64,000 nt of DNA from Beijerinckia indica subsp. indica ATCC 9039 (GTDB lineage Bacteria > Pseudomonadota > Alphaproteobacteria > Rhizobiales > Beijerinckiaceae). The DNA lies in assembly GCF_000019845.1 (NCBI RefSeq), contig NC_010581.1, positions 2,547,501-2,611,500 of the forward strand, read 5' to 3'. Positions 1 through 64,000 of this stretch are shown here, in pieces (position 1 is the first letter of the stretch; each line of letters begins with the position of its first letter). A program made the translations under genes and the position numbers. Below the pieces are notes generated by a model. It had not been told where the DNA came from. It was given only the letters and a program-made list of their open reading frames with translations, and searched no databases.

Positions 1-1176
1 CTGCTCGCCCATCACGCCGAGCAGGGCGGCCTCCCCATCCCGCTCCTGACCAAGCTCGCTCAGACCATTGCGACCTTTCACCGCGCCGCCGAAACTGTCG
101 CGAATGGAAGGGACGATGAAACCGCCACAGCGCGGCTGGCCAGGATAATCGACCTCAACGAAGCGGCTTTCGCGAGCAATAGCATCATTCCCGCACAAGC
201 GTCCTTGGCACTCGCTCAAACTTTTCGCGCCAGGCTGGCAGCGCTTGCAAGTCTGCTCGATCATCGCGCCAAGGCGGGCAAGATCCGCCATTGTCACGGC
301 GATCTGCACCTGCGCAATATTTGTCTCCTCGAGGGAGAACCCACGTTGTTTGATTGCCTCGAGTTCGATGATGATATGGCGCGTGTCGATATTCTCTATG
401 ATCTCGCCTTTCTTCTGATGGATCTCTGGCATCGCGGCCTAGCGCGGGAAGCCAATTGGATTTTCAACCGCTATCTAGATCAGATGGACGAAGACGACGG
501 CTTGACCGCCATGCCCTTTTTCATGGCGCTGCGCGCGGCCATTCGCGCCCATGTCGCGGCGACGCTCGGCCGATCCAACGAAGCCCTCTCTTATTTCGCC
601 CTCGCCCAGGCGCTTCTGCATCCACGACCCGCTGCACTGGTCAGCATTGGTGGTCTTTCTGGAACCGGCAAATCGACACTTGCCGCCGCCTTGGCACCCG
701 CGATCGGGCCGGCGCCTGGCGCCCGCGTTCTTTCGAGCGACCGTATCCGCAAAGGATTATTCGGTGTTCGCGCTGAGACGCGCCTGCCCCCCGAGGCCTA
801 TGCGCCGGAAGTCTCAGCCCGCGTCTACGCGCGAATCACGACCCTGGCCGAGACGATTTTGCATCTCGGCCAGGGTGTCGTCGCCGATGCCGTTTTTGAC
901 CGGATGGATGACCGCGCCGAAATCGAACGCGTTGCCGCGAAGGGGAATGTCCCCTTTCTCGGCTTCTGGCTTGAAACGAGCCTCGAACGCCAGATCGAAC
1001 GTGTCGAGGCACGGCGCAATGATGCATCCGACGCTGACGCGACAATCGTGCTTGCCCAAAGAGATCGCGACACAGGCGCCATCCAATGGCATCATCTTGT
1101 TTCCGACCATGAGGCCACGACAACAGCCCGGCAAGCCTTGGAGATCTGCCAAGCCCGTCTCGAATGCCCGGCTTGA
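1..1176 (+). CDS. Bifunctional aminoglycoside phosphotransferase / P-loop kinase protein (5' truncated)
   Basis: The reading frame is open from base 1, so the true start lies outside the window; 391 codons including the stop are visible. The first half has the APH-type catalytic loop HGDLHLRNICLLEG followed by FDCLEFDD (the metal-binding Asp region). The second half begins with a P-loop, GLSGTGKST, and continues as a zeta-toxin/adenylylsulfate-kinase-like AAA_33 domain with SSDRIRKGLFG. This two-domain fusion is widespread in proteobacteria as a 'bifunctional aminoglycoside phosphotransferase/ATP-binding protein'; its natural substrate is not established, and an antibiotic-resistance role should not be assumed. 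It ends 100 bp before ccdA on the same strand. Confidence 0.85.
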   Translation: MLAHHAEQGGLPIPLLTKLAQTIATFHRAAETVANGRDDETATARLARIIDLNEAAFASNSIIPAQASLALAQTFRARLAALASLLDHRAKAGKIRHCHGDLHLRNICLLEGEPTLFDCLEFDDDMARVDILYDLAFLLMDLWHRGLAREANWIFNRYLDQMDEDDGLTAMPFFMALRAAIRAHVAATLGRSNEALSYFALAQALLHPRPAALVSIGGLSGTGKSTLAAALAPAIGPAPGARVLSSDRIRKGLFGVRAETRLPPEAYAPEVSARVYARITTLAETILHLGQGVVADAVFDRMDDRAEIERVAAKGNVPFLGFWLETSLERQIERVEARRNDASDADATIVLAQRDRDTGAIQWHHLVSDHEATTTARQALEICQARLECPA

Positions 1177-1276
1177 GCCGCTATGGTTGAGTGTTATGGT
1201 TGAATGCCACCTTTGAGCGCGAAGTTTGAATTAAAGTGAATTCCGCTTTTCTCTAGAATCTTTTAGGCCTGCAGCC

Positions 1277-2008
1277 ATGACTCATGACGTCACGCTTTCC
1301 GCCGCTGTGCTCGCCGGCCTGTTTTCTTTTCTCAGCCCCTGCGTCCTGCCTCTCGTCCCGCCCTATCTGACCTTCATCGCCGGCACGACGATCGAGGATG
1401 TCGCGGTGCTGCGGGAACGTCAGGCGCGGCGCGACATCATGCTCGCCGCGCTCTTGTTCGTTCTTGGCTTCGGCACGGTCTTCGTCGGCCTTGGCGCCAC
1501 AGCCTCGGCCTTCGGCCGGGTGCTGCGAGCCTATCTCAACCCTCTATCGATGCTGGCCGGCGTGGCGATCATCCTCATGGGTCTCCATTTTCTGGGGGTT
1601 TTTCGATTCGCCCTGCTCTATCGCGAGGCGCGTGTTTCAGTACAAAAGCCGCTCGGTGTCTGGGGCGCCTATATTATGGGGCTGGCCTTCGCCTTCGGCT
1701 GGACGCCCTGCATCGGACCGATCCTTGCCGCCATTCTCGCCGTCGCCGCAACGCAGGAGACAATCGGTACTGGCGCGCTTCTGCTGGCCGCTTATTCCTT
1801 TGGGCTTGGCGTCCCTTTCCTGTTCGCGGCAGCGATGATCGAGCCGTTCATCCGGTTCATGAAACGCTTCAAGACTTATTTCGGGATCATGGAAAAAGTG
1901 GTTGGCGTCTGTCTCGTCCTCACCGGCATCGCCTTTCTGACAGGCTCGCTGCAGACCATCTCCTTCTGGCTCTTGGAAAAATTTCCGGCACTCGCCACTT
2001 TGGGATGA
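1277..2008 (+). CDS. ccdA: Cytochrome c biogenesis protein CcdA (thiol:disulfide interchange, DsbD-like transmembrane domain)
   Basis: A 243-residue polytopic membrane protein of about six segments. The N-terminal SPCVLPLVPPYL (around residues 16-27) and the internal GWTPCIGPILAAIL (around 138-151) hold the two conserved proline-flanked cysteines that pass electrons from cytoplasmic thioredoxin to periplasmic partners. Family knowledge: CcdA keeps apocytochrome c and CcmG-type thioredoxins reduced. That fits the ccmI/E/F/H genes 7 kb downstream, although it is not in one operon with them. Length is normal for stand-alone CcdA. The ATG has only a weak upstream Shine-Dalgarno. Confidence 0.93.
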   Translation: MTHDVTLSAAVLAGLFSFLSPCVLPLVPPYLTFIAGTTIEDVAVLRERQARRDIMLAALLFVLGFGTVFVGLGATASAFGRVLRAYLNPLSMLAGVAIILMGLHFLGVFRFALLYREARVSVQKPLGVWGAYIMGLAFAFGWTPCIGPILAAILAVAATQETIGTGALLLAAYSFGLGVPFLFAAAMIEPFIRFMKRFKTYFGIMEKVVGVCLVLTGIAFLTGSLQTISFWLLEKFPALATLG

Positions 2009-2258
2009 TAGTGCGATGCCCGGCAAACGGACCCAAATCCGTGTCACGGACGTATAATCTGCAAGCTTAAACCAGCCTCCTTGCCGCAATCGATGAGCCA
2101 AAGCTTGCGCGGCGCGTCGATTTGGCTCATAAGCGCGGCATTCCACACGCGATTCCCTCGGTCCTGTCTAAGGATCGTTCCCGGTGGCCAGGCTCGTGAT
2201 CATCTTGATGATCGGATCTGGTCCAAACGGCATCGCGGCGGCTCAACCGGAGAAAACC

Positions 2259-3269
<1,011 letters not shown>

Positions 3270-3361
3270 GTCGTCGCATAACGGCAAGGAATAAAGGGTA
3301 GGTTTGACGCAGCGGGCGATCGCCAAGGCGACGCCCGCCAAAAGCGCGAAGGAACAGGTTT

Positions 3362-4294
3362 ATGGCGAACGTCACGGCCGCGATGGTGAAAGAGCTTCGT
3401 GAGAAGACCGGCACCGGCATGATGGATTGCAAGAACGCCTTGAACGAAACGGGCGGTGATATTGAGGCGGCAGTCGATTGGCTGCGCAAGAAAGGCCTTT
3501 CCAAGGCTGCCAAAAAGGCCGGACGCGTCGCGGCCGAAGGCCTTATTGCCCTTGACGTCGAAGGAACGAGCGGCGTCCTCGTCGAGGTCAATTCCGAAAC
3601 CGATTTCGTGGCCCGCAACGAGGATTTCCAATTCCTCGTCCGCAATATCGCCCGGGTCGCGATCCAGCAGGGCCTGACTGATGTCGAGGCTCTGAAGGGA
3701 GCCCATTATCCGGCCGGTGGCGTGCTTGGCGACGCGATTTCCGAAGCCGTCGCCAAGATCGGCGAGAACATGACGCTGCGTCGTGCGGCGCTCATCCATG
3801 TGCCGACAGGCGCGATCGGCTCTTATATGCACAATTCCGTGACCGAAGGTCTCGGCAAGATTGGCGTGCTCGTTGGTCTGGCGACTGAGGGCAATGCCGA
3901 GGCTGTGCAGCCGCTCGCCCGCGAGATCGCCCTGCACATCGCCGCCGCCGCACCGCTTGCGATCGATGCCTCGGGTCTCGATCCGGCTGTCGTCGAGCGC
4001 GAAAAAGCCGTCCTCGCCGAGAAGAATGCCGGCAAGCCCGCCAATGTTCTGGAAAAGATCGTCGAATCTGGCTTGAAGTCCTTCTACAAGGAAACCTGCC
4101 TGCTCGATCAAGTCTCGAACTATCCCGAGCATGCCGGCAAGACGATCGGCCAGGTCCTCAAGGACACCGAAAAGGCCGCCGGCGCGCCGGTCACCCTTGT
4201 CGCCTTCTATCGTTACGCTCTCGGCGAAGGCATCGAGAAGCAGGAAAGCGATTTTGCGGCCGAGGTCGCGGCTGCGGCCAGCGGTCAGGCTTGA
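3362..4294 (+). CDS. tsf: Translation elongation factor Ts
   Basis: A 310-residue EF-Ts. The N-terminal UBA-like module and the nucleotide-exchange signature are plain: [19 protein letters not shown] at residues 9-27 and [14 protein letters not shown] around 77-90. Family role: it binds EF-Tu-GDP and drives GDP release. An AAGGAA sits about seven bases before the ATG. It forms the conserved rpsB-tsf operon, and a clear intrinsic terminator follows 28 bp after the stop. Length is normal for alphaproteobacteria. Confidence 0.97.
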
Positions 4295-4322
4295 ACACTT
4301 TCTTCGTGACATTCAGCTTTAT

Positions 4323-4351
4323 AAAAACCGTCGGCATTGCCGGCGGTTTTT
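4323..4351 (+). terminator. Intrinsic terminator after tsf
   Basis: Stem AAAAACCGTCGG / CCGGCGGTTTTT (one G-T type mismatch) with a five-base loop CATTG, the right arm ending in a T run. It lies 28 bp after the tsf stop and closes the rpsB-tsf transcript. Confidence 0.85.
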
Positions 4352-4450
4352 CTGTTCTGTAACGCTTAAGAACCAAAATCAGCACTCGTGCGTTCAAAAG
4401 GCATATGACGCGAAAACCCTTTCGCACAGCCAGAGGCGCACGAGAGTCCC

Positions 4451-5092
4451 ATGGACAGGGAACCACATCTTTCGACTTATCGCGCCAAGCGCGATTTTGC
4501 GAAAACGCGCGAGCCTGCGGGCCAAACCGATTGGGCTCCCTCGCAGCGCTTGCGCTTTGTCATCCAAAAACATGCAGCGAGCCACCTGCACTATGATTTC
4601 CGGCTCGAACTCGATGGCGTCTTCAAATCCTGGGCCGTCGTGAAAGGGCCTTCCCTCGATCCACATGACAAGCGCCTGGCCGTCGAGGTGGAGGATCACC
4701 CGCTGGATTATGGCGATTTCGAGGGGACGATCCCCCAAGGGCAATATGGCGGCGGTACGGTTCAGATCTGGGATCGCGGCTTTTGGGAGCCCACAGGCGA
4801 TCTTTCCCCACAAGCCGCGCTGGAAAAAGGCGACCTCTCCTTCCAACTTCTCGGCGAAAAATTGCATGGCGGCTGGGCGCTCGTCCGCATGCGACACAAT
4901 CGTTATGGCAAGAGCACCAAGAACAATTGGCTGTTGATCAAGCAGCGCGATGAAGAAGCGCGTGATGGCGAGGGGGAAGCAATCCTTTCCCGGGATCGCT
5001 CGGTGGCTTCAGGCCGCGACATGGCCGCGATCACTGCGGGTCAAGGGCCTGCGCCGACGCCCTTCATGCAAGCTTCTCGGCGCAAGGCCTGA
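4451..5092 (+). CDS. DNA ligase D 3'-phosphoesterase domain protein (stand-alone)
   Basis: 213 residues forming only the PE domain of LigD. Core motifs: RFVIQKHAASHLHYDFRLEL (His/Asp/Arg metal and phosphate ligands), SWAVVKGPSLDPHDKRLA, VEDHPLDYGDFEG and GTIPQGQYGGGTVQIWDRG. Family role: Mn-dependent trimming of 3' phosphate or ribonucleotide ends during non-homologous end joining. The C terminus (RSVASGRDMAAITAGQGPAP) looks like the linker that in full LigD leads into the ATP-dependent ligase domain, but the ORF stops there. The LigD polymerase-domain ORF starts 42 bp downstream, so the pair looks like a LigD that lost its central ligase. No Ku gene is visible in the window. Confidence 0.88.
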   Translation: MDREPHLSTYRAKRDFAKTREPAGQTDWAPSQRLRFVIQKHAASHLHYDFRLELDGVFKSWAVVKGPSLDPHDKRLAVEVEDHPLDYGDFEGTIPQGQYGGGTVQIWDRGFWEPTGDLSPQAALEKGDLSFQLLGEKLHGGWALVRMRHNRYGKSTKNNWLLIKQRDEEARDGEGEAILSRDRSVASGRDMAAITAGQGPAPTPFMQASRRKA

Positions 5093-5134
5093 CAATGACA
5101 GCTGCGTTCCACCTCCCACACCAATGAGGCCAAC

Positions 5135-6034
5135 ATGGGCGTTGCCTTAACTCACCCCTATAGGGAATTCTGGCCCGATGCCGACGACGGCAAAGCGGTC
5201 ACGAAAGAGGATCTCGCCTATTATTTCGAGACCGTGGGCGCGTGGATGATGCCCCACATAGAAGGACGGCCCCTTTCGATCTTGCGCGCGCCGGAAGGGC
5301 TTGGCGGGCAACTTTTCTTCCAACGCCATGCCGAACCCCATACGGACTCATTCCTCAAGACCATGCCGCTCGATGGCGAAGCTAAACCCTATTTCACAGT
5401 GGATTCGGTCGAAGGGCTGATTTCCCTGGCGCAGATCGCCGCGCTCGAACTGCATCCGACCAATGGCCGGCCCGGCGAGCCTGAAGTCCCAGGACGGCTG
5501 GTCTTCGATCTTGACCCGGGACCCGGCGTGGCCTTCTCCATCGTGACCAAAGCGGCGCATCAATTACGCGACCGCCTGGAGGTTTTGAACCTCGTTCCTT
5601 TTTGCAAGACAACCGGCGGCAAGGGTCTGCATGTCGTGACCCCTTTGACGGCGCCCACAACAGCGTCTTCGGACTGGGCCATGGCGAAAGCCTGCGCGGA
5701 GGAAATCTGCGCCCGCCTCGCGGCCGAGGAACCCGATCTCTACATCGTCAATATGGCGAAGAAGCACCGCCAACATCATATCTTTCTCGATTATCTCCGC
5801 AACGATCGGATGGCGACCGCCGTGGCGCCCCTTTCGCCCCGGGCGAAGCCTGGCGCTCATGTCTCCATGCCGCTGACCTGGGATCAGGTGACCGACGATC
5901 TCGATCCCAAAACGTTTACCTTGCGCACCGCCCCGGACCTCTTGGGCAAGGCCTGGGCGGATTACCATAAGGCCGAACGTCCCCTGGATGAGGCTTTGAG
6001 ACGCCTCGGCAAGCTCAACTTCGCGAATGGTTAA
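5135..6034 (+). CDS. DNA ligase D polymerase (primase-polymerase) domain protein, stand-alone
   Basis: 299 residues matching the POL domain of LigD. It begins at the usual domain start (LTHPYREFWPDADDGKAVTK). The catalytic acidic motif VFDLDPGPG (about residues 127-135), the KTTGGKGLHVVTPL nucleotide-binding motif and IFLDYLRNDRMATAVAPLSP are all present, so the active site looks intact. Family role: gap filling and ribonucleotide addition in end joining. A GAGG at 5126-5129 precedes the ATG by five bases, supporting separate translation from the upstream PE ORF. The ligase domain usually found between these two in LigD is missing. Confidence 0.9.
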   Translation: MGVALTHPYREFWPDADDGKAVTKEDLAYYFETVGAWMMPHIEGRPLSILRAPEGLGGQLFFQRHAEPHTDSFLKTMPLDGEAKPYFTVDSVEGLISLAQIAALELHPTNGRPGEPEVPGRLVFDLDPGPGVAFSIVTKAAHQLRDRLEVLNLVPFCKTTGGKGLHVVTPLTAPTTASSDWAMAKACAEEICARLAAEEPDLYIVNMAKKHRQHHIFLDYLRNDRMATAVAPLSPRAKPGAHVSMPLTWDQVTDDLDPKTFTLRTAPDLLGKAWADYHKAERPLDEALRRLGKLNFANG

Positions 6035-6044
6035 TTTCAAGCCA

Positions 6045-6079
6045 TTAATATCGGGCGTTAGGAGCAATACCGATATTAA
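6045..6079. repeat. Perfect inverted repeat (hairpin) after ligD-polymerase ORF
   Basis: Arms TTAATATCGG (6045-6054) and CCGATATTAA (6070-6079) are perfect 10-bp complements around a 15-base spacer, 11 bp after the stop of the LigD polymerase ORF. There is no immediate T run, so it may be an RNA stem at the transcript end or a protein-binding palindrome. Confidence 0.55.
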
Positions 6080-6239
6080 CAGCTCTCGTTCTTTTCTCTC
6101 ATTTCTTCATGTGCCGGCATAATAACTCGACCGATCGATGATATGTTGTACAATACGGTGTTATTTAAACTCATGACCTAAGGCTCGGCAGGATAAGCAG
6201 TAGAGCTCGAGTTCAGGGTCCATTCATTCCTTCGACCCC

Positions 6240-6590
6240 ATGTTTTCTTCCATGAAAATCCTCATTGTGGTTTCCTGCTGTGCTTTTGTCACCGTGGCCC
6301 AAGCGGGAGAATTGACCGAAGAGAAAGAACATCGCGCGGAAGCGCAAGCCGAACGCATCTGCTTTTCGGCCAATTCCACACGTGAGCAGGTCGTAGCGCA
6401 ACATCTCGTCCCGCCCTTCCAGATTATCCAGCGCGAGAGCCAGCAACGAAAGGCCGAGTCGCTCGGCGCGCGGCTCTGTCGCTGGAAGGGTCAACTCGTC
6501 TATGAAATCAACCTGCTGCGGCAGGATGGCCATGTCATTCACGTCTATTTCAATGCCACCAGCGGCACGGCGATGGCTGACGCGCGATAG
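6240..6590 (+). CDS. Small exported PepSY-like protein
   Basis: 116 residues with a signal peptide (MKILIVVSCCAFVTVAQAGE from the second ATG at 6252, cleavage probably after AQA). The mature part is short and charged. Its C terminus, YEINLLRQDGHVIHVYFNATSG, has the strand-turn pattern of PepSY domains (a ...D G ... V x V .. A x T G motif). No catalytic residues are recognisable. It stands just upstream of a PhoPQ-like response regulator and sensor kinase, a common place for PepSY proteins, which may modulate the sensor or be its target. Start uncertain between 6240 and 6252. The stop codon lies inside the left arm of a large palindrome. Confidence 0.65.
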   Translation: MFSSMKILIVVSCCAFVTVAQAGELTEEKEHRAEAQAERICFSANSTREQVVAQHLVPPFQIIQRESQQRKAESLGARLCRWKGQLVYEINLLRQDGHVIHVYFNATSGTAMADAR

Positions 6591-6641
6591 AGCATTATCT
6601 TGACGCGAAGCCCCCTTCGCCTTGCGTCAAGATAATGCTCT
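6589..6641. repeat. 18-bp perfect palindromic hairpin overlapping the PepSY gene stop
   Basis: Arms AGAGCATTATCTTGACGC (6589-6606) and GCGTCAAGATAATGCTCT (6624-6641) are perfect complements. The spacer holds an inner CGAAG/CTTCG stem. It begins inside the TAG stop of the upstream gene. With no T run it is not a classical terminator; it may be a mobile intergenic repeat or an mRNA-stabilising stem between the PepSY gene and the two-component genes. The AGAGCAT end also occurs in a palindrome at 25353. Confidence 0.75.
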
Positions 6642-6771
6642 TATTCAAGAACAAGAGCGCTTTTTGTGATTCGAAGAATGATGAAAGCGCTCTAGAATCA
6701 TCTCCCTCCAGTTGAAAAGATTTCGACGCGGTGCTCCCCGCAGCCCGCTTGGACGCAATAGGAATTTCATC

Positions 6772-7479
6772 TTGCGCATTCTGGTGGTCGAAGACGACAA
6801 GGACCTCAACCGCCAATTGACGGCGGCTCTCTCCCAGGCCGGCTATGCCGTGGATCATGCCTTCGACGGCGAGGAAGGCTGGTTCCTGGGCGATACCGAA
6901 CCTTACGACGCCGTGGTGCTCGACCTCGGTCTACCGAAGAAGGACGGGCTTTCCGTCCTCAAGGAGTGGCGCAAAGCCGAGCGCTCAATGCCGGTCCTGA
7001 TCCTGACGGCGCGCGACCGCTGGAGCGACAAAGTCGAGGGCATAGACGCCGGCGCCGACGATTATGTCGCCAAGCCGTTTCATATGGAGGAAGTGCTCGC
7101 CCGGTTGCGCGCCTTGCTGCGCCGCTCGGCCGGACGGGCCAGCGATGAACTGGTCTGCGGCCCGGTCAAGCTCGATACACGCTCTGGCGCGGTGACAGTC
7201 GAAGATGTCCCGGTCAAGCTGACTTCACATGAATATCGTCTGCTCGCCTATATGATGTTGCATGCCGGCCGGGTGATATCCCGTTCTGAAATCATCGAAC
7301 ATCTTTATGATCAGGATTTCGATCGCGATTCCAATACGATCGAGGTTTTCGTCGGGCGCCTGCGCAAGAAACTGGGCTTCGACATTATCGAAACCTTGCG
7401 CGGCCTCGGTTATCGTGTGCCGGCCGCCGGCGAGACACTTCCGGCGAAATCCGCCAAGTCAGCAAAGTCCGACTCGTGA
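6772..7479 (+). CDS. Response regulator, OmpR/PhoP family
   Basis: 235 residues from a TTG at 6772 preceded by AGGAA (6760-6764) with a seven-base spacer; an ATG at 6712 would add 20 residues that do not belong to a receiver domain. Receiver domain: RILVVEDDKDLN, phospho-acceptor Asp in VVLDLGLPKKDG, then LTARDRW and the switch Lys in DDYVAKPF. The C-terminal winged helix ends IEVFVGRLRKKLGF...IETLRGLGYRVPAAGE. Its stop overlaps the GTG of the kinase. The kinase type suggests a PhoP-like envelope or cation response; the signal is inferred, not shown. Confidence 0.9.
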   Translation: MRILVVEDDKDLNRQLTAALSQAGYAVDHAFDGEEGWFLGDTEPYDAVVLDLGLPKKDGLSVLKEWRKAERSMPVLILTARDRWSDKVEGIDAGADDYVAKPFHMEEVLARLRALLRRSAGRASDELVCGPVKLDTRSGAVTVEDVPVKLTSHEYRLLAYMMLHAGRVISRSEIIEHLYDQDFDRDSNTIEVFVGRLRKKLGFDIIETLRGLGYRVPAAGETLPAKSAKSAKSDS

Positions 7480-8867
7480 AATTGCAGCCGCCAGGATCGA
7501 TCGCGGCACGGCTGTTTTTCCTGGCCGTCATCCTCAGCTTCACCATCCTGCTCATCGCGGGGATCGTGCTTTCGACGCTTTATCAAAAAAACGAGGAGAT
7601 GAGTTTCGACGAAAGACTCGGCGTCTATCTGCGCGCCCTCATCGTCGATCTTGCGACGCCGCCGAGCCAATCGGATACAGAGGAACGGCAAAACGATCCC
7701 GACAAACTCGGTGATCCCCAATTCGATCTCGCTCTGTCTGGCTGGTATTGGCAGATTACGCGGCTTGATGGCGCCGAGCCACAGATCCGCACCTCACGCT
7801 CGCTGTTTGCGGCAAAACTGCCGAAACTCGCCGATCTCGGCGTGCCGGCCGGCATTGGTGGCGCGCGGCACGGCTATGCGATCGGCCCTGACGAGCGCCG
7901 CCTGCGGATCGTCGAGCGCATCATCGACGCGGGAGATCAGGGCATTTATCTCGTCCAGATCGCTGCCACCACCGAGGAACTCGACCAGCATATTTTTTCC
8001 TTCGAACTCGCGCTCTCAGTGACGTTCCTCTTGCTGGCGCTGGCCCTCATCGGCTCCACTTGGCTGCAATTGCGCTATGGTCTGCGGCCCCTGCGGGACT
8101 TGCGCGAAGGCGTCGTGGCGATCAGGCGGGGCGAGAAAGAACGGATCGAAGGGTCATTTCCGAGCGATCTGGCGCCTCTAGCCGACGAACTCAATCTGAT
8201 GATCGCTTCCAATCGCGAGGTCGTCGAGCGCGCGCGAACCCAAGTCGGCAATCTGGCACATGCCCTCAAGACACCGCTCAGTGTCATCGTCAATGAGGCC
8301 GATGGAGAACAAACGAATTTTGCGGCGAAGGTGCGCGAACAGGCTTTGTTGATGCGTGATCACGTCACCTATTATCTCAACCGCGCGCGCGCCGCCGTGC
8401 GGGCGGGAACGCTTGGCAGTGCGACCCCCATCGAGCCCGTTGTCGCGGCCATGCAGCGAACTTTCGGCAAGATCTATCGGGATCGCAATCTGACTTTCGA
8501 GACCGATGTCCCAACTTCCCTCAAATTCAAGGGAGAGAAGCAGGATCTCGAAGAAATGATCGGCAATCTCGTCGATAATGCGCAAAAATGGGCAGTCTCA
8601 ACTGTTACGCTGCGCGCGGAAGGCGAGTTGACCAACGAGGATCGAAAATTCCTGCGCATCACGATCGACGACGATGGACCGGGCCTTGCCGCCGAATTGC
8701 GCGCAGAGGCCATCAAGCGTGGCCGCCGGCTCGACGAGACCAAACCGGGCTCGGGGCTTGGTCTCTCCATCGTCACGGATCTCGCCGCGCTCTACGGCGG
8801 CGCCTTGACGCTCGACGTCAGTCCTGCCAGGGGATTGCGGGCGCAATTGCGGCTTCCGGCTGCGTGA
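7476..8867 (+). CDS. Sensor histidine kinase, PhoQ-like
   Basis: 463 residues starting at a GTG that overlaps the regulator stop (GTGA). Two membrane segments (about residues 10-30 and 170-190) enclose a periplasmic domain of about 140 residues. A HAMP linker follows, then the H box VGNLAHALKTPLSVIVNEAD, the N box LEEMIGNLVDNAQKWA and the G boxes DDDGPGLAAE and KPGSGLGLSIVTDLAALYGG. The NLAHALKTPL form of the H box is characteristic of PhoQ-type kinases. It is translationally coupled to its regulator and lies downstream of an exported PepSY-like protein that could act on the sensor domain. Confidence 0.92.
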   Translation: MKLQPPGSIAARLFFLAVILSFTILLIAGIVLSTLYQKNEEMSFDERLGVYLRALIVDLATPPSQSDTEERQNDPDKLGDPQFDLALSGWYWQITRLDGAEPQIRTSRSLFAAKLPKLADLGVPAGIGGARHGYAIGPDERRLRIVERIIDAGDQGIYLVQIAATTEELDQHIFSFELALSVTFLLLALALIGSTWLQLRYGLRPLRDLREGVVAIRRGEKERIEGSFPSDLAPLADELNLMIASNREVVERARTQVGNLAHALKTPLSVIVNEADGEQTNFAAKVREQALLMRDHVTYYLNRARAAVRAGTLGSATPIEPVVAAMQRTFGKIYRDRNLTFETDVPTSLKFKGEKQDLEEMIGNLVDNAQKWAVSTVTLRAEGELTNEDRKFLRITIDDDGPGLAAELRAEAIKRGRRLDETKPGSGLGLSIVTDLAALYGGALTLDVSPARGLRAQLRLPAA

Positions 8868-8921
8868 TACACATAGCTTTAAACGCGCGATCAAACCTCA
8901 CCGTCGAAGGATTCCTGCCCC

Positions 8922-10076
8922 ATGCTCTGGGTCGTTTTCGCCGTCCTGACCGGGCTTGCCGTCATGAGCGTCCTCTGGCCGCTCGCGCGCAAACCCCTGG
9001 GTCGTTCCTGGCGCGACAGCGAAGCCGATTTCTATCAGGCGCAGGTGAAGGAGATTGAGCAGGATGTGAGCCGTGGCCTGCTCTCGGCCCAGCAAGCCGA
9101 AGCGATGAAGGCGGAAACAGCGCGCCGTTTCATCGCCGATGCAGGAAAATCCCCCGACAAACGCGTCGGCGCTGATCTTTCCCCTCCTTATTCTTCGCCC
9201 TGGCCCGTCCGGATCGCCGCCCTTCTCGCTCTCATCATCATTCCCGCCATTACGCTCGGCCTTTATACGCGCATTGGCACGCCTGATCAGCCGGACGATC
9301 CATTGCAAGCCCGTCTCGACGCACAGCCGCAATCCATGGACATCATGGCGGCCATTGCCAAGATCGAGGCGCATCTGCGGCAGGCTCCCGACGATGCCCG
9401 CGGCTATGAACTGCTCGCCCCGATTTATATGCGGCTTGGCCGTTTCGACGATGCTTCCAAGGCCTATGCGGAAATCCTGCGTCTTGAGGGTGAAACCGCC
9501 ACACGCCAAGCCGCCTATGGCGAGGCTTTGGTTTTCGCAGCCAAGGGCGAAGTCACCTCACAAGCGCAAGCAGCCTTCGCGGCCTCCTCCGATCAGCCGA
9601 GATCACGCTTCTATCTGGGGCTTGCCGCGGAACAAGCAGGCGATAAGGCCAAGGCGCGCGACATCTGGAACCAACTCCTCGCCGATGCCCCGGCTGACGC
9701 GGCCTTCGTGCCGTTGCTGCGTCAACGCCTGGCTGAGCTCGATGGCCTGCAGCAAAGCGGTGAGCCTCCAAATAGTCCGTCAGGTAGCAACGCCAGCGCC
9801 GCTAACATCCCACAAGGCGGCGCGGCGATTGCCGCCATGCCCGAGGCCGAGCGCAATGCCGCCATCCACACGATGGTCGATCGTCTGGCGGCACGGCTCG
9901 CTGAAAAGGGTGAAGACCTGGAAGGTTGGCTGCGGCTTATCCGCGCCTATACAGTGTTGAAGGAAGAGGCGAAGGCTCATGCGGCCTTGGCCGATGCCCG
10001 TCGCGCCTTGGCGGGCAATCAAGAGGCTGTGTCCCGGATCGACGCCTTGGCGCATGAGCTGGGCCTTGAGGGATGA
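8922..10076 (+). CDS. ccmI: c-type cytochrome biogenesis protein CcmI (CycH)
   Basis: 384 residues. The N terminus MLWVVFAVLTGLAVMSVLWPL is a membrane helix. A cytoplasmic loop with YQAQVKEIEQDVSRGLLSAQQAEAMKAE, typical of the CcmI N domain, follows; a second helix (about residues 93-113) precedes a periplasmic TPR-containing domain with repeats such as GYELLAPIYMRLGRFDDASKAYAEIL. Family role: it chaperones apocytochrome c and hands it to CcmF/CcmH. First gene of the ccmI-E-F-H set. The stop codon falls inside the first unit of a 14-bp tandem repeat. Confidence 0.92.
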   Translation: MLWVVFAVLTGLAVMSVLWPLARKPLGRSWRDSEADFYQAQVKEIEQDVSRGLLSAQQAEAMKAETARRFIADAGKSPDKRVGADLSPPYSSPWPVRIAALLALIIIPAITLGLYTRIGTPDQPDDPLQARLDAQPQSMDIMAAIAKIEAHLRQAPDDARGYELLAPIYMRLGRFDDASKAYAEILRLEGETATRQAAYGEALVFAAKGEVTSQAQAAFAASSDQPRSRFYLGLAAEQAGDKAKARDIWNQLLADAPADAAFVPLLRQRLAELDGLQQSGEPPNSPSGSNASAANIPQGGAAIAAMPEAERNAAIHTMVDRLAARLAEKGEDLEGWLRLIRAYTVLKEEAKAHAALADARRALAGNQEAVSRIDALAHELGLEG

Positions 10077-10141
10077 TCGAAGAGGGATGATCGAAGAGGG
10101 ATGATCGAAGAGGGATGATCGAAGAGGGATGATCGAAAGAG
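10072..10141 (+). repeat. 14-bp tandem repeat, about five copies, overlapping the ccmI stop
   Basis: The unit GATGATCGAAGAGG occurs four times exactly from 10072 to 10127, with a fifth degenerate copy (GATGATCGAAAGAG) to 10141. The ccmI stop TGA lies in the first unit. The phase and near-perfect copies suggest slippage expansion; a change in unit number would not alter the protein because the first copy already stops it. Confidence 0.95.
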
Positions 10142-10150
10142 TTGGACAAA

Positions 10151-10297
10151 CCGCTTTCCCTTTAACACGGCTGGTTTTAGAGGAAAGCGGACGACTAGCC
10201 AGTATCCACCCTCATTGAAGCGTGACTTGTCGTGGTTCAATGAGGACAAGTGGATACAGTTTAAAAAGTGACGGTTCGAGAATCTATGATTCTCGAT
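10151..10297. repeat. Three consecutive inverted repeats between ccmI and ccmE
   Basis: Hairpin 1: CCGCTTTCC (10151-10159) / GGAAAGCGG (10182-10190). Hairpin 2 is long and two-part: GTATCCAC (10202-10209) with GTGGATAC (10250-10257), and inside it CTCATTGAA (10211-10219) with TTCAATGAG (10236-10244). Hairpin 3: TCGAGAATC (10277-10285) / GATTCTCGA (10289-10297) with a three-base loop. None has a following T run. They probably fold in the ccm transcript or represent palindromic intergenic elements. Confidence 0.8.
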
Positions 10298-10349
10298 ACG
10301 AGGCGCGAGGAAGGGGGAGCCCACGCGCGTTTTTGGAGACAGGCTCATC

Positions 10350-10832
10350 ATGACGCGCAAGCAACGCCGTCTTTTTATGATTTTTGGCGCGCTCGGCACG
10401 CTCGGCGTGGCCGTGGGCCTGATCCTTTTCGCCCTGAGCGATAATATCGTTTTCTTCTATGGCCCGACGGAACTGGCCGAGAAAGCGCCGCATCCCGGCG
10501 CACGGCTGCGGATCGGCGGTCTCGTCAAACCAGGCTCGCTCGAGCGGGAAGCCGGCCAGACGGTGCATTTCATCGTGACTGACAATAAGCATGATGTCGC
10601 CGTCACCTATACCGGCCTCCTGCCCGACCTCTTCCGGGAAGGACAAGGCGTGGTGACGGAAGGGACATTGACCGGCAAAGAGACTCTGCGCGCCGACAGC
10701 GTGCTCGCCAAACATGACGAGCGCTATATGCCGCGCGAAGTGGCCGATGCCTTGAAAAAGCAGGGCGTCTGGCAGGAGGACGGGCAAGCAAAACCCGCGA
10801 CACAGGGCGCAGCGGCGCCGCTCATCCGGTAA
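10350..10832 (+). CDS. ccmE: Cytochrome c maturation heme chaperone CcmE
   Basis: 160 residues. An N-terminal membrane anchor ([24 protein letters not shown]) is followed by an OB-fold domain with [21 protein letters not shown] and [27 protein letters not shown]. The covalent heme-binding His is in [11 protein letters not shown] near residue 124, with the Tyr that supports axial heme ligation. Family role: it takes heme from CcmC/CcmAB in the periplasm and delivers it to CcmF. Length is normal. It lies 273 bp after ccmI, a gap full of hairpins. Confidence 0.96.
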
Positions 10833-10833
10833 T

Positions 10834-11005
10834 ACCCCAATTCCACAGGAATTCGGGGTTCCGTTCTGGTGAATCTTCCGTTTCAGCGATTGACCAGAGT
10901 GTACCGCCTTATTCCTTCGGAATGGCGGTAGTATCAAAGACCGTTTCAAGCAATTCCTGCTTCCTTGCTCGCATTTTCGCTCATTAGGAAATGTGAAAAT
11001 GCGAG
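10834..11005. repeat. Hairpin cluster between ccmE and ccmF
   Basis: Three stems: an imperfect one at 10835-10858 (AATTCC/GGAATT flanked by CCCC/GGGG); a compound one at 10902-10930 (TACCGCC/GGCGGTA with an inner ATTCC/GGAAT around TTC); and a perfect 11-bp one at 10968-10978/10995-11005 (CTCGCATTTTC/GAAAATGCGAG). The last ends about 50 bases before the ccmF start. Possible attenuation or mRNA-stability structures; no clear T run. Confidence 0.7.
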
Positions 11006-11053
11006 AGTGTTGCAGCGCTCATCCTTTATGATCGCTGGCATGGGGATAATGTC

Positions 11054-13036
11054 ATGATCGTCGAAACCGGCCATTACGCGCTCGTCCTCGCGCTGGCGCT
11101 CGCCCTCATCAATGCGGTCCTGCCGCTCTGGGGCACATTCACGCGCGACGTGCGGCTGATGGCTGTCACACCCAGCGTCGCTCTCATGCAATGCGCATTC
11201 GTGGTTCTGGCCTATGGCGCACTGACTTATGCCCACATCGTTTCCGATTTCTCGCTCGTCAATGTCGTCGAGAATTCCCATTCGGCCAAGCCATTGATCT
11301 ATAAGATCAGTGGCGTGTGGGGCAACCATGAAGGCTCCATGCTTTTATGGGTTTTGGTGCTGGCTCTCTTCGGCGGCGCGGTCGCTTTCTTCTCACGCTC
11401 TATGCCGGCTGATCTGCGCGCCTGCGTGCTCGCAGTCCAGGCCTGGATCGGCAGCGCGTTCCTTTTGTTCATCCTGCTCACCTCCAATCCTTTCGCAAGA
11501 CTGGCGGCGCCACCGATCGAGGGGAATGATCTCAATCCCCTGCTGCAGGACCCTGGCCTCGCGATTCATCCCCCCCTGCTCTATTTCGGCTATGTCGGGC
11601 TCTCGATTACCTTTTCCTTCGCGGCAGGTGCACTGATCTGCGGCCGCATCGACGCGCTCTGGGCACGAACGGTCCGGCCCTGGATCCTCATCGCCTGGAT
11701 CGCCTTGACGCTCGGCATCGCCATGGGGTCCTATTGGGCCTATTATACGCTTGGCTGGGGTGGTTTCTGGTTCTGGGACCCGGTCGAAAACGCCTCTCTC
11801 ATGCCCTGGCTGGCGGCGACAGCCCTGCTGCATAGCGCCGCCGTCATGGAAAAACGCGATGCGTTGAAAATCTGGACGATCTTCCTCGCCATTCTCGCCT
11901 TTTCCTTCTCTCTTATCGGCACATTCCTGGTGCGCTCCGGCGTCCTGACCTCGGTCCATGCCTTTGCGAGCGATCCAAGGCGCGGCATCTTCATCCTCGC
12001 TATTCTTGTCTTCTTCATCGGCGGCTCGCTGACCCTCTTCGCCTGGCGGGCTCCGATCCTGAAACAGGGCGGCCTTTTCGCCCCCATCTCGCGCGAGGCT
12101 GCGCTCGTCATCAATAATCTGCTCCTCACCACGGCCTGCGCCACGGTGTTCGTCGGCACGCTCTATCCACTCGCCCTGGAAGCCCTGACGGGTGAAAAAA
12201 TCTCTGTCGGCGCGCCGTTTTTCAACGCGACCTTCGTGCCTCTTTCCATTCCGCTGTTCCTCCTGATCCCCTTCGGCCAGTCCCTCGCCTGGAAACGCGG
12301 CGATCTCTATGGCGTCGCGCAGAGGCTGGCCTTTGCCATTCTCTGCGGCCTTGGGTTCATGCTGCTGGTCGCCCTGTGGCATGGCGGGCCGGTGCTGAGC
12401 GTCATCATGGCCGGGCTCGCCCTCTTCACGATCATCGGCTCTTTCACCGATCTCGCCCTACGGCTTTTCGGCCACACAGCGGCAGGTTCTGAAATCTGGG
12501 CCCGTCTGCGCGGCCTGCCACGCTCCGCCTTCGGCACGGCCTTCGCCCATGCTGGGCTCGGCGTCACCCTCCTCGGGCTTGCCGCAACGGGCTGGGGCGC
12601 TGAACGCATCGCCCATATGAAAGTGGGCGAGACCGTCGATGTCGGCGGCTATGAATTGACCTTGACCGAGCTCACACCGCGTCAGGGGCCGAATTATACC
12701 GAACTCGTCGGCCGCACGAGCGTGCGCAGCGGCGGCATCGAGAAAGCTGTGATCGAACCCTCGCAGCGTTTCTTCCCAGCCAGGCGCTCGAGCCGCGCGG
12801 AAGCCGGCATTGTCACGCTCGGTCTCGGCCAAGTCTATATGAGTATTGCCGAGCAAAGCCCCGATGGCGGCGTGAATGTCCGCATGTTCTGGAAGCCGCT
12901 CGTCATTCTGATCTGGATCGGTGCTTTGATCATGGGCTTTGGCGGCCTGCTCTCCTTGAGCGATCGGCGGCTGCGCCTCGGCCTTGCCCGGCGCACCGCT
13001 GCCCTTCGTCAAGGAAGGCCGCAACCGGCGGAATGA
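11054..13036 (+). CDS. ccmF: Heme lyase subunit CcmF
   Basis: A 660-residue membrane protein of many segments. The tryptophan-rich WWD heme-handling motif is at GWGGFWFWDPVENASLMPWL (around residues 235-254). The conserved motifs VWGNHEGSMLLWV and LLQDPGLAIHPPLLYFGYVG, with histidine ligands, are present, and a periplasmic domain lies near the C terminus. Family role: with CcmH/CcmI it attaches heme covalently to CXXCH of apocytochromes. Normal length. Its stop is 3 bp before the ccmH start, indicating co-translation. Confidence 0.97.
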   Translation: MIVETGHYALVLALALALINAVLPLWGTFTRDVRLMAVTPSVALMQCAFVVLAYGALTYAHIVSDFSLVNVVENSHSAKPLIYKISGVWGNHEGSMLLWVLVLALFGGAVAFFSRSMPADLRACVLAVQAWIGSAFLLFILLTSNPFARLAAPPIEGNDLNPLLQDPGLAIHPPLLYFGYVGLSITFSFAAGALICGRIDALWARTVRPWILIAWIALTLGIAMGSYWAYYTLGWGGFWFWDPVENASLMPWLAATALLHSAAVMEKRDALKIWTIFLAILAFSFSLIGTFLVRSGVLTSVHAFASDPRRGIFILAILVFFIGGSLTLFAWRAPILKQGGLFAPISREAALVINNLLLTTACATVFVGTLYPLALEALTGEKISVGAPFFNATFVPLSIPLFLLIPFGQSLAWKRGDLYGVAQRLAFAILCGLGFMLLVALWHGGPVLSVIMAGLALFTIIGSFTDLALRLFGHTAAGSEIWARLRGLPRSAFGTAFAHAGLGVTLLGLAATGWGAERIAHMKVGETVDVGGYELTLTELTPRQGPNYTELVGRTSVRSGGIEKAVIEPSQRFFPARRSSRAEAGIVTLGLGQVYMSIAEQSPDGGVNVRMFWKPLVILIWIGALIMGFGGLLSLSDRRLRLGLARRTAALRQGRPQPAE

Positions 13037-13039
13037 TCA

Positions 13040-13570
13040 ATGTCCCTGTTCTCCTTTCCCCTCCAAACGTCCCGGCCCCACCCTCGCAGGCTCCGCACCC
13101 TTTGCCTGGCCCTGCTGATCTTGGGAACGGCCCTGCCGAGAGCCATGGCGGTCGAACCGGACGAGATTCTCACGGACCCCAAACTTGAGGCGCGGGCGCG
13201 GCACCTCTCGGCGCAATTGCGTTGCATGGTCTGCCAGAACGAATCGATCGATGAATCCCATGCTGAACTGGCGCGTGATCTACGTGTCCTCGTGCGCGAG
13301 CATTTGCAGGCTGGCGAGAGTGACGACCAGATCCGTGCCTTCCTCGTTACGCGCTACGGGCCTTTCATTCTCCTGCAACCGCCTGTGGAAACAGCCACCC
13401 TCCTTCTGTGGGGCACGCCGCTCCTCATTCTTCTCGGCGGAGGCCTTGCGATTTGGCTGGCCTCCCGCCGAAGAGGAGCGGAAGACTCACATCAGGCTGT
13501 TCCCCTCGATCCCGCCGAGCAAGCAAGGCTCGACGCCTTGCTCACAAGTCAGGACGAACAAAGGTCATAA
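13040..13570 (+). CDS. ccmH: Cytochrome c maturation thiol oxidoreductase CcmH (CycL)
   Basis: 176 residues. A signal-like N-terminal helix (LCLALLILGTALPRAMA) is followed by the catalytic LRCMVCQNESIDESHAELARDLR (CXXC around residues 58-61), the helical bundle DDQIRAFLVTRYGPFILLQPP and a C-terminal membrane anchor (LLLWGTPLLILLGGGLAIWLA). Family role: reduction of apocytochrome c heme-binding cysteines before ligation. Starts 3 bp after ccmF; its 3' end overlaps the convergent CorC-like gene by 6 bp. Confidence 0.96.
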   Translation: MSLFSFPLQTSRPHPRRLRTLCLALLILGTALPRAMAVEPDEILTDPKLEARARHLSAQLRCMVCQNESIDESHAELARDLRVLVREHLQAGESDDQIRAFLVTRYGPFILLQPPVETATLLLWGTPLLILLGGGLAIWLASRRRGAEDSHQAVPLDPAEQARLDALLTSQDEQRS

Positions 13571-14905
13571 GCTTTTCGATTCGCTCTCGCGCGTCGCGAG
13601 CAATTTATCGATCCGGCGCCCGTCCATGTCGACGATCTCGAAACGCCAGCCATCCCACGAGAATTCCTCGCCGACCTCTGGAAGATGTTCGAGCTGGTGC
13701 AGGGCAAAACCAGCGAGCGTGTGATAATCTTCCTCCTCCGGCCGATCCTTGACGCCCAGACGCTCAAAAGCCTCATGCGCTGGCATCATGCCCTCGATCA
13801 GGAGGGAACCATCCGCGCGCTCGACAATATCGGGAGTATCATCCTCCGTGGCGGCGAGATCGCCGGCGATCGCTTCCAGAAGATCGGTCTGCGTCACAAT
13901 CCCTTCGAGACTGCCATATTCATCCACGACCAAAGCCAGCCTGACCGGCGCGCGCTTGAATTGCTCCAGCACACGAAACACCGGCGTCGATTCATGCACG
14001 ACGAGCGGCTCGCGCAGAGCCGCGGCGGCATTAATCTGCCCCCCGTCGAGAACCTGATCGAGCAATTCCTTCTTGGAAACCATGCCAAGCGGCTCGTCGA
14101 TATTGCCGCGTCCAGCCAGTAATTGCTCGTGCCGGCATTCCCGAATCGATTTGAGAATGTCATCCGGCTTATCGTCGAGATCAATCCAATCGAGATCGAC
14201 GCGAGGCGTCATAATATCGCCGATCCGGCGCTGCCCGATATTGAACACGCGGTCGAGAACTTCCTGCTGCGCTTCCTGCAGCAAACCGGCCTTGCGGCTC
14301 GCCGCGACCAGCAATTTCAACTCTTCCGGGGAATGGCGTGATTCCTCGCCCTTTCCAGCCTGAAGACCAACGATGCGCAAAACCATATTACCAAGCGTAT
14401 TCAAGGCTATAATCGCCGGTCGCAGGACGAATTGGAACACATTGAGGGGGCCGACGACGAAAAGCGCGGTCCGTTCCGTTCGCTGCAGAGCAAGGCTTTT
14501 GGGAGCCAATTCACCGAGCACAATATGCAAGGCGGTGATGATGATGAAGGAAATGGCGACGGAGATTGCGTGCGAGCCGGCGGACATCCAGTCACGCGGC
14601 AAGGCGCTGAACAGAGGCTCGATGAGATGCGCCAGGGCCGGTTCGCCGATCCAGCCAAGGCCGAGCGAGGAAATGGTGACGCCGAGCTGAGTCGCGGCGA
14701 GATTGAGATCCAGATGGTTGAGAGTCGTTTGCAGGCTCAACGCATTGACGCGCTTGGCGGCCACGAGTTCGGCCACGCGGCTCCGCCGGACCGAGACCAG
14801 CGCGAATTCGGCGGCGACGAAAAAACCATTGGCGAAGACCAGCAGGAAAACAGCAAGAATCCCGAGGATATCACTCAGACTACTGCCATCGCCCATGGGC
14901 GTCAT
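13565..14905 (-). CDS. CNNM/CorC-HlyC family membrane protein with CBS domains
   Basis: 446 residues. The N-terminal DUF21/CNNM transmembrane module (about 1-200) has ANGFFVAAEFALVSVRRSRV and TISSLGLGWIGEPALA. A CBS pair follows (about 210-335, with GDIMTPRVDLDWID and RLALVVDEYGSLEGIVTQTDLLEAI), then a C-terminal CorC_HlyC domain (YHTLAGFALHQLEHLPEVGE). Usually annotated as 'hemolysin family protein', but the better-supported role of relatives is Mg2+/Co2+ efflux or magnesium homeostasis. Transcribed towards the ccm genes and overlaps ccmH by 6 bp at the 3' ends. Confidence 0.9.
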   Translation of the reverse strand: MTPMGDGSSLSDILGILAVFLLVFANGFFVAAEFALVSVRRSRVAELVAAKRVNALSLQTTLNHLDLNLAATQLGVTISSLGLGWIGEPALAHLIEPLFSALPRDWMSAGSHAISVAISFIIITALHIVLGELAPKSLALQRTERTALFVVGPLNVFQFVLRPAIIALNTLGNMVLRIVGLQAGKGEESRHSPEELKLLVAASRKAGLLQEAQQEVLDRVFNIGQRRIGDIMTPRVDLDWIDLDDKPDDILKSIRECRHEQLLAGRGNIDEPLGMVSKKELLDQVLDGGQINAAAALREPLVVHESTPVFRVLEQFKRAPVRLALVVDEYGSLEGIVTQTDLLEAIAGDLAATEDDTPDIVERADGSLLIEGMMPAHEAFERLGVKDRPEEEDYHTLAGFALHQLEHLPEVGEEFSWDGWRFEIVDMDGRRIDKLLATRESESKSL

Positions 14906-15456
14906 CTCCTTTTCCTTGAGCAGGATGCATGTAAAGGGCCATTATCGGAAATATAAAGCCCGTGATCAAACTCGCTTTTTTCAGCCGGGCGGAAGGGAGC
15001 TGCCCTTTCCGCCGCAAAATTGAGCCCGTTCGAACTGGACATTTCCCTGAGCCGGCTCTCGCAAAACCTTGCTGATCTCGAAATCCTGGCGGGCAATACC
15101 CGCGCGTGCCCCCGTATGTTTGATGGTTCTATCAAAAAATTGGACAACCATTGAGTCCAAGATCGCCGTGCGGGCTCTTTTCCGATAAACATTTGTTTTA
15201 TCGGGAGGTTGAAGAAAACGGAAAGCGATTTTTCAGCCCCTTGGGCATGATTGCCCGCCACGTTGGGTTCAAGCCGTCGCCTAAAAGACCGCCCAGAGAT
15301 CATCCAAGAGAGCACTTCACGCGAATCTTACAAAAGTTTCATTCCACCGAAATGGCGATGTAAGCCGGCTTCCCCCATTTTCTCAACAAGCGAAAGAGGT
15401 TCGAGCCCTTTCGACTCGAAATATCGAGCGAGTTTACGAGATAAATGGAGCAAATA
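14906..15456. other. Intergenic region between CorC-like gene and degP-like protease
   Basis: About 550 bp with no convincing gene; it must hold the divergent promoters. A perfect inverted repeat CCGATAAA (15182-15189) / TTTATCGG (15197-15204) is visible. The short ORFs here have no RBS and no protein-like composition. I could not assign -35/-10 boxes with confidence. Confidence 0.5.
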
Positions 15457-17046
15457 ATGCCGCAATTGGAATTTCCCCCGCAGGATAAAGGCGCCGCACG
15501 GAACGCCGCCACGCCACGCTCGCAGCGTCGGCCGGGGATGCGCGCCATCCTGCTCGGCGCCACAGCGGCCGTGGCCCTGACCGGTGCCTTCACGCATTCC
15601 GTCCTGCTGCCGCAAGCGGCCAATGCCGAAACACCCACCCTGAACGTGCCGGTGAATGCGCCGAATAGCAGCCCAGTCGTCGGACCGGTCTCTTTTGCCG
15701 ATGTGGTCGACCATGTGCGGGGGGCTGTCGTTTCGGTCAAGGTCAAGATTACCGAAACCGCCGATAATGAAGAGGCCAATACCGGAAACGACATGCCTCA
15801 ATTCGCCCCGGGCGATCCCCTGGAGCGTTTCTTCCGCCGCTTTGGCGAACAAGGAGGCGTCCCCTTCAACAAACATAGCGGCAAGCCACGGACCGGCCAG
15901 GCGCAGGGTTCGGGATTCATCATTTCGAGCGATGGCTATGTCGTCACCAATAATCATGTCGTCGAAAACGCGACAGAGGTCAGCCTGACGACCGATGGCG
16001 GTCAGACCTTGACCGCGAGCGTGGTTGGCACCGACAAGAAGACTGATCTCGCTCTCTTGAAGATCAATGGCTCGGGCACCTATCCCTTCGTCAAATTCTC
16101 CAACGAGACACCCCGTGTCGGCGAATGGGTCATCGCTGTCGGCAATCCTTTCGGTCTCGGCGGCACGGTGACGGCAGGCATTATTTCAGCGCGCGGCCGC
16201 GATATCGGCGCCGGCCCCTATGACGACTTCCTGCAGGTCGACGCCCCGGTCAATCGCGGCAATTCCGGTGGCCCGACCTTCAACGCCAAGGGCGACGTGG
16301 TCGGCGTCAATACGGCGATCTTCTCACCGTCCGGCGGCAGCGTCGGCATCGGCTTCGCCATTCCCGCGGAGGTTGCGCAAAACGTCATCACCTCCTTGCG
16401 GGAGAAAGGCACGGTCGCGCGCGGTTGGATCGGCGTCCAGATTCAGCCTGTGACAGCGGAAATCGCCGATAGTCTCGGCCTGAAAACCAGCAAGGGCGCC
16501 CTGGTTGCCGAGGCACAGCCGAATTCTCCCGCGCTCTCGGCCGGTATCCGCTCCGGTGACGTGATCCTCGGCGTCGATGGCGAACGCATCGATGGTCCGC
16601 GCGAACTGGCCCGCAAGATAGCGGCGCTCGGCCCTGGCAAGAGCACCAATCTCATGTATTGGCACGATGGCTCGGAAAAGACCGTCGCGGTGAAACTCGG
16701 CAATCTGCCAAATGACAAGGAAGCCAAGGCGGACATCACGACACGCCCCGATAAAAACGTCCTCGGCGATCTCGGTCTGACGCTCGCCCCGGCGGCGCAG
16801 GTCCCCGGCGCCGGCGATGAAGGTGTAGTCGTCTCCGACATCGATCCCGATGGCGTTGCCGCACAAAAGGGTTTGCGTGTCGGTGATGTCATTCTCGAAG
16901 CCGGTGGGCACGCTGTCAGCCGTCCGGCCGAAATCGGCGCGACCTTGAGCACCGCCAAGAAAGATGGCCGCAAGGCCGTGCTCATGCGTGTCAAGAATCG
17001 GGAAGGCACCCGCTACGTCGCGCTTGCGACCACTCCGGCTTCCTGA
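15457..17046 (+). CDS. Do/DegP-family periplasmic serine endoprotease
   Basis: 529 residues from the ATG at 15457, preceded by GGAG (15447-15450) at six bases; an ATG at 15445 is also in frame. A signal/anchor segment (AILLGATAAVALTGAFTHSVLLPQAANA) leads to a trypsin-like domain with His in VTNNHVVENATEV, Asp in KKTDLALLKI and Ser in VNRGNSGGPTFN, so the triad is complete. Two PDZ domains follow (about residues 300-390 with GWIGVQIQPV, and 425-520 with GLRVGDVILEAGG). Family role: protein quality control in the envelope. It is followed by a two-component system on the same strand, a frequent arrangement in this order that suggests stress-linked control. Confidence 0.94.
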   Translation: MPQLEFPPQDKGAARNAATPRSQRRPGMRAILLGATAAVALTGAFTHSVLLPQAANAETPTLNVPVNAPNSSPVVGPVSFADVVDHVRGAVVSVKVKITETADNEEANTGNDMPQFAPGDPLERFFRRFGEQGGVPFNKHSGKPRTGQAQGSGFIISSDGYVVTNNHVVENATEVSLTTDGGQTLTASVVGTDKKTDLALLKINGSGTYPFVKFSNETPRVGEWVIAVGNPFGLGGTVTAGIISARGRDIGAGPYDDFLQVDAPVNRGNSGGPTFNAKGDVVGVNTAIFSPSGGSVGIGFAIPAEVAQNVITSLREKGTVARGWIGVQIQPVTAEIADSLGLKTSKGALVAEAQPNSPALSAGIRSGDVILGVDGERIDGPRELARKIAALGPGKSTNLMYWHDGSEKTVAVKLGNLPNDKEAKADITTRPDKNVLGDLGLTLAPAAQVPGAGDEGVVVSDIDPDGVAAQKGLRVGDVILEAGGHAVSRPAEIGATLSTAKKDGRKAVLMRVKNREGTRYVALATTPAS

Positions 17047-17203
17047 CTGAGATCGTCTGCAAGCCAGCCTGTGCCCCCTTCGCAGGCTGATTCAGATGGC
17101 GCGCGCCGGGAGCATCCCGCTTCCGGCGCGCCGCATATTCAAAGCCTTTTCTCTCGACCTTTTCGTTCTCCGAGCGAGACAAATCATTTGGAATTCCGTT
17201 ATC

Positions 17204-17896
17204 ATGCAGCCTATGCGCATTCTTATCGTTGAGGACGATCCTGAAGCCTCTCAATATATGGTCAAGGCCTTTCGCGAGGCCGGCCACCTCGCCGATCATG
17301 CAGGCGATGGCCTTGCTGGCTATCAAAAGGCTTGTGAGGAGAATTATGACGTCCTGATCGTTGATCGCATGCTGCCCAAACTCGATGGTTTGTCCCTGAT
17401 CGGCGGTTTACGCGCCCAAAAGATCGAGACCCCTGTCCTGATCCTGTCTGCGCTCGGCCAGGTCGATGACAGGGTGAAGGGCCTGCGCTCCGGCGGCGAC
17501 GATTATCTGCCGAAACCCTATGCCTTTTCCGAATTGCTCGCGCGCGTGGAAGCACTCGCCCGCCGCAAGCCGCCGGGCACGGCCGAGGAGACCATCTATC
17601 GCATCGGCGGGCTCGAACTCGACCGCCTCGCGCATAAGCTGACCCGCGACGGCAAGGAAATCATTCTGCAACCGCGTGAATTTCGCCTGCTCGAATATTT
17701 GATGAAACATGCCGGCCAGGTCGTGACACGCACCATGTTGCTCGAACATGTCTGGGATTATCATTTCGATCCGCAGACCAATGTCATTGACGTGCATATT
17801 TCCCGGCTACGCTCCAAGATTGACAAAGGCTTCGATCCACCACTCCTGCAAACCATCCGCGGCATAGGATATATGATCCGTGACAGCGATCATTAA
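17204..17896 (+). CDS. Response regulator, OmpR family
   Basis: 230 residues from ATG 17204 (MQPMRILIVEDD); GGAA lies ten bases upstream. A longer frame from 17096 gives non-receiver sequence. Receiver: IVEDDPEASQYM, phospho-acceptor Asp in VLIVDRMLPKLDG, then ILSALGQ and Lys in GDDYLPKPY. The winged-helix domain ends VIDVHISRLRSKIDKGF and IRGIGYMIRDSDH. Overlaps the following kinase by 17 bp. It lies 157 bp after the DegP-like protease, which may be a target. Confidence 0.92.
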   Translation: MQPMRILIVEDDPEASQYMVKAFREAGHLADHAGDGLAGYQKACEENYDVLIVDRMLPKLDGLSLIGGLRAQKIETPVLILSALGQVDDRVKGLRSGGDDYLPKPYAFSELLARVEALARRKPPGTAEETIYRIGGLELDRLAHKLTRDGKEIILQPREFRLLEYLMKHAGQVVTRTMLLEHVWDYHFDPQTNVIDVHISRLRSKIDKGFDPPLLQTIRGIGYMIRDSDH

Positions 17897-19313
17897 ACTG
17901 TTCCGCTCCACCGTCTTCAAGGTCTCCTTCGCCTATCTCCTCATCACCGCCATAGGTGCGGGATTAGTGCTCGGCCGCATTGGCTGGCATATCAAGGAAC
18001 TCATCGAAGATCAGATCGGACAGACGGTGGATGCCGATATTACCGGCCTTGCCGAGCAATATGCACAAGGTGGCATTACACGCCTTGTCGAAATCATCGA
18101 ACAACGAACGAGACAGCCTGGCGCCGATCTCTATCTCGTCACGACCCATGCGGGTCAGCCCATCGCAGGTAATATCGCCCGCCTGCCGGAAGGCATTCCG
18201 AGCTATTCGAGCCTCGTCAAGACTCAATATCAACGCCCGAATGAAGCCAAGAAGCATCACGCGATCGCCCGCATCTTCGCTTTGCCCGGTGGCTTTCGTT
18301 TGCTTGTCGGCCATGATCTCGAAGAAGGCGAAAGCTTGCGCCGCATCGTCGGTGGCGCGCTCGTCACCTCGCTGATCTGGCTCATTGTCATCGGAACCTT
18401 GGGCGGCCTGTGGATTGCCCGCCGTGTGCTCAATCGCATCGACGCCATCAATGCCCAGGCTAAGACCATTGTCGCGGGCGATCTCTCCCGCCGCCTGCCG
18501 CTCGCTGGCACCGGCGACGAGCTGGATCGGCTGGTGATGAATCTGAATACCATGCTCGACCGTATCTGCGCACTCATGGGCGGACTCAAGGAAGTGTCCG
18601 ACAATATCGCCCATGATCTCAAGACGCCGCTGACGCGCCTGCGCAATGGGACCGAGGAAGCCTTGCGGCTCGCCAAATCACCGGAGGAATATCGCGGCGC
18701 CCTCGAAAAAGTCATCGAAGAATCCGATCGCCTGATTCAAATTTTCGACGCGCTCTTGATGATCGCCGGCGCCGAGGCGGGCAGCGGACGCGAGGGCATG
18801 ACTGAGTTCGATGCGACCAATGTCGTGCGCGATGTCGGCGAACTCTATGAACCCGCTGCCGAGGATCAGGGCGTGAAGCTTACGCTGCATGTCGAGCCCG
18901 ATCTGTGGCTGCGCGGCAGTCGCGAGCTTTTGGGTCAGGTTCTTTCCAATCTCATCGACAATGCTTTAAAATATGGTGCGGAAACCGTCCCCGATGGTGC
19001 GGGTCCGAGCATCGATCTGAAGGCGATCCACATCGGCAACAAGATCGAAATCAGTGTCGCCGATCATGGGCCAGGCATTGCCGTGAAAGACCGTGATCAT
19101 GTCCTCGATCGTTTCGTGCGGCTGGAAAATTCACGTTCGCGGCCGGGTTCCGGCCTCGGCCTCTCCCTCGCCGCCGCCGTGATGCGCTTGCATAATGGGG
19201 AGTTGCGTCTCGAAGACAATCATCCAGGCCTGCGCGTCGTGCTGACGTTTCAAGCTGTGCAAGGAAAACCGCATTCCGCCCCGCCCCTCATCGAGGCAAC
19301 GGCCCTTTCGTGA
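17880..19313 (+). CDS. Sensor histidine kinase with HAMP domain
   Basis: 477 residues from a GTG overlapping the regulator gene. Two membrane helices (about residues 12-35 and 160-180) flank a periplasmic domain of about 125 residues. HAMP follows (RRVLNRIDAINAQAKTIVAG), then the H box VSDNIAHDLKTPLTRLRNG, the N box LLGQVLSNLIDNALKYG and the G boxes VADHGPGIAVKDRD and RPGSGLGLSLAAAVMRLHNG. All ATPase and phosphotransfer motifs are intact. The paired regulator is immediately upstream; the stimulus is unknown. Confidence 0.92.
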   Translation: MTAIIKLFRSTVFKVSFAYLLITAIGAGLVLGRIGWHIKELIEDQIGQTVDADITGLAEQYAQGGITRLVEIIEQRTRQPGADLYLVTTHAGQPIAGNIARLPEGIPSYSSLVKTQYQRPNEAKKHHAIARIFALPGGFRLLVGHDLEEGESLRRIVGGALVTSLIWLIVIGTLGGLWIARRVLNRIDAINAQAKTIVAGDLSRRLPLAGTGDELDRLVMNLNTMLDRICALMGGLKEVSDNIAHDLKTPLTRLRNGTEEALRLAKSPEEYRGALEKVIEESDRLIQIFDALLMIAGAEAGSGREGMTEFDATNVVRDVGELYEPAAEDQGVKLTLHVEPDLWLRGSRELLGQVLSNLIDNALKYGAETVPDGAGPSIDLKAIHIGNKIEISVADHGPGIAVKDRDHVLDRFVRLENSRSRPGSGLGLSLAAAVMRLHNGELRLEDNHPGLRVVLTFQAVQGKPHSAPPLIEATALS

Positions 19314-19323
19314 GGCGCGCCAA

Positions 19324-22296
19324 ATGCCCAAAAAGAGACAAGACACCCAAAGAAAGGAAGACCATTCCCTGCCGCTCTGGCAGCGGCTTGTAACGGCGCC
19401 GTTGCCGAATGACCGACGCCGCGCCGAGGCCTTTTTTCAGGATCTTCTCTTGAAGGAACCGGAAGCCGCGCCGGAATGGAACGCGGTGATGCACGACAAA
19501 AATGTGCACGCCCTGATCGCGGCCCTTGCGGATCAATCGCCCTTTCTCTGGCATTTGATCCGCGCCGATCCTCTCCGCCTTCTGCGGCTTCTGTGTCATC
19601 CCCCTGAGCAGAGTCTCGCCTCTACGCTGCAACAACTAACCGAGACGGCTGCCAAGACAGAAGCCCCCACAGATCTTATGCTTCCCTTGCGGCGCGCACG
19701 GCAGGAAATCGCCCTTCTGGTTGCCCTCGCCGATCTCGGCGGCGTCTGGGATTTCGCCTCGATCATCGATGCCTTGTCGCGATCAGCCGATGCCTTTATC
19801 GGCCAGGCGCTCGACGTCTTGCTGCGGCAGGAGATCATCAAGGGACATTTCAAAAATCTCGATCGTGATAAGCCCGCGCAAAATTGCGGCCTCGCCATTA
19901 TCGCGCTCGGCAAGCTTGGCGCTCATGAACTCAATTATTCGAGCGATGTCGATTTAATGGTGATCTACGATCCCGCCGTCGTCACGCTCGATTCAAAACA
20001 GGAGGCCGGCCCCCTCTTCGTCCGCATCACCAAACAATTCGTGCGCCTGCTTCAGGAAACGACGCCCGATGGTTTCGTGTTGCGTGTGGATTTGCGCCTA
20101 CGCCCCGATCCCGGTTCCACAGCCATTGCCATGAGTGCCCCAGCGGCGCTCGATTATTATCAGATCCTCGGCCAGAACTGGGAACGCGCGGCTATGATCA
20201 AGGCGCGCTACGTCGCTGGCGATCGGGAACGCGCGGAAACCTTTCTCGCCGCGCTCGCGCCCTTCATCTGGCGCAAATATTTCGACTATGCGGCCATCGC
20301 CGACATTCACGCGATGAAACGCCAGATCCATGCCTTCCGTGGCCATGCCGAAATCACGGTCAAGGGCCATGACATCAAGCTCGGCCGCGGTGGCATTCGC
20401 GAGATTGAATTCTTCGTCCAGACCCAGCAATTGATCTTTGGTGGCAAACGACCACGCCTGCGCGGGTCAACGACCCTCGCCATGCTCGGCGAATTATCGG
20501 CCGAGGGATGGATTACGAAGGAAGCCACAGAAGATCTCACACGCGCCTATATTTTTCTGCGGACGATCGAGCATCGCTTGCAAATGGTCGCCGACGAACA
20601 GACCCAGCGCCTGCCCGCCGAGACAAAGGCGCTGCGCCAATTCGCCCGCTTCTGCGGGGCAAGCAGTGAAAAATCTTTCACTGACGAGATGATGCATCAT
20701 CTGCATCTCGTTTCCTTCCATTATGCACGCCTGTTCGAACAGGCCCCAAGCCTCGACACTGCCATGGGCAGTCTTGTCTTCACCGGTGTCAATGATGATC
20801 CGGAAACACTCGAGACCCTGCGGCAACTGGGCTATGCTAAACCGGAACAGGTCACGGAGATGGTGCGCGGCTGGCATTTCGGCCATCACGCCGCAATCCG
20901 GGGAACGCGTGCGCGCGAGGTCTTGACCGAACTCGTGCCACAACTCCTGCAAGCCTTCGCGCATTCAGGTGATCCTGACGCTGCCGTCGCCTTGTTCGAT
21001 CAGGCATTGGCCCGCATGCCGGCCGCCGTCGAGCTGTTTTCCATCCTCAAATCGAATCCGCGCCTTTGCGAATTGTTCGGCGATATTCTCGGCGGTGCGC
21101 CCCGTTTCGCTCACGTCGTCATCGCCTATCCGCATTTGCTCGATGCCATGATCGACGGGCGGATGTTGCATTCGGAACTGAGTGAGGAAGCTTTCGACAC
21201 GCGCGCGCATACATTTCTGGAGAAAGCCAAAAACACAGAGGATTTCCTGGATGCGGCGCGCGATTTCGCGCGCGAGGAAAATTTCTTGATCGGCCTCCGG
21301 CTTCTCAGCGGATTAATCGAACCGCCGCAGGCTGGCACCGCTTTTTCGGCGCTCGCCCGCACCCTCATCAAAGCCTGCCTTGCCCATGTCGAAAAGGCTT
21401 TCGCGAAGGAACACGGCAAAATCGCCAAGGGATGCATCGTCGTCGTGGCGCTCGGCAAGCTGGGCTCGGGAGAAATGACGGCAAGTTCCGATCTCGATCT
21501 CATCGTCATCTATGATTTCGACGCCGAAACGCCCCAGTCGGATGGGCGGCATCCGCTGCATGCCCTGCAATATTATACCCGTCTCGCCCAACGTCTGATT
21601 TCCGCTCTCACCGTCGCGACACGGCGCGGCCGTCTCTATGATGTCGATCTGCGCCTGCGCCCCAGTGGCCGCAAGGGACCCATCGCCACACAATTCGAGA
21701 GCTTTGTCGATTACCAATATAATGACGCGGAAAGCTGGGAGCATATGGCGCTGGTCCGGCAGCGCATTGTCGCCGGCGATGCAGGCCTTGCGGCACGCAC
21801 ACAGGCCGCCATCGAGCGCATCTTGCGCTTGCCACGCGACAAAAGCCTGAACGGCGATGTTCTCGCCATGCGCCGTTTGGTCGCTCGCGAAAAAGGAGAG
21901 ACAGACCCGGCCGATCCCAAACATATTGCCGGCGGCCTCATGGACATCGAATTCCTGGCGCAATATTTCGTTTTGCGGCATGCGCGCGAATGGCCGGATT
22001 TGATTGCGGGAACGACTGCCGCCATTCTGGAACAAAGCTGTCGCCATGCATTGCTGCGCGTCGAAGATTGCGCCAATCTGTTGCACGCCTATTGGCTTGA
22101 AACCAATGTCATGCAGATGGCGCGCTTGATCCTCGATCCCGAGATCGATGCGTCCCGTGCCAATGCCGCCGTCAAACGGCGTCTCGCGCAGACCGCCGAC
22201 CTTCCAGATTATGCCATGTTGGAGCGGGCGCTGAAAGAAAGCCGCACGCGCGTGCGCAAGCTCTTTCTCACTCTTCTGGAACACGAAGCGGGATGA
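19324..22296 (+). CDS. glnE: Bifunctional glutamine synthetase adenylyltransferase / deadenylase GlnE
   Basis: 990 residues. Two homologous nucleotidyltransferase domains are present: the N-terminal deadenylase with LGAHELNYSSDVDLMVIYD (about 199-217) and the C-terminal adenylylase with LGSGEMTASSDLDLIVIYD (about 712-730). Each has its DxD metal motif and is followed by a GlnD_UR-like helical module (GRGGIREIEFFVQTQQLIFG and GGLMDIEFLAQYFVLRHA). Family role: covalent control of GlnA in answer to PII and glutamine. Starts 10 bp after the kinase stop, so it may be cotranscribed with the two-component genes. Length is typical. Confidence 0.96.
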   Translation: MPKKRQDTQRKEDHSLPLWQRLVTAPLPNDRRRAEAFFQDLLLKEPEAAPEWNAVMHDKNVHALIAALADQSPFLWHLIRADPLRLLRLLCHPPEQSLASTLQQLTETAAKTEAPTDLMLPLRRARQEIALLVALADLGGVWDFASIIDALSRSADAFIGQALDVLLRQEIIKGHFKNLDRDKPAQNCGLAIIALGKLGAHELNYSSDVDLMVIYDPAVVTLDSKQEAGPLFVRITKQFVRLLQETTPDGFVLRVDLRLRPDPGSTAIAMSAPAALDYYQILGQNWERAAMIKARYVAGDRERAETFLAALAPFIWRKYFDYAAIADIHAMKRQIHAFRGHAEITVKGHDIKLGRGGIREIEFFVQTQQLIFGGKRPRLRGSTTLAMLGELSAEGWITKEATEDLTRAYIFLRTIEHRLQMVADEQTQRLPAETKALRQFARFCGASSEKSFTDEMMHHLHLVSFHYARLFEQAPSLDTAMGSLVFTGVNDDPETLETLRQLGYAKPEQVTEMVRGWHFGHHAAIRGTRAREVLTELVPQLLQAFAHSGDPDAAVALFDQALARMPAAVELFSILKSNPRLCELFGDILGGAPRFAHVVIAYPHLLDAMIDGRMLHSELSEEAFDTRAHTFLEKAKNTEDFLDAARDFAREENFLIGLRLLSGLIEPPQAGTAFSALARTLIKACLAHVEKAFAKEHGKIAKGCIVVVALGKLGSGEMTASSDLDLIVIYDFDAETPQSDGRHPLHALQYYTRLAQRLISALTVATRRGRLYDVDLRLRPSGRKGPIATQFESFVDYQYNDAESWEHMALVRQRIVAGDAGLAARTQAAIERILRLPRDKSLNGDVLAMRRLVAREKGETDPADPKHIAGGLMDIEFLAQYFVLRHAREWPDLIAGTTAAILEQSCRHALLRVEDCANLLHAYWLETNVMQMARLILDPEIDASRANAAVKRRLAQTADLPDYAMLERALKESRTRVRKLFLTLLEHEAG

Positions 22297-22426
22297 TCAT
22301 AGCTCCCCTTCAGAAAGGTTAAGGGCGCAAGGCTCTTTCTATCTCCTCACGCTTCAGTGGATTCATTTGTGGACGCCAGCATGGTATGCGGCAGGCACGC
22401 GTGAATCGTGAAAGGGCTCCCTCCCC

Positions 22427-23449
22427 ATGACCTATAGACCCGCCGCTAACCGCTATGATGTCGCCACCTTCCGGCGCTGCGGCCATTCTGGGCTTGTCTT
22501 GCCTGCGATCTCCCTCGGGCTTTGGCATAATTTCGGCGGCGTTGATATTTTCGAGACCGGCCGCGCCGTCATTCGCCGCGCTTTCGATCGCGGCGTGACG
22601 CATTTCGATCTCGCCAATAATTATGGCCCGCCCTATGGCTCTGCGGAGGAGAATTTCGGCCTCATTCTCAAAAAGGATTTCACCGCTTACCGCGATGAAA
22701 TGATCATTTCATCGAAGGCTGGCTGGGATATGTGGCCCGGCCCCTATGGCGTTGGCGGCTCACGCAAATATCTCATAGCCTCCCTCGATCAGAGCCTAAA
22801 GCGGATGGGGCTCGATTATGTCGATATTTTCTATTCGCATCGGCCAAGCCTCGATGTGCCGCTCGAGGAAACCATGGGCGCGCTGGTGCAAATGGTCCGC
22901 TAGGGTAAAGCCCTCTATGTCGGCATTTCTTCCTATGGCCCCGAGCGCACGCGCAAAGCCGCGGCCATTCTCAAAGCCGAGGGCGTGCCGCTTCTCATCC
23001 ATCAGCCGTCTTATTCTCTGCTCAATCGCTGGATCGAGGTGAAACTGCTCGACACGCTCGCTGAACTTGGCACGGGCTGTATCGCCTTTTCACCGCTGGC
23101 GCAGGGTCTTCTGACCGATAAATATCTCAAAGGAATTCCGGCCGAAGCACGCGCCGCGCAAAATGGCTCCTTCCGCCAGACCATGCTGACGGAGGATAAT
23201 CTGAACCATGTCCACGCCTTGAACGCTCTTGCCAGCGCACGCGGTCAAAGCCTCGCGCAAATGGCGATCGCCTGGACCTTGCGCGATCCGCGCGTCACCT
23301 CAGCCCTGATCGGGGCGCATAATGTGGCGCAACTCGATAATTCCCTCGATGCCTTGAACAACCTGTCTTTCAGCAAGGAAGAACTCCAAAAGATCGATGC
23401 TTATGCGCGCGAAGGTCATATCGATCTCTGGCGCGATCTTTCGGATTGA
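22427..23449 (+). pseudogene. Aldo/keto reductase (YghZ/MgrA-like) interrupted by one nonsense codon
   Basis: A continuous frame of 340 residues except for one TAG at 22901-22903. The upstream part has GLVLPAISLGLWHNFGG, FDLANNYGPPYGSAEENFG (catalytic Asp/Tyr region), SSKAGWDMWPGPYGVGGSRK and YVDIFYSHRPSLDVPLEET. The downstream part resumes without frameshift: GKALYVGISSYGPERTRKA, then IHQPSYSLLNRWIE, FSPLAQGLLTDKYL and ALIGAHNVAQLDNSLDAL. Relatives have VRQGKALYVGIS, so CAG to TAG, a single C-to-T change, explains the break. Either a recent pseudogene, a sequencing error, or amber suppression. A restart at ATG/CTG codons near 22985 would give only a half barrel, unlikely to work. Confidence 0.88.
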
Positions 23450-23466
23450 CGAGAGACATATTCACC

Positions 23467-25161
23467 TCACCGAAGAATAAGCACTCGTCCTGGTTTCATG
23501 AAATAAACATCGTCAAATCGTTCTGTATGTCCGGCATAGCGATGTGTTTCCAGGACGGTGCGCAAACATTGCGGTTCAGTCAGCTGGCACCAATCCGCCT
23601 TGTTCTGTGCGAGCAAGGCGTCGACATGATCAATTCGCAGGAAAAACCGGGTCTGTTCCAAGAGAGCCGGCTGATAATTGTCCTTGAAGGAAGCCAGATC
23701 ATAGAGGCCCGGGCCCGAGGCCCAGCCGGCATGGGCTTCGATAATATCCGGATTTTCCTCCGCGAAGAGCTTGGGGAAAGCGGCATAGCCGTTTTTGGCA
23801 AGCTGCTTATTGGTCAAAAGTCCAAGATCGACGACACGAATTCTATCGCCGCACAATCCCAATCCCCCGACATCCGGGGTCATGAAGGTAATCGTGCCCA
23901 GATCCAGCATCTGCCGCAAGTGATCTACCTGGACTCCTGTCTTGCAATAGGCAAGAGGCGTAACACCGAAATAATCTGGGGCGACACTCCTGCTTTTTAT
24001 CCCTCTTGCGACCTCCTTGAAGACCTCCGGAGCACTCCTGTTCCAGCTGTAGACGATTGTCGCCAGGGTGATCACAGCCAGTGTCGCGGCAGGGAAAGCC
24101 GCTTTTCTGAAAACCGCGAGATGGTCGCAAAAAAGGCCGATCAGAAGCAGCGCGAAGGGCTGGGCGAAAAACGTCATCCGGCCCGCATAGCCCCAATTGC
24201 TGCCGCCGATCATCGCAAACACTTCTGCCGCGACAACGGGCGTCGCCAGGATCACCCATTGGCGGGGAATGGTCTTCAGGCCGCGCAAACGTGTGTAAAG
24301 TTCCTCACGCGATAAAAAGACGAGCGCCAGAAGGGCCGCAACGAAGGGGAGAAAAACTTTTATGATATCCGTGGCGGCAGCAAACCGGGAGCGCAAAGCT
24401 TCGAGACCCCGTGCGCTATAAGTGGGGTTCATCTTTGCGTAAATTGTATTCGGCAGGAGATCGCCAAACCAAACATACCGAATGGCTTCCTGCATGCCAG
24501 TCACGGCCAATCCAAAACCAGCCAGAGCGAAAAAGCTGCGAAAGCGTCCATAAAACAGCAAGGGCACCAGAAACACAGCATAATAGATCATCGCTTCGAA
24601 CCGTGTCGAAAGGAACACCACGGCGGAAAGCAAGAGAAGAACACGATTCTCACGCACATACAGACTGTAGATGAAAGCGATACCGGAAGCGGCGAGGAGC
24701 GTCATCTCCATGCCATTGGCTATTTCACTCAAGGCCGGGCCGAAAATGGCGAAAACGACAAGAACGACAAGCCTGGTGCGCGGTTCCAGTCCAATGGCCT
24801 CGGCCATCAGCCAGATGAAGACCGTGGTCACACCTAAAAAGACAGCGGCCATGATCTGCGCGGCGAGGATCGCTCCCGCAAAGCCTGGATGAAACAGAGC
24901 AATCAACGCGTTGAGGATGAACCAGGAAACCGACGAAAATCCCTCGACCTGTTCGGAGACAGCCGTCAAAGCGATGTGGGCCGTCTCGGCGAAGGTTTTC
25001 GAATAGGCAAGCGTGATGGCGCCATCGTCCCACCCTCGTGGCCCCACGAAGATCGTGATCAAAGCAGCAACGACGGTCTGAAGGCCCAAGGCCAGCCCGA
25101 GCGAAGCAAGGGATGACAATGTCGGGCCAGATGGTTTCTTCAATGCGTCCACGTCATTCAT
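23467..25161 (-). CDS. Polytopic GT-C-like glycosyltransferase / membrane protein
   Basis: 564 residues with roughly ten membrane segments in the first two thirds and a soluble C-terminal domain. An early WDDGAITLAYSKTFAET (about residues 44-60) with acidic residues in the first periplasmic loop resembles the catalytic DD of GT-C polyprenyl-phosphate-sugar transferases (arabinofuranosyl/mannosyl type). This is motif-level inference; no specific substrate can be named. It is convergent with the broken aldo/keto reductase (17 bp between the stops). The C-terminal half has little hydrophobicity (VDLGLLTNKQLAKNGYAAFP). Confidence 0.7.
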   Translation of the reverse strand: MNDVDALKKPSGPTLSSLASLGLALGLQTVVAALITIFVGPRGWDDGAITLAYSKTFAETAHIALTAVSEQVEGFSSVSWFILNALIALFHPGFAGAILAAQIMAAVFLGVTTVFIWLMAEAIGLEPRTRLVVLVVFAIFGPALSEIANGMEMTLLAASGIAFIYSLYVRENRVLLLLSAVVFLSTRFEAMIYYAVFLVPLLFYGRFRSFFALAGFGLAVTGMQEAIRYVWFGDLLPNTIYAKMNPTYSARGLEALRSRFAAATDIIKVFLPFVAALLALVFLSREELYTRLRGLKTIPRQWVILATPVVAAEVFAMIGGSNWGYAGRMTFFAQPFALLLIGLFCDHLAVFRKAAFPAATLAVITLATIVYSWNRSAPEVFKEVARGIKSRSVAPDYFGVTPLAYCKTGVQVDHLRQMLDLGTITFMTPDVGGLGLCGDRIRVVDLGLLTNKQLAKNGYAAFPKLFAEENPDIIEAHAGWASGPGLYDLASFKDNYQPALLEQTRFFLRIDHVDALLAQNKADWCQLTEPQCLRTVLETHRYAGHTERFDDVYFMKPGRVLILR

Positions 25162-25352
25162 CGAACAATCTTCATGCTCTGACTGTAGCGGAGCTATATC
25201 AGATTCTCGACGAGAAAGGATATAAAATCAAACCTCTATAGATCTTTGAAAATGAAGAGAGGATGTCGCGAGCAAGATCCCGCTTATGAGAGCAGACCGC
25301 AGCGACTAGAGCATCAGACCCAAAAGACCAATTTGATGCGTTTACAAAAAGA

Positions 25353-25385
25353 TAGAGCATCGGACAGTAAAAGTCCGATGCTCTA
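25353..25385 (-). terminator. Intrinsic terminator downstream of dctA
   Basis: Perfect 13-bp stem TAGAGCATCGGAC (25353-25365) / GTCCGATGCTCTA (25373-25385) with a seven-base loop. Read on the minus strand, the stem is followed by TCTTTTTG. It lies 26 bp after the end of the minus-strand dctA-like gene. The AGAGCAT arm resembles part of the palindrome at 6589 and of a dispersed repeat. Confidence 0.8.
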
Positions 25386-25410
25386 TTGTCGCGATCATAG
25401 ATGGCTTCTT

Positions 25411-26742
25411 CTAAAGCGGCTGATCCTCCGCCGTGAAATGGGTTGTATCCACGGTCTTTTCCAATGCGGCGCGCAACGCTCGGGGGTCGATCTCCTTTTC
25501 CCAGCGGGAGACGATGATCGTTGCCACCCCATTGCCGATAATATTGGTCAAGGCCCGGCATTCGCTCATGAATTTATCGACTCCGAGCAACATGGCCATG
25601 CCCGGCACAAGAATAGGATTGACGGCGGCGAGCGTCGCCGCGAGCGTGATGAATCCTGCGCCAGAAATACCGCTCGCCCCTTTTGAGGCAACCATGGCGA
25701 CCAAAAGAATCGTAATCTGTTCCTCAAGGTTCAAGGGAACGCCGAGCGCCTGCGCGACAAAAAGGGTCGCGAGTGTCATATAGATATTGGTGCCGTCCAG
25801 ATTGAAGGAATAGCCAGTCGGCACCACGAGACCGACGACGGGTTTGGAACAGCCGAGCCGTTCGAGTTTCTCCATCAAGGCCGGCAAGGCGCTTTCCGAA
25901 GAACTGGTGCCAAGCACGATCAGCAATTCATCTTTGATATAGGCAAGGAATTTGAAAATGCTGAAACCCGCGAGCCTGGCGATCGTCCCGAGGACGATCA
26001 CGATGAACAAAATCGCCGTGAGATAGAAGGTGGCGACAAGACCAAGGAGATTGCCGAGCGTTTGCGGACCATAGCGGCCGACCGTATAGGCCATGGCACC
26101 GAAGGCGCCAATCGGCGCCGCCCGCATGACGATAGCGATGACGCCGAAAACCGCCTGTGCAACATCGTCGATCAGCTTCGTCAGGCTTTCGCCGCGAGAT
26201 CCAAGCCCCAGAAGGGCAAAGCCGAAGAGAATGGAAAATAAAAGAACTTGCAGCACATCGCCGCGCGCGAAACCACCGACCACGCTATCCGGAATGAGAT
26301 CGAGCAGGAACTGAACTGTCGAATGCTCCTGCCCCACATATTTGGCGACGGCTCCTGCATCGACCTTGTCGGCAATGCCGCGGCCGGGCTGCACGAGATT
26401 ACCGATCACAAGTCCGAGAACCAAAGCGAAGGTCGAGACCACCTCGAAATAGACGAGCGCCTTGACACCGATGCGCCCGACCTTTTGCGCGCTCGAGACA
26501 TGCGCGATGCCGGAGACCACGGTGCAGAAGATAATCGGCGCGATCATCATCTTGATGAGTTTGATGAAGCCATCGCCGAGCGCCTTCACCCAATCGGCGG
26601 AAGCCGTCGCCGGCCAGAGCCAACCAAACAGGACGCCAAGCAAAATGCCGATCAGCACCTGGACATAGAGGATGCGGTAGAATGGCACGGCGCGGGGCGC
26701 GCCGAGAGGCTTGGCGAGATTTTCCGGATTTATCGCGACCAT
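25411..26742 (-). CDS. dctA: C4-dicarboxylate/H+(Na+) symporter of the DAACS family
   Basis: 443 residues from the ATG at 26742 ([21 protein letters not shown]); the frame extends upstream to 26946 but those 68 residues are not membrane-transporter-like. Motifs: [41 protein letters not shown], the serine-rich hairpin [39 protein letters not shown] (substrate/cation-binding NLDGT) and [20 protein letters not shown]. Family role: uptake of succinate, fumarate and malate. Length matches DctA. No dctBD pair is present, so its regulation is not shown here. Confidence 0.93.
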
Positions 26743-26960
26743 TGTTTTGCTCGGCTCTCGGCGGAGATAGGATAGATAGCGGCATGTCTTGATGACGAAT
26801 CCCATCCTACCGGGAATCTTGGAGGAAGTGGATTCCGGTTTCGCTAAAAGCGCTCTCTGGATTTCGATGGGCGTGCGTGGCAAAGATGCGCGGCCGGGTA
26901 GATCCTCGATGCCGTGCGGGCGGACCCGCCGGCTTTCGTCGCTCACCTTGGAAGGACGGG

Positions 26961-29900
26961 ATGATGACGACGAAAAAGCCCCAGGCTGGAGAAAAGACAG
27001 GTCGCCGCGCCAGCCACAAGACTGTGGCGCAGTCAGCAGCCCCTATCAGCGCCGACGCCGGCCAAAAGGGCGGCCACGAGAGCGGTCCTGAAAACGGCGC
27101 GGCCGCCAAATTTGCGCAAGCTTCGGCGCAGAAAACGCCCGTTGATATGAGCACGGCCCAGCGCTCGATCGTCATTCGCGGAGCGCGCGAGCACAATCTC
27201 AAAAACGTCGATCTCACCATCCCGCGCGATAAGCTCGTGGTCTTTACCGGCCTTTCAGGCTCTGGCAAATCCTCGCTCGCCTTCGATACGATCTATGCCG
27301 AGGGTCAGCGCCGCTACGTCGAATCGCTTTCGGCCTATGCGCGGCAATTTCTGGAAATGATGCAAAAACCCGATGTCGATCAAATCGACGGGTTGTCACC
27401 GGCCATTTCCATCGAACAGAAGACCACGTCGAAAAATCCCCGTTCGACCGTCGGCACGGTGACGGAGATACACGACTATATGCGCCTGCTCTATGCGCGC
27501 GTCGGCATTCCCTATTCGCCGGCAACCGGCCTGCCGATCGAGAGCCAGACGGTGAGCCAGATGGTCGATCGCGTCCTGGCTTTGCCCGAACGCACGCGGC
27601 TCTATCTGCTCGCGCCCGTGGTGCGCGGACGCAAGGGGGAATATCGGAAGGAAATTGCCGATTTTCAGAAGCGTGGTTTTCAGCGCCTGAAGATCGACGG
27701 GACCTTTTACGAGATTGATGAGACGCCGACACTCGATAAGAAATTCAAGCATGATATCGATGTCGTGGTCGATCGCATCGCCGTGCGAGACGACATGCGC
27801 GCCAGGCTCTCGGAAAGTTTCGAAACCGCACTCGAATTGGCCGATGGCATCGCCATCATGGAATATGCGGACAAGCCGGAGAAGGCAAAAGAAGCCGAGC
27901 GCATCGTCTTTTCCTCCAAATTCGCATGCCCTGTTTCGGGCTTCACGATCCCTGAGATCGAGCCGCGTCTTTTCTCCTTCAACAATCCCTTTGGCGCCTG
28001 TCCGGAATGCGGCGGCCTTGGCTACGAACAAACGGTCGATCCCGATCTCGTCGTCGCCGACAAAAAGCTCAGCCTTCGCAAGGGCGCCATGGCGCCCTGG
28101 GCAAAATCGAGTTCACCCTATTATTCACAGACGCTCGAGTCGCTTGCCAAGCATTTCAAGTTCCGCCTCGATACACCTTATGAAAAGCTCGAGCCTTCAG
28201 TGCAGCAGATGCTGCTCTATGGCTCCAAAACCGAGTCCGTGCATTTTGTCTATGAAGACAATGTGCGCGCCTATGACGTGAACAAGCCTTTCGAGGGCGT
28301 GCTACGCAATCTGGAACGGCGCTATCGCGAGACCGACAGCGAATGGACCCGCGAAGAGATCGGCCGCTATATGACGGCGACACCCTGCAAGGCCTGTTCT
28401 GGCTACAGGCTGCGGCCGGAAGCCTTGGCGGTGAAGATCGATGGCAGCCATATCGGTGAGGTCAGCGCGCTGTCCGTGCGTGACGCGCGCGCCTGGTTCG
28501 CCGCTTTACCCGCCAAGCTCGATGACAAACGGCAGGAAATCGCCAAGCGCATCTTCAAGGAGATCAACGACCGGCTCACCTTCCTCGTCGATGTCGGTCT
28601 CGACTATTTGACGCTCGCCCGTTCTTCCGGCACGCTCTCTGGCGGCGAAAGTCAGCGCATCCGGCTCGCTTCACAGATCGGCTCCGGCCTCACCGGCGTG
28701 CTCTATGTGCTCGATGAACCCTCAATCGGCCTGCATCAGCGCGACAATGCCAGGCTGCTCGACACTTTGCGGCGGCTGCGCGATCTCGGCAACAGCGTCA
28801 TCGTCGTCGAACATGACGAGGATGCGATCATCGCCGCCGACCATGTGGTCGATGTCGGGCCGGGCGCCGGCATTCATGGCGGCGAGATCATCGCGCAGGG
28901 TACAGCCGAGGAGATCATGGCTATTCCTGCCTCGCTCACGGGGCAATATTTGCGCGGTGTGCGCGAGGTCGTTGTGCCCAGCGTCAGGCGCATGCCTGAT
29001 CCCGAGCGCGAATTGGCGATCATCGACGCGCATGGCAATAATCTGAAACATGTCACGACCCGCGTGCCGCTCGGCCTTTTCACCTGCGTCACTGGCGTCT
29101 CAGGCGGCGGCAAATCGACCCTCATCATCGACACGCTCTATAAGGCGGCGGCGAGGCGTCTCAATGGCGCGCTCGAACATCCCGCTCCACACAAGGAGAT
29201 TGAAGGGCTCGAGCAGCTCGACAAGGTGATCGATATTGATCAATCACCGATCGGCCGCACGCCCCGCTCCAATCCGGCCACTTATATCGGCGCCTTCACA
29301 CCGATCCGCGAATGGTTCGCGGGCCTTCCCGAGGCCAAGGCGCGCGGCTATCAGCCGGGCCGTTTCTCCTTCAACGTCAAGGGCGGGCGCTGCGAAGCCT
29401 GCCAGGGCGACGGTGTCATCAAGATCGAGATGCATTTTTTGCCGGACGTCTATGTCACCTGCGACGTCTGCAAGGGCAAACGGTACGACCGAGAAACGCT
29501 GGAGGTGAAATATAAGGGCAAGTCCATTGCCGACGTGCTGGACATGACCGTCGAGGAAGCCGCCGCCTTCTTCAAGCCGGTGCCCTCGATCCGCGACAAG
29601 CTCGAAACCCTCGCCCGCGTCGGCCTCGGCTATGTCCGGGTCGGCCAACAGGCCAATACGCTTTCCGGCGGCGAGGCGCAGCGCGTGAAACTTGCCAAGG
29701 AATTGTCACGCCGTTCAACGGGCCGCACGCTTTATATTCTCGACGAGCCAACCACAGGTCTGCATTTTCACGATGTCGCGCAATTGCTCGAAGTGCTGCA
29801 TCAACTGGTCGAACAGGGCAATACGATGGTGGTCATCGAGCATAATCTCGAGGTCATCAAAACCGCCGATTGGATCATCGATCTCGGCCCCGAGGGTGGC

Positions 29901-30041
29901 GATGGCGGCGGCACGATCATCGCCGAGGGCCCGCCCGAAGCCATCGTCAAGGTCAAGCAAAGCTATACGGGCCATTATCTTGCCGAGGTCCTGGCGCGTC
30001 GCACCTCAGGACAAAAAGGGAAGGATGGAGCGCCGGATTAA
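26961..30041 (+). CDS. uvrA: Excinuclease ABC subunit A
   Basis: 1026 residues from ATG 26961, which follows a GGAAGGACGGG Shine-Dalgarno; an upstream in-frame start at 26877 is less likely. The first about 60 residues are a Lys/Ala/Gly-rich extension; the conserved protein begins [18 protein letters not shown]. Two ABC ATPase units: Walker [10 protein letters not shown] and GVSGGGKST, signatures [16 protein letters not shown] and [16 protein letters not shown], Walker [12 protein letters not shown] and [11 protein letters not shown]. Zinc modules [11 protein letters not shown]...CPECGG and CEACQGDG...[10 protein letters not shown]. Family role: damage recognition in nucleotide excision repair. 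Divergent from dctA. Confidence 0.97.
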
Positions 30042-30329
30042 ATCATGGATCGAAACAGCTGAGCCGTATTATAGCTGCTAATCACAAGAATGTTATGCGT
30101 TTAACGCAATGATCATGGCACGAATTAACCCGAATTAAGGAAATTCATAGCCGGTCCATCCGGCTTCGATGAGCCTGTTTATGCGAGAAATGCATACCTG
30201 CCCAGTAAAAAGCTTGCTTGTGCAAAGCTCTGCCGTGCTCGATGATCCAGCCATCGACCAAGCCAACATCCCTCCCCAATGGCTGGTCGCTATGGGTCGC
30301 CTTGAATTGTTCTGAATGAGCCTCCTCCC

Positions 30330-30486
30330 CCCGCGGCTTATTCCGGTGAAAGTTTATCCCACACTTTCATCTCTTACAGAACGGATCGGCTTGAAGCCCG
30401 TAGCTCATGCGGGGTGAGATCCCTCCCTCACCACCTCGCTGAATAGTAGCGCCCGCCGATCCTCCCCGGCGGGCGCTTCTCTTTTA
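30330..30486 (+). ncRNA. Candidate small RNA ending in a strong intrinsic terminator
   Basis: The 3' end is fixed by the terminator at 30449-30485. Upstream lies GGTGAG/CTCACC (about 30415-30432) and further GC-rich sequence able to pair, with no ORF. uvrA ends some 400 bp earlier, too far for a normal 3' end, which suggests an independent transcript. The 5' end given is a guess. I could not match it to 6S, SRP RNA, tmRNA or RNase P by eye. Confidence 0.3.
30449..30485 (+). terminator. Strong intrinsic terminator in uvrA-trmFO gap
   Basis: Perfect 10-bp GC stem GCGCCCGCCG (30449-30458) / CGGCGGGCGC (30467-30476), eight-base loop, followed by TTCTCTTTT. It has no protein-coding gene directly upstream. 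Confidence 0.88.
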
Positions 30487-30738
30487 AGCTTCCCCTTTTC
30501 TCATCCTCGACCGTCTTCAAAGAAGGCCGTCTGGTCCCTCCGAATTTTCAAAAGCCATGAAAAGCGAAAATTCGGAGCAGCAACCAGAGATCGGGACTCG
30601 CTGAATCGACAGGATCACCCCCAAAAGTAGCCCCTTTGGGAGGTTTGATGCTATTATGAGGGTTTACAGCATAGCTCCCGCGTCCTGCTCAACGGACGAT
30701 GCGGATGCCAATGCCGATCCATTTCGAGAAGCAAAACA

Positions 30739-32154
30739 ATGCCGTCTCCCATTCATGTCATCGGTGGAGGATTGTCGGGCGCCGAGGCAGCCTGGCAAAT
30801 CGCCAAGGCCGGGATCCCCGTGATCCTGCACGAAATGCGTCCGGACCGTTCGACCCCCGCGCATCATTCCGCCGATCTCGCCGAACTCGTCTGCTCTAAT
30901 TCCTTCCGCGCGGATGATGCGGAAAGCAGCGCCATCGGCATTCTGCATCGCGAAATGCGGCGCCTCGACTCGCTGATTTTGCAAGCGGCGGATTGCAATC
31001 GCCTGCCTGCCGGCGGCGCTTTGGCGGTGGACCGGCAGGGCTTTGCGGCTTTCGTCACCGCCGCCATCAAGGCCTCTCCGCTCATCACGCTGGTACGTGG
31101 GGAAGTGACTGAAATCCCCGCCGATTGGGATCAAATCATTATCGCGACGGGTCCTCTGACCTCGGAGACTCTCGCCGCTCACATCAAGGCACTGACCGGC
31201 GAGGATGATCTCGCCTTTTTCGACGCGATCGCCCCAGTGGTCTATCGCGATTCCATCGACATGACGAAAGCGTGGTTCCAGTCGCGCTACGACAAGGTCG
31301 GACCCGGCGGCAATGGCGCCGATTATATCAATTGCCCGCTCGACAAGGAGCAATATCAAGCCTTTGTCGAAGGCTTGATCCAGGGCGAGAAGATCAGTTT
31401 CAAGGAATGGGAAGGCACGCCCTATTTCAATGGCTGCCTGCCGATCGAGATCATGGCTGAGCGCGGTCCCGAAACCTTGCGGCATGGACCGATGAAGCCC
31501 GTCGGCCTGACCAATGCGCATGCGCCGACCGTCAAGCCTTATGCGATCGTGCAATTGCGGCAGGATAATGCGCTGGGCACGCTCTATAATATGGTCGGCT
31601 TTCAGACCAAACTGAAACACGCCGAGCAGATCGCTCTCTTCCGCACCATTCCCGGACTTGAACAGGCGCGTTTTGCGCGCCTTGGCGGTCTGCACCGCAA
31701 TATTTTTCTCAATACGCCCAAAGTGCTTGATATGCGGCTAAGGCTGAAAGCTGATCCGCGCTTGCGTTTCGCCGGCCAGATCACCGGCTGCGAAGGTTAC
31801 GTGGAAAGCGCGGGCATTGGGCTTTTGGTCGGCCGCATGGCGGCTTGCGAGCGTTTGGGCGAGTCTTTCGTCCCGCCCCCGACGACGACAGCGCTCGGCG
31901 CCCTTTTGAACCACATTACCGCCGGCCATATAGAAACGATCGACGCGGGGCCACGCTCGTTCCAACCGATGAATGTAAATTTCGGCCTGTTTCCACCCCT
32001 GACGGAAAAAATCGTTTCGCCCGAGGGAAAGCGCCTTCGCGGTCCAGAGAAAGACCAACTCAAGAAACGCTTGCTCAGCCAGCGCGCGGAACGGGACCTG
32101 GAGGCTTGGTGCACCGCCCCAACATGTGGCCCAACGCCACTGGCTGCGGAATGA
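30739..32154 (+). CDS. trmFO: Methylenetetrahydrofolate-tRNA-(uracil-5-)-methyltransferase
   Basis: 471 residues. N-terminal FAD-binding Rossmann motif [18 protein letters not shown]; the family signature [19 protein letters not shown] (conserved Cys near residue 52); then [22 protein letters not shown] and [22 protein letters not shown]. Family role: folate- and FAD-dependent formation of ribothymidine 54 in the T-loop of tRNA, used in place of SAM-dependent TrmA in alphaproteobacteria and Firmicutes. Normal length. A 10-bp GC hairpin overlaps its last codons. Confidence 0.97.
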
Positions 32155-32176
32155 GGCTCATCCCGCAGCCAGTTCT
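32140..32176 (+). terminator. Hairpin at the trmFO 3' end
   Basis: Perfect arms CTGGCTGCGG (32140-32149) and CCGCAGCCAG (32163-32172) spanning the stop codon, followed by TTCTC. Probably a terminator, though the T run is weak. Confidence 0.55.
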
Positions 32177-32208
32177 CAAAGTCACTTCATGTGTCCGTTG
32201 ACGCAATC

Positions 32209-32451
32209 CTATTGCGGATTCTCTGACAATCCGCTGTTTCGACCTTTTTCGTCCACGCCATAAAAGCCGGGAAAATTGTCTGGCCGATAGACCGAGCGGC
32301 CGGTGCCTAAAGTCTCTTTCATAGCGATGGGTTGCACCTGCGCGCCAGCCACTTTATCCGGGCCCGTGAATTGGAGCCGCAGCAAGTTCACCGCGATGAT
32401 TGCGAGGACGATCACGCTCGCCCAACATCCCACTTTCCAGATAATATTCAT
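32209..32451 (-). CDS. Small single-pass membrane protein, unknown function
   Basis: 80 residues from the ATG at 32451, which has GGGGAGACA directly upstream (good Shine-Dalgarno); the frame runs further up without support. One membrane helix (IIWKVGCWASVIVLAIIAVNLLRL) is followed by a polar tail with TGRSVYRPDNFPGFYGVDEKG. I do not recognise the family. It is convergent with trmFO and isolated. Confidence 0.55.
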   Translation of the reverse strand: MNIIWKVGCWASVIVLAIIAVNLLRLQFTGPDKVAGAQVQPIAMKETLGTGRSVYRPDNFPGFYGVDEKGRNSGLSENPQ

Positions 32452-32969
32452 TGTCTCCCCCTGCATGACCAGGGCGCGATGCCAATTGCCGCGCCAAGTC
32501 ACGACCGTTTGTTTCGCATCGGAGGGACGCCTCACCCCGCCCCGGCCTTTGTCGGCGCGGTTCGTTTCGATCGCCCATTCTTCCTTCGCGTGTGGTCGGT
32601 TTCAAGGAAAACAACGTCAATCTGGAGAGCAAAGTTCTATCTGTGCATGAATCCAGGAAGTTTTATTTTCCGATGATGAAAGCATAAGCTCGACAAAAGC
32701 GTCTTGATCTTGGTTCGTTCCCGAGCCGCAAACAGAGCCTTCATCATTACTTTCCAATATTACGCTGTTTATATTATTTTTATTAAAAGGGATTCTCATA
32801 ATTTCATTGACCGGGAGGAACATCAGAAGACTGCTCGAAATATCAGCCTTTTGACAGTTTCTTCGCTCTCCGACGCCGTGATTTTGCGCAATCATCACAC
32901 TTGACCCCGGCCTTTTCCCGCGCCAAGCTGAGGCATGTCACCCTTCCTTCATAGGGAAATCAGAGTCCG
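32452..32969. other. AT-rich intergenic region without a supported gene
   Basis: About 520 bp, noticeably AT-rich between about 32620 and 32890 compared with the neighbourhood. ORFs of 66 codons (plus) and 93 codons (minus) overlap here, but neither has a convincing RBS or family signature. It may be a remnant of acquired DNA. Confidence 0.4.
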
Positions 32970-33791
32970 ATGAACGAAGAAACGTCCATCCTCGTACTTG
33001 GCATTGGCGAACTGGCTTCCGCCGTGGCGAGAAAACTTCATCTCGCGGGTCACGCCGTCGCCATCAATCAGAGCACGCCGCCTTCAGTCATTCGGCGGCG
33101 TATGGCTTTTGCCGATGCTTGGACGGATGGCCAATGCACGTTCGAAGGTGTGGAAGCCCGTCGCGCGGATAAGAGCAAGGATTTTCTTGCGGGCCTTCGC
33201 AGCGGGATGTTCATTCCGATCCTCTGGCACAACTTCGAGGAAGTGACCGAGCGTTGGCCTTGGGATGTCATCATTGACGCGCGTTCGCTCGACGGCAAAC
33301 CCCGGCAAAGAATTCGCCAGCTCGCCGAATTGAGCATCGGCATCGGTCCCGGCTTCGTCATCGGCGATGATTGCGATATCATCATCGACACGGGCCGTCG
33401 TGATCCTGGCGCGGTTTTGCGAAGCGGGAGCCTGCCCGAGCGCCCGGCGATCGAGGATTCCGCTTTTCCTGATGGCAAAACTGTCAGCGCGCCGCATCAC
33501 GGCCTTTTCCATATCGCCAAATTTTTGGGTGATGGGGTCGAGGAAGGCGAGGTTTTGGGCTGGATCGGGACCACGCCCATCGTGGCGCCCGCCACCGGCA
33601 GATTGCGTGGTCTCGCTCGCGACGCCTCGGCGGTCAGCAAGGATGCAGAACTCGCCGAAGTTGCGACCGATCCCCAGGCGGAAATCGCAGGCATGACAAA
33701 GCGCGACCGGCTAATTGCCCGAAGCGTCGCCTTTGTGATCGAGATCGAGCGCTCCGGTGTCCAGCCCATTTCGCTGGAAAACTTTTTCTGA
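32970..33791 (+). CDS. YqeB/EF2563-like accessory protein of selenium-dependent molybdenum hydroxylases
   Basis: 273 residues. An N-terminal Rossmann-like LVLGIGELASAVARKLHLAGH is followed by RMAFADAWTDGQCTFEGVEA, WDVIIDARSLDGKPR and IGIGPGFVIGDDCDIIIDTGR, a pattern I associate with the EF2563/YqeB family. A biotinyl/lipoyl-like segment VEEGEVLGWIGTTPIVAPATGRLRGL completes it. Family members accompany XdhC-like and molybdenum hydroxylase genes. Here it is alone: no hydroxylase, selD or yqeC neighbour is present. Assignment is from motif memory; the role in this host is unproven. Confidence 0.75.
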   Translation: MNEETSILVLGIGELASAVARKLHLAGHAVAINQSTPPSVIRRRMAFADAWTDGQCTFEGVEARRADKSKDFLAGLRSGMFIPILWHNFEEVTERWPWDVIIDARSLDGKPRQRIRQLAELSIGIGPGFVIGDDCDIIIDTGRRDPGAVLRSGSLPERPAIEDSAFPDGKTVSAPHHGLFHIAKFLGDGVEEGEVLGWIGTTPIVAPATGRLRGLARDASAVSKDAELAEVATDPQAEIAGMTKRDRLIARSVAFVIEIERSGVQPISLENFF

Positions 33792-33810
33792 CCAATTTTA
33801 GGGCGCGGAT

Positions 33811-33853
33811 GATGCGCTAAAACAAGAGATAGAGAGCCTGTTCTGATCAACTG
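33811..33853. repeat. Dispersed intergenic repeat, copy A
   Basis: TGATGCGCTAAAACAAGAG followed by ATAGAGAGCC and TGATCAACTG. Similar to 38651-38690 and, more loosely, 43231-43266 and 25335-25360. Shared core: TTAAAACAAAGAGATAGAGAG.. with a TGATTCAA-like end. Confidence 0.6.
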
Positions 33854-33884
33854 AAACAAACAAGGCTTTCATGAAGGGATTGAT

Positions 33885-33912
33885 AAAACCGGCTCCTTGA
33901 GCCGGTTTTTTT
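33885..33912. terminator. Bidirectional intrinsic terminator
   Basis: Stem AAAACCGGCTC (33885-33895) / GAGCCGGTTTT (33899-33909) with a three-base loop, continuing into a run of seven T (33906-33912). The right arm and T run are repeated just after (GGAGCCGGTTTTT). It serves the plus-strand YqeB-like gene and possibly the convergent DUF1328 gene. Confidence 0.88.
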
Positions 33913-33933
33913 GGAGCCGGTTTTTGTTGTGCC

Positions 33934-34107
33934 CTAAAATAAGGCCTCTCCGGCCAAGAGGCCCAAAACCAGAAAGACAAGAAAAAGCACAACCACGATA
34001 AAGAAAAGAATACGTGCGATCCCGCCCGCCGCCGCTGCGATACCCGTAAAGCCGAAGGCAGCGGCGACTATGGAGACGATGAAAAAGAACAATGCCCATC
34101 TCAGCAT
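33934..34107 (-). CDS. DUF1328 (YtjA-like) small membrane protein
   Basis: 57 residues from the ATG at 34107, which has GGGAG about seven bases upstream. Almost the whole protein is two membrane helices: [40 protein letters not shown], then [10 protein letters not shown]. The sequence fits DUF1328/YtjA, small inner-membrane proteins of unknown function, common in proteobacteria and sometimes stress-linked. Confidence 0.88.
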
Positions 34108-34261
34108 GATGTGCTCCCATCCCCAAGCCTTGCGCGACGGCATACACGGTTACAGAGCAGTCGGCCCCACGTAATCCGCCTTCCATTCGTCTGACAAGCA
34201 ACGCCGCCAAATACAACGCCGTGCTGGAAACGAACGTTCCCGCGCCAAAGGCCATGATCGA

Positions 34262-35230
34262 TCAAGTCGATAAAATCGATTGCGCAGCGAGACCGATAAA
34301 GAACAAAAGCCCGGCATCCCTGTTGGAACGGAAGAGGCGCAGGGCCTGGCCTACATTCTCCAGATCAATGCTTTTGACCTGCCACCCAAGATGCAGCGCA
34401 AAGCCAATCCACCCGATGAGCGCTAAACCGTGCAAGGCCCCGGCAACCCACAGAGCTCCGGCGGACAGCAGCAAAGTCAGGCCATAGAGAAGGCCAACAC
34501 AGAGACGGATACGCGTCCCAAACAAGCGCGCCGTCGATTTGACCCCCGCCTTAACATCGTCCCGAATGTCCTGGATCGCATAGATCGTGTCATAACCGAT
34601 CGTCCAGGCTATGCCGCCCAAGTAAAGCTGGACCGGGGCTAAAGAAAGCGAGCCGAAAGCCGCCGCCCATCCCATCAAAATGCCCCAGGCAAAAGCGCAG
34701 CCAAGGACCGCCTGTGGCCAGGAGGTCACGCGTTTCATAAAGGGATAGATCGCGACGAAAACGAGGGAGGAGAGACCTAGAACAATCGTGAACAGATTGA
34801 AGCTCAGCAAAACGGCGAGGCCGATGAGCGACTGCAACAGGAAAAAACCTTGCGCGCCCAGAACACTGACGCGGCCAGACGGCAAGGGCCGCATTCTCGT
34901 GCGTTCGACTTTCGCATCCACTTCGCGATCGACGATGTCATTAAAGGTAGAGCCCGCGCCCCGCATGACGATGGCGCCAATCAGAAACAGGAGGAGATGC
35001 GCCCAGTGCAAAGGCACGCCCGCTGCCAGGCTTGCCAGAGCACTCCCCCACCAGCAGGGCAGCAGCAGAAGCCACCAGCCAACCGGCCTGTCGAGGCGCG
35101 CGAGCTGCAAATAGGGATGTGCTGCGGGCGGCGAAAACCGGAAAAGCCATTGGTCCGGCGCGGCATCCGGGAGCACGGCCGCAGCACCGATCGGTGAACC
35201 GAAAGGCTCGGTCCCGCCTTCCATAGGCAT
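34262..35230 (-). CDS. ubiA: 4-hydroxybenzoate polyprenyltransferase
   Basis: 322 residues from ATG 35230, which shares one base with the stop of the upstream gene (TGATG), supporting this start. Polytopic prenyltransferase with both aspartate-rich motifs: FNDIVDREVDAKVERTRMRP and YAIQDIRDDVKAGVKSTARLFG. N-terminal RLDRPVGWWLLLLPCWWG is typical of UbiA. Family role: prenylation of 4-hydroxybenzoate in ubiquinone synthesis at the inner membrane. The first about 35 residues are a non-conserved soluble lead. Confidence 0.95.
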   Translation of the reverse strand: MPMEGGTEPFGSPIGAAAVLPDAAPDQWLFRFSPPAAHPYLQLARLDRPVGWWLLLLPCWWGSALASLAAGVPLHWAHLLLFLIGAIVMRGAGSTFNDIVDREVDAKVERTRMRPLPSGRVSVLGAQGFFLLQSLIGLAVLLSFNLFTIVLGLSSLVFVAIYPFMKRVTSWPQAVLGCAFAWGILMGWAAAFGSLSLAPVQLYLGGIAWTIGYDTIYAIQDIRDDVKAGVKSTARLFGTRIRLCVGLLYGLTLLLSAGALWVAGALHGLALIGWIGFALHLGWQVKSIDLENVGQALRLFRSNRDAGLLFFIGLAAQSILST

Positions 35231-35679
35231 CAAAGTGGGCCTGTCGGCAATTTCTGCTGCGGCACATTAAGTGCGCCGCCACCAGCGGCCTGCTGGCTTT
35301 GCGCCTTCTTGACCTGCGCAGCGACCGCGCAAGCCTGGTTGGCGACGGTGACGGATTTGGCCGACATGGTCTTGATATTTTCCAGGGCTTCGTCCGGAAC
35401 GGAGCACCATTCCTTGTTCTTGCTCAGATAAGCTACAAGTTCATGTTCAACGGTGACCAGATTGCGGAGCTTCGGGCATGAGGCTATAGGATCGAGCTGC
35501 TTCTTATTGCCCTTGGCCAGTTGGTTGAGCTGATTGATCACACCCTGGCGTCGCTGGTTCAGGCGAGCAATATCGGTATTGCAATCTTCCGCCCGTGCTG
35601 CCGTGGCCCCTCCAAAGCAAAGCACCAGCAGCACGAGACAACCAGCTTTTCGCATTGCCGGGAATCGATCCGTCATCAT
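35230..35679 (-). CDS. Exported protein of unknown function, translationally coupled to ubiA
   Basis: 149 residues from ATG 35679 (or 35676) behind a GGAGGAAAGG Shine-Dalgarno. Signal peptide RKAGCLVLLVLCFGGATAARAED. The mature part has four cysteines (DCNTDI, ASCPKL, EWCSVP, NQACAV), which suggests two disulfides, and long amphipathic helices (QRRQGVINQLNQLAKGNKK). The C terminus is Gln/Ala/Gly-rich. Family not recognised. TGATG overlap with ubiA indicates one operon. Confidence 0.7.
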   Translation of the reverse strand: MMTDRFPAMRKAGCLVLLVLCFGGATAARAEDCNTDIARLNQRRQGVINQLNQLAKGNKKQLDPIASCPKLRNLVTVEHELVAYLSKNKEWCSVPDEALENIKTMSAKSVTVANQACAVAAQVKKAQSQQAAGGGALNVPQQKLPTGPL

Positions 35680-35807
35680 GACCAGAGCCTTTCCTCCATC
35701 ACCTGCCAAATGTCCCACGCTCGCCTTTCGGCCCGCTCACTCATAGCAAAAGCGCCAAGCTGCCAGCAAGGGCCCTTCCCCTTTCCTTTCCAGTCGGGGC
35801 TTAAACT

Positions 35808-36560
35808 ATGCCGCATTACGATTTTTCCGCGCCACGGCTCTATCTCGATCAGCCGTTGCGAGCCGGCGGCACGGTCGCACTGGACAAGTCCCAGGCACAT
35901 TATCTCTGCACGGTCCTGCGCCTTGTGGCTGGGGATCACATCCTCGTTTTCAACGGCCGCGAGGGAGAATGGCGGGCGGCGCTCAAGGAGTCTGGCCGCA
36001 AAACGGTCCAGATCGAGCCCATTGAGCAGGTCCGTACGCAGGAGCCTGACAATGATCTGCATTATCTCTTCGCGCCGCTGAAACATGCGCGGCTCGATTA
36101 CATGGCGCAAAAAGCTGTCGAAATGGGAGCGAGCCTCCTGCAACCCCTCTTCACGCGGCGCACCCAGAATGAGCGCATCAATCTCGAGCGCCTGCGCGCC
36201 AACGCCATTGAGGCGGCCGAGCAATGCGGCATCCTGACCCTGCCGGAGATTGCGGAAGCTGTGAAACTTGACGCCTATCTCGCCCGCCGCGATCAGAACC
36301 GAGTCCTCGTTTTCTGCGACGAGGATGCGCCACCGATCGGCCCGCTCGCGGCGCTACGGGAAGCCCTGCGACCTGGCGGCGTTGCCTGCCGAGGCGCCGA
36401 TGTCCTCATTGGCCCGGAAGGAGGGTTCGACGCCACGGAACGGGATCTTCTTGTAAGCCAGCCGAATCACATTCGAATCTCACTCGGCCCGCGGATCCTG
36501 CGCGCCGATACGGCCGCCGTCGCCGTACTGGCGCTGGTCCAGGCCATCCGCGACGAATGA
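35808..36560 (+). CDS. rsmE: 16S rRNA (uracil-1498-N3)-methyltransferase
   Basis: 250 residues. N-terminal PUA-like domain (RLYLDQPLRAGG, AHYLCTVLRLVAGDHILVFNG) and C-terminal SPOUT knot with KAVEMGASLLQPLFTRRTQN, AAEQCGILTLPEI, VLIGPEGGFDATERDLL and LGPRILRADTAAVAVLA. The last two are the SAM-binding knot motifs. Family role: methylation of U1498 in the decoding region of 16S rRNA. Divergent from the ubiA operon; the ubiA-rsmE-gshA neighbourhood is common in this order. Confidence 0.96.
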   Translation: MPHYDFSAPRLYLDQPLRAGGTVALDKSQAHYLCTVLRLVAGDHILVFNGREGEWRAALKESGRKTVQIEPIEQVRTQEPDNDLHYLFAPLKHARLDYMAQKAVEMGASLLQPLFTRRTQNERINLERLRANAIEAAEQCGILTLPEIAEAVKLDAYLARRDQNRVLVFCDEDAPPIGPLAALREALRPGGVACRGADVLIGPEGGFDATERDLLVSQPNHIRISLGPRILRADTAAVAVLALVQAIRDE

Positions 36561-36709
36561 TCCATGGCGCGGCATCTTTCGGCAGGCTAAAGTTTGTTAG
36601 GGAAAATTAAAAACCTCTGTTTATTCTCGATCCTCTCTCTCCTCAGGGGAAAGGTCCTGGGATAGAGAATTTAGACCCTATCACGATATCGCCCCAATGC
36701 CGGTTCACC

Positions 36710-37126
36710 GTGGACCCGTTGGACTTTGTTGATTTGCGGTTTTTCAATTTGGTTCGTCATGACGACACGTGTTTTTTTAGTGTCATGCTCGGTTGCATTC
36801 TTTTGACTCCCCTCGATGAGGGACGAGCCCAAACGGGCACCTTTTCCAGCGGAGAAAGGGAGGCTCTGCCCTGCGCTGCCTATGGACCCGGCTTTGTCAC
36901 AGTCGAAGGTGGGGACACTTGTGTGCGCATAGATGGCCATGTCAGGGTCGGACACGGTTCCTCGCTCGATCAGGAATCGCCGAACCGCACCGCGCCCAGC
37001 GCCATGCCTGCCACCATGCGTAACGATCGCAACCCGGTTCAGGACGAGACCTTCGACCCTGCAGGCAGAAGCCGTCTTCGCCTGCCGCAATCCTCCGGGG
37101 CCATGGATCCGTTTTTCGCCCGGTGA
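36710..37126 (+). CDS. Small protein with alphaproteobacterial porin-like N-terminal motif
   Basis: 138 codons from a GTG at 36710 (an internal ATG at 36785 is also possible). The frame contains CAAYGPGFVTVEGGDTCVRI, close to the C.AYG.GF...G.DTC.RI.G signature that opens mature alphaproteobacterial porins. The rest of a beta-barrel is absent: the ORF ends after about 60 more residues. Another frame reads a signal-like MTTRVFLVSCSVAFF from about 36758, so a frameshift may have separated signal peptide and body. Either a short secreted relative or a porin gene remnant. Confidence 0.45.
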   Translation: MDPLDFVDLRFFNLVRHDDTCFFSVMLGCILLTPLDEGRAQTGTFSSGEREALPCAAYGPGFVTVEGGDTCVRIDGHVRVGHGSSLDQESPNRTAPSAMPATMRNDRNPVQDETFDPAGRSRLRLPQSSGAMDPFFAR

Positions 37127-37199
37127 TCCACCAATACGCGCTTTAATGCCGAGCCTTATTGCGGCGCCTTATTGCGGTCCATGGAGCAAAAGATTGCCT

Positions 37200-38582
37200 T
37201 CAAACGGGCGCGAAGACCGGTGAGCCCTGATCGAAGAGCTTTTCCACCGAACCGTTCCAATCCTTCTTATAAAGGGCGATCAGCTTTTCCGCTTCCGTCC
37301 CCTCTTTCAGGACAGCGTCGAGCGGAGCGAGGAAATAGGTCTCGTCCCGTCCAACCGCATCACGCTTGTCGCGCGCCTTCAATCCGGCCTGAGCCAGGGT
37401 CAAAACCTCACGGCCGATCTCGCGCAATTTGCGGCCCTTGATCGAGGCCTCAAGCCCCAAGCGCGGCACATCATCACGCAGAGCCTGGCGTTCCTCGGCG
37501 TTCCAGGATTTGACCAGGTCCCAGGCGGCATCAAGCGATGTCTGATCATAGAGCAAACCGACGCAGAGCGCCGAGAGGGCAAGGCAAGCCGGAATGGGGC
37601 CGACATCGGCACCGCGCATTTCAAGATAACGTTTCAGCCGCACTTCCGGAAAAATCGTCGATAAATGATTGGCCCAGTCGGACAAGGTCGCCTGTTCGCC
37701 CGGCAATTGCGGCAGCTTGCCCGCCAGAAGATCGCGAAAACTCGCCCCTGCCACATCGTGATAGGTTTCACCGCGTTTGACGAAATACATCGGCACATCG
37801 AGCGCATAATCGACATAACGCTCGAAACCCATGCCATCCTCGAAGGCAAAAGGCAGCATGCCGGAACGGGCGCGATCCGTATCGCGCCAGATCTCCGACC
37901 GCGCGGAAAGCAGGCCGTTGAGCTTGCCGTCCGTGAAAGGAGAATTGGCGAAAAGCGCCGTCAGCAAGGGTTGCAGGGCCAGCGTAACGCGCAGTTTCAG
38001 CACCATATCGGCCTCGCTCGCATAATCGAGATTGGCCTGAACGGTCGAGGTCCGAAACATCATGTCGAGGCCCCGCGTGCCGACCTTCGGCATATAACGG
38101 CGCATGATGTCGTAGCGCTGTTTCGGCATGGCGGGAATCTCTTCGCGCTGCCATTTAGGCGTCATGCCGATCAGAAGAAAACCGATATCGAGCGGACCCG
38201 CGACCTTTTCGAGCATCGCGAAATGGCTCGTCAATTCCTCGCTTGTCTCGTGGATGGTCTCAAGCGGAGCGCCAGACAGCTCGAACTGGCCGCCGGGTTC
38301 GAGAGAGATCGCACCACCGCCCTTTTCATCATAAAGGCCGATAATATTGTCTCGATCCGTGATCGGCGCCCATTGCAGCGCTTCCTTCATGCCATCGAGC
38401 AAGGCCTTGATACCCCGCTCACCCTCATAGGGCACCGGCGCATGGCTAGAGCGGTAAAAGGGGAATTTTTCGTGTTCGGTGCCGACCCGGAATTGACTGG
38501 GCGATTTCATTCCATCGAAAAACCACGCGACGAGTTCCGTGCGCGACGTGATGAGCGTTGAATCCGAAACGTCGCGGGCCAT
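37200..38582 (-). CDS. gshA: Glutamate-cysteine ligase (plant/alphaproteobacterial type)
   Basis: 460 residues. Conserved motifs of the GCS2-type enzyme of alphaproteobacteria and plants: FRVGTEHEKFPFYR, EKGGGAISLEPGGQFELSGA (ATP/Glu-binding), MTPKWQREEIPAMPKQRYDI, TSTVQANLDYASEADM and RLKRYLEMRGADVG. Family role: first step of glutathione synthesis, joining Glu and Cys. Complete and of normal length. Faces the rsmE gene convergently with the porin-like ORF between them. Confidence 0.95.
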   Translation of the reverse strand: MARDVSDSTLITSRTELVAWFFDGMKSPSQFRVGTEHEKFPFYRSSHAPVPYEGERGIKALLDGMKEALQWAPITDRDNIIGLYDEKGGGAISLEPGGQFELSGAPLETIHETSEELTSHFAMLEKVAGPLDIGFLLIGMTPKWQREEIPAMPKQRYDIMRRYMPKVGTRGLDMMFRTSTVQANLDYASEADMVLKLRVTLALQPLLTALFANSPFTDGKLNGLLSARSEIWRDTDRARSGMLPFAFEDGMGFERYVDYALDVPMYFVKRGETYHDVAGASFRDLLAGKLPQLPGEQATLSDWANHLSTIFPEVRLKRYLEMRGADVGPIPACLALSALCVGLLYDQTSLDAAWDLVKSWNAEERQALRDDVPRLGLEASIKGRKLREIGREVLTLAQAGLKARDKRDAVGRDETYFLAPLDAVLKEGTEAEKLIALYKKDWNGSVEKLFDQGSPVFAPV

Positions 38583-38650
38583 TGACGCGCTTTCATCTAC
38601 TTTAGAGCATACCCCTCCCGAAAGCTGGACACTTTGGGGCCAGGTATTAT

Positions 38651-38690
38651 GCGTTAAAACAAAGAGATAGGGAGCATTTGTGATTCAACA
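38651..38690. repeat. Dispersed intergenic repeat, copy B
   Basis: TGCGTTAAAACAAAGAGATA followed by GGGAGCATTTGTGATTCAAC. Best match to 33811-33853; shares AAACAAAGAGATAGAG-type core with 43231-43266. The rest of the 38583-38881 gap holds nothing I can identify. Confidence 0.6.
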
Positions 38691-38881
38691 GAATAACAAC
38701 GTCCCTACTGACCCCAATCAGGCAGGCCGGCAGAACCGACACCGCCAAGCTTCATAGGCGCGCGCGCGCCAAGGCGCAATGCATTCCCGCGCGCAGGCCT
38801 TTTGCGGAGGTGCGTTCCGGAGCAAGCCCGCTACACGGGTGAGCACAGAAAAATTCATGGGGCCTGGCAACAAGCTCAATT

Positions 38882-39712
38882 TTATCTTTTCTTATTGCTC
38901 AGAATATCGCCGATCTCTTCCGACAAATTTTCACCGGGAGAATCCGAGGCAGCACGCGCAGGCGTCGCACCAGCACCGGGCTGGAACATTTTACTCAGGG
39001 CCTCAAAACTCGCTTGAACCGTCGCTGGATCGAAACCCGGCATCGAAGGCATGCCGGTCGGGGCCTGTTGCCCTTGCCAATTCCCCGGCCGCTGCCCACC
39101 AAACGCCTGACTGAGAACAGAACCCAAAAGATCGCCAAGGCCACCGCCGCTTGCCGGGGCCTGTCCCGTCGGTTCGGTCTGAGGCTGTTGTTGCGGAGCC
39201 GGCGCGGCAGCATTGCCGAATATCTGACCGAAAATCGACCCGAAGCCGCCCGCTCCCCCTTTTGTCAACTGATCGAACAGGCCGCCAAAACCTTTCTGCT
39301 GCATGGCGGAAAGGAAACCACCCATCAGCATGGATGCGAGGACGGGCAGCATTCTCTGGATGACTTGGGGGCTGAGACCACTCAGGGCCGCCGCCTGTTT
39401 GGCCATAGGCTCAAGCGCCTGGGGGCCGAACATCTGGGCCAAAAGGTCATTGCCCTGGTTCTCGGTCGCGGCCGCGCTCGCCGCATTGGGATCGTTATAG
39501 GCCGCCTGATAATTCGGATTGCCCATGGCGCCGAGAAACGAGCCGAAGGCCGCCGGATTCATCATATTGGCTTGGAAACCAGAGGATAATGCAGGAGTGA
39601 CAGCCTGCATGACCGCTTCTGCTTGTTCCGGTGAAATGCCGAATTGTTTCGCTAGATTTTCTGCGGCCTGCCCGCCGTGGGCAGTCTGGAGTAATTCATA
39701 AAGGTTGAACAT
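38882..39712 (-). CDS. DUF937-like protein
   Basis: 276 residues from ATG 39712, preceded by a strong AAGGAGGA at six bases. N-terminal NLYELLQTAHGGQAAENLAK resembles the DUF937 opening; then PEQAEAVMQAVTPALSSGFQ, and a second helical block LSPQVIQRMLPVLASMLMGGFLSAMQQKG, both with the P..M..G-type pattern of this family. The second half is low-complexity Gly/Gln/Pro/Ala-rich. No enzymatic motif is seen; function unknown. Confidence 0.8.
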   Translation of the reverse strand: MFNLYELLQTAHGGQAAENLAKQFGISPEQAEAVMQAVTPALSSGFQANMMNPAAFGSFLGAMGNPNYQAAYNDPNAASAAATENQGNDLLAQMFGPQALEPMAKQAAALSGLSPQVIQRMLPVLASMLMGGFLSAMQQKGFGGLFDQLTKGGAGGFGSIFGQIFGNAAAPAPQQQPQTEPTGQAPASGGGLGDLLGSVLSQAFGGQRPGNWQGQQAPTGMPSMPGFDPATVQASFEALSKMFQPGAGATPARAASDSPGENLSEEIGDILSNKKR

Positions 39713-39953
39713 CGACGATTCCTCCTTGCGCAAAAGGGATGCTACAGCATCCGAGCCCACGGTGGACATCGCTTTTGCAATCCATTTGACGCACCAAAAG
39801 CGCCTTGCATAACGATCACCCCATGGTTCTGGCTGTTAGAGCCGTTGCTGCTTCAGCCGAAACGGAAAACAGATCTTTATCTGCTTGTTTTAACAGATAA
39901 TCCTTGTCCCAAGAGTTGCCAGAAGAATTGCCAGCTTTGGGGTTACGCATGGG

Positions 39954-41354
39954 TTACACGTTTTTGGGATTTTTGATCAGCCGGTTGGTCACGACATAAG
40001 CGGCGGCCATGGCACCAAGACCGAACAAGACCGCACCCAGCATCAACCCTAGGAGAATGCCTATGGCCCCGAAACGATGCGCGCCCAAAGTCACAAAAGG
40101 TATGGTGCCAAGTGTTGCTCTCCCCCAATTGAAAAAGGTCGAGAGCAGCGGATATCCAAGATTGTTGAAAGCCGCATTGGCGACGAAAATGCCGCCGAGA
40201 AACAGCCAAAGCGCGCCGCCATAAGTACAGAAAAAAACCAATAGCTGGCGTGTTTCGCCACCAACGGCGAAAAGGGTTGCGAGCGCTGGCGCGGCAAGCC
40301 AGAGCACCACCCAGACCACAATCGTATAGACGGCGGAGACGATCAGGCAATCCGTGAAGGTGCGGCGGACCCGATGCGGCAGGCAGGCGCCGAGATTTTG
40401 GGCCATGATCGGCCCGACACTGCCCGATAAGGCAAAGAGAACGCCAAAAGCGAGAGGTGTCAGCCGGTCGATCAGCGCGAAAGCCGCCACAATGCCTTCG
40501 CCGAAAGAAGCGGAAATCCGCAGGCAATAGAGATTGGCCACCGGCGCCGCCAAATTGGTCAGAATTGCCGGTATCGCAATGCCGAAAATGGGCCTGGCAT
40601 CGCCAGCGATTGCTCGCAATCTCGGCCGACCAATGAGATCATGACGCAGAACAGCGCCATGCAAGCCGACCAGCATACAAGCGATCCGCGAGAGAAAAGC
40701 GACGATCGCCGCACCCTGAACGCCAAGGCCGAGGGTAAAAATGAATAAAGGGTCTAAAATGGCCGTTACGACGCCGCCGCCGAGGGTCACATACATGGAG
40801 CGCTTGGCATCGCCGGCCGCCCGTAGCAATCCGCCCAAGGCCATGGCGAAACCAAGAAAGATCATGCTCGGCAATGTCACGGCGAGATAGCGGCTGCCGA
40901 CCTCCAAAGCCTCCCCGCTCGCACCGGCGAAAATCAGAATTTCGTCCAGAAAGGGCATGATAGCGAGGACGAGCACCGCCAGAAGCAAGCCAACATGGAC
41001 AAGCCCGGAGGCCGCTAATTGGCGCGCCCTAACGCGATCTCCAGCGCCAATCGCGCGAGAGACCACCGCCCCGATGGCAATCGACAGGCCGATTTCAATC
41101 GAAATCGGGAAAAACAGGACCTGGCTCGAAAAGCCCACGGCAGCCGTCAGATGCGCATCGTTCAAACGCGAAACATAGAGCAGCGAGAGAAAATCGACCA
41201 GAAAGGCGGCAATTAAGCCGATCGAACCGGCGCCCGTCATGACCAGCACGTGGCGCATGGGCGCGCCTTGCGTGAAAACAGCGCGTGGCGGGGATATGGG
41301 GGCGTTCAATGAGGATCGACCGGAATTGATGGAAAGGCCGCAAAATGCTGGCAT
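39954..41354 (-). CDS. MATE-family multidrug/toxin efflux transporter
   Basis: 466 residues from a proposed ATG at 41354; the frame is open to 41432 and a start nearer the conserved MRHVLVMTGAGSIGLIAAFL (41258) is also possible. Twelve membrane segments in two MatE halves: VDFLSLLYVSRLNDAHLTAAVGF and IGAVVSRAIGAGDR in the first; GVLFALSGSVGPIMAQNLGA in the second, with matching G.....G.N.GA motif. Family role: cation-coupled drug or metabolite export. No adjacent regulator is present. Confidence 0.9.
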   Translation of the reverse strand: MPAFCGLSINSGRSSLNAPISPPRAVFTQGAPMRHVLVMTGAGSIGLIAAFLVDFLSLLYVSRLNDAHLTAAVGFSSQVLFFPISIEIGLSIAIGAVVSRAIGAGDRVRARQLAASGLVHVGLLLAVLVLAIMPFLDEILIFAGASGEALEVGSRYLAVTLPSMIFLGFAMALGGLLRAAGDAKRSMYVTLGGGVVTAILDPLFIFTLGLGVQGAAIVAFLSRIACMLVGLHGAVLRHDLIGRPRLRAIAGDARPIFGIAIPAILTNLAAPVANLYCLRISASFGEGIVAAFALIDRLTPLAFGVLFALSGSVGPIMAQNLGACLPHRVRRTFTDCLIVSAVYTIVVWVVLWLAAPALATLFAVGGETRQLLVFFCTYGGALWLFLGGIFVANAAFNNLGYPLLSTFFNWGRATLGTIPFVTLGAHRFGAIGILLGLMLGAVLFGLGAMAAAYVVTNRLIKNPKNV

Positions 41355-41552
41355 AGGACAAATTTGCCCCATGCGAACGCGAACAGGCATAATAAATGCC
41401 GCCACAGAGCACTTTCGAGATGAAATTGTCAAATGGGGTTCAAAGGCCGCGCGTCGCGATGAGGACGCCCGGCTAGATCATGCCTGGCGCCTCCTCTCGC
41501 GGCCTACATAACCACTCCAAAGCGCCTCATATTTAACGGTTATTCCCGTGCC

Positions 41553-41900
41553 TTATTGGGGCCATTTCTTATGGAACAAGACATTGTCGCCTTCTTCCGT
41601 CGAATTGGGGTAAGGCACGGGCGCGCTGTTGCCCATCCCCGGCTCCATGCTTTTTGAAGACCCGCTACCCCCGTTGGCAGGTTCATGTTTCCCGCCCGGA
41701 CTGCTGCTTCGTCCCTCCCGCAACGGATTTTGCGGCAGGGGAACACCCATATAAGGTGTAGTCGTCGGTTGCGAACGATCAATCTCTGGGATGGTTTCCT
41801 TGGGATTTCCTGTTCGCCCAGGCTCCATTTGTGCCAAAACGGGCGTTGCCCCCGCTATAATGACGGACCAGACCACCAATTTCCAAACTCTCTGCCGCAT
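41553..41900 (-). CDS. Small secreted Pro/Gly-rich protein, unknown function
   Basis: 115 residues from ATG 41900 with GGAG about eight bases upstream. Clear signal peptide MRQRVWKLVVWSVIIAGATP with VLAQ cleavage region, then a low-complexity tail (QPTTTPYMGVPLPQNPLREG, NGGSGSSKSMEPGMGNSAPV). Family not recognised. Not part of an evident operon. Confidence 0.5.
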   Translation of the reverse strand: MRQRVWKLVVWSVIIAGATPVLAQMEPGRTGNPKETIPEIDRSQPTTTPYMGVPLPQNPLREGRSSSPGGKHEPANGGSGSSKSMEPGMGNSAPVPYPNSTEEGDNVLFHKKWPQ

Positions 41901-42439
41901 CGAAGGACTCCATGTTGACGGCCTCGATCGCATGACTCGGAAGTTTTCCACAGCAGCCGGCACTGTTCTCGCCGCGGATAACCCCAACCGTCCGCCCCCC
42001 AGAGGGATAAAAAGAGAACGGCGGGAGTCGGTTGGGGTTCCGACAGAGTGTGTGAGGCCTCCCGTCGCGGCAGGGAGCCTATAGCGCTCGCTCTGGCTGA
42101 CGCTCGCCCCATCCGCAACGAATTTCGGACTTGCTGGGCACTGGCATAAAATATTGTGTTGAGGTGCAACCGGCCCAGTTCAGGATCAAGGCTCGGGGGG
42201 ATTTCCTGCATATTCGAGGTCGGTATAGACCAAGACAAGTGTTGAGGCTGTCATCGCGACCATCAGAAAATAAACGTCTAAAAAGCCGGTCGCATTGGAG
42301 AACCCTTTAATCTTGTTCTTGATTAGGGATCTCCGAAAACGCGCCTGCCCCGCTTTGTTCCAAGAATATCTTCTATCAGAACAAGCATACATAAGTATAT
42401 GCTTGTCTATTGCTTGCAAAGCTCAGTCATACTTGCGTT
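41901..42439. other. Intergenic region with a possible gene fragment and a palindrome
   Basis: About 540 bp. A minus-strand ORF at 42186-42419 (TTG start) includes a membrane-like GFLDVYFLMVAMTASTLVLV and may be a transporter remnant, but I do not trust it as a gene. Palindrome ACAAGCATA (42381-42389) / TATGCTTGT (42398-42406) lies 34 bp beyond the stop of the DedA gene. Nothing else seen. Confidence 0.35.
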
Positions 42440-43081
42440 TTAAGGCAATGTCCCGATATCGACATCGGCACAGCCAGCGATCTGCTCTTCGAATTTACGT
42501 TCCTCGCGGCGAACGACGACCATAAAGGCGATGATGGCCCCAACGAATATGGCCAGAGCAATGAGCCCCAAGGGTCCGCTGACTTTGGCTACCGAATCGC
42601 CAAAAATATAAGCCCCTCCGCCCATAATGACAGACCAGACGATAGCGCCAGCCGCGTTATAGACGAGGAAAGGTCCCCAGCCGAAGTGATTGACACCGGC
42701 AAGAAGTGCGGCGAGGACACGCAAAAAGGCCACGAAACGACCGAAAAAGACGATTTTGGCCCCATGTTTCTTGAAGAGAAACTGCCCTAGCCGCAATCGG
42801 CTTTCAGGCAAATGGATATATTTGCCGTAACGCAGGAGAAATTTGGCGCCCCATCGCCGCCCAATCCAAAACCCGAGATTATCACCAAGAATGGCCCCGG
42901 CCGCCGCCGCTATGATGATCCAGAGGAGATTCATCTGCCCCGTCGCGCCCGCATAGCCGGCAGCCAGAATCAGGGCGGTTTCCCCTGGCAGAGGCACACC
43001 AGCGCTCTCGAGTAGGACGATCACGAAGACGGCCCAGTAGCCATGCTGGGCAATATAGGGCTCGATGTTGGTCAGAAACAC
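42440..43081 (-). CDS. DedA-family membrane protein
   Basis: 213 residues from a GTG at 43081 with GGAG six bases upstream. DedA/SNARE-associated (VTT) fold: HGYWAVFVIVLLESAGVPLPGE, GDNLGFWIGRRWGAKFLLRYGK, KHGAKIVFFGRFVAFLRVLAALLAG (conserved FGRF.P/A.R motif) and WSVIMGGGAYIFGDSV. Family role: envelope homeostasis and lipid flipping; some members flip undecaprenyl phosphate or phosphatidylethanolamine. A second DedA paralogue follows upstream. Confidence 0.92.
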   Translation of the reverse strand: MFLTNIEPYIAQHGYWAVFVIVLLESAGVPLPGETALILAAGYAGATGQMNLLWIIIAAAAGAILGDNLGFWIGRRWGAKFLLRYGKYIHLPESRLRLGQFLFKKHGAKIVFFGRFVAFLRVLAALLAGVNHFGWGPFLVYNAAGAIVWSVIMGGGAYIFGDSVAKVSGPLGLIALAIFVGAIIAFMVVVRREERKFEEQIAGCADVDIGTLP

Positions 43082-43825
43082 GCAATCTCCAAATTCAGAA
43101 ATCTGAGCCTGGACGGTTTATCAGAGTGAAGGAAAAATTCTTCCCAAAAAAGAAGCCCCGTGGGGAAAGACCCAAGCAGAGCTCTTGATCGAACGCGTCT
43201 CCCAAGCCTTCGATTTCTGGGCATGGATTACACATTTAAACAAAGAGATAGAGATCATGGGTTGATGTCTTGCTAAAGGCTTTGCCGCATCGCGCATGAG
43301 CCGCGTTCAAGAACGAGTTATAAGTCTTTATAAACACATCAAAACCCGCCAATTGCAGCACTGCCTTTGGCTTGATGCTCTAAAGCCCTGTCAAGAGTCC
43401 TCGCTTCAAGACAATATTCTAGCCTATTGAATGAAGGCCTTTTCTTGACGTGAAGTGAACGATTTCTCCAAACTGCACGAAAGCATCGGAAAGGTTTCAA
43501 CGTGAACATCCAATGTTCCAGAACGTTGGCGGGCGCATCGCGCAAAACTGACGTTCGAATTCCAAAGTCCCGTCATGCACGCTCATCCGACCCAAAGCTT
43601 TCTCTCCTTTGGGTTGTTTATTTGGGCGAATAGCCGTGTTCCCGCAAGGATGATCCTTGAAATCGTGAATCGGTCATCAGCGTCTTTCAAACTACGATCG
43701 ATTCGCAAAATTGTTTAACAACTCCGCACAAGATCTTATCTTAAAAAAGAGAATAGACTTCGCGGAAACGATTAAGAAAACATCGGATCGATTCCGAAAT
43801 TGATCTCGCTCCCGACGCTCTCACT
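43082..43825. other. Intergenic region between two DedA genes
   Basis: About 745 bp. Contains copy C of the dispersed repeat near 43231-43266 (CACATTTAAACAAAGAGATA followed by GAGATCATGGGTTGAT). A 68-codon minus ORF at 43339-43545 has no RBS or family signature. Toward 43680-43800 the sequence is AT-rich. No gene supported. Confidence 0.5.
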
Positions 43826-44500
43826 TCATGACGCTTTGGGCTTGCCTGAGCCTTGCTCCTCTTGAGCTTGTTCTTCCCGTGCCGCCATGGCTTCCGCTTC
43901 CTGCATCAAAGCGCTTTCCCGTCGCTTATAGATCGGCCAGAGCCAAATCAGCGTCGCCACGCTCAAGACCGCCAAAGTCAGGCTGAAGGGTTTTGCGAGC
44001 CGTTCGGCCGCAGCACCGAAACCATAGCCAAGCAGGCCCACAGTCGTGGCCCATAAAATCGCGCCCATGACGTTGAAAACCATGAAACGCCGGGCATCGT
44101 AATGATTGGCTCCTGCCAAAAGGGCCGCGAAAGTTCGTAGAAAAGCGACGAATCGTCCGAAGAAAACGATTTTGGCGCCGTGTTTCTGAAAGAGAAAATG
44201 GCCGAGTTTGAGTTGGCGTTCACCAAGCCCGATTTTCTGGCCGTGTTTGGCAAGAAGCTGCGCGCCGTAATTGCGGCCGACCCAATAGCCGATATTGTCA
44301 CCAAGGGACGCGCCGACCACGGCGGCGGCAATGACGAGAACGATATTCATATCGTGCAGCGCCGCGCTCGCAATCGCCGCCGAAATCAGAACCGTTTCGC
44401 CAGGCAGCGGAACACCAAGGCTTTCCATCGCCACCATGCCGAAAACTGCCCAATAGCCGTAATGGGAAATGACGGCTGGGATCGCCGTGGTCAATGACAT
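43826..44500 (-). CDS. DedA-family membrane protein (second paralogue)
   Basis: 224 residues from ATG 44500 (MSLTTAIPAVISHYGYWAVF); the frame continues to 44548 and neither start has a good Shine-Dalgarno. Motifs parallel the neighbouring DedA: SLGVPLPGETVLISAAIA, GDNIGYWVGRNYGAQLLAKH, KHGAKIVFFGRFVAFLRTFAALLAG. A charged tail (REEQAQEEQGSGKPKAS) distinguishes it. The KHGAKIVFFGRFVAFLR block is identical in both, which points to duplication within this lineage. Confidence 0.92.
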   Translation of the reverse strand: MSLTTAIPAVISHYGYWAVFGMVAMESLGVPLPGETVLISAAIASAALHDMNIVLVIAAAVVGASLGDNIGYWVGRNYGAQLLAKHGQKIGLGERQLKLGHFLFQKHGAKIVFFGRFVAFLRTFAALLAGANHYDARRFMVFNVMGAILWATTVGLLGYGFGAAAERLAKPFSLTLAVLSVATLIWLWPIYKRRESALMQEAEAMAAREEQAQEEQGSGKPKAS

Positions 44501-44628
44501 GATGGGAGTAGACCTCGCGAGCAGAGGCGTGCTGGAAGGTTTGACCACTCAACCAGTGCCGAAACCGCTTATGGCGTGCGGCTATAGCAAATCCGCCACG
44601 GCATGTCTCCCTCTCGCATTTGAAAAGG

Positions 44629-45687
44629 TCAGGCCGTCTGCGTGTCCGGATAGAAGGTTCCGCGCAAGAAATGCAGGGGAATTTTTTCGCCGGGCGCAAG
44701 CGTGAGAGTGGCTGGGGCATCAATTTCGATGCGGCCTGCGTCGCCCGCCAGAGCGACTTCAGCCCGCCGGATGGGGCCGCTTCTCCGCAAGGAAACGAGT
44801 TCCGCGTCGATCGTCGCGTGCCCCCCCTGCGCGATCACGACATCCTGCGGGCGGATGAACAATCGGCCCTTGCCATTGCCCGTCTGCCGCACCGGGAGCG
44901 CAAGCTGCTTGTCGCCGACGAACACATGCCCTTCCCGCGCGACAGCCTTCAAGGCGCTGGCCTCGCCGATGAAGCCATGCACGAAAGCCGTCGCCGGACG
45001 ATCATAAATATCGTCTGGCGAACCGATCTGTTCAATTCGTCCCTGGGACAGCACGGCAACGCGGTCGGCGAGTTCAAGAGCCTCATCCTGGTCATGGGTA
45101 ACGAACAAAGTCGTATGGCCGGTGCGATCGTGGATTTCCCGCAACCAGGAACGCAGATCACGCCGGACCTTGGCGTCGAGCGCGCCAAAAGGCTCATCGA
45201 GCAACAGAACACGCGGTTCGACGGCCAAAGCACGGGCGAGCGCCACGCGTTGCCTCTGGCCACCTGAAAGCTGGGCTGGATAACGTTTGCCGAGACCGGA
45301 CAATTGAACGAGATCGAGAAGTTCGAGCGCGCGGCGTCGAATTTCCCCTTTCGGCGGCCGCGTCGAGCTATCGCGCACGGTCAGGCCGAAAGCGATATTA
45401 TCCTCGAGATTCAAATGTTTGAACAAGGCATAATTCTGGAAGACGAAGCCAACACGCCGCTCCTGCACGCTCAATTGTGAAGCATCTTCCTCACCAAAAA
45501 AAATACTTCCCTCACTCGGCGTGTCGAGACCGGCGATGATCCGGAGCAAGGTCGTCTTGCCGGAGCCCGAAGGACCGAGCAAGGCCAGAAGTTCGCCGCT
45601 CACCACATTCAGATTCACTCGGTCGAGGACGGCCCCCTTGGACTGTTCGTCAAACCGCTTGATGATATCGAGGGCACGAATCTGCAT
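44629..45687 (-). CDS. cysA: Sulfate/thiosulfate ABC transporter ATP-binding protein
   Basis: 352 residues. Walker [18 protein letters not shown]-loop FVFQNYALF, signature [16 protein letters not shown], Walker [13 protein letters not shown] and switch His in [16 protein letters not shown]. The C-terminal about 110 residues form a TOBE-like regulatory domain ([12 protein letters not shown]). Family role: powers sulfate uptake with CysT/CysW. Last gene of the minus-strand cysT-cysW-cysA operon. No sulfate-binding protein gene is in the window. Confidence 0.95.
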
Positions 45688-45805
45688 TGTGGTTCTCCAA
45701 ACCCTGCTTCTTCAAAAAGCGAGGGAAAGCAGCGTTCCGGCGCTAAGCCGGAGGTGATGATAAAGAGCTATCCAATTGATCCCTAAGCAACCCTATCTGG
45801 CTTGC

Positions 45806-46726
45806 TTAGTGTCGGCGGGCACCTCTGGCGAGTTCGTCGCCGAACCGGCTTTCGAGCACGGTCTTGGCGATGAGCGTCACGAGCGCCAGAAGCGCGAGCA
45901 GCGACGCCACGGCAAAAGCAGCCGCAATATTATACTCATTATACAGAATTTCTATGTGAAGCGGCATGGTATCGGTCAAACCGCGAATATGGCCCGACAC
46001 CACGGAAACAGCCCCGAACTCGCCCATTGCCCGCGCATTGCAAAGCAGGACGCCATAGAGCAAGGCCCATTTGATATTGGGAAGCGTGATGCGGAAGAAG
46101 GTCGCAAGACCGCTCGCCCCGAGCGTCAGCGCGGCTTCTTCCTCGACCGTGCCTTGTGTCTCCATCAGCGGAATGATTTCCCGGGCAACGAATGGAAAGG
46201 TCACGAAAATCGTCGCCAGAACGACGCCGGGCACGGCGAAGATGATTTTGATATCATTGGCTTGCAGCCAGTGTCCCAACAGACCCTGCGCCCCGAACAC
46301 CAACACATAAACGAGGCCGGCAACCACGGGGGAGACCGAGAACGGCAGATCGATCAGGGTGATCAGAAAACTTTTGCCCGGAAACTGGAATTTCGCGATG
46401 GCCCAGGCGGCGGCGAGACCGAAAACGACGTTGAGCGGAACGGCAATGGCCGCGACGAAAAGCGTCAGTCCGATCGCGGCGCGCGCGTCAGGCTCCGCAA
46501 GAGCAGACCAATAAGTGCCTATTCCATGACTGAGCGCTTCGTAGAAGACGACGATCAGCGGCAGCACCAGAAAGAAGAGCAAAAAAGCCAAGGCAATGGC
46601 AATGAGAGCCCCCGTCAGAAACGGGCCTTCCGTCGTCGCGGGAGTCCGAACCCGGCGCTTGACCTTTTGCTGGGCAGGAAGCGCGAAACCGGCCTCCTGC
46701 GACCAGTCGACCAGGGTCTCAGACAT
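45806..46726 (-). CDS. cysW: Sulfate ABC transporter permease CysW
   Basis: 306 residues from ATG 46726, which has GGAGG upstream and overlaps the cysT stop by 8 bp (ATGTCTGA). Six membrane segments; [18 protein letters not shown] [20 protein letters not shown] and the permease EAA loop [58 protein letters not shown] is the CysW hallmark. Works with CysT and CysA. Confidence 0.94.
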
Positions 46727-47549
46727 AACCAAACCTCCGCCGGCTCCACGCCTGGATGATATTGATGACAAGGAGAATCGAAAAAGACACGATGAGCATC
46801 AAGGTCGCGATGGCGGTCGCCGCCGCATAATCGAATTGCTCGAGTTTGACGACAATCAGCAGGGGTGCGATTTCCGAAACGAAAGGAATATTGCCGGCGA
46901 GAAAGATCACCGACCCATATTCCCCGACGCCCCGCGCGAAAGCCAAGGCAAAGCCGGTCAGTAGAGCCGGGATGAGACCCGGCAGAATGACACGGAAGAG
47001 CGTCTGAACGCGTGTCGCGCCGAGCGTGGCCGAGGCCTCCTCGACATCGCTTTCAAGCTCCTCCACGACCGGCTGCACCGTCCGGACGATGAAAGGCAAG
47101 CCGATAAAGATCAAAGCGATGCCGATGCCGAGCGGCGTAAAGGCAATGCGCCAACCCAGCGGCGCGACGAGGGCGCCAACCCAGCCGTTCGGCGCATAGA
47201 GCGAAGCGAGCGCGATACCCGCGACCGCCGTCGGCAAGGCAAAGGGAAGATCGACAATCGCATCGATGATGCGTCGTCCGGGAAATTCATAGCGGGCGAG
47301 AACCCAGGCGATGATGCCGCCAAAAACGACATTGATGGCCGCTGCGGCCAAGGCAATGCCGAAACTGGTCCTTAGGGCCGCGAGCACGCGCGGCTCCGTG
47401 GCGATCTGCCAAAAACCCCAGATCCCGAGACTGCTTGCCCGAAGGATGAGGAGCGCCAGCGGGAACAGAACAATGACGGCAAGATAGACGAGGGTATAGC
47501 CAAGCGTCAGGCCGAAACCAGGCAGAATGGATGGACGCCGAAAGGACAA
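46719..47549 (-). CDS. cysT: Sulfate ABC transporter permease CysT (CysU)
   Basis: 276 residues. Six membrane segments; [25 protein letters not shown] and the EAA loop [26 protein letters not shown], plus [20 protein letters not shown], the CysT signature. First gene of the minus-strand sulfate-uptake operon, divergent from the assimilation operon. Confidence 0.94.
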
Positions 47550-47587
47550 ATCTGGCTCCTGATAGGCCCTGAAGTCTATATACCCTA

Positions 47588-47602
47588 TAGGAAATTATCC
47601 TA
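47588..47602. promoter_or_regulatory. Candidate operator in the divergent cys promoter region
   Basis: TAGGAAATTATCCTA: 5-bp arms TAGGA/TCCTA around AATTA, 39 bp upstream of cysT and within the 180-bp region shared with the DUF2849-cysI-cysH genes. Neighbouring bases (TATACCCTATAGG) extend partial symmetry. It could bind a sulfur-responsive regulator; Rrf2- or LysR-type proteins are known to do this in other bacteria. No regulator gene is adjacent. Confidence 0.35.
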
Positions 47603-47731
47603 CGAGGGCAAACGAGGCAAGTCAAATTCACATATTTTGCGCGGTATTTATTCTTAAATCTCGCTATTTCATGTTAATTGGATTATAGGAGGGTTGGCAA
47701 TCCCTCCTCCTCGTCTTGTCAAGATTTGTTC

Positions 47732-48028
47732 ATGATCGCAAAAATCGCGCCTCAGGTGATTTCCGCCAACCGTCTCACCGATGGTCATGTCGTCTATCTC
47801 GGAACGGATGGCGCCTGGCTGGACAATATCGCCGCCGCCCATGTCTATCCCGATGGCGAGGCCGCTGCGGCCGGCCTCGAACAAGCGCGCGCCGATGTCA
47901 AAAAAGCCCTGATTCTCGATCCGTTTCTCGTCGAAGTCGCGACACAGGCGCCGGACGTCACAGCCCTTAAAATGCGCGATAAGATCCGCGCCAAGGGGCC
48001 GACGATCAATTATGCGCCACATTCTTGA
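47732..48028 (+). CDS. DUF2849 domain protein of the sulfite reductase operon
   Basis: 98 residues from ATG 47732; the frame extends up to 47678 without support. Small alpha/beta protein: ISANRLTDGHVVYLGTDGAW, EAAAAGLEQARADVKKALIL, VEVATQAPDVTALKMRDKIR. DUF2849 proteins occur almost always directly upstream of alphaproteobacterial cysI; a role in siroheme or sulfite reductase function is suspected but not shown. The Shine-Dalgarno is weak. 231 bp separate it from cysI. Confidence 0.85.
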   Translation: MIAKIAPQVISANRLTDGHVVYLGTDGAWLDNIAAAHVYPDGEAAAAGLEQARADVKKALILDPFLVEVATQAPDVTALKMRDKIRAKGPTINYAPHS

Positions 48029-48259
48029 AGGCCCCACGGATTGAGGGTTTTTTCACTCAGCCAGACTCGAAAAATCCACTCAGGAAGCTCTCTTGGCAAA
48101 CCGATGTAAGCAGTCCACTTGGAAGGTACCCCGCTACAGAGGTTTTGAAACGCTGGGCGTTTCCCTCTAAACGGATCGGATTTTCGAGCATCGAATCTGC
48201 TTAGCAAAGCGCTGAGGCAAGAAGCTCCAAGGGCGCACCCTTTATACAGGCAAAAACGC

Positions 48260-49921
48260 ATGTATCGTTATGATGAATTCGACGCCCAATTCGTCGCGAG
48301 CCGCGTCGCACAATTTCGCGATCAGGTGACGCGGCGGCTCTCGGGCGAACTTGACGAAGAGCAGTTCAAGCCGCTGCGGCTGATGAATGGCGTCTATCTG
48401 CAATTGCACGCCTATATGCTGCGCATCGCCATACCCTATGGCACCTTGTCGTCCACGCAGATGCGCAAACTCGCCTTCATCGCGCGCCGCTATGACAAAG
48501 GCTACGGTCACTTCACCACGCGGCAGAACATTCAGTTCAACTGGCCGGCGCTCGCCGATTGCCCGGATATTCTCGCCGAGCTCGCCTCGGTCGAAATGCA
48601 TGCGATCCAGACCTCGGGCAATTGCATCCGCAATGTCACCGCTGACCATTTCGCGGGCGCCGCCGCCGATGAGATCGAAGACCCCCGCCCCTATGCCGAG
48701 ATTTTGCGGCAATGGTCATCGCTGCATCCGGAATTTTCCTTCCTGCCGCGCAAGTTCAAGATTGCCGTGAATGGAGCCTCGCATGATCGCGCAGCCCTGC
48801 GGGTGCATGACATCGGCTATCAGATCGTGCGCAACGCGGCAGGTGAGATCGGCTTCACGGTCTATGTCGGCGGCGGGCTCGGACGCACGCCCCTGGTCGC
48901 GCATAAGATCCGCGACTTTCTGCCCAAGGAAGATCTGCTTTCCTATACGAACTCAATTCTGCGCATCTATAATCTCGAGGGTCGGCGCGACAATAAATAC
49001 AAGGCGCGGATCAAGATCCTGGTCGGGGAAAAAGGCGCCGATGTCATTCGGGCCGAGGTGGAAGAGGATTTCGCCAAGCACCACCATGTCGATCCTCTCC
49101 AATTGCCGGCGGAAGAGATCGAGCGCATCCGCGCCTATTTCGCCCCGCCCGGGCTGACACCTCGCGCCGAAACCTCCGGGCGCGTGGAGGCGCGCAAGGC
49201 CACCGATCCAGCCTTCCGCTCATTCGTCGAGCATAATGTCGCTCAGCACAAGATCGCGGGCCATGGCATTGTGACCATTTCCCTGAAACCCACCGGGGGC
49301 ATTCCCGGCGATGCCACCGCCGAACAAATGGAAGCGGTGGCCGATCTCGCCGAAACCTATTCGCAAAGCGAGATTCGCGTCGCGCACGAACAGAATCTCG
49401 TCTTGCCGCATGTGGCGCTCGACGATCTTCCCGCCGTTTTCGACGCGCTCGTGCAACACGGCCTTGCGATCGGCAATAGAGGCCTTGTCACCGATATTAT
49501 CGCCTGCCCCGGCCTCGATTATTGCGCGCTCGCGACGGCACGTTCGATTCCCATCGCACAGCGCATTTCCGAACGGTTTGGCAACGGCACGCGGGCCGAG
49601 GATATCGGCGGCCTCACGGTCAATATATCAGGCTGCATCAATGCTTGCGGACATCATCATGTGGGTCATATCGGCATTCTAGGCCTCGATAAGAGTGGCG
49701 AGGAAGCCTATCAGATCACGCTCGGCGGCACGGCGGATGACGCCTGCACCATCGGCGAGATCACGGGCCGCAGCTTTTCCTCCGAGGAAATCGTCGATGC
49801 GATCGAACGGATCGTCGACGCCTATATTTCCCTTCGCCAAAGCCGCGATGAGGATTTCATCACCGCTTTCCGCCGCGTCGGCATGGCTCCCTTCAAGGAG
49901 GCTCTTTATGCCCAGCCTTGA
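48260..49921 (+). CDS. cysI: Assimilatory sulfite (nitrite/sulfite) reductase hemoprotein
   Basis: 553 residues. Two NiR/SiR ferredoxin-like repeats; GHFTTRQNIQFNWPAL and HAIQTSGNCIRNVTADHFAG in the first, SEIRVAHEQNLVLPHV in the second. The siroheme/4Fe-4S ligands are CPGLDYC (CX5C) and SGCINACGHHH (CX3C) near residues 415-460. Family role: six-electron reduction of sulfite to sulfide. No CysJ flavoprotein is beside it, so ferredoxin is the likely donor. Overlaps cysH by 14 bp. Nitrite reduction cannot be excluded by sequence, but the cys context favours sulfite. Confidence 0.92.
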   Translation: MYRYDEFDAQFVASRVAQFRDQVTRRLSGELDEEQFKPLRLMNGVYLQLHAYMLRIAIPYGTLSSTQMRKLAFIARRYDKGYGHFTTRQNIQFNWPALADCPDILAELASVEMHAIQTSGNCIRNVTADHFAGAAADEIEDPRPYAEILRQWSSLHPEFSFLPRKFKIAVNGASHDRAALRVHDIGYQIVRNAAGEIGFTVYVGGGLGRTPLVAHKIRDFLPKEDLLSYTNSILRIYNLEGRRDNKYKARIKILVGEKGADVIRAEVEEDFAKHHHVDPLQLPAEEIERIRAYFAPPGLTPRAETSGRVEARKATDPAFRSFVEHNVAQHKIAGHGIVTISLKPTGGIPGDATAEQMEAVADLAETYSQSEIRVAHEQNLVLPHVALDDLPAVFDALVQHGLAIGNRGLVTDIIACPGLDYCALATARSIPIAQRISERFGNGTRAEDIGGLTVNISGCINACGHHHVGHIGILGLDKSGEEAYQITLGGTADDACTIGEITGRSFSSEEIVDAIERIVDAYISLRQSRDEDFITAFRRVGMAPFKEALYAQP

Positions 49922-50648
49922 CGTCCCTCTCTTCGATAATCCCGACACGACAGCGGCGCTTTCGCGCCGCTTCGCCGCTATGGAGCCGCAGGCCTTTCTG
50001 CGCCTGGTGATCGAGACTCTGTTTCCTGGCCGTATCGCCCTCGTCTCGAGCTTTGGCGCGGAATCGGCGGTGCTTCTGCATCTTGCGGCCAAGATCGATC
50101 CGGCTTTGCCGGTCCTGTTCATCGACACGGACCTCCTGTTTCCCGAAACGCTCGCTTATCGCGACACGCTCGTCGAGCTTTTGGGGCTGAAGGATGTCCG
50201 TGTCATCAAGCCGGAACCTGCCCAGCGCGCGGCGGAAGATCCGGAAAACTTCCTCTGGGCGAGCAATGCCGACCGCTGTTGCGAAATCCGCAAGGTGCTG
50301 CCGCTCGCAAATGCGCTCGAACCCTTCGACGCCTGGATCACGGGACGCAAGCGCTTCCAGGCGGCAACCCGCGCGGCTTTGTCCTTCTTCGAGCAGGAGG
50401 AAGGCACATCCCGCATCAAGGTCAATCCGCTTGCGGGATGGACGGCACAAGATCTTGCCGCCTATCTCAAAAAGTGGGATTTGCCCGCGCACCCGCTCGT
50501 CGCTAAAGGCTATCCTTCCATCGGCTGCATTCCCTGCACCTCTCCGGTCAGACCGGGAGAAGATGCGCGCGCCGGCCGCTGGCGCGACAAAGGCAAGGTC
50601 GAATGCGGGATTCATATCAAAAAGCTCGAACCGAGCCCGGATGCCTGA
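49908..50648 (+). CDS. cysH: Adenylylsulfate (APS) reductase, assimilatory
   Basis: 246 residues from ATG 49908, with AAGGAGG six bases upstream; a longer open frame from 49695 runs inside cysI and is spurious. Motifs: LVSSFGAESAVLLHL (PP-loop), FIDTDLLFPETLAYRD, DRCCEIRKVLPL, ITGRKRFQAATRA, GCIPCTSPVRPGEDARAGRW, and C-terminal ECGIHI with the catalytic Cys. The CC...CXXC pattern indicates a 4Fe-4S enzyme using APS rather than PAPS. Family role: APS to sulfite. Operon with cysI and DUF934. Confidence 0.94.
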   Translation: MPSLDVPLFDNPDTTAALSRRFAAMEPQAFLRLVIETLFPGRIALVSSFGAESAVLLHLAAKIDPALPVLFIDTDLLFPETLAYRDTLVELLGLKDVRVIKPEPAQRAAEDPENFLWASNADRCCEIRKVLPLANALEPFDAWITGRKRFQAATRAALSFFEQEEGTSRIKVNPLAGWTAQDLAAYLKKWDLPAHPLVAKGYPSIGCIPCTSPVRPGEDARAGRWRDKGKVECGIHIKKLEPSPDA

Positions 50649-51156
50649 CATGCTCCTGTTCAAGAACAATGCTTTGCAAGCCGATGAATGGCAAAAGATC
50701 GCGGATGACGAGTCCCTGCCGACAAGCGGCAAGGTTCTTCTCAGCGAAGCGCGCTGGCAGGCCGAAAAGGACCACCTGCCCGCTTCCCTGACCCCTGGCA
50801 TCAAGATCGAGCCCAAAGCCTCCGTCAAGGAGCTTCTCCTCGATCTGCCGCGGCTTATCCTGATCAGCGTGGATTTTCCGAAATTCACCGACGGGCGCGG
50901 TTATTCCATGGCGCGCGAATTACGCAGCTATTACGGCTATCAGGGCGAACTTCGCGCCACTGGTGAAATCTTCTACGATCAATTGCAATTGCTGGCGCGC
51001 TGCGGTTTCGATGCTTTCGAAATTACCGATCCGGCAACCCTCAAGCTTTTGGAGGCGGGAAAACGGCCGGACCTCGGGACATTTTATCAGCCGGCCCTGG
51101 GGACCGAAACAGCCGTCGGGACAAGACCGTGGGCGCGCCGCGCCCGGGCATCCTGA
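50641..51156 (+). CDS. DUF934 protein of the sulfate assimilation operon
   Basis: 171 residues from ATG 50641, overlapping the cysH stop by 8 bp. Conserved block LPRLILISVDFPKFTDGRGYSMARELRS and GELRATGEIFYDQLQLLARCGFDAFEI is the DUF934 signature. Family members occur in cysI-cysH operons of alpha- and betaproteobacteria; proposed to help sulfite/APS reductase electron transfer, function unproven. The tail after FYQPALG is variable. Confidence 0.9.
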   Translation: MPDMLLFKNNALQADEWQKIADDESLPTSGKVLLSEARWQAEKDHLPASLTPGIKIEPKASVKELLLDLPRLILISVDFPKFTDGRGYSMARELRSYYGYQGELRATGEIFYDQLQLLARCGFDAFEITDPATLKLLEAGKRPDLGTFYQPALGTETAVGTRPWARRARAS

Positions 51157-51274
51157 GCCTTTCGCCTCAAACAGGCGGTCAACTTCTTCCTTGAACTTCA
51201 TGCCGCGAAACGGGGTATAATTTTCCATCGATTCGTCTTCGAAGCCCTGCAAGGAGCTTCGGCCGGAGGTAGGC

Positions 51275-52156
51275 ATGGAATGGGAAAGTTTTCGGCGCTC
51301 TGATAATGTCGAGGACCGCCGCGCCGAGGGTCCGACCAGCGGAGGTGGGTTTGGCGGTGGCCAGCTCGGCCTTGGCGCGGTCATCGTGCTCGGCCTTGTC
51401 GGCTGGGCCTTGGGGATCGACCCGCGGCTTTTGATCGGCGGCGCCGAAATGGTCAATAGCGCGCGCCACCAATATACACAGAGCGAAACGCGCCCGCCGC
51501 ACGCCGGCGCGCCCAGTGATCAGATGGGGCAATTCGTGGCGGCTGTCTTGGCTCAGACGGAAGACGTCTGGTCGGATGTGCTGCCGCAGCAAAAAGGCGT
51601 CGCCTATACAAAGCCGAGACTCGTGCTCTATAGCGGCTCGACGCGATCGGGCTGCGGCGGTGCTCAGGCGTCCATGGGGCCGTTCTATTGCCCGAATGAT
51701 CAGAAAGTCTATCTCGACACTGCCTTCTTCCGGGATATGCAAAAGCGCCTCGGGGGCGGTGGCGATTTCGCCTATGCTTATGTGATCGCCCATGAAATCG
51801 GCCATCACGTGCAAAATCTCCTCGGTATTCTGCCAAAGGTTCAGGCGGCGCAACAACGGGCCAGCAGCCAGGCCCAGGCCAATGCCTATTCCGTGCGCCT
51901 GGAACTCATGGCCGATTGCCTAGCCGGTGTCTGGGCCGCCAATGCCGACCGCAAATTCCAGACCTTGCAGCCGGGCGATATCCAGGAAGCGATCAGCACG
52001 GCCCAGGCGATTGGTGATGATCGCCTGCAAGAATCCTCGCGCGGCTATGCCGTGCCGGATTCCTTCACGCATGGCTCCGCCGCCCAGCGCACACAATGGC
52101 TGAACACCGGTTTGCGCTCAGGCCAGATCGATTCCTGCAATACATTCGCGCAATAA
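51275..52156 (+). CDS. YpfJ-like neutral zinc metallopeptidase
   Basis: 293 residues. N-terminal MEWESFRRSDNVEDRRAEGP and a Gly-rich membrane segment (GGGFGGGQLGLGAVIVLGLVGWALG). Catalytic zinc site AYVIAHEIGHHVQNLLGIL (HEXXH near residue 172) and ELMADCLAGVWAA downstream, with the third ligand in the EL.ADC motif. PF04228-type family: putative membrane-anchored metalloprotease, substrates unknown. Normal length. Confidence 0.92.
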   Translation: MEWESFRRSDNVEDRRAEGPTSGGGFGGGQLGLGAVIVLGLVGWALGIDPRLLIGGAEMVNSARHQYTQSETRPPHAGAPSDQMGQFVAAVLAQTEDVWSDVLPQQKGVAYTKPRLVLYSGSTRSGCGGAQASMGPFYCPNDQKVYLDTAFFRDMQKRLGGGGDFAYAYVIAHEIGHHVQNLLGILPKVQAAQQRASSQAQANAYSVRLELMADCLAGVWAANADRKFQTLQPGDIQEAISTAQAIGDDRLQESSRGYAVPDSFTHGSAAQRTQWLNTGLRSGQIDSCNTFAQ

Positions 52157-52232
52157 ACTGATCAGAGACAGGCATAGGTACGAAAATCCTCGGGCACGAA
52201 AATCCTCGGCCCTGCCTGTGTCGCTCGCCCGA

Positions 52233-52751
52233 TTATTCCCCTTCCCAATAATCGGTGCTTTGTTCTGCCCGGCCAACGAAGGCGAACCTGTTTGGTTGTC
52301 CATCGGGGCCGGGTGAATATTCGGCGAGGACACCGAACTTCCCCGTATCCGGATATTCGGCGATCTCGGGCGAAAGTTTGGTACTGACGCCCAGATAACG
52401 CAGTTCCTGCGTTCCGGTATTGACGATCTGATGCGCGGTCTCCTTGTCACCGGCCGGGCAAGCGATGATATCGCCTTCCCGGATGGGATAGGTGTTTTCG
52501 CCGATGCGAATCTCACCAGTGCCAGTGATCACGAAGAACATTTCCTCGTTCACGCGATGATTGTGGAATGGAAAAGCCCGCTTGCCCGGAGGTATGGCGG
52601 TGATATTGTAACCGAGCTTAGAGGCACCAAGACCCGCGCCAATAAAACCCATCCGTGCATCATAGCGCTCCGCCACCGCGCCAGTCGGCGCGAAACCCGG
52701 AGGACGCGGATGCAGTGCAACGTCCGCAATATTGATGATCGGCTTGGTCAT
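52233..52751 (-). CDS. Cupin-domain protein
   Basis: 172 residues. One cupin fold: FPFHNHRVNEEMFFVITGTG (His/His/Glu metal-ligand motif 1) and PAGDKETAHQIVNTGTQELRYLGVS (motif 2). N-terminal IINIADVALHPRPPGFAP resembles small mannose-6-phosphate-isomerase-like cupins. No substrate assigned. Isolated, convergent with the metallopeptidase gene. Confidence 0.85.
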   Translation of the reverse strand: MTKPIINIADVALHPRPPGFAPTGAVAERYDARMGFIGAGLGASKLGYNITAIPPGKRAFPFHNHRVNEEMFFVITGTGEIRIGENTYPIREGDIIACPAGDKETAHQIVNTGTQELRYLGVSTKLSPEIAEYPDTGKFGVLAEYSPGPDGQPNRFAFVGRAEQSTDYWEGE

Positions 52752-53012
52752 CGCTCACTCTCCCCTATACGCCCGGTGTCGATTACAAATAGATGTCACT
52801 GGATTACCTCCGTGACGTGTAACGCATAGGCATCATTGAGTCGATCGCATCGATCTCGAGGAGCGGAATCAGCGCCCCAAGGCGATAATTATAGAACAAT
52901 CGCGAAGAATCGAATCAAATGGATAGCGGAAGTTGACCAAAATTCGTCTGCCACTTAGACTATTTGTATGTGAGGCGATCTCCTGCTTCGAGAGATACGA
53001 AGGATCTGTAAA

Positions 53013-54356
53013 TTGAAGGTGGAAAAGCTGATCGCAATAACAGTGATTGGTTACATCATCGGACCTACAAATTTCGGCATGGCCGCCTGCCCGGATACGC
53101 CGGCTTCGAATCATCGAGTCATTGAAGATGGCTTAGCCGCTAGTATCATGATCGGTCCACTCAAAAAATCAAATCGGCCACTCGCCCATCACACGATGCC
53201 AAATGGTACGCTCAGCTCCGTTCGGATATCGCTAGAGCGATCGCTGTGTCGCGGTTCATGTCCGAGCTATTCCATCGAACTGCGGGGCGATGGGTCAGCG
53301 TTATATACGGGCAAAGACTTCGTCCTTGTTACCGGGCAGCACGCTTTTGAAGTTTCACCGGAAACCATTCAGTGCTTATTGGCACAGTTCCGAAAAGCAG
53401 ATTTCTGGTCCCTTAACAATAGTTATATCGCCCCGTTTTATGACTCTCCGAAATATCAAGTGACGCTTATGATCGGCAGTCATAAGAAGTCGGTGATTGA
53501 CTATGTCGGTCTTGCGGTAGGTATGCCAAAGGCTGTCACCGCGCTCGAAGACGAAATCGATAGGATCGGTGCGAATCGTTGGGTATACGGCGATAGCAAA
53601 ACTCTTCCAAGCCTGCGCAACGAGCATTTTGACTTTCATTCAGAGGCTGCGGCGACGATCCTGGCCAACGGTGCAGCGTCTGCACCCGATGAGGTGCTTT
53701 TCGGTCTGCTCGCCGAGGGGGCGCCAGCAACTGGCCGGATATCAATTCCCTTTCGCTCGATAAATAGTCCCACGGCTATTGAACAAGCCAGTGGCGCCGG
53801 ACGAACTGCGATTGTTCAAGCCCTCTTGGCTAAAGGAGCATTTTCAGCCGGCCCTTCAGATGTCAGGGAAGCAGCATTGCGCAGAGCAGCAAGCTCCGGA
53901 AATCCACTTGTCGTTGAAGAAATCCTCAAATACGGCCCAAACGTCAACGCCCAGGACACAGACGGTAACACGGCTTTGATAAACATATGGAGAGCGCGCC
54001 ATCGTAATGATGAGAAGGTGGGTACCGATATTGCTGCCGTTGCCCGGCTTTTGCTCAGTGCAGGGGCCGATCCCAACCTTCAAAACGAAGAGGGCTCAAC
54101 AGCACTGCATCGAGCCACCAATGCTGATGTTGTGCAATTGCTCGTGAAGGCAGGTGCAAATCTGGAGATCAGGAACAAATATGGAGCCACACCGCTTTTG
54201 TCAGTCGAAAACGACAATGCAGCCATAGCGCTAATCGAAGCAGGTGCGGACATTGCCGCGAAATCTAATGAAGGCAAGACAGTGGAAAAATATGCAATAG
54301 AGTATAAATTTACGAAGACTCTTGAACTGCTACACAGCAGACTAGGTAAAAAATAA
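53013..54356 (+). CDS. DUF6438-like / ankyrin-repeat exported protein
   Basis: 447 residues from TTG 53013, with AAGGA eight bases upstream. Signal peptide LIAITVIGYIIGPTNFGMAA. An N-terminal domain (about 65-190: SVRISLERSLCRGSCPSYSIEL, GDGSALYTGKDFV) has the CxxxCPxYS signature I associate with DUF6438. From about 260 ankyrin repeats follow: GRTAIVQALLAKGAFS, DTDGNTALINIW, ARLLLSAGADPNLQNEEGST, LLVKAGANLEIRNKYGATPL, ALIEAGADIAAKSNEGKT. Codon use is less GC-rich than the backbone. It ends 70 bp before the left IS1182 copy. Confidence 0.8.
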   Translation: MKVEKLIAITVIGYIIGPTNFGMAACPDTPASNHRVIEDGLAASIMIGPLKKSNRPLAHHTMPNGTLSSVRISLERSLCRGSCPSYSIELRGDGSALYTGKDFVLVTGQHAFEVSPETIQCLLAQFRKADFWSLNNSYIAPFYDSPKYQVTLMIGSHKKSVIDYVGLAVGMPKAVTALEDEIDRIGANRWVYGDSKTLPSLRNEHFDFHSEAAATILANGAASAPDEVLFGLLAEGAPATGRISIPFRSINSPTAIEQASGAGRTAIVQALLAKGAFSAGPSDVREAALRRAASSGNPLVVEEILKYGPNVNAQDTDGNTALINIWRARHRNDEKVGTDIAAVARLLLSAGADPNLQNEEGSTALHRATNADVVQLLVKAGANLEIRNKYGATPLLSVENDNAAIALIEAGADIAAKSNEGKTVEKYAIEYKFTKTLELLHSRLGKK

Positions 54357-54426
54357 ACTTACGAAAGTAAGGCGAAACAGCTGCTTTGGTCTGATGAACT
54401 CTTCGATTAAATGACTGCTCATGGCG

Positions 54427-55944
54427 TATTCTGTTGAAAAAGGGTTGGCTTTTCCGGCGACGAAACGCATTTGAAGCGCGTCATTTATAGACGGTGATAG
54501 GACGAGGCCCCTCTTATACTGGTTTTGGCTGTGGTATTGGGATGAGCTTGGCGAGCTTCCTCAAGTTCTGGGCTGTGGCTGCGAGATGGAATTCATCCCG
54601 CGCCCCATTTGGCCCGCGCAATCGGAGCCGATCGAGGTGCAAGATCCGTTTGAGATGGGCAAACAGCATCTCGACCTTTTTGCGCAGACGCTGTGATGTC
54701 CGGCCCTCCTTCGACTGCAAGATATCGCGGGCCATATCACGCGCGCCCTCGTAGATGGATCGTGGCACCTTGCGCGCGGGTGTGTTGGGACAACAGCGCG
54801 ATTTCAGGGCGCACTCATCACAATCATACTTGCTGGCAAGATAGAGCAGCGTTGCACCATCATTTACCAATGTTCCCTTGCTCGTGAGCATCTTTCCTGC
54901 AGGACAGAAATAGACATCGCCTTCATGATCATAGACGAAATCGCCACGCGAAAAGGTTCCATCAGTCCGGGTGGATTTGTCGAAGACGGGAATGTGCGGC
55001 TCGATCCCCTGCTCGTAAACGAGCCAGCCGAGCATCTCGCCGGAGCCATAGCCCGTGTCGCCAGCAAGGCTCTCTGGATAAAGCTCGAAACGGGCCATCG
55101 TCCGCTCAATCATGCGTTTGGCTGCCGTGACTTCGGCTTGGCGAATGGCCGTGGTCGGTTCGACATCCACGATGATCGCATGATCCGTGTCGATCAGATA
55201 ATTGACTGTATAGGCAAAATAGGCCGGTCCTCCCTGAGCGCCCGTCCAGCGGGCCGCTGGGTCGGCTGGAGAAATGAACTTCGGCTTTACGGATGTTGCG
55301 GCGCCGAAAGCGGCATCGTCAAGCACTGTGAGATATTCCTCTACGGCCCGGCTCATTGTATCCGCTGGCAACCCTTCGGCTCCCGGCACACAAGTCTGAC
55401 GGCTGGCATCGGCTTTGATGAGGCTACCATCAATGGCGAAGCCTTCTCCTCCGACCAGGCCTTCCTCGATACAGCGCTGCAGGACAGTCTCGAACAGACG
55501 TCGCAGCAGATCGCACTCACGAAAACGGCCATGACGATTCTTCGAGAAAGTGGAATGATCAGGAACACGGCCCTCAAGGCCCAGACGGCAGAACCAGCGA
55601 TAAGCGAGGTTCAAATGGACCTCCTCACAGAGGCGTCGTTCCGAACGAATGCCGCAGCAATAGCCGATGATTAGCATCCGCATCATGAGTTCGGGATCTA
55701 CGGAAGGACGGCCCGTCGCGCTGTAAAAAGGCGCCAGCTCCTGCCGCAAATCCGAAAGGTCGACAAAGCGGTCGATCGCTCTCAGCAAATGGTCCGGCGG
55801 CACATGAACATCGAGCGAGAAATTATAGAAGAGTACCCCTTGCTCGACTTGCCGCGGTCCGATCATCACCTTCAACCCTTGCTTTTCAACTGGATTGAAT
55901 CAGCGATCTACCATCCACGCAATATCGACTTTTTCAACAGAATA
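54427..55944 (-). mobile_element. IS1182-family insertion sequence, left copy
   Basis: 1518 bp bounded by a 16-bp perfect terminal inverted repeat TATTCTGTTGAAAAAG (54427-54442 and reversed at 55929-55944). GGCG flanks both ends, a possible 4-bp target duplication. It carries one intact transposase. The right copy at 62397-63914 has the same length, termini and protein. Confidence 0.93.
54514..55875 (-). CDS. IS1182-family transposase (left copy)
   Basis: 453 residues, intact. N-terminal DUF772-type domain (YSATGRPSVDPELMMRMLII), DDE catalytic residues in FAIDGSLIKADASRQ, LAGDTGYGSGEMLGWL and QRLRKKVEMLFAHLKRIL, with a Cys-rich insert DECALKSRCCPNTPARK. Identical residue for residue to the copy at 62466-63827. 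Should be able to move the element. Confidence 0.95.
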   Translation of the reverse strand: MKVMIGPRQVEQGVLFYNFSLDVHVPPDHLLRAIDRFVDLSDLRQELAPFYSATGRPSVDPELMMRMLIIGYCCGIRSERRLCEEVHLNLAYRWFCRLGLEGRVPDHSTFSKNRHGRFRECDLLRRLFETVLQRCIEEGLVGGEGFAIDGSLIKADASRQTCVPGAEGLPADTMSRAVEEYLTVLDDAAFGAATSVKPKFISPADPAARWTGAQGGPAYFAYTVNYLIDTDHAIIVDVEPTTAIRQAEVTAAKRMIERTMARFELYPESLAGDTGYGSGEMLGWLVYEQGIEPHIPVFDKSTRTDGTFSRGDFVYDHEGDVYFCPAGKMLTSKGTLVNDGATLLYLASKYDCDECALKSRCCPNTPARKVPRSIYEGARDMARDILQSKEGRTSQRLRKKVEMLFAHLKRILHLDRLRLRGPNGARDEFHLAATAQNLRKLAKLIPIPQPKPV

Positions 55945-56063
55945 GGCGCAAAGTGGTAGTCAGCTTGTTCCTGTCATTGCAAATGCAATCTGAAAGTCGC
56001 AAAATTAAGAATAATGGACTTTCCGGAAAAGCGAATATCGACTGAATTCAAGGGGAAAGGATA

Positions 56064-56636
56064 TTGGAAGTTCGGCTCTTATCAAAGCGACTGATCTTAC
56101 GGTCCTGGGAGGAAAGGGATAGACAACCGTTCGCAGAAATGTCTGCGGATGCAAGCGTGATGGAATACTTATTACCCCTACCGTCTCGCGACGCATCGGA
56201 CGCATGGATAAATTGTCAGCTCGCCCATTTGGCGGAGCACGGCTTTTGTTTCTGGGCGGTCGAGACGAGAGAGGGAGGCGCCTTCGTGGGCGCAGTTGGC
56301 TTACTTCGAGTTAGCTATGATGCTCACTTCACACCGGCAGTCGAAGTTGGCTGGCGAATTGCCCGAGCATTCTGGGGACTCGGTTATGCACCTGAAGCGG
56401 CCAATGCTGCGATCCGATTTGGTTTCGAGACACTCCAGCTGCCTGAGATCGTCGCGAATACAGTCCCGAATAATCAGAAGTCTCGGCGGGTCATGGAAAA
56501 GGTGGCTATGTCCTATAATCCCAATGATGACTTTAACCATCCCCATGTACCCGAGGAACATCCCCTGCAATATCAAGTGCTTTACCGCCTTAGCCGGGCG
56601 CGCTGGTTATCGCTCACCGCTTCTTCAGATATTTGA
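56064..56636 (+). CDS. GNAT-family N-acetyltransferase (RimJ/RimL-like)
   Basis: 190 residues from TTG 56064, with AGGGGAAAGG immediately upstream. GNAT fold: SKRLILRSWEERDRQPFAEM, FVGAVGLLRVSYDAHFTPAVEVGWRI, ARAFWGLGYAPEAANAAIRF (acetyl-CoA P-loop region) and VPNNQKSRRVMEKVAM. Acceptor unknown: ribosomal-protein or small-molecule acetylation are both possible. First gene inside the IS-bounded segment. Confidence 0.85.
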   Translation: MEVRLLSKRLILRSWEERDRQPFAEMSADASVMEYLLPLPSRDASDAWINCQLAHLAEHGFCFWAVETREGGAFVGAVGLLRVSYDAHFTPAVEVGWRIARAFWGLGYAPEAANAAIRFGFETLQLPEIVANTVPNNQKSRRVMEKVAMSYNPNDDFNHPHVPEEHPLQYQVLYRLSRARWLSLTASSDI

Positions 56637-56832
56637 CATAAAAATGCTCATTGTAAGATGCAGGGTCCGTGTTCAGTTGAGTGCAAATTTCAGAAGTTTT
56701 TGTATTCCCACTCAATGACTTGATCAGGCTGAAGCTGGTACAAATCACCCGCAGCATTTGCTACATCAGCCATATCAACATAGAAGATTTTCGACGACTA
56801 CACTTTGCAAACTCTGTAGTATTGGATCGGAC

Positions 56833-57525
56833 ATGCTGAAAGAATTTGGCCCCGAGATTTGGACCGCAGATGGAACCAATGTCGTAGCAGCGTTGGGATT
56901 TCGTTACCCCACTCGCATGGCTGTTATAAGATTGGCCGATGGAGATCTCTTCATTTGGTCGCCGACAGCGCTAAGCGATGGGCTTCGCGCGGAAGTGGAT
57001 TCCCTCGGGAAAGTTCGCCATTTGGTCGCGCCCAATTCACTGCATCACGTGTTCATTGCCGATTGGAAGCGCGCCTACCCTAATGCGTATCTCCATGCCC
57101 CGCCTGGATTGCGAGCGAAGCGCAAGGACATCGACTTTGATGATGAGCTCGCAAATTCTCCTGCGCCTTATTGGGCCGGGGAAATCGATCAAGTCCTTAT
57201 GCTGGGCAATGTCATCACCACCGAGGTTGTGTTTTTTCACGCTAAGAGTTGCACCGTGCTCTTTGCCGATCTCCTGCAACAGCTTCCCGCCAACTGGTAT
57301 TCCGGCTGGCGGGCACTTGTCGCGAAATGGGACCTGATGATTGCCCCTGAACCATCGGTGCCCAGAAAGTTCCGTCTAGCCTTTACCAGCCGAGGTGCCG
57401 CGCGTGCCTCACTTGAACATATTCTTTCATGGCCTGCTGAAAAGGTGCTGATGGCTCATGGAACTCCCGTCAGCGAAAATGGCCAAGCGTTCCTAAGCCG
57501 CGCGTTTCGTTGGCTAAGTGCGTGA
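56833..57525 (+). CDS. DUF4336-like protein
   Basis: 230 residues from ATG 56833; the frame is open to 56758. Sequence LKEFGPEIWTADGTNVVAAL, MAVIRLADGDLFIWSPTALS, VRHLVAPNSLHHVFIADWKR, YPNAYLHAPPGLRAKRKDID and LMAHGTPVSENGQAFL follows the DUF4336 pattern, a metallo-beta-lactamase-fold-like family with a degenerate metal site (NSLHHVF replaces HxHxDH). No reaction known. Lies within the cargo of the IS pair. Confidence 0.75.
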   Translation: MLKEFGPEIWTADGTNVVAALGFRYPTRMAVIRLADGDLFIWSPTALSDGLRAEVDSLGKVRHLVAPNSLHHVFIADWKRAYPNAYLHAPPGLRAKRKDIDFDDELANSPAPYWAGEIDQVLMLGNVITTEVVFFHAKSCTVLFADLLQQLPANWYSGWRALVAKWDLMIAPEPSVPRKFRLAFTSRGAARASLEHILSWPAEKVLMAHGTPVSENGQAFLSRAFRWLSA

Positions 57526-58393
57526 TTGGGGGCAACACCCAATTCTGACGGTGATTTTTAGGCCTGCGATCCCGCCGGGATCATGTCGTGTTTAGGCGAT
57601 TGAAGAAGCTCAACGGCGCTCGCCAAGGAACCCCGCGCAAAATTCGACGCAGTATTTATGAAAAATCACGCGATGTCGCGCATTCACGGGCTGATCTGCC
57701 CCCATGAAACGACCGAGTCGATGAGATTTGCGTTATCCTCGAAGACCGTAATATAAATATTCCGATGATCACCGAGAGGATCTCATACCTCGAAATGGCG
57801 GCAAACAGCTGATCTTATTGCAGTCTTGTGGCGCATGGGTTGCCTTTGGGTCTTTTGTGAAGAATGCGCGAGGCAAGCGTGCTTTCAGCATTATATGGGC
57901 TTTTGTTGAGGGCTTCCTTGTCTTATTTCGAAGTCTTATTTCGAATTGCGCTGTCAGCGTGCTGCAATGGTCTGTCTGTGATATCAACGACTTAGTTGCT
58001 CATCGCGAAAAAGCTATCAGGCCATGGAGTACTGGAACAAGATTTCGACAGCATTTGCAGGTACCGATCAGCAGAGATGCAACAGGATTCTTGAGCAGAC
58101 AGCCGCAGGGCTTATCGGAAAAGCAATATGTGATTTTGGAATCTTCCAATAGTTCACAGTCATAGTCTATTCAGTGTCTAAAATGTGATCTGTAATTTAC
58201 TGATAAGCAATGTAGAGACTATATCCAGATGCCTATTTGGTTGACTTTTCAGCCTAGAATGCTATAAATATGTTCTCCATACCAATAGGCTGATATCTAT
58301 ATTTTGAGTTTTTCATTGTGACATAATATAAAGTTCATGGCTTCAGTTTCCCCTAATTGCTTTTAAGAAAATCTATCTTTTAGAGCCGAACGC
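57526..58393. other. Long non-coding part of the IS-bounded cargo
   Basis: About 870 bp. A 115-codon plus ORF at 57818-58165 lacks a Shine-Dalgarno and family signature. The sequence becomes strongly AT-rich from about 58150 to the following TetR gene. No ACCGATCGGT operator occurs here. I see no supported gene. Confidence 0.5.
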
Positions 58394-58963
58394 ATGCCTC
58401 CATTGCTTCAAGATCAAAACCGTTATGATTGTATTCTGGCCGCAGCAGAGGTCCTGTTCCGAACAAAAGGCTATCATGCGACATCCATGAGCGATGTTGC
58501 AGAGCAATGCCAGATCCAGAAAGCAGCCCTTTATTATCATTTCGCCAGTAAAGAAGCGTTAGCTCTCGCCGTCATGGCAAAGGTGCAAGCCTATTTCGAC
58601 AAAGTGGTTTTCGGCTTCGCTTACGACAAGGACATGCCTCGATCAGAACGCTTAGCCAAGCTGGCTCAGAACTTGGCCGCTTATTATTCTGCCGATACCG
58701 GCGGTTGCCTCTTCGCCGGCTTTGCGGTCGAAGAGTTGGCGGACACGCCAGCGTTCCACGCTCCTATCCAACACTACTTCAAATCCTGGACGAAAGCATG
58801 TGAAACTCTTTTTGCAGAGGTCTATGATTCGGAGAGCGCACGGACGTTAGCAGAAAACTTCGTGGCGGATCTGCAAGGCGCCCTTGTGATGATGCGCGTC
58901 ACACGGCAGGCGACTTATCTGCAACGTCTGTTTCTGCGTTTGAAGGAAACATTGGCCGAGTAG
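58394..58963 (+). CDS. TetR/AcrR-family transcriptional regulator
   Basis: 189 residues. Classic N-terminal HTH: ILAAAEVLFRTKGYHATSMSDVAEQC with recognition helix IQKAALYYHFASKEALALAV. The C-terminal ligand domain (YSADTGGCLFAGFAVEELAD, FVADLQGALVMMRVTRQATYLQRLF) resembles the AcuR/NemR-like group. A full DNA-binding domain makes it the likely reader of the paired ACCGATCGGT sites at 61100-61139. A divergent paralogue lies 680 bp downstream. Confidence 0.92.
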   Translation: MPPLLQDQNRYDCILAAAEVLFRTKGYHATSMSDVAEQCQIQKAALYYHFASKEALALAVMAKVQAYFDKVVFGFAYDKDMPRSERLAKLAQNLAAYYSADTGGCLFAGFAVEELADTPAFHAPIQHYFKSWTKACETLFAEVYDSESARTLAENFVADLQGALVMMRVTRQATYLQRLFLRLKETLAE

Positions 58964-59643
58964 CATTCTTGATCGATTGCAAAAATGGCAGACAATCCGC
59001 TCATCTGAAAAAGAGAATCATGTCTGATCTGCCTTTGGCAGAACAGGGTCCGGCACCTTTTTCCTTTGTGTCTGATCACAATAAAGTGATCCGCCAAGAA
59101 TTTTCAGGCCCACCTTGCCTTAATGTTTGCCCCGAAACTCATGAAGCGCGGGCGATGCATCTGATGGGAACCAGGTGGCAGCTGTGTAAAAAAGGCGGTT
59201 GCCGAGGCGATCGTGACCTCCGGAGCCTTCCGAAGCCGCTTGTTTTGATTGATCCAGGCGAAGAAACGCTCGATGGACCCATTTCTTGGAGTGGACAGCG
59301 AAGGCGACTTAGTCCGGCTTTCGACGCAGGATCTCCTCGGTGATGCTCGAAGCCCCGCGACTATGCTGCCGGCGAGTCCATATCGCTCGATTCCCAAGAT
59401 GGACTGAACACCCCCTTGGAATCATACGATCTTCCGCCGTCAGCCTTTTCGGGCTTCCTTCCAGAGGAACTGCGGTTATTGCGCTATGACATTTGCGCGC
59501 GGGCTGTCTCCGGCTTGAGATTTTATACGCGGTTTTAATATATGGCGATATTATGGCGTAACTTATGACTTTGAGCATCAAAGCCGTAGCGATTGGTGAA
59601 ATCGTATTGGTTTTGTTTGAGATGGCCTTTCTAGAGCCCTGCT
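58964..59643. other. Gap between the two TetR-like genes, holding an IS5 remnant
   Basis: About 680 bp. The only recognisable content is the IS5-type transposase fragment on the minus strand at about 59104-59330. Other frames are broken. The gap may mark the insertion that separated tandem TetR paralogues. Confidence 0.6.
59104..59330 (-). pseudogene. IS5-family transposase C-terminal remnant
   Basis: The minus-strand frame reads KSPSLSTPRNGSIERFFAWI then NQNKRLRKAPEVTIASATAF, close to the RRWVVERTFAWINRNRRLAK...TIASA.AF ending of IS5/IS427-type transposases, with the catalytic Glu in SIER (VER in intact relatives). The N-terminal two thirds and clear element ends are missing. A decayed insertion. 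Confidence 0.65.
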
Positions 59644-60228
59644 ATGCACGGCAATAATCGAACTTCAGAGATGATTGTGCAAAAAGCAGCAGCCATGTTC
59701 CAATCAGACGGTTATGCCGCAGTGAATATTGATGCAATTTTCAAGGAATATAATATAGATGCACAACTCATTCTCGATTTATTCGAGAACAAAGCTGTGA
59801 TGACCTTATCCATCGTTGCTTATATTCAGGATATATTTGACAAAAACATTTTAATATATGCTTACGATAAAACCACCCCCAGCCCTGAACGCTTAGTCCG
59901 GTTGCATCAGGCCCTTGAGGACTACTTTGCAAAAAACAAAGGGGCATGCCTGTTTATCAATTTCGGCATTGAGCAGATGCACAGAAACTCAATGTTTACT
60001 GGTCCAATCTGGCACTATTTCTCATCGCTAAAAAATGCTTATAGCGCCATCCTTGAAGACCAATATCCTTTTGAGGAGGCGCAGGAAATTGCCGATATCT
60101 TCGTCGCCAACCTGCAAGGCGCCCTCATCATGGCGAGGATCAATGGCACAATCTGGTCAGTTCAGCGGCTGACGAAGCGGTTCCTCCAAAAACTTCACGC
60201 GAATGGAACCATGACGGATAGTCTCTAG
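59644..60228 (+). CDS. TetR-like protein with degenerate DNA-binding domain
   Basis: 194 residues. The C-terminal half is homologous to the TetR at 58394 (GACLFINFGIEQMHRNSMFT against GGCLFAGFAVEELADTPAFH; IFVANLQGALIMARI against NFVADLQGALVMMRV). The N-terminal HTH is eroded: MFQSDGYAAVNIDAIFKEYN then IDAQLILDLFENKAVMTLSI, lacking the usual K.ALY.HF.SKE recognition helix. It may have lost DNA binding, or modulate its paralogue as a heterodimer partner. Lower GC than the backbone. Confidence 0.75.
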   Translation: MHGNNRTSEMIVQKAAAMFQSDGYAAVNIDAIFKEYNIDAQLILDLFENKAVMTLSIVAYIQDIFDKNILIYAYDKTTPSPERLVRLHQALEDYFAKNKGACLFINFGIEQMHRNSMFTGPIWHYFSSLKNAYSAILEDQYPFEEAQEIADIFVANLQGALIMARINGTIWSVQRLTKRFLQKLHANGTMTDSL

Positions 60229-60278
60229 GCACGACATAGCGCAAGTTGAGGGGAAATGCTTTCATAGCACGCGATCCC

Positions 60279-60503
60279 TTATAGCAAGGCAACCTTGACA
60301 TTCATCGATGCTCTGACTGCCGTCCGGCGCCAATTTTGGGACGAGAAGACTATCGTAATCTTATCGCCCGATGCAGACCCATCAACAATCCCGGCCACAT
60401 CTTCGACTGTATGACAGATAGCGATTGCTATGCCGCATAATTGCGCACAGCCGAGTTGAGTTTGCGAAGGCTTAAAATTTTGAAAGCCTGCCACTTCCTT
60501 CAA
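60279..60503 (-). CDS. Possible third small ORF of the operator-controlled operon
   Basis: 74 codons from a TTG at 60503, overlapping the previous ORF by 32 bp in another frame. Ends GDKITIVFSSQNWRRTAVRA, a strand-like pattern. No good Shine-Dalgarno, no family recognised. Real only if translation is coupled; low confidence. Confidence 0.3.
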   Translation of the reverse strand: MKEVAGFQNFKPSQTQLGCAQLCGIAIAICHTVEDVAGIVDGSASGDKITIVFSSQNWRRTAVRASMNVKVALL

Positions 60504-60768
60504 GGCGGCCGCATTTTAATTTCAGGTAGCGTGTGCGTGCACTGGTGTCGTCATGCATCTGTTCATGGGTAATATTCTCGGCTTCAAGGATGATCCGTTC
60601 CAAGATCTCCGTCAGTCCCGAGAGGTTCGTGGCTTCAGCCAGCACTTTCATCTGCAAAGAGATTTGGCGGATATAATTGGTTTGACGACGGATTTCGGCC
60701 GTTTTCCCATCATGTGCAGGGAAGAGCAAATCAGCGCAGTAGGACGAAGAGCAATCTGCATCAATCAT
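60472..60768 (-). CDS. Small unknown protein, second ORF of operator-controlled operon
   Basis: 98 residues from ATG 60768 with AGGGG about seven bases upstream. A polar start with two cysteines (DADCSSSYCADLLF) is followed by long helices (RQTNYIRQISLQMKVLAEAT, NLSGLTEILERIILEAENIT). The helix pattern L..L...I..A..EAE recurs in the 69-residue upstream ORF. Family not recognised. 29 bp after that ORF, same strand, so cotranscribed. Confidence 0.6.
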   Translation of the reverse strand: MIDADCSSSYCADLLFPAHDGKTAEIRRQTNYIRQISLQMKVLAEATNLSGLTEILERIILEAENITHEQMHDDTSARTRYLKLKCGRLEGSGRLSKF

Positions 60769-60797
60769 GTGAAACCCCTAATAATAGGCTGATGACT

Positions 60798-61007
60798 TTA
60801 GCAATTATAGGCCTGAATCGTTTCATCCCGGCACCTCTCCGCTTCCACGCAGGCTGAGGTGATGAGGCTTTGCAAAGCTACAATCTTTTTCTTCTTCGCA
60901 ATTGCTAAAAGATCATTCATTATCGAAAGGATATATTCAGAAGTAAAATACATCTTCGATAATTCAGCTTTTCCAATATCAATGGAATTCCCACAATTAT
61001 TGGTCAT
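60798..61007 (-). CDS. Small unknown protein, first ORF behind the TetR-type promoter
   Basis: 69 residues from ATG 61007; GAGG lies about six bases upstream. Helical, soluble: FTSEYILSIMNDLLAIAKKK then KIVALQSLITSACVEAERCR. Good codon pattern over its length. Directly downstream of a promoter with two ACCGATCGGT operators, so probably induced when a TetR-family repressor releases. Family not recognised; the EAE-type helix is shared with the next ORF. Confidence 0.62.
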   Translation of the reverse strand: MTNNCGNSIDIGKAELSKMYFTSEYILSIMNDLLAIAKKKKIVALQSLITSACVEAERCRDETIQAYNC

Positions 61008-61470
61008 TGGCGCCTCACAGGCAAGGTGAGCATTACTATATCTGCAGAAGCAGATATAAGTTGGAAGGAGAGTCTATTTTTTATCTTTATATTCGATTCT
61101 ACCGATCGGTAAGTTAGGCTATATTGCCAACCGATCGGTAAGTGTCAAGGGGTGTTAACGCTTTCTTAGGAGATTCCGGAAGACCGGCCTTTTGCCTATC
61201 TGGCGAAACTGGTCCCAGGCTTGTCAGCAGCCGTGTGAGAAGCGACGGCATGGACCGCCCGGTTCATCTGGCGTAAAGCCTTCATTGCCTGTCGGACTCC
61301 ACAGAAGCGGATACCGGCCGCTGATTGATGGCAGCCTTCAGGGACGGTGGGTTTGAGAAAGTGAGTTCATCCGATTTGGCAGCAAGCCCGACGACACCTG
61401 CGGGTTCAACTGTAACGATTGATAGCTCTCAATCGATACGACATAAGCCGAAAAGAATGTGACGTGGACA
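61008..61470. other. Regulatory and unassigned DNA between small-ORF operon and the cruF-like gene
   Basis: About 460 bp. The first 140 bp hold the operator-bearing promoter. From about 61150 to 61470 I see no ORF, palindrome or recognisable remnant; it is GC-richer than the AT-rich promoter part. Confidence 0.45.
61100..61148 (-). promoter_or_regulatory. TetR-type promoter with two ACCGATCGGT operators
   Basis: Two perfect 10-bp palindromes ACCGATCGGT at 61101-61110 and 61130-61139 (centres 29 bp apart), the first widened to TACCGATCGGTA (61100-61111). On the minus strand TTGACA (61148-61143) is a consensus -35; AATATA at 17 bases or TATAGC (61123-61118) at 19 bases can be the -10. One operator lies in the spacer, the other near the start site: a textbook repression layout for the small-ORF operon starting at 61007. 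Confidence 0.75.
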
Positions 61471-62358
61471 TCACCCCTTGCGTGAAAGCCTACATCCCTC
61501 TGGACCTACAAGCCGTAGCAAAGCCAAAAGGCTGGTTGGCACCATCGTGAAGAGCATCGCGATCACCGCTGTCTCTCGGATGTCTGCCGCCGACCAAATG
61601 TGGCCAGCGGCATCAACAAGTGTGGAGTCGGAGGCCAGCAATGGAGGAAGGCGGCAAAGGCCCGCCGCCAGATAGAGCAGAATAGGCAAGGACCAAAATA
61701 GGCGATAAAACAATGGGTAAGCATCGTGGCGCCGGCGCTTATAAGAGTAGATGGCGAAGCCCTGGAAATAGAGCCAGGTAACCAGAAGCCATCCCAAGAA
61801 GTTGGAGAGTGGCACTCCAAAATAGCCGCCGCTGTTGTACCAAATCCATGCCCCGGACAGAGTAGAAGCCGACGGGTCCATGACCACGTCCCACTGCGTC
61901 ATAACAAAAGCCGAGATCAGCGGAACGGCGATGAGCGCATAGACGGATTGAGGACGCTCTACTCGGAAGCCAATCAGCAAACTCGCGATCACCCATGACG
62001 CGTAGCCCATCCCGAAGTAAAGCGGTCCAACAATCATCGGAATTACGCCGATGTGGGGCATATCGCGTCCGACGATGAATGTGTACCGGCCGAATGGAAA
62101 CCCGGTAAGCACACCGATATTCTCCATGACGAAAGTAACCGTCAGACAGATTGCAGCAAAGACGGTGGCCTCGACCCATCCGAGTGCTATCACCGCATGA
62201 ACGGCGAGCGCAAGGATAGATAGTGCGGCTGTCAATTGAGCGGCACTCCCTGTTCCGCCGCCAAAAGCGATGATCAGCAAAAGCAGGACTGTAAAGCATG
62301 ACCAAGTTGCTATGTTGGTAAGGCTGCGTCTCACCGAATCCACTCTAAAGCGCTGCAT
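61471..62358 (-). CDS. Carotenoid biosynthesis protein (CruF/DUF422-like)
   Basis: 295 residues, seven or so membrane helices. Motifs FVMENIGVLTGFPFGRYTFI, VPMIVGPLYFGMGYAS-like IPMIVGPLYFGMGYASWVIA, FVMTQWDVVMDPSASTLSGAWIW and YFGVPLSNFLGWLLVTWLYF match the PF04240 family, which includes CruF-type carotenoid 1',2'-hydratases. No other carotenoid gene lies in the window, so the substrate is uncertain. Weak Shine-Dalgarno. It ends 38 bp inside the right IS copy's left end. Confidence 0.82.
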   Translation of the reverse strand: MQRFRVDSVRRSLTNIATWSCFTVLLLLIIAFGGGTGSAAQLTAALSILALAVHAVIALGWVEATVFAAICLTVTFVMENIGVLTGFPFGRYTFIVGRDMPHIGVIPMIVGPLYFGMGYASWVIASLLIGFRVERPQSVYALIAVPLISAFVMTQWDVVMDPSASTLSGAWIWYNSGGYFGVPLSNFLGWLLVTWLYFQGFAIYSYKRRRHDAYPLFYRLFWSLPILLYLAAGLCRLPPLLASDSTLVDAAGHIWSAADIRETAVIAMLFTMVPTSLLALLRLVGPEGCRLSRKG

Positions 62359-62396
62359 TACAAGAAAGCAGATGCGTTGAACGCCTGCAAAGGGCC

Positions 62397-63914
62397 TATT
62401 CTGTTGAAAAAGTCGATATTGCGTGGATGGTAGATCGCTGATTCAATCCAGTTGAAAAGCAAGGGTTGAAGGTGATGATCGGACCGCGGCAAGTCGAGCA
62501 AGGGGTACTCTTCTATAATTTCTCGCTCGATGTTCATGTGCCGCCGGACCATTTGCTGAGAGCGATCGACCGCTTTGTCGACCTTTCGGATTTGCGGCAG
62601 GAGCTGGCGCCTTTTTACAGCGCGACGGGCCGTCCTTCCGTAGATCCCGAACTCATGATGCGGATGCTAATCATCGGCTATTGCTGCGGCATTCGTTCGG
62701 AACGACGCCTCTGTGAGGAGGTCCATTTGAACCTCGCTTATCGCTGGTTCTGCCGTCTGGGCCTTGAGGGCCGTGTTCCTGATCATTCCACTTTCTCGAA
62801 GAATCGTCATGGCCGTTTTCGTGAGTGCGATCTGCTGCGACGTCTGTTCGAGACTGTCCTGCAGCGCTGTATCGAGGAAGGCCTGGTCGGAGGAGAAGGC
62901 TTCGCCATTGATGGTAGCCTCATCAAAGCCGATGCCAGCCGTCAGACTTGTGTGCCGGGAGCCGAAGGGTTGCCAGCGGATACAATGAGCCGGGCCGTAG
63001 AGGAATATCTCACAGTGCTTGACGATGCCGCTTTCGGCGCCGCAACATCCGTAAAGCCGAAGTTCATTTCTCCAGCCGACCCAGCGGCCCGCTGGACGGG
63101 CGCTCAGGGAGGACCGGCCTATTTTGCCTATACAGTCAATTATCTGATCGACACGGATCATGCGATCATCGTGGATGTCGAACCGACCACGGCCATTCGC
63201 CAAGCCGAAGTCACGGCAGCCAAACGCATGATTGAGCGGACGATGGCCCGTTTCGAGCTTTATCCAGAGAGCCTTGCTGGCGACACGGGCTATGGCTCCG
63301 GCGAGATGCTCGGCTGGCTCGTTTACGAGCAGGGGATCGAGCCGCACATTCCCGTCTTCGACAAATCCACCCGGACTGATGGAACCTTTTCGCGTGGCGA
63401 TTTCGTCTATGATCATGAAGGCGATGTCTATTTCTGTCCTGCAGGAAAGATGCTCACGAGCAAGGGAACATTGGTAAATGATGGTGCAACGCTGCTCTAT
63501 CTTGCCAGCAAGTATGATTGTGATGAGTGCGCCCTGAAATCGCGCTGTTGTCCCAACACACCCGCGCGCAAGGTGCCACGATCCATCTACGAGGGCGCGC
63601 GTGATATGGCCCGCGATATCTTGCAGTCGAAGGAGGGCCGGACATCACAGCGTCTGCGCAAAAAGGTCGAGATGCTGTTTGCCCATCTCAAACGGATCTT
63701 GCACCTCGATCGGCTCCGATTGCGCGGGCCAAATGGGGCGCGGGATGAATTCCATCTCGCAGCCACAGCCCAGAACTTGAGGAAGCTCGCCAAGCTCATC
63801 CCAATACCACAGCCAAAACCAGTATAAGAGGGGCCTCGTCCTATCACCGTCTATAAATGACGCGCTTCAAATGCGTTTCGTCGCCGGAAAAGCCAACCCT
63901 TTTTCAACAGAATA
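62397..63914 (+). mobile_element. IS1182-family insertion sequence, right copy
   Basis: 1518 bp with the same 16-bp terminal inverted repeat as the left copy (TATTCTGTTGAAAAAG at 62397-62412, reversed at 63899-63914). Flanks GGCC and CGCC do not form a clean duplication. Opposite orientation to the left copy; the transposases point outward. Confidence 0.93.
62466..63827 (+). CDS. IS1182-family transposase (right copy)
   Basis: 453 residues, intact, identical in protein sequence to the left copy including every antisense ORF, which implies near-perfect nucleotide identity. Same DDE motifs (FAIDGSLIKADAS, LAGDTGYGSGEML, VEMLFAHLKRIL). Confidence 0.95.
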   Translation: MKVMIGPRQVEQGVLFYNFSLDVHVPPDHLLRAIDRFVDLSDLRQELAPFYSATGRPSVDPELMMRMLIIGYCCGIRSERRLCEEVHLNLAYRWFCRLGLEGRVPDHSTFSKNRHGRFRECDLLRRLFETVLQRCIEEGLVGGEGFAIDGSLIKADASRQTCVPGAEGLPADTMSRAVEEYLTVLDDAAFGAATSVKPKFISPADPAARWTGAQGGPAYFAYTVNYLIDTDHAIIVDVEPTTAIRQAEVTAAKRMIERTMARFELYPESLAGDTGYGSGEMLGWLVYEQGIEPHIPVFDKSTRTDGTFSRGDFVYDHEGDVYFCPAGKMLTSKGTLVNDGATLLYLASKYDCDECALKSRCCPNTPARKVPRSIYEGARDMARDILQSKEGRTSQRLRKKVEMLFAHLKRILHLDRLRLRGPNGARDEFHLAATAQNLRKLAKLIPIPQPKPV

Positions 63915-64000
63915 CGCCGATATGAAAAGTTAAAATGCACTCATCCAATGTAACAAAATTGAAGGTTACAAAAGAGCTTCAAACTGGACAAAGGTAGTTT

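Follow-up and report, generated by a model that had tools for sequence, protein, structure and literature searches.

Organization of the locus

Two paralogous TetR regulators, one of them with a degenerate helix-turn-helix (HTH), lie beside a pair of genes, convergent with them, for small proteins whose presumed promoter carries two copies of the same palindrome, and the question raised by this locus is what the two regulators may do at that promoter and what they may control. The window analysed here is a stretch of 64,000 nucleotides from Beijerinckia indica subsp. indica ATCC 9039. Its relevant features are as follows.

58394-58963, plus strand: TetR-A, TetR/AcrR repressor with a canonical HTH and a TetR_C_13_2 (LmrA/YxaF-like) C-domain; predicted operator binder (Pfam)
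59644-60228, plus strand: TetR-B, TetR paralogue with a degenerate HTH and a predicted TetR-like fold (Pfam, AlphaFold2)
61148-61143, minus strand: -35 hexamer TTGACA of the presumed small-protein promoter (sequence)
61130-61139: predicted operator O1, ACCGATCGGT, in the spacer between -35 and -10 (sequence)
61125-61120, minus strand: putative weak -10, AATATA, 17 bp from the -35 (sequence only)
61101-61110: predicted operator O2, ACCGATCGGT, near where transcription is expected to begin, +1 (sequence)
61007-60798, minus strand: 69-aa small protein encoded by the first gene of the unit; paralogous to the 98-aa protein (profile test)
60768-60472, minus strand: 98-aa small protein, predicted to fold as a two-helix hairpin (profile test, AlphaFold2)

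The TetR-A and TetR-B genes thus point towards the small-protein genes. A sequence-only reading of this DNA had described a consensus-like -35 hexamer, two palindromes, and ORFs of 69 and 98 residues with Shine-Dalgarno sites, and all of these were recovered. Read on the minus strand from 61148, TTGACA is followed by 3 bases, ACCGATCGGT (61130), 19 bases, a second ACCGATCGGT (61101), a leader of about 90 bases, the 69-aa gene and the 98-aa gene; the two genes are 29 nt apart, and a purine-rich, Shine-Dalgarno-like stretch lies 5 nt before each ATG (GAGG for the 69-aa and AGGGG for the 98-aa gene, picked out by eye). The same reading had drawn the unit from 60279 to 61148; the end at 60279 also takes in a 74-aa ORF with a TTG start that has no support.

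Agreement of AATATA with the -10 consensus is three of six positions (counted by hand). A promoter scan of the window yielded 6 sites against 4.4 expected; none of them used the TTGACA at 61148-61143, and the nearest minus-strand site was at 61024-60996, where the 69-aa gene begins. With up to two mismatches, TACCGATCGGTA occurs four times in the window against 1.14 expected, a number that 6 of 100 shuffles reach, and exact ACCGATCGGT occurs 11 times in the 4,418,616-base genome against 0 for a reversed control, with three of the 11 sites at the two modules described below. By themselves these palindrome counts are weak evidence against chance. The longer form ACCGATCGGTAAGT is found without mismatch solely at the two window operators, and with one mismatch at a single genomic site, C3:1863536; looser matches (two or fewer mismatches) are uninformative because the reversed control gives more of them (36) than the genome (21). 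A single regulon comprising all 11 exact sites was considered and rejected, with 3 of the 11 at the modules and the rest read as 60-base flanks only.

The leader of the 69-aa gene contains a 9-bp perfect hairpin at 61035-61056 (TATATCTGC-TTCT-GCAGATATA) as well as a nine-codon ORF that ends in a stop overlapping the start of that gene. A structured leader RNA was rejected as a candidate, with a folding z of -1.71, 11 of 200 shuffles equally good, and no Rfam match. Directly upstream of the unit and in the same direction lies a Caroten_synth (CruF-like) gene (61471-62358), with a DDE transposase gene (DUF772; 62466-63827) beyond it. The GC content is 0.45-0.53 over 57.5-61.5 kb, compared with 0.50-0.57 at 52-57.5 kb.

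A second module and related loci

The proposal that this is an operator-controlled unit of small, related proteins beside a TetR pair is supported by another complete module elsewhere in the B. indica genome and by two Methylocapsa genomes. The second module (L010, at C3:1863536) consists of TetR-A' and TetR-B' (53% identical to TetR-A and 40% identical to TetR-B, respectively), two operators after a TTGACA, and a convergent gene for a protein of 73 aa. This gene is preceded by TTGACA-TTT-ACCGATCGGT, the counterpart of O1 (L010:2541), and then, 26 bases on, by ACCGACCGGT, the counterpart of O2 (L010:2567), so that the operator spacing is 26 bp in L010 and 29 bp in the window. The 73-aa and 98-aa proteins are 39% identical over 33 residues (pairwise E 2e-5), and the 69-aa protein gives weaker matches (E 0.006 to the 73-aa and 0.096 to the 98-aa protein). 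A third TetR-B (B3, on contig C2), 52% identical to TetR-B, adjoins a truncated remnant of the small-protein family and an S24-type repressor gene (L026:4334-4828 and 4505-5086); the remnant matches at E 0.028, has one stop inside the matched stretch, and reached 7.2 bits, not significant, in the profile test described below. The intact family members found in the B. indica genome lie solely at the two TetR modules.

When genome contigs were scanned with a TetR alignment, 13 loci emerged; five came from Methylocapsa aurea or M. acidiphila (31-36% identity) and eight were weaker or partial. The Methylocapsa loci were retrieved by TetR similarity alone, and the same positions recur in the family set as G471 and G517. 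The pattern ACCGNNCGGT has four sites in three of these five loci, and two of them (L052:121 and L054:6480) lie directly before the only two small-family ORFs found in the five. These two ORFs matched the first HMM at E 5e-4 and E 0.04, the second of which fell short of inclusion, and a larger family profile at E 4e-20 and 8e-20, both being among its training rows. The hexamer before the first operator is TTGACA in L010 and L054 and TTGACG in L052. Both Methylocapsa promoters carry one operator, a counterpart of O1, and not two; their nearest TetR genes are some 2 kb away and point the same way instead of converging. Upstream of homologues, where the sequence-only reading had suggested looking for palindrome pairs, there is a pair in L010, a single operator in each of these Methylocapsa promoters, and none in 28 other loci. 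That reading had also named absence or frameshift of the small ORFs in all relatives as the finding that would count against it; homologues are present in L010 and in Methylocapsa.

A composite of hexamer and operator, TTGACR-N3/4-ACCGRYCGGT-NGG, has 5 sites in 298 family genomes, with 1 control match, and 4 sites in 3 of the 297 genomes of the order, two of these sites being the two modules. At E<=1e-25 a TetR profile found members in 3 of the 298 family genomes (5, 4 and 4 TetRs, with at most 11 candidates scored per genome), and the family genomes that bear the composite are these three and one other. This co-occurrence is partly circular, since these sites themselves served to define the pattern, and its hypergeometric probability of 9e-7 is inflated for the same reason; the near absence of the composite elsewhere is informative. 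Two of the three composite sites outside the modules are at the start of a TetR gene, and the products of these genes score 38.8 bits (L064) and 26.0 bits (L078, just under the cut-off of 27) for TetR_C_13_2, which links this operator class to this TetR class. No TetR was recognised by eye at the third site (L066). A genome of the same genus (G001) gave no match for the TetRs, the operator, or the small family.

The small proteins and their family

The two small proteins were assessed with an HMM built from 25 family members outside the modules (14 from fetched loci, and 11 database proteins whose context was unseen). Among the 538 window ORFs of at least 40 aa, this profile placed the 98-aa ORF first (28.6 bits) and the 69-aa ORF second (15.5 bits), compared with 5.9 bits for the best of 1200 shuffled controls, although the test is not fully independent because its training members came from profiles containing module proteins. 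The same profile gave 31.4 bits for the 73-aa protein of L010 and 40 and 37 bits for the two Methylocapsa proteins. These scores, from a profile without module members, support the prediction that both ORFs are genes, and likewise the kinship that had been suspected from a shared 'EAE' pattern and put down to a possible duplication.

A profile of the three small cores (A3) matched in 21 of 149 genomes, its own included, and an alignment of 22 sequences retrieved 124 proteins from a set of 5.8 billion. Among the 120 matches listed, every given name was 'hypothetical' or 'uncharacterized' and there was no precomputed Pfam domain. For eight proteins scanned against Pfam and NCBIfam (the window pair, four from other genomes, and two from Methylocapsa), nothing came out above a curated cut-off or at E <0.02, and PHROGs returned nothing at the same limits for six family members. 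By profile similarity, the small proteins can thus be assigned to a family that is present in many Alphaproteobacteria and matched by none of the catalogues scanned. This corrects the earlier reading, in which no family had been recognised for them.

The profile search and structure prediction that had been proposed for the small proteins yielded, besides this family, a predicted two-helix hairpin for the 98-aa protein (AlphaFold2; residues 19-46 and 50-89, with a pLDDT of about 98 in the core and 76.9 overall). The nearest shapes found by Foldseek for the modelled hairpin were variants of ColE1 Rop/Rom, at E 0.29 or worse, and none reached E<=0.001. Membership in the Rop family was rejected, since any two-helix hairpin would resemble Rop and no sequence relation was shown.

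Outside the modules the small genes frequently lie near dprA. In fetched segments of 1.8-3.1 kb from the order, dprA was found at 10 of 20 loci, ruvX at 9, and either of them at 13; this neighbour count keeps all 20 loci, three of which were dropped before a further profile, A5, was built (L046, with the match inside a 1350-aa frame; L043, inside a 380-aa frame; and L048, a partial match without the YI motif). Outside the order, in five families, dprA was present at 8/8 loci. The small gene and dprA are convergent, tail-to-tail, in 18/18 cases, which come from several alphaproteobacterial families (L029, L031, L032, L034-L037, L039, L042, L047, L094, L096-L102), with gaps of 0.6 kb in L100 and 1.2 kb in L094. 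The dprA link is one of synteny and not of a shared operon. At the other 10 of the 20 order loci and at the six Methylocapsa copies dprA was not seen, and no family member was found within the fetched flanks of dprA in B. indica, G001, or the two Methylocapsa genomes. The window copies adjoin the TetR pair, not dprA. By profile, the dprA-linked proteins are of the same family as the window proteins, but they differ from the window module in the operator, with ACCGRYCGGT absent from 28 loci outside the Beijerinckia and Methylocapsa genomes (21 of them with dprA and/or ruvX). It is absent as well from four further Methylocapsa loci.

Each of the two Methylocapsa genomes has two further copies of the family, one per species beside an S24-type repressor gene. 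In L075 and L076, small-family genes adjoin S24/HTH repressor genes that are 92% identical between the two genomes. Together with the remnant on C2, copies of this kind place the family beside at least two unrelated repressor types. Of 20 family genes, 5 (L031, L035, L036, L047, and L076) have the sequence GTTGCAA/TTGCAAC upstream, compared with about 0.5 in simple shuffles (largest 3); it is perhaps the operator of another regulator.

Divergence of the TetR paralogues

The two TetRs had been described as paralogues, one with a degenerate HTH, and the domain scores bear this out. TetR-A and TetR-B are 34% identical. TetR-A reaches 66.1 bits for TetR_N (Pfam cut-off 24) and 45.3 bits for TetR_C_13_2 (cut-off 27), and is also above the curated cut-off of TetR_C_13, whereas TetR-B reaches 21.1 bits for TetR_N, under the cut-off, and 25.4 bits for TetR_C_13_2, just under it. 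The AlphaFold2 model of TetR-B, computed from an alignment of TetR relatives, has nine helices and a mean pLDDT of 88.9, and in this model helices persist at the HTH positions. The net charge of the TetR-B recognition segment is -3.

Sorted by their HTH, 13 TetRs fell into seven canonical and six degenerate ones. Among four canonical TetRs (TetR-A, TetR-A', and one from each Methylocapsa), HTH helices 2-3 are 71-83% identical and the C-domains 43-72%, the HTH being higher in 6/6 pairs; among the six degenerate TetRs, the HTH stretch is 17-46% and the C-domain 31-60% identical, the C-domain being higher in 15/15 pairs. The HTH half of this contrast is built in because the grouping was by HTH, but the retained C-domain is not. 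The six-pair comparison leaves out three canonical TetRs (Mau_051, Mac_052a, and Mau_053) that are intermediate, with the C-domain higher in some pairs, and the rule is broken by Mau_051-Mau_053 (HTH 38 vs. C-domain 46) and by Mau_051-Mac_052b (46 vs. 50). For the three Beijerinckia-type TetR-Bs, identities are 29-46% in the HTH and 47-60% in the C-domain.

Within a set of 12 TetRs, a 12-residue motif (TetR-A 157-168) is 87% identical within A, 88% within B, and 88% between A and B, and the HTH blocks within B are 18-39% identical. In the TetR-B model the motif lies within the eighth helix (residues 143-167); the last two helices of TetR proteins form the dimer interface. Recognition segments have a net charge of 0 or +1 in the six canonical TetRs for which it was computed, and of -3 in three of the six degenerate ones, the others having -1, 0, and +1 (two of the six without net negative charge). 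The TetR_N cut-off is still passed by three degenerate proteins, TetR-B3 (Bei_B3, 33 bits), Mac_055a, and Mau_054, and TetR-B' gave no match to TetR_N; TetR_C_13_2 is passed by TetR-B' and B3. The decay of TetR-B is graded.

In phylogenetic trees the three Beijerinckia TetR-Bs group with one another, apart from the degenerate Methylocapsa TetRs. The starred branches force two changes of HTH state in a tree of 12 TetRs with two outgroup pieces, and one change only in a C-domain tree and in a tree of 13 TetRs without outgroup. In all three trees the degenerate TetRs were united in 0% of 200 bootstrap trees. The L083 TetR is absent from the 12-TetR sets (motif, charge, outgroup tree, and intermediate-pair identities) and present in the 13-TetR comparison.

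Proposed mechanism and alternative explanations

We read this locus as a ligand-responsive repression switch (TetR-A) with a DNA-blind partner (TetR-B), and give this joint reading a probability of about 0.5. To judge from the anatomy of the promoter and its conservation, TetR-A dimers would bind O1, in the spacer between -35 and -10, and O2, near +1, shutting the promoter that reads leftward into the 69-aa and 98-aa genes, and a small ligand would release TetR-A, as its family suggests. Repression of the small genes by TetR-A is probable, because in the three genomes with the operator over a small-gene promoter HTH conservation is highest among four canonical TetRs, of which each genome has one or two. 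TetR-B appears to have lost its DNA-binding surface and kept the C-terminal dimerisation helix, and it would therefore most likely tune TetR-A, either through heterodimers incapable of DNA binding or by competing for the ligand. This role of a DNA-blind modulator is one that we somewhat favour, since in three intact paralogues the HTH has drifted and the C-domain has been retained. The products of the unit would be predicted two-helix hairpins of an alphaproteobacterial family that is often tail-to-tail with dprA, and our guess is that they act as a small dimeric adaptor in DNA uptake, recombination, or a related stress response.

TetR-B could instead be a working repressor with altered specificity and a different operator, in which case the two TetRs would control different genes and only TetR-A would act at the small-protein promoter. 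The 33-bit TetR_N score of TetR-B3, the Tyr in its recognition segment, and the helices kept at the HTH positions of the TetR-B model are all consistent with such a protein, but TetR-B is under the TetR_N cut-off and TetR-B' is without a match to it, the HTHs of the three Beijerinckia-type TetR-Bs diverge more than their C-domains, and half of the degenerate TetRs have a recognition segment of net charge -3. We regard this alternative as unlikely.

The remaining alternatives concern the small genes themselves. A small two-gene unit with operators, in a region of lower GC and with a transposase gene next door, could be a toxin-antitoxin or defence-like unit with a TetR as autoregulator. This explanation was rejected and is very improbable: PADLOC gave no match to a known defence-system model for four small proteins or for TetR-A, and one weak 15-bit match for TetR-B; the two small proteins are paralogues and not an unlike pair; single-gene versions exist in L010, L052, and L054; and at many loci (13/20 and 8/8) a lone family member sits next to dprA or ruvX. 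That the small ORFs arose by chance, with the palindromes belonging to an undetected RNA or having some other role, is hardly credible. In single-sequence searches of 60 genomes neither small protein had a relative in the 59 besides B. indica, the three-sequence profile of the small cores recovered only its own sequences from the protein database, and a hairpin does exist in the 5' leader, all of which would speak for this alternative; against it, the profile ranks the two ORFs first and second of 538 and above the 1200 shuffles, the leader folds no better than 11 of 200 shuffles (z -1.71), there is no Rfam match, and a homologous gene follows the operator in three more loci (L010, L052, and L054).

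TetR proteins, which rank among the most frequent switches in bacteria, are usually regarded as repressors that work as homodimers of a single protein. If, as proposed here, one member of a tandem pair retains the dimer helix and loses the DNA-binding one, a layer of internal antagonism would be added to such a switch. A bolder version is a new two-protein switch in which a TetR is joined by a dedicated 'pseudo-TetR' whose HTH was repeatedly lost and which serves only as a heterodimer partner or ligand sponge, the pair being set over formerly dprA-linked hairpins that modulate DprA-dependent recombination or uptake. We consider this version quite unlikely; if true, recombination would be inducible by an environmental signal. 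A small-protein family that recurs beside dprA and was matched in none of the scanned catalogues may also offer a handle on which proteins work with DprA in Alphaproteobacteria. Among the matches listed from the open-access literature, we recognised nothing on this module, on HTH-degenerate TetR pairs, or on dprA-side small proteins in this class, which is weak evidence of absence since most subscription papers lie outside that scope.

Comparison with known regulators

TetR-A resembles TetR/AcrR regulators with an LmrA/YxaF-like C-domain (PF21993, PF16925) in its domains and in a palindromic operator overlapping the promoter. The present locus differs from these in having two tandem paralogues, one of them HTH-degenerate, and a convergent small-protein unit as the presumed target. 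The NCBIfam model with the highest score for TetR-A is that of ScbR, at 64.2 bits against a cut-off of 150. The ScbR/ArpA gamma-butyrolactone receptors and their 'pseudo-receptors' share the theme of paired paralogues, but pseudo-receptors are altered in ligand binding with their HTH retained, while in the present pair it is the HTH that diverges and the C-domain that is conserved.

The AcuR model (NF051457) is the second-best NCBIfam match of TetR-A (52 bits) and the best of TetR-B (36.5 bits), both far below its cut-off of 247. The AcuR operator, as given in PMC3017554, is TAATAGAC-n6-GTCTATTA and differs from the ACCGRYCGGT (ACCGATCGGT) found here. With these scores and this operator mismatch, membership in the AcuR family was rejected.

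Genes for an iron-containing redox enzyme of the Haem_oxygenas_2 family lie near degenerate TetRs both on contig C2 of B. indica (L026:2503-3270) and in the M. aurea cluster (L054:5-751), and the two are 75% identical.
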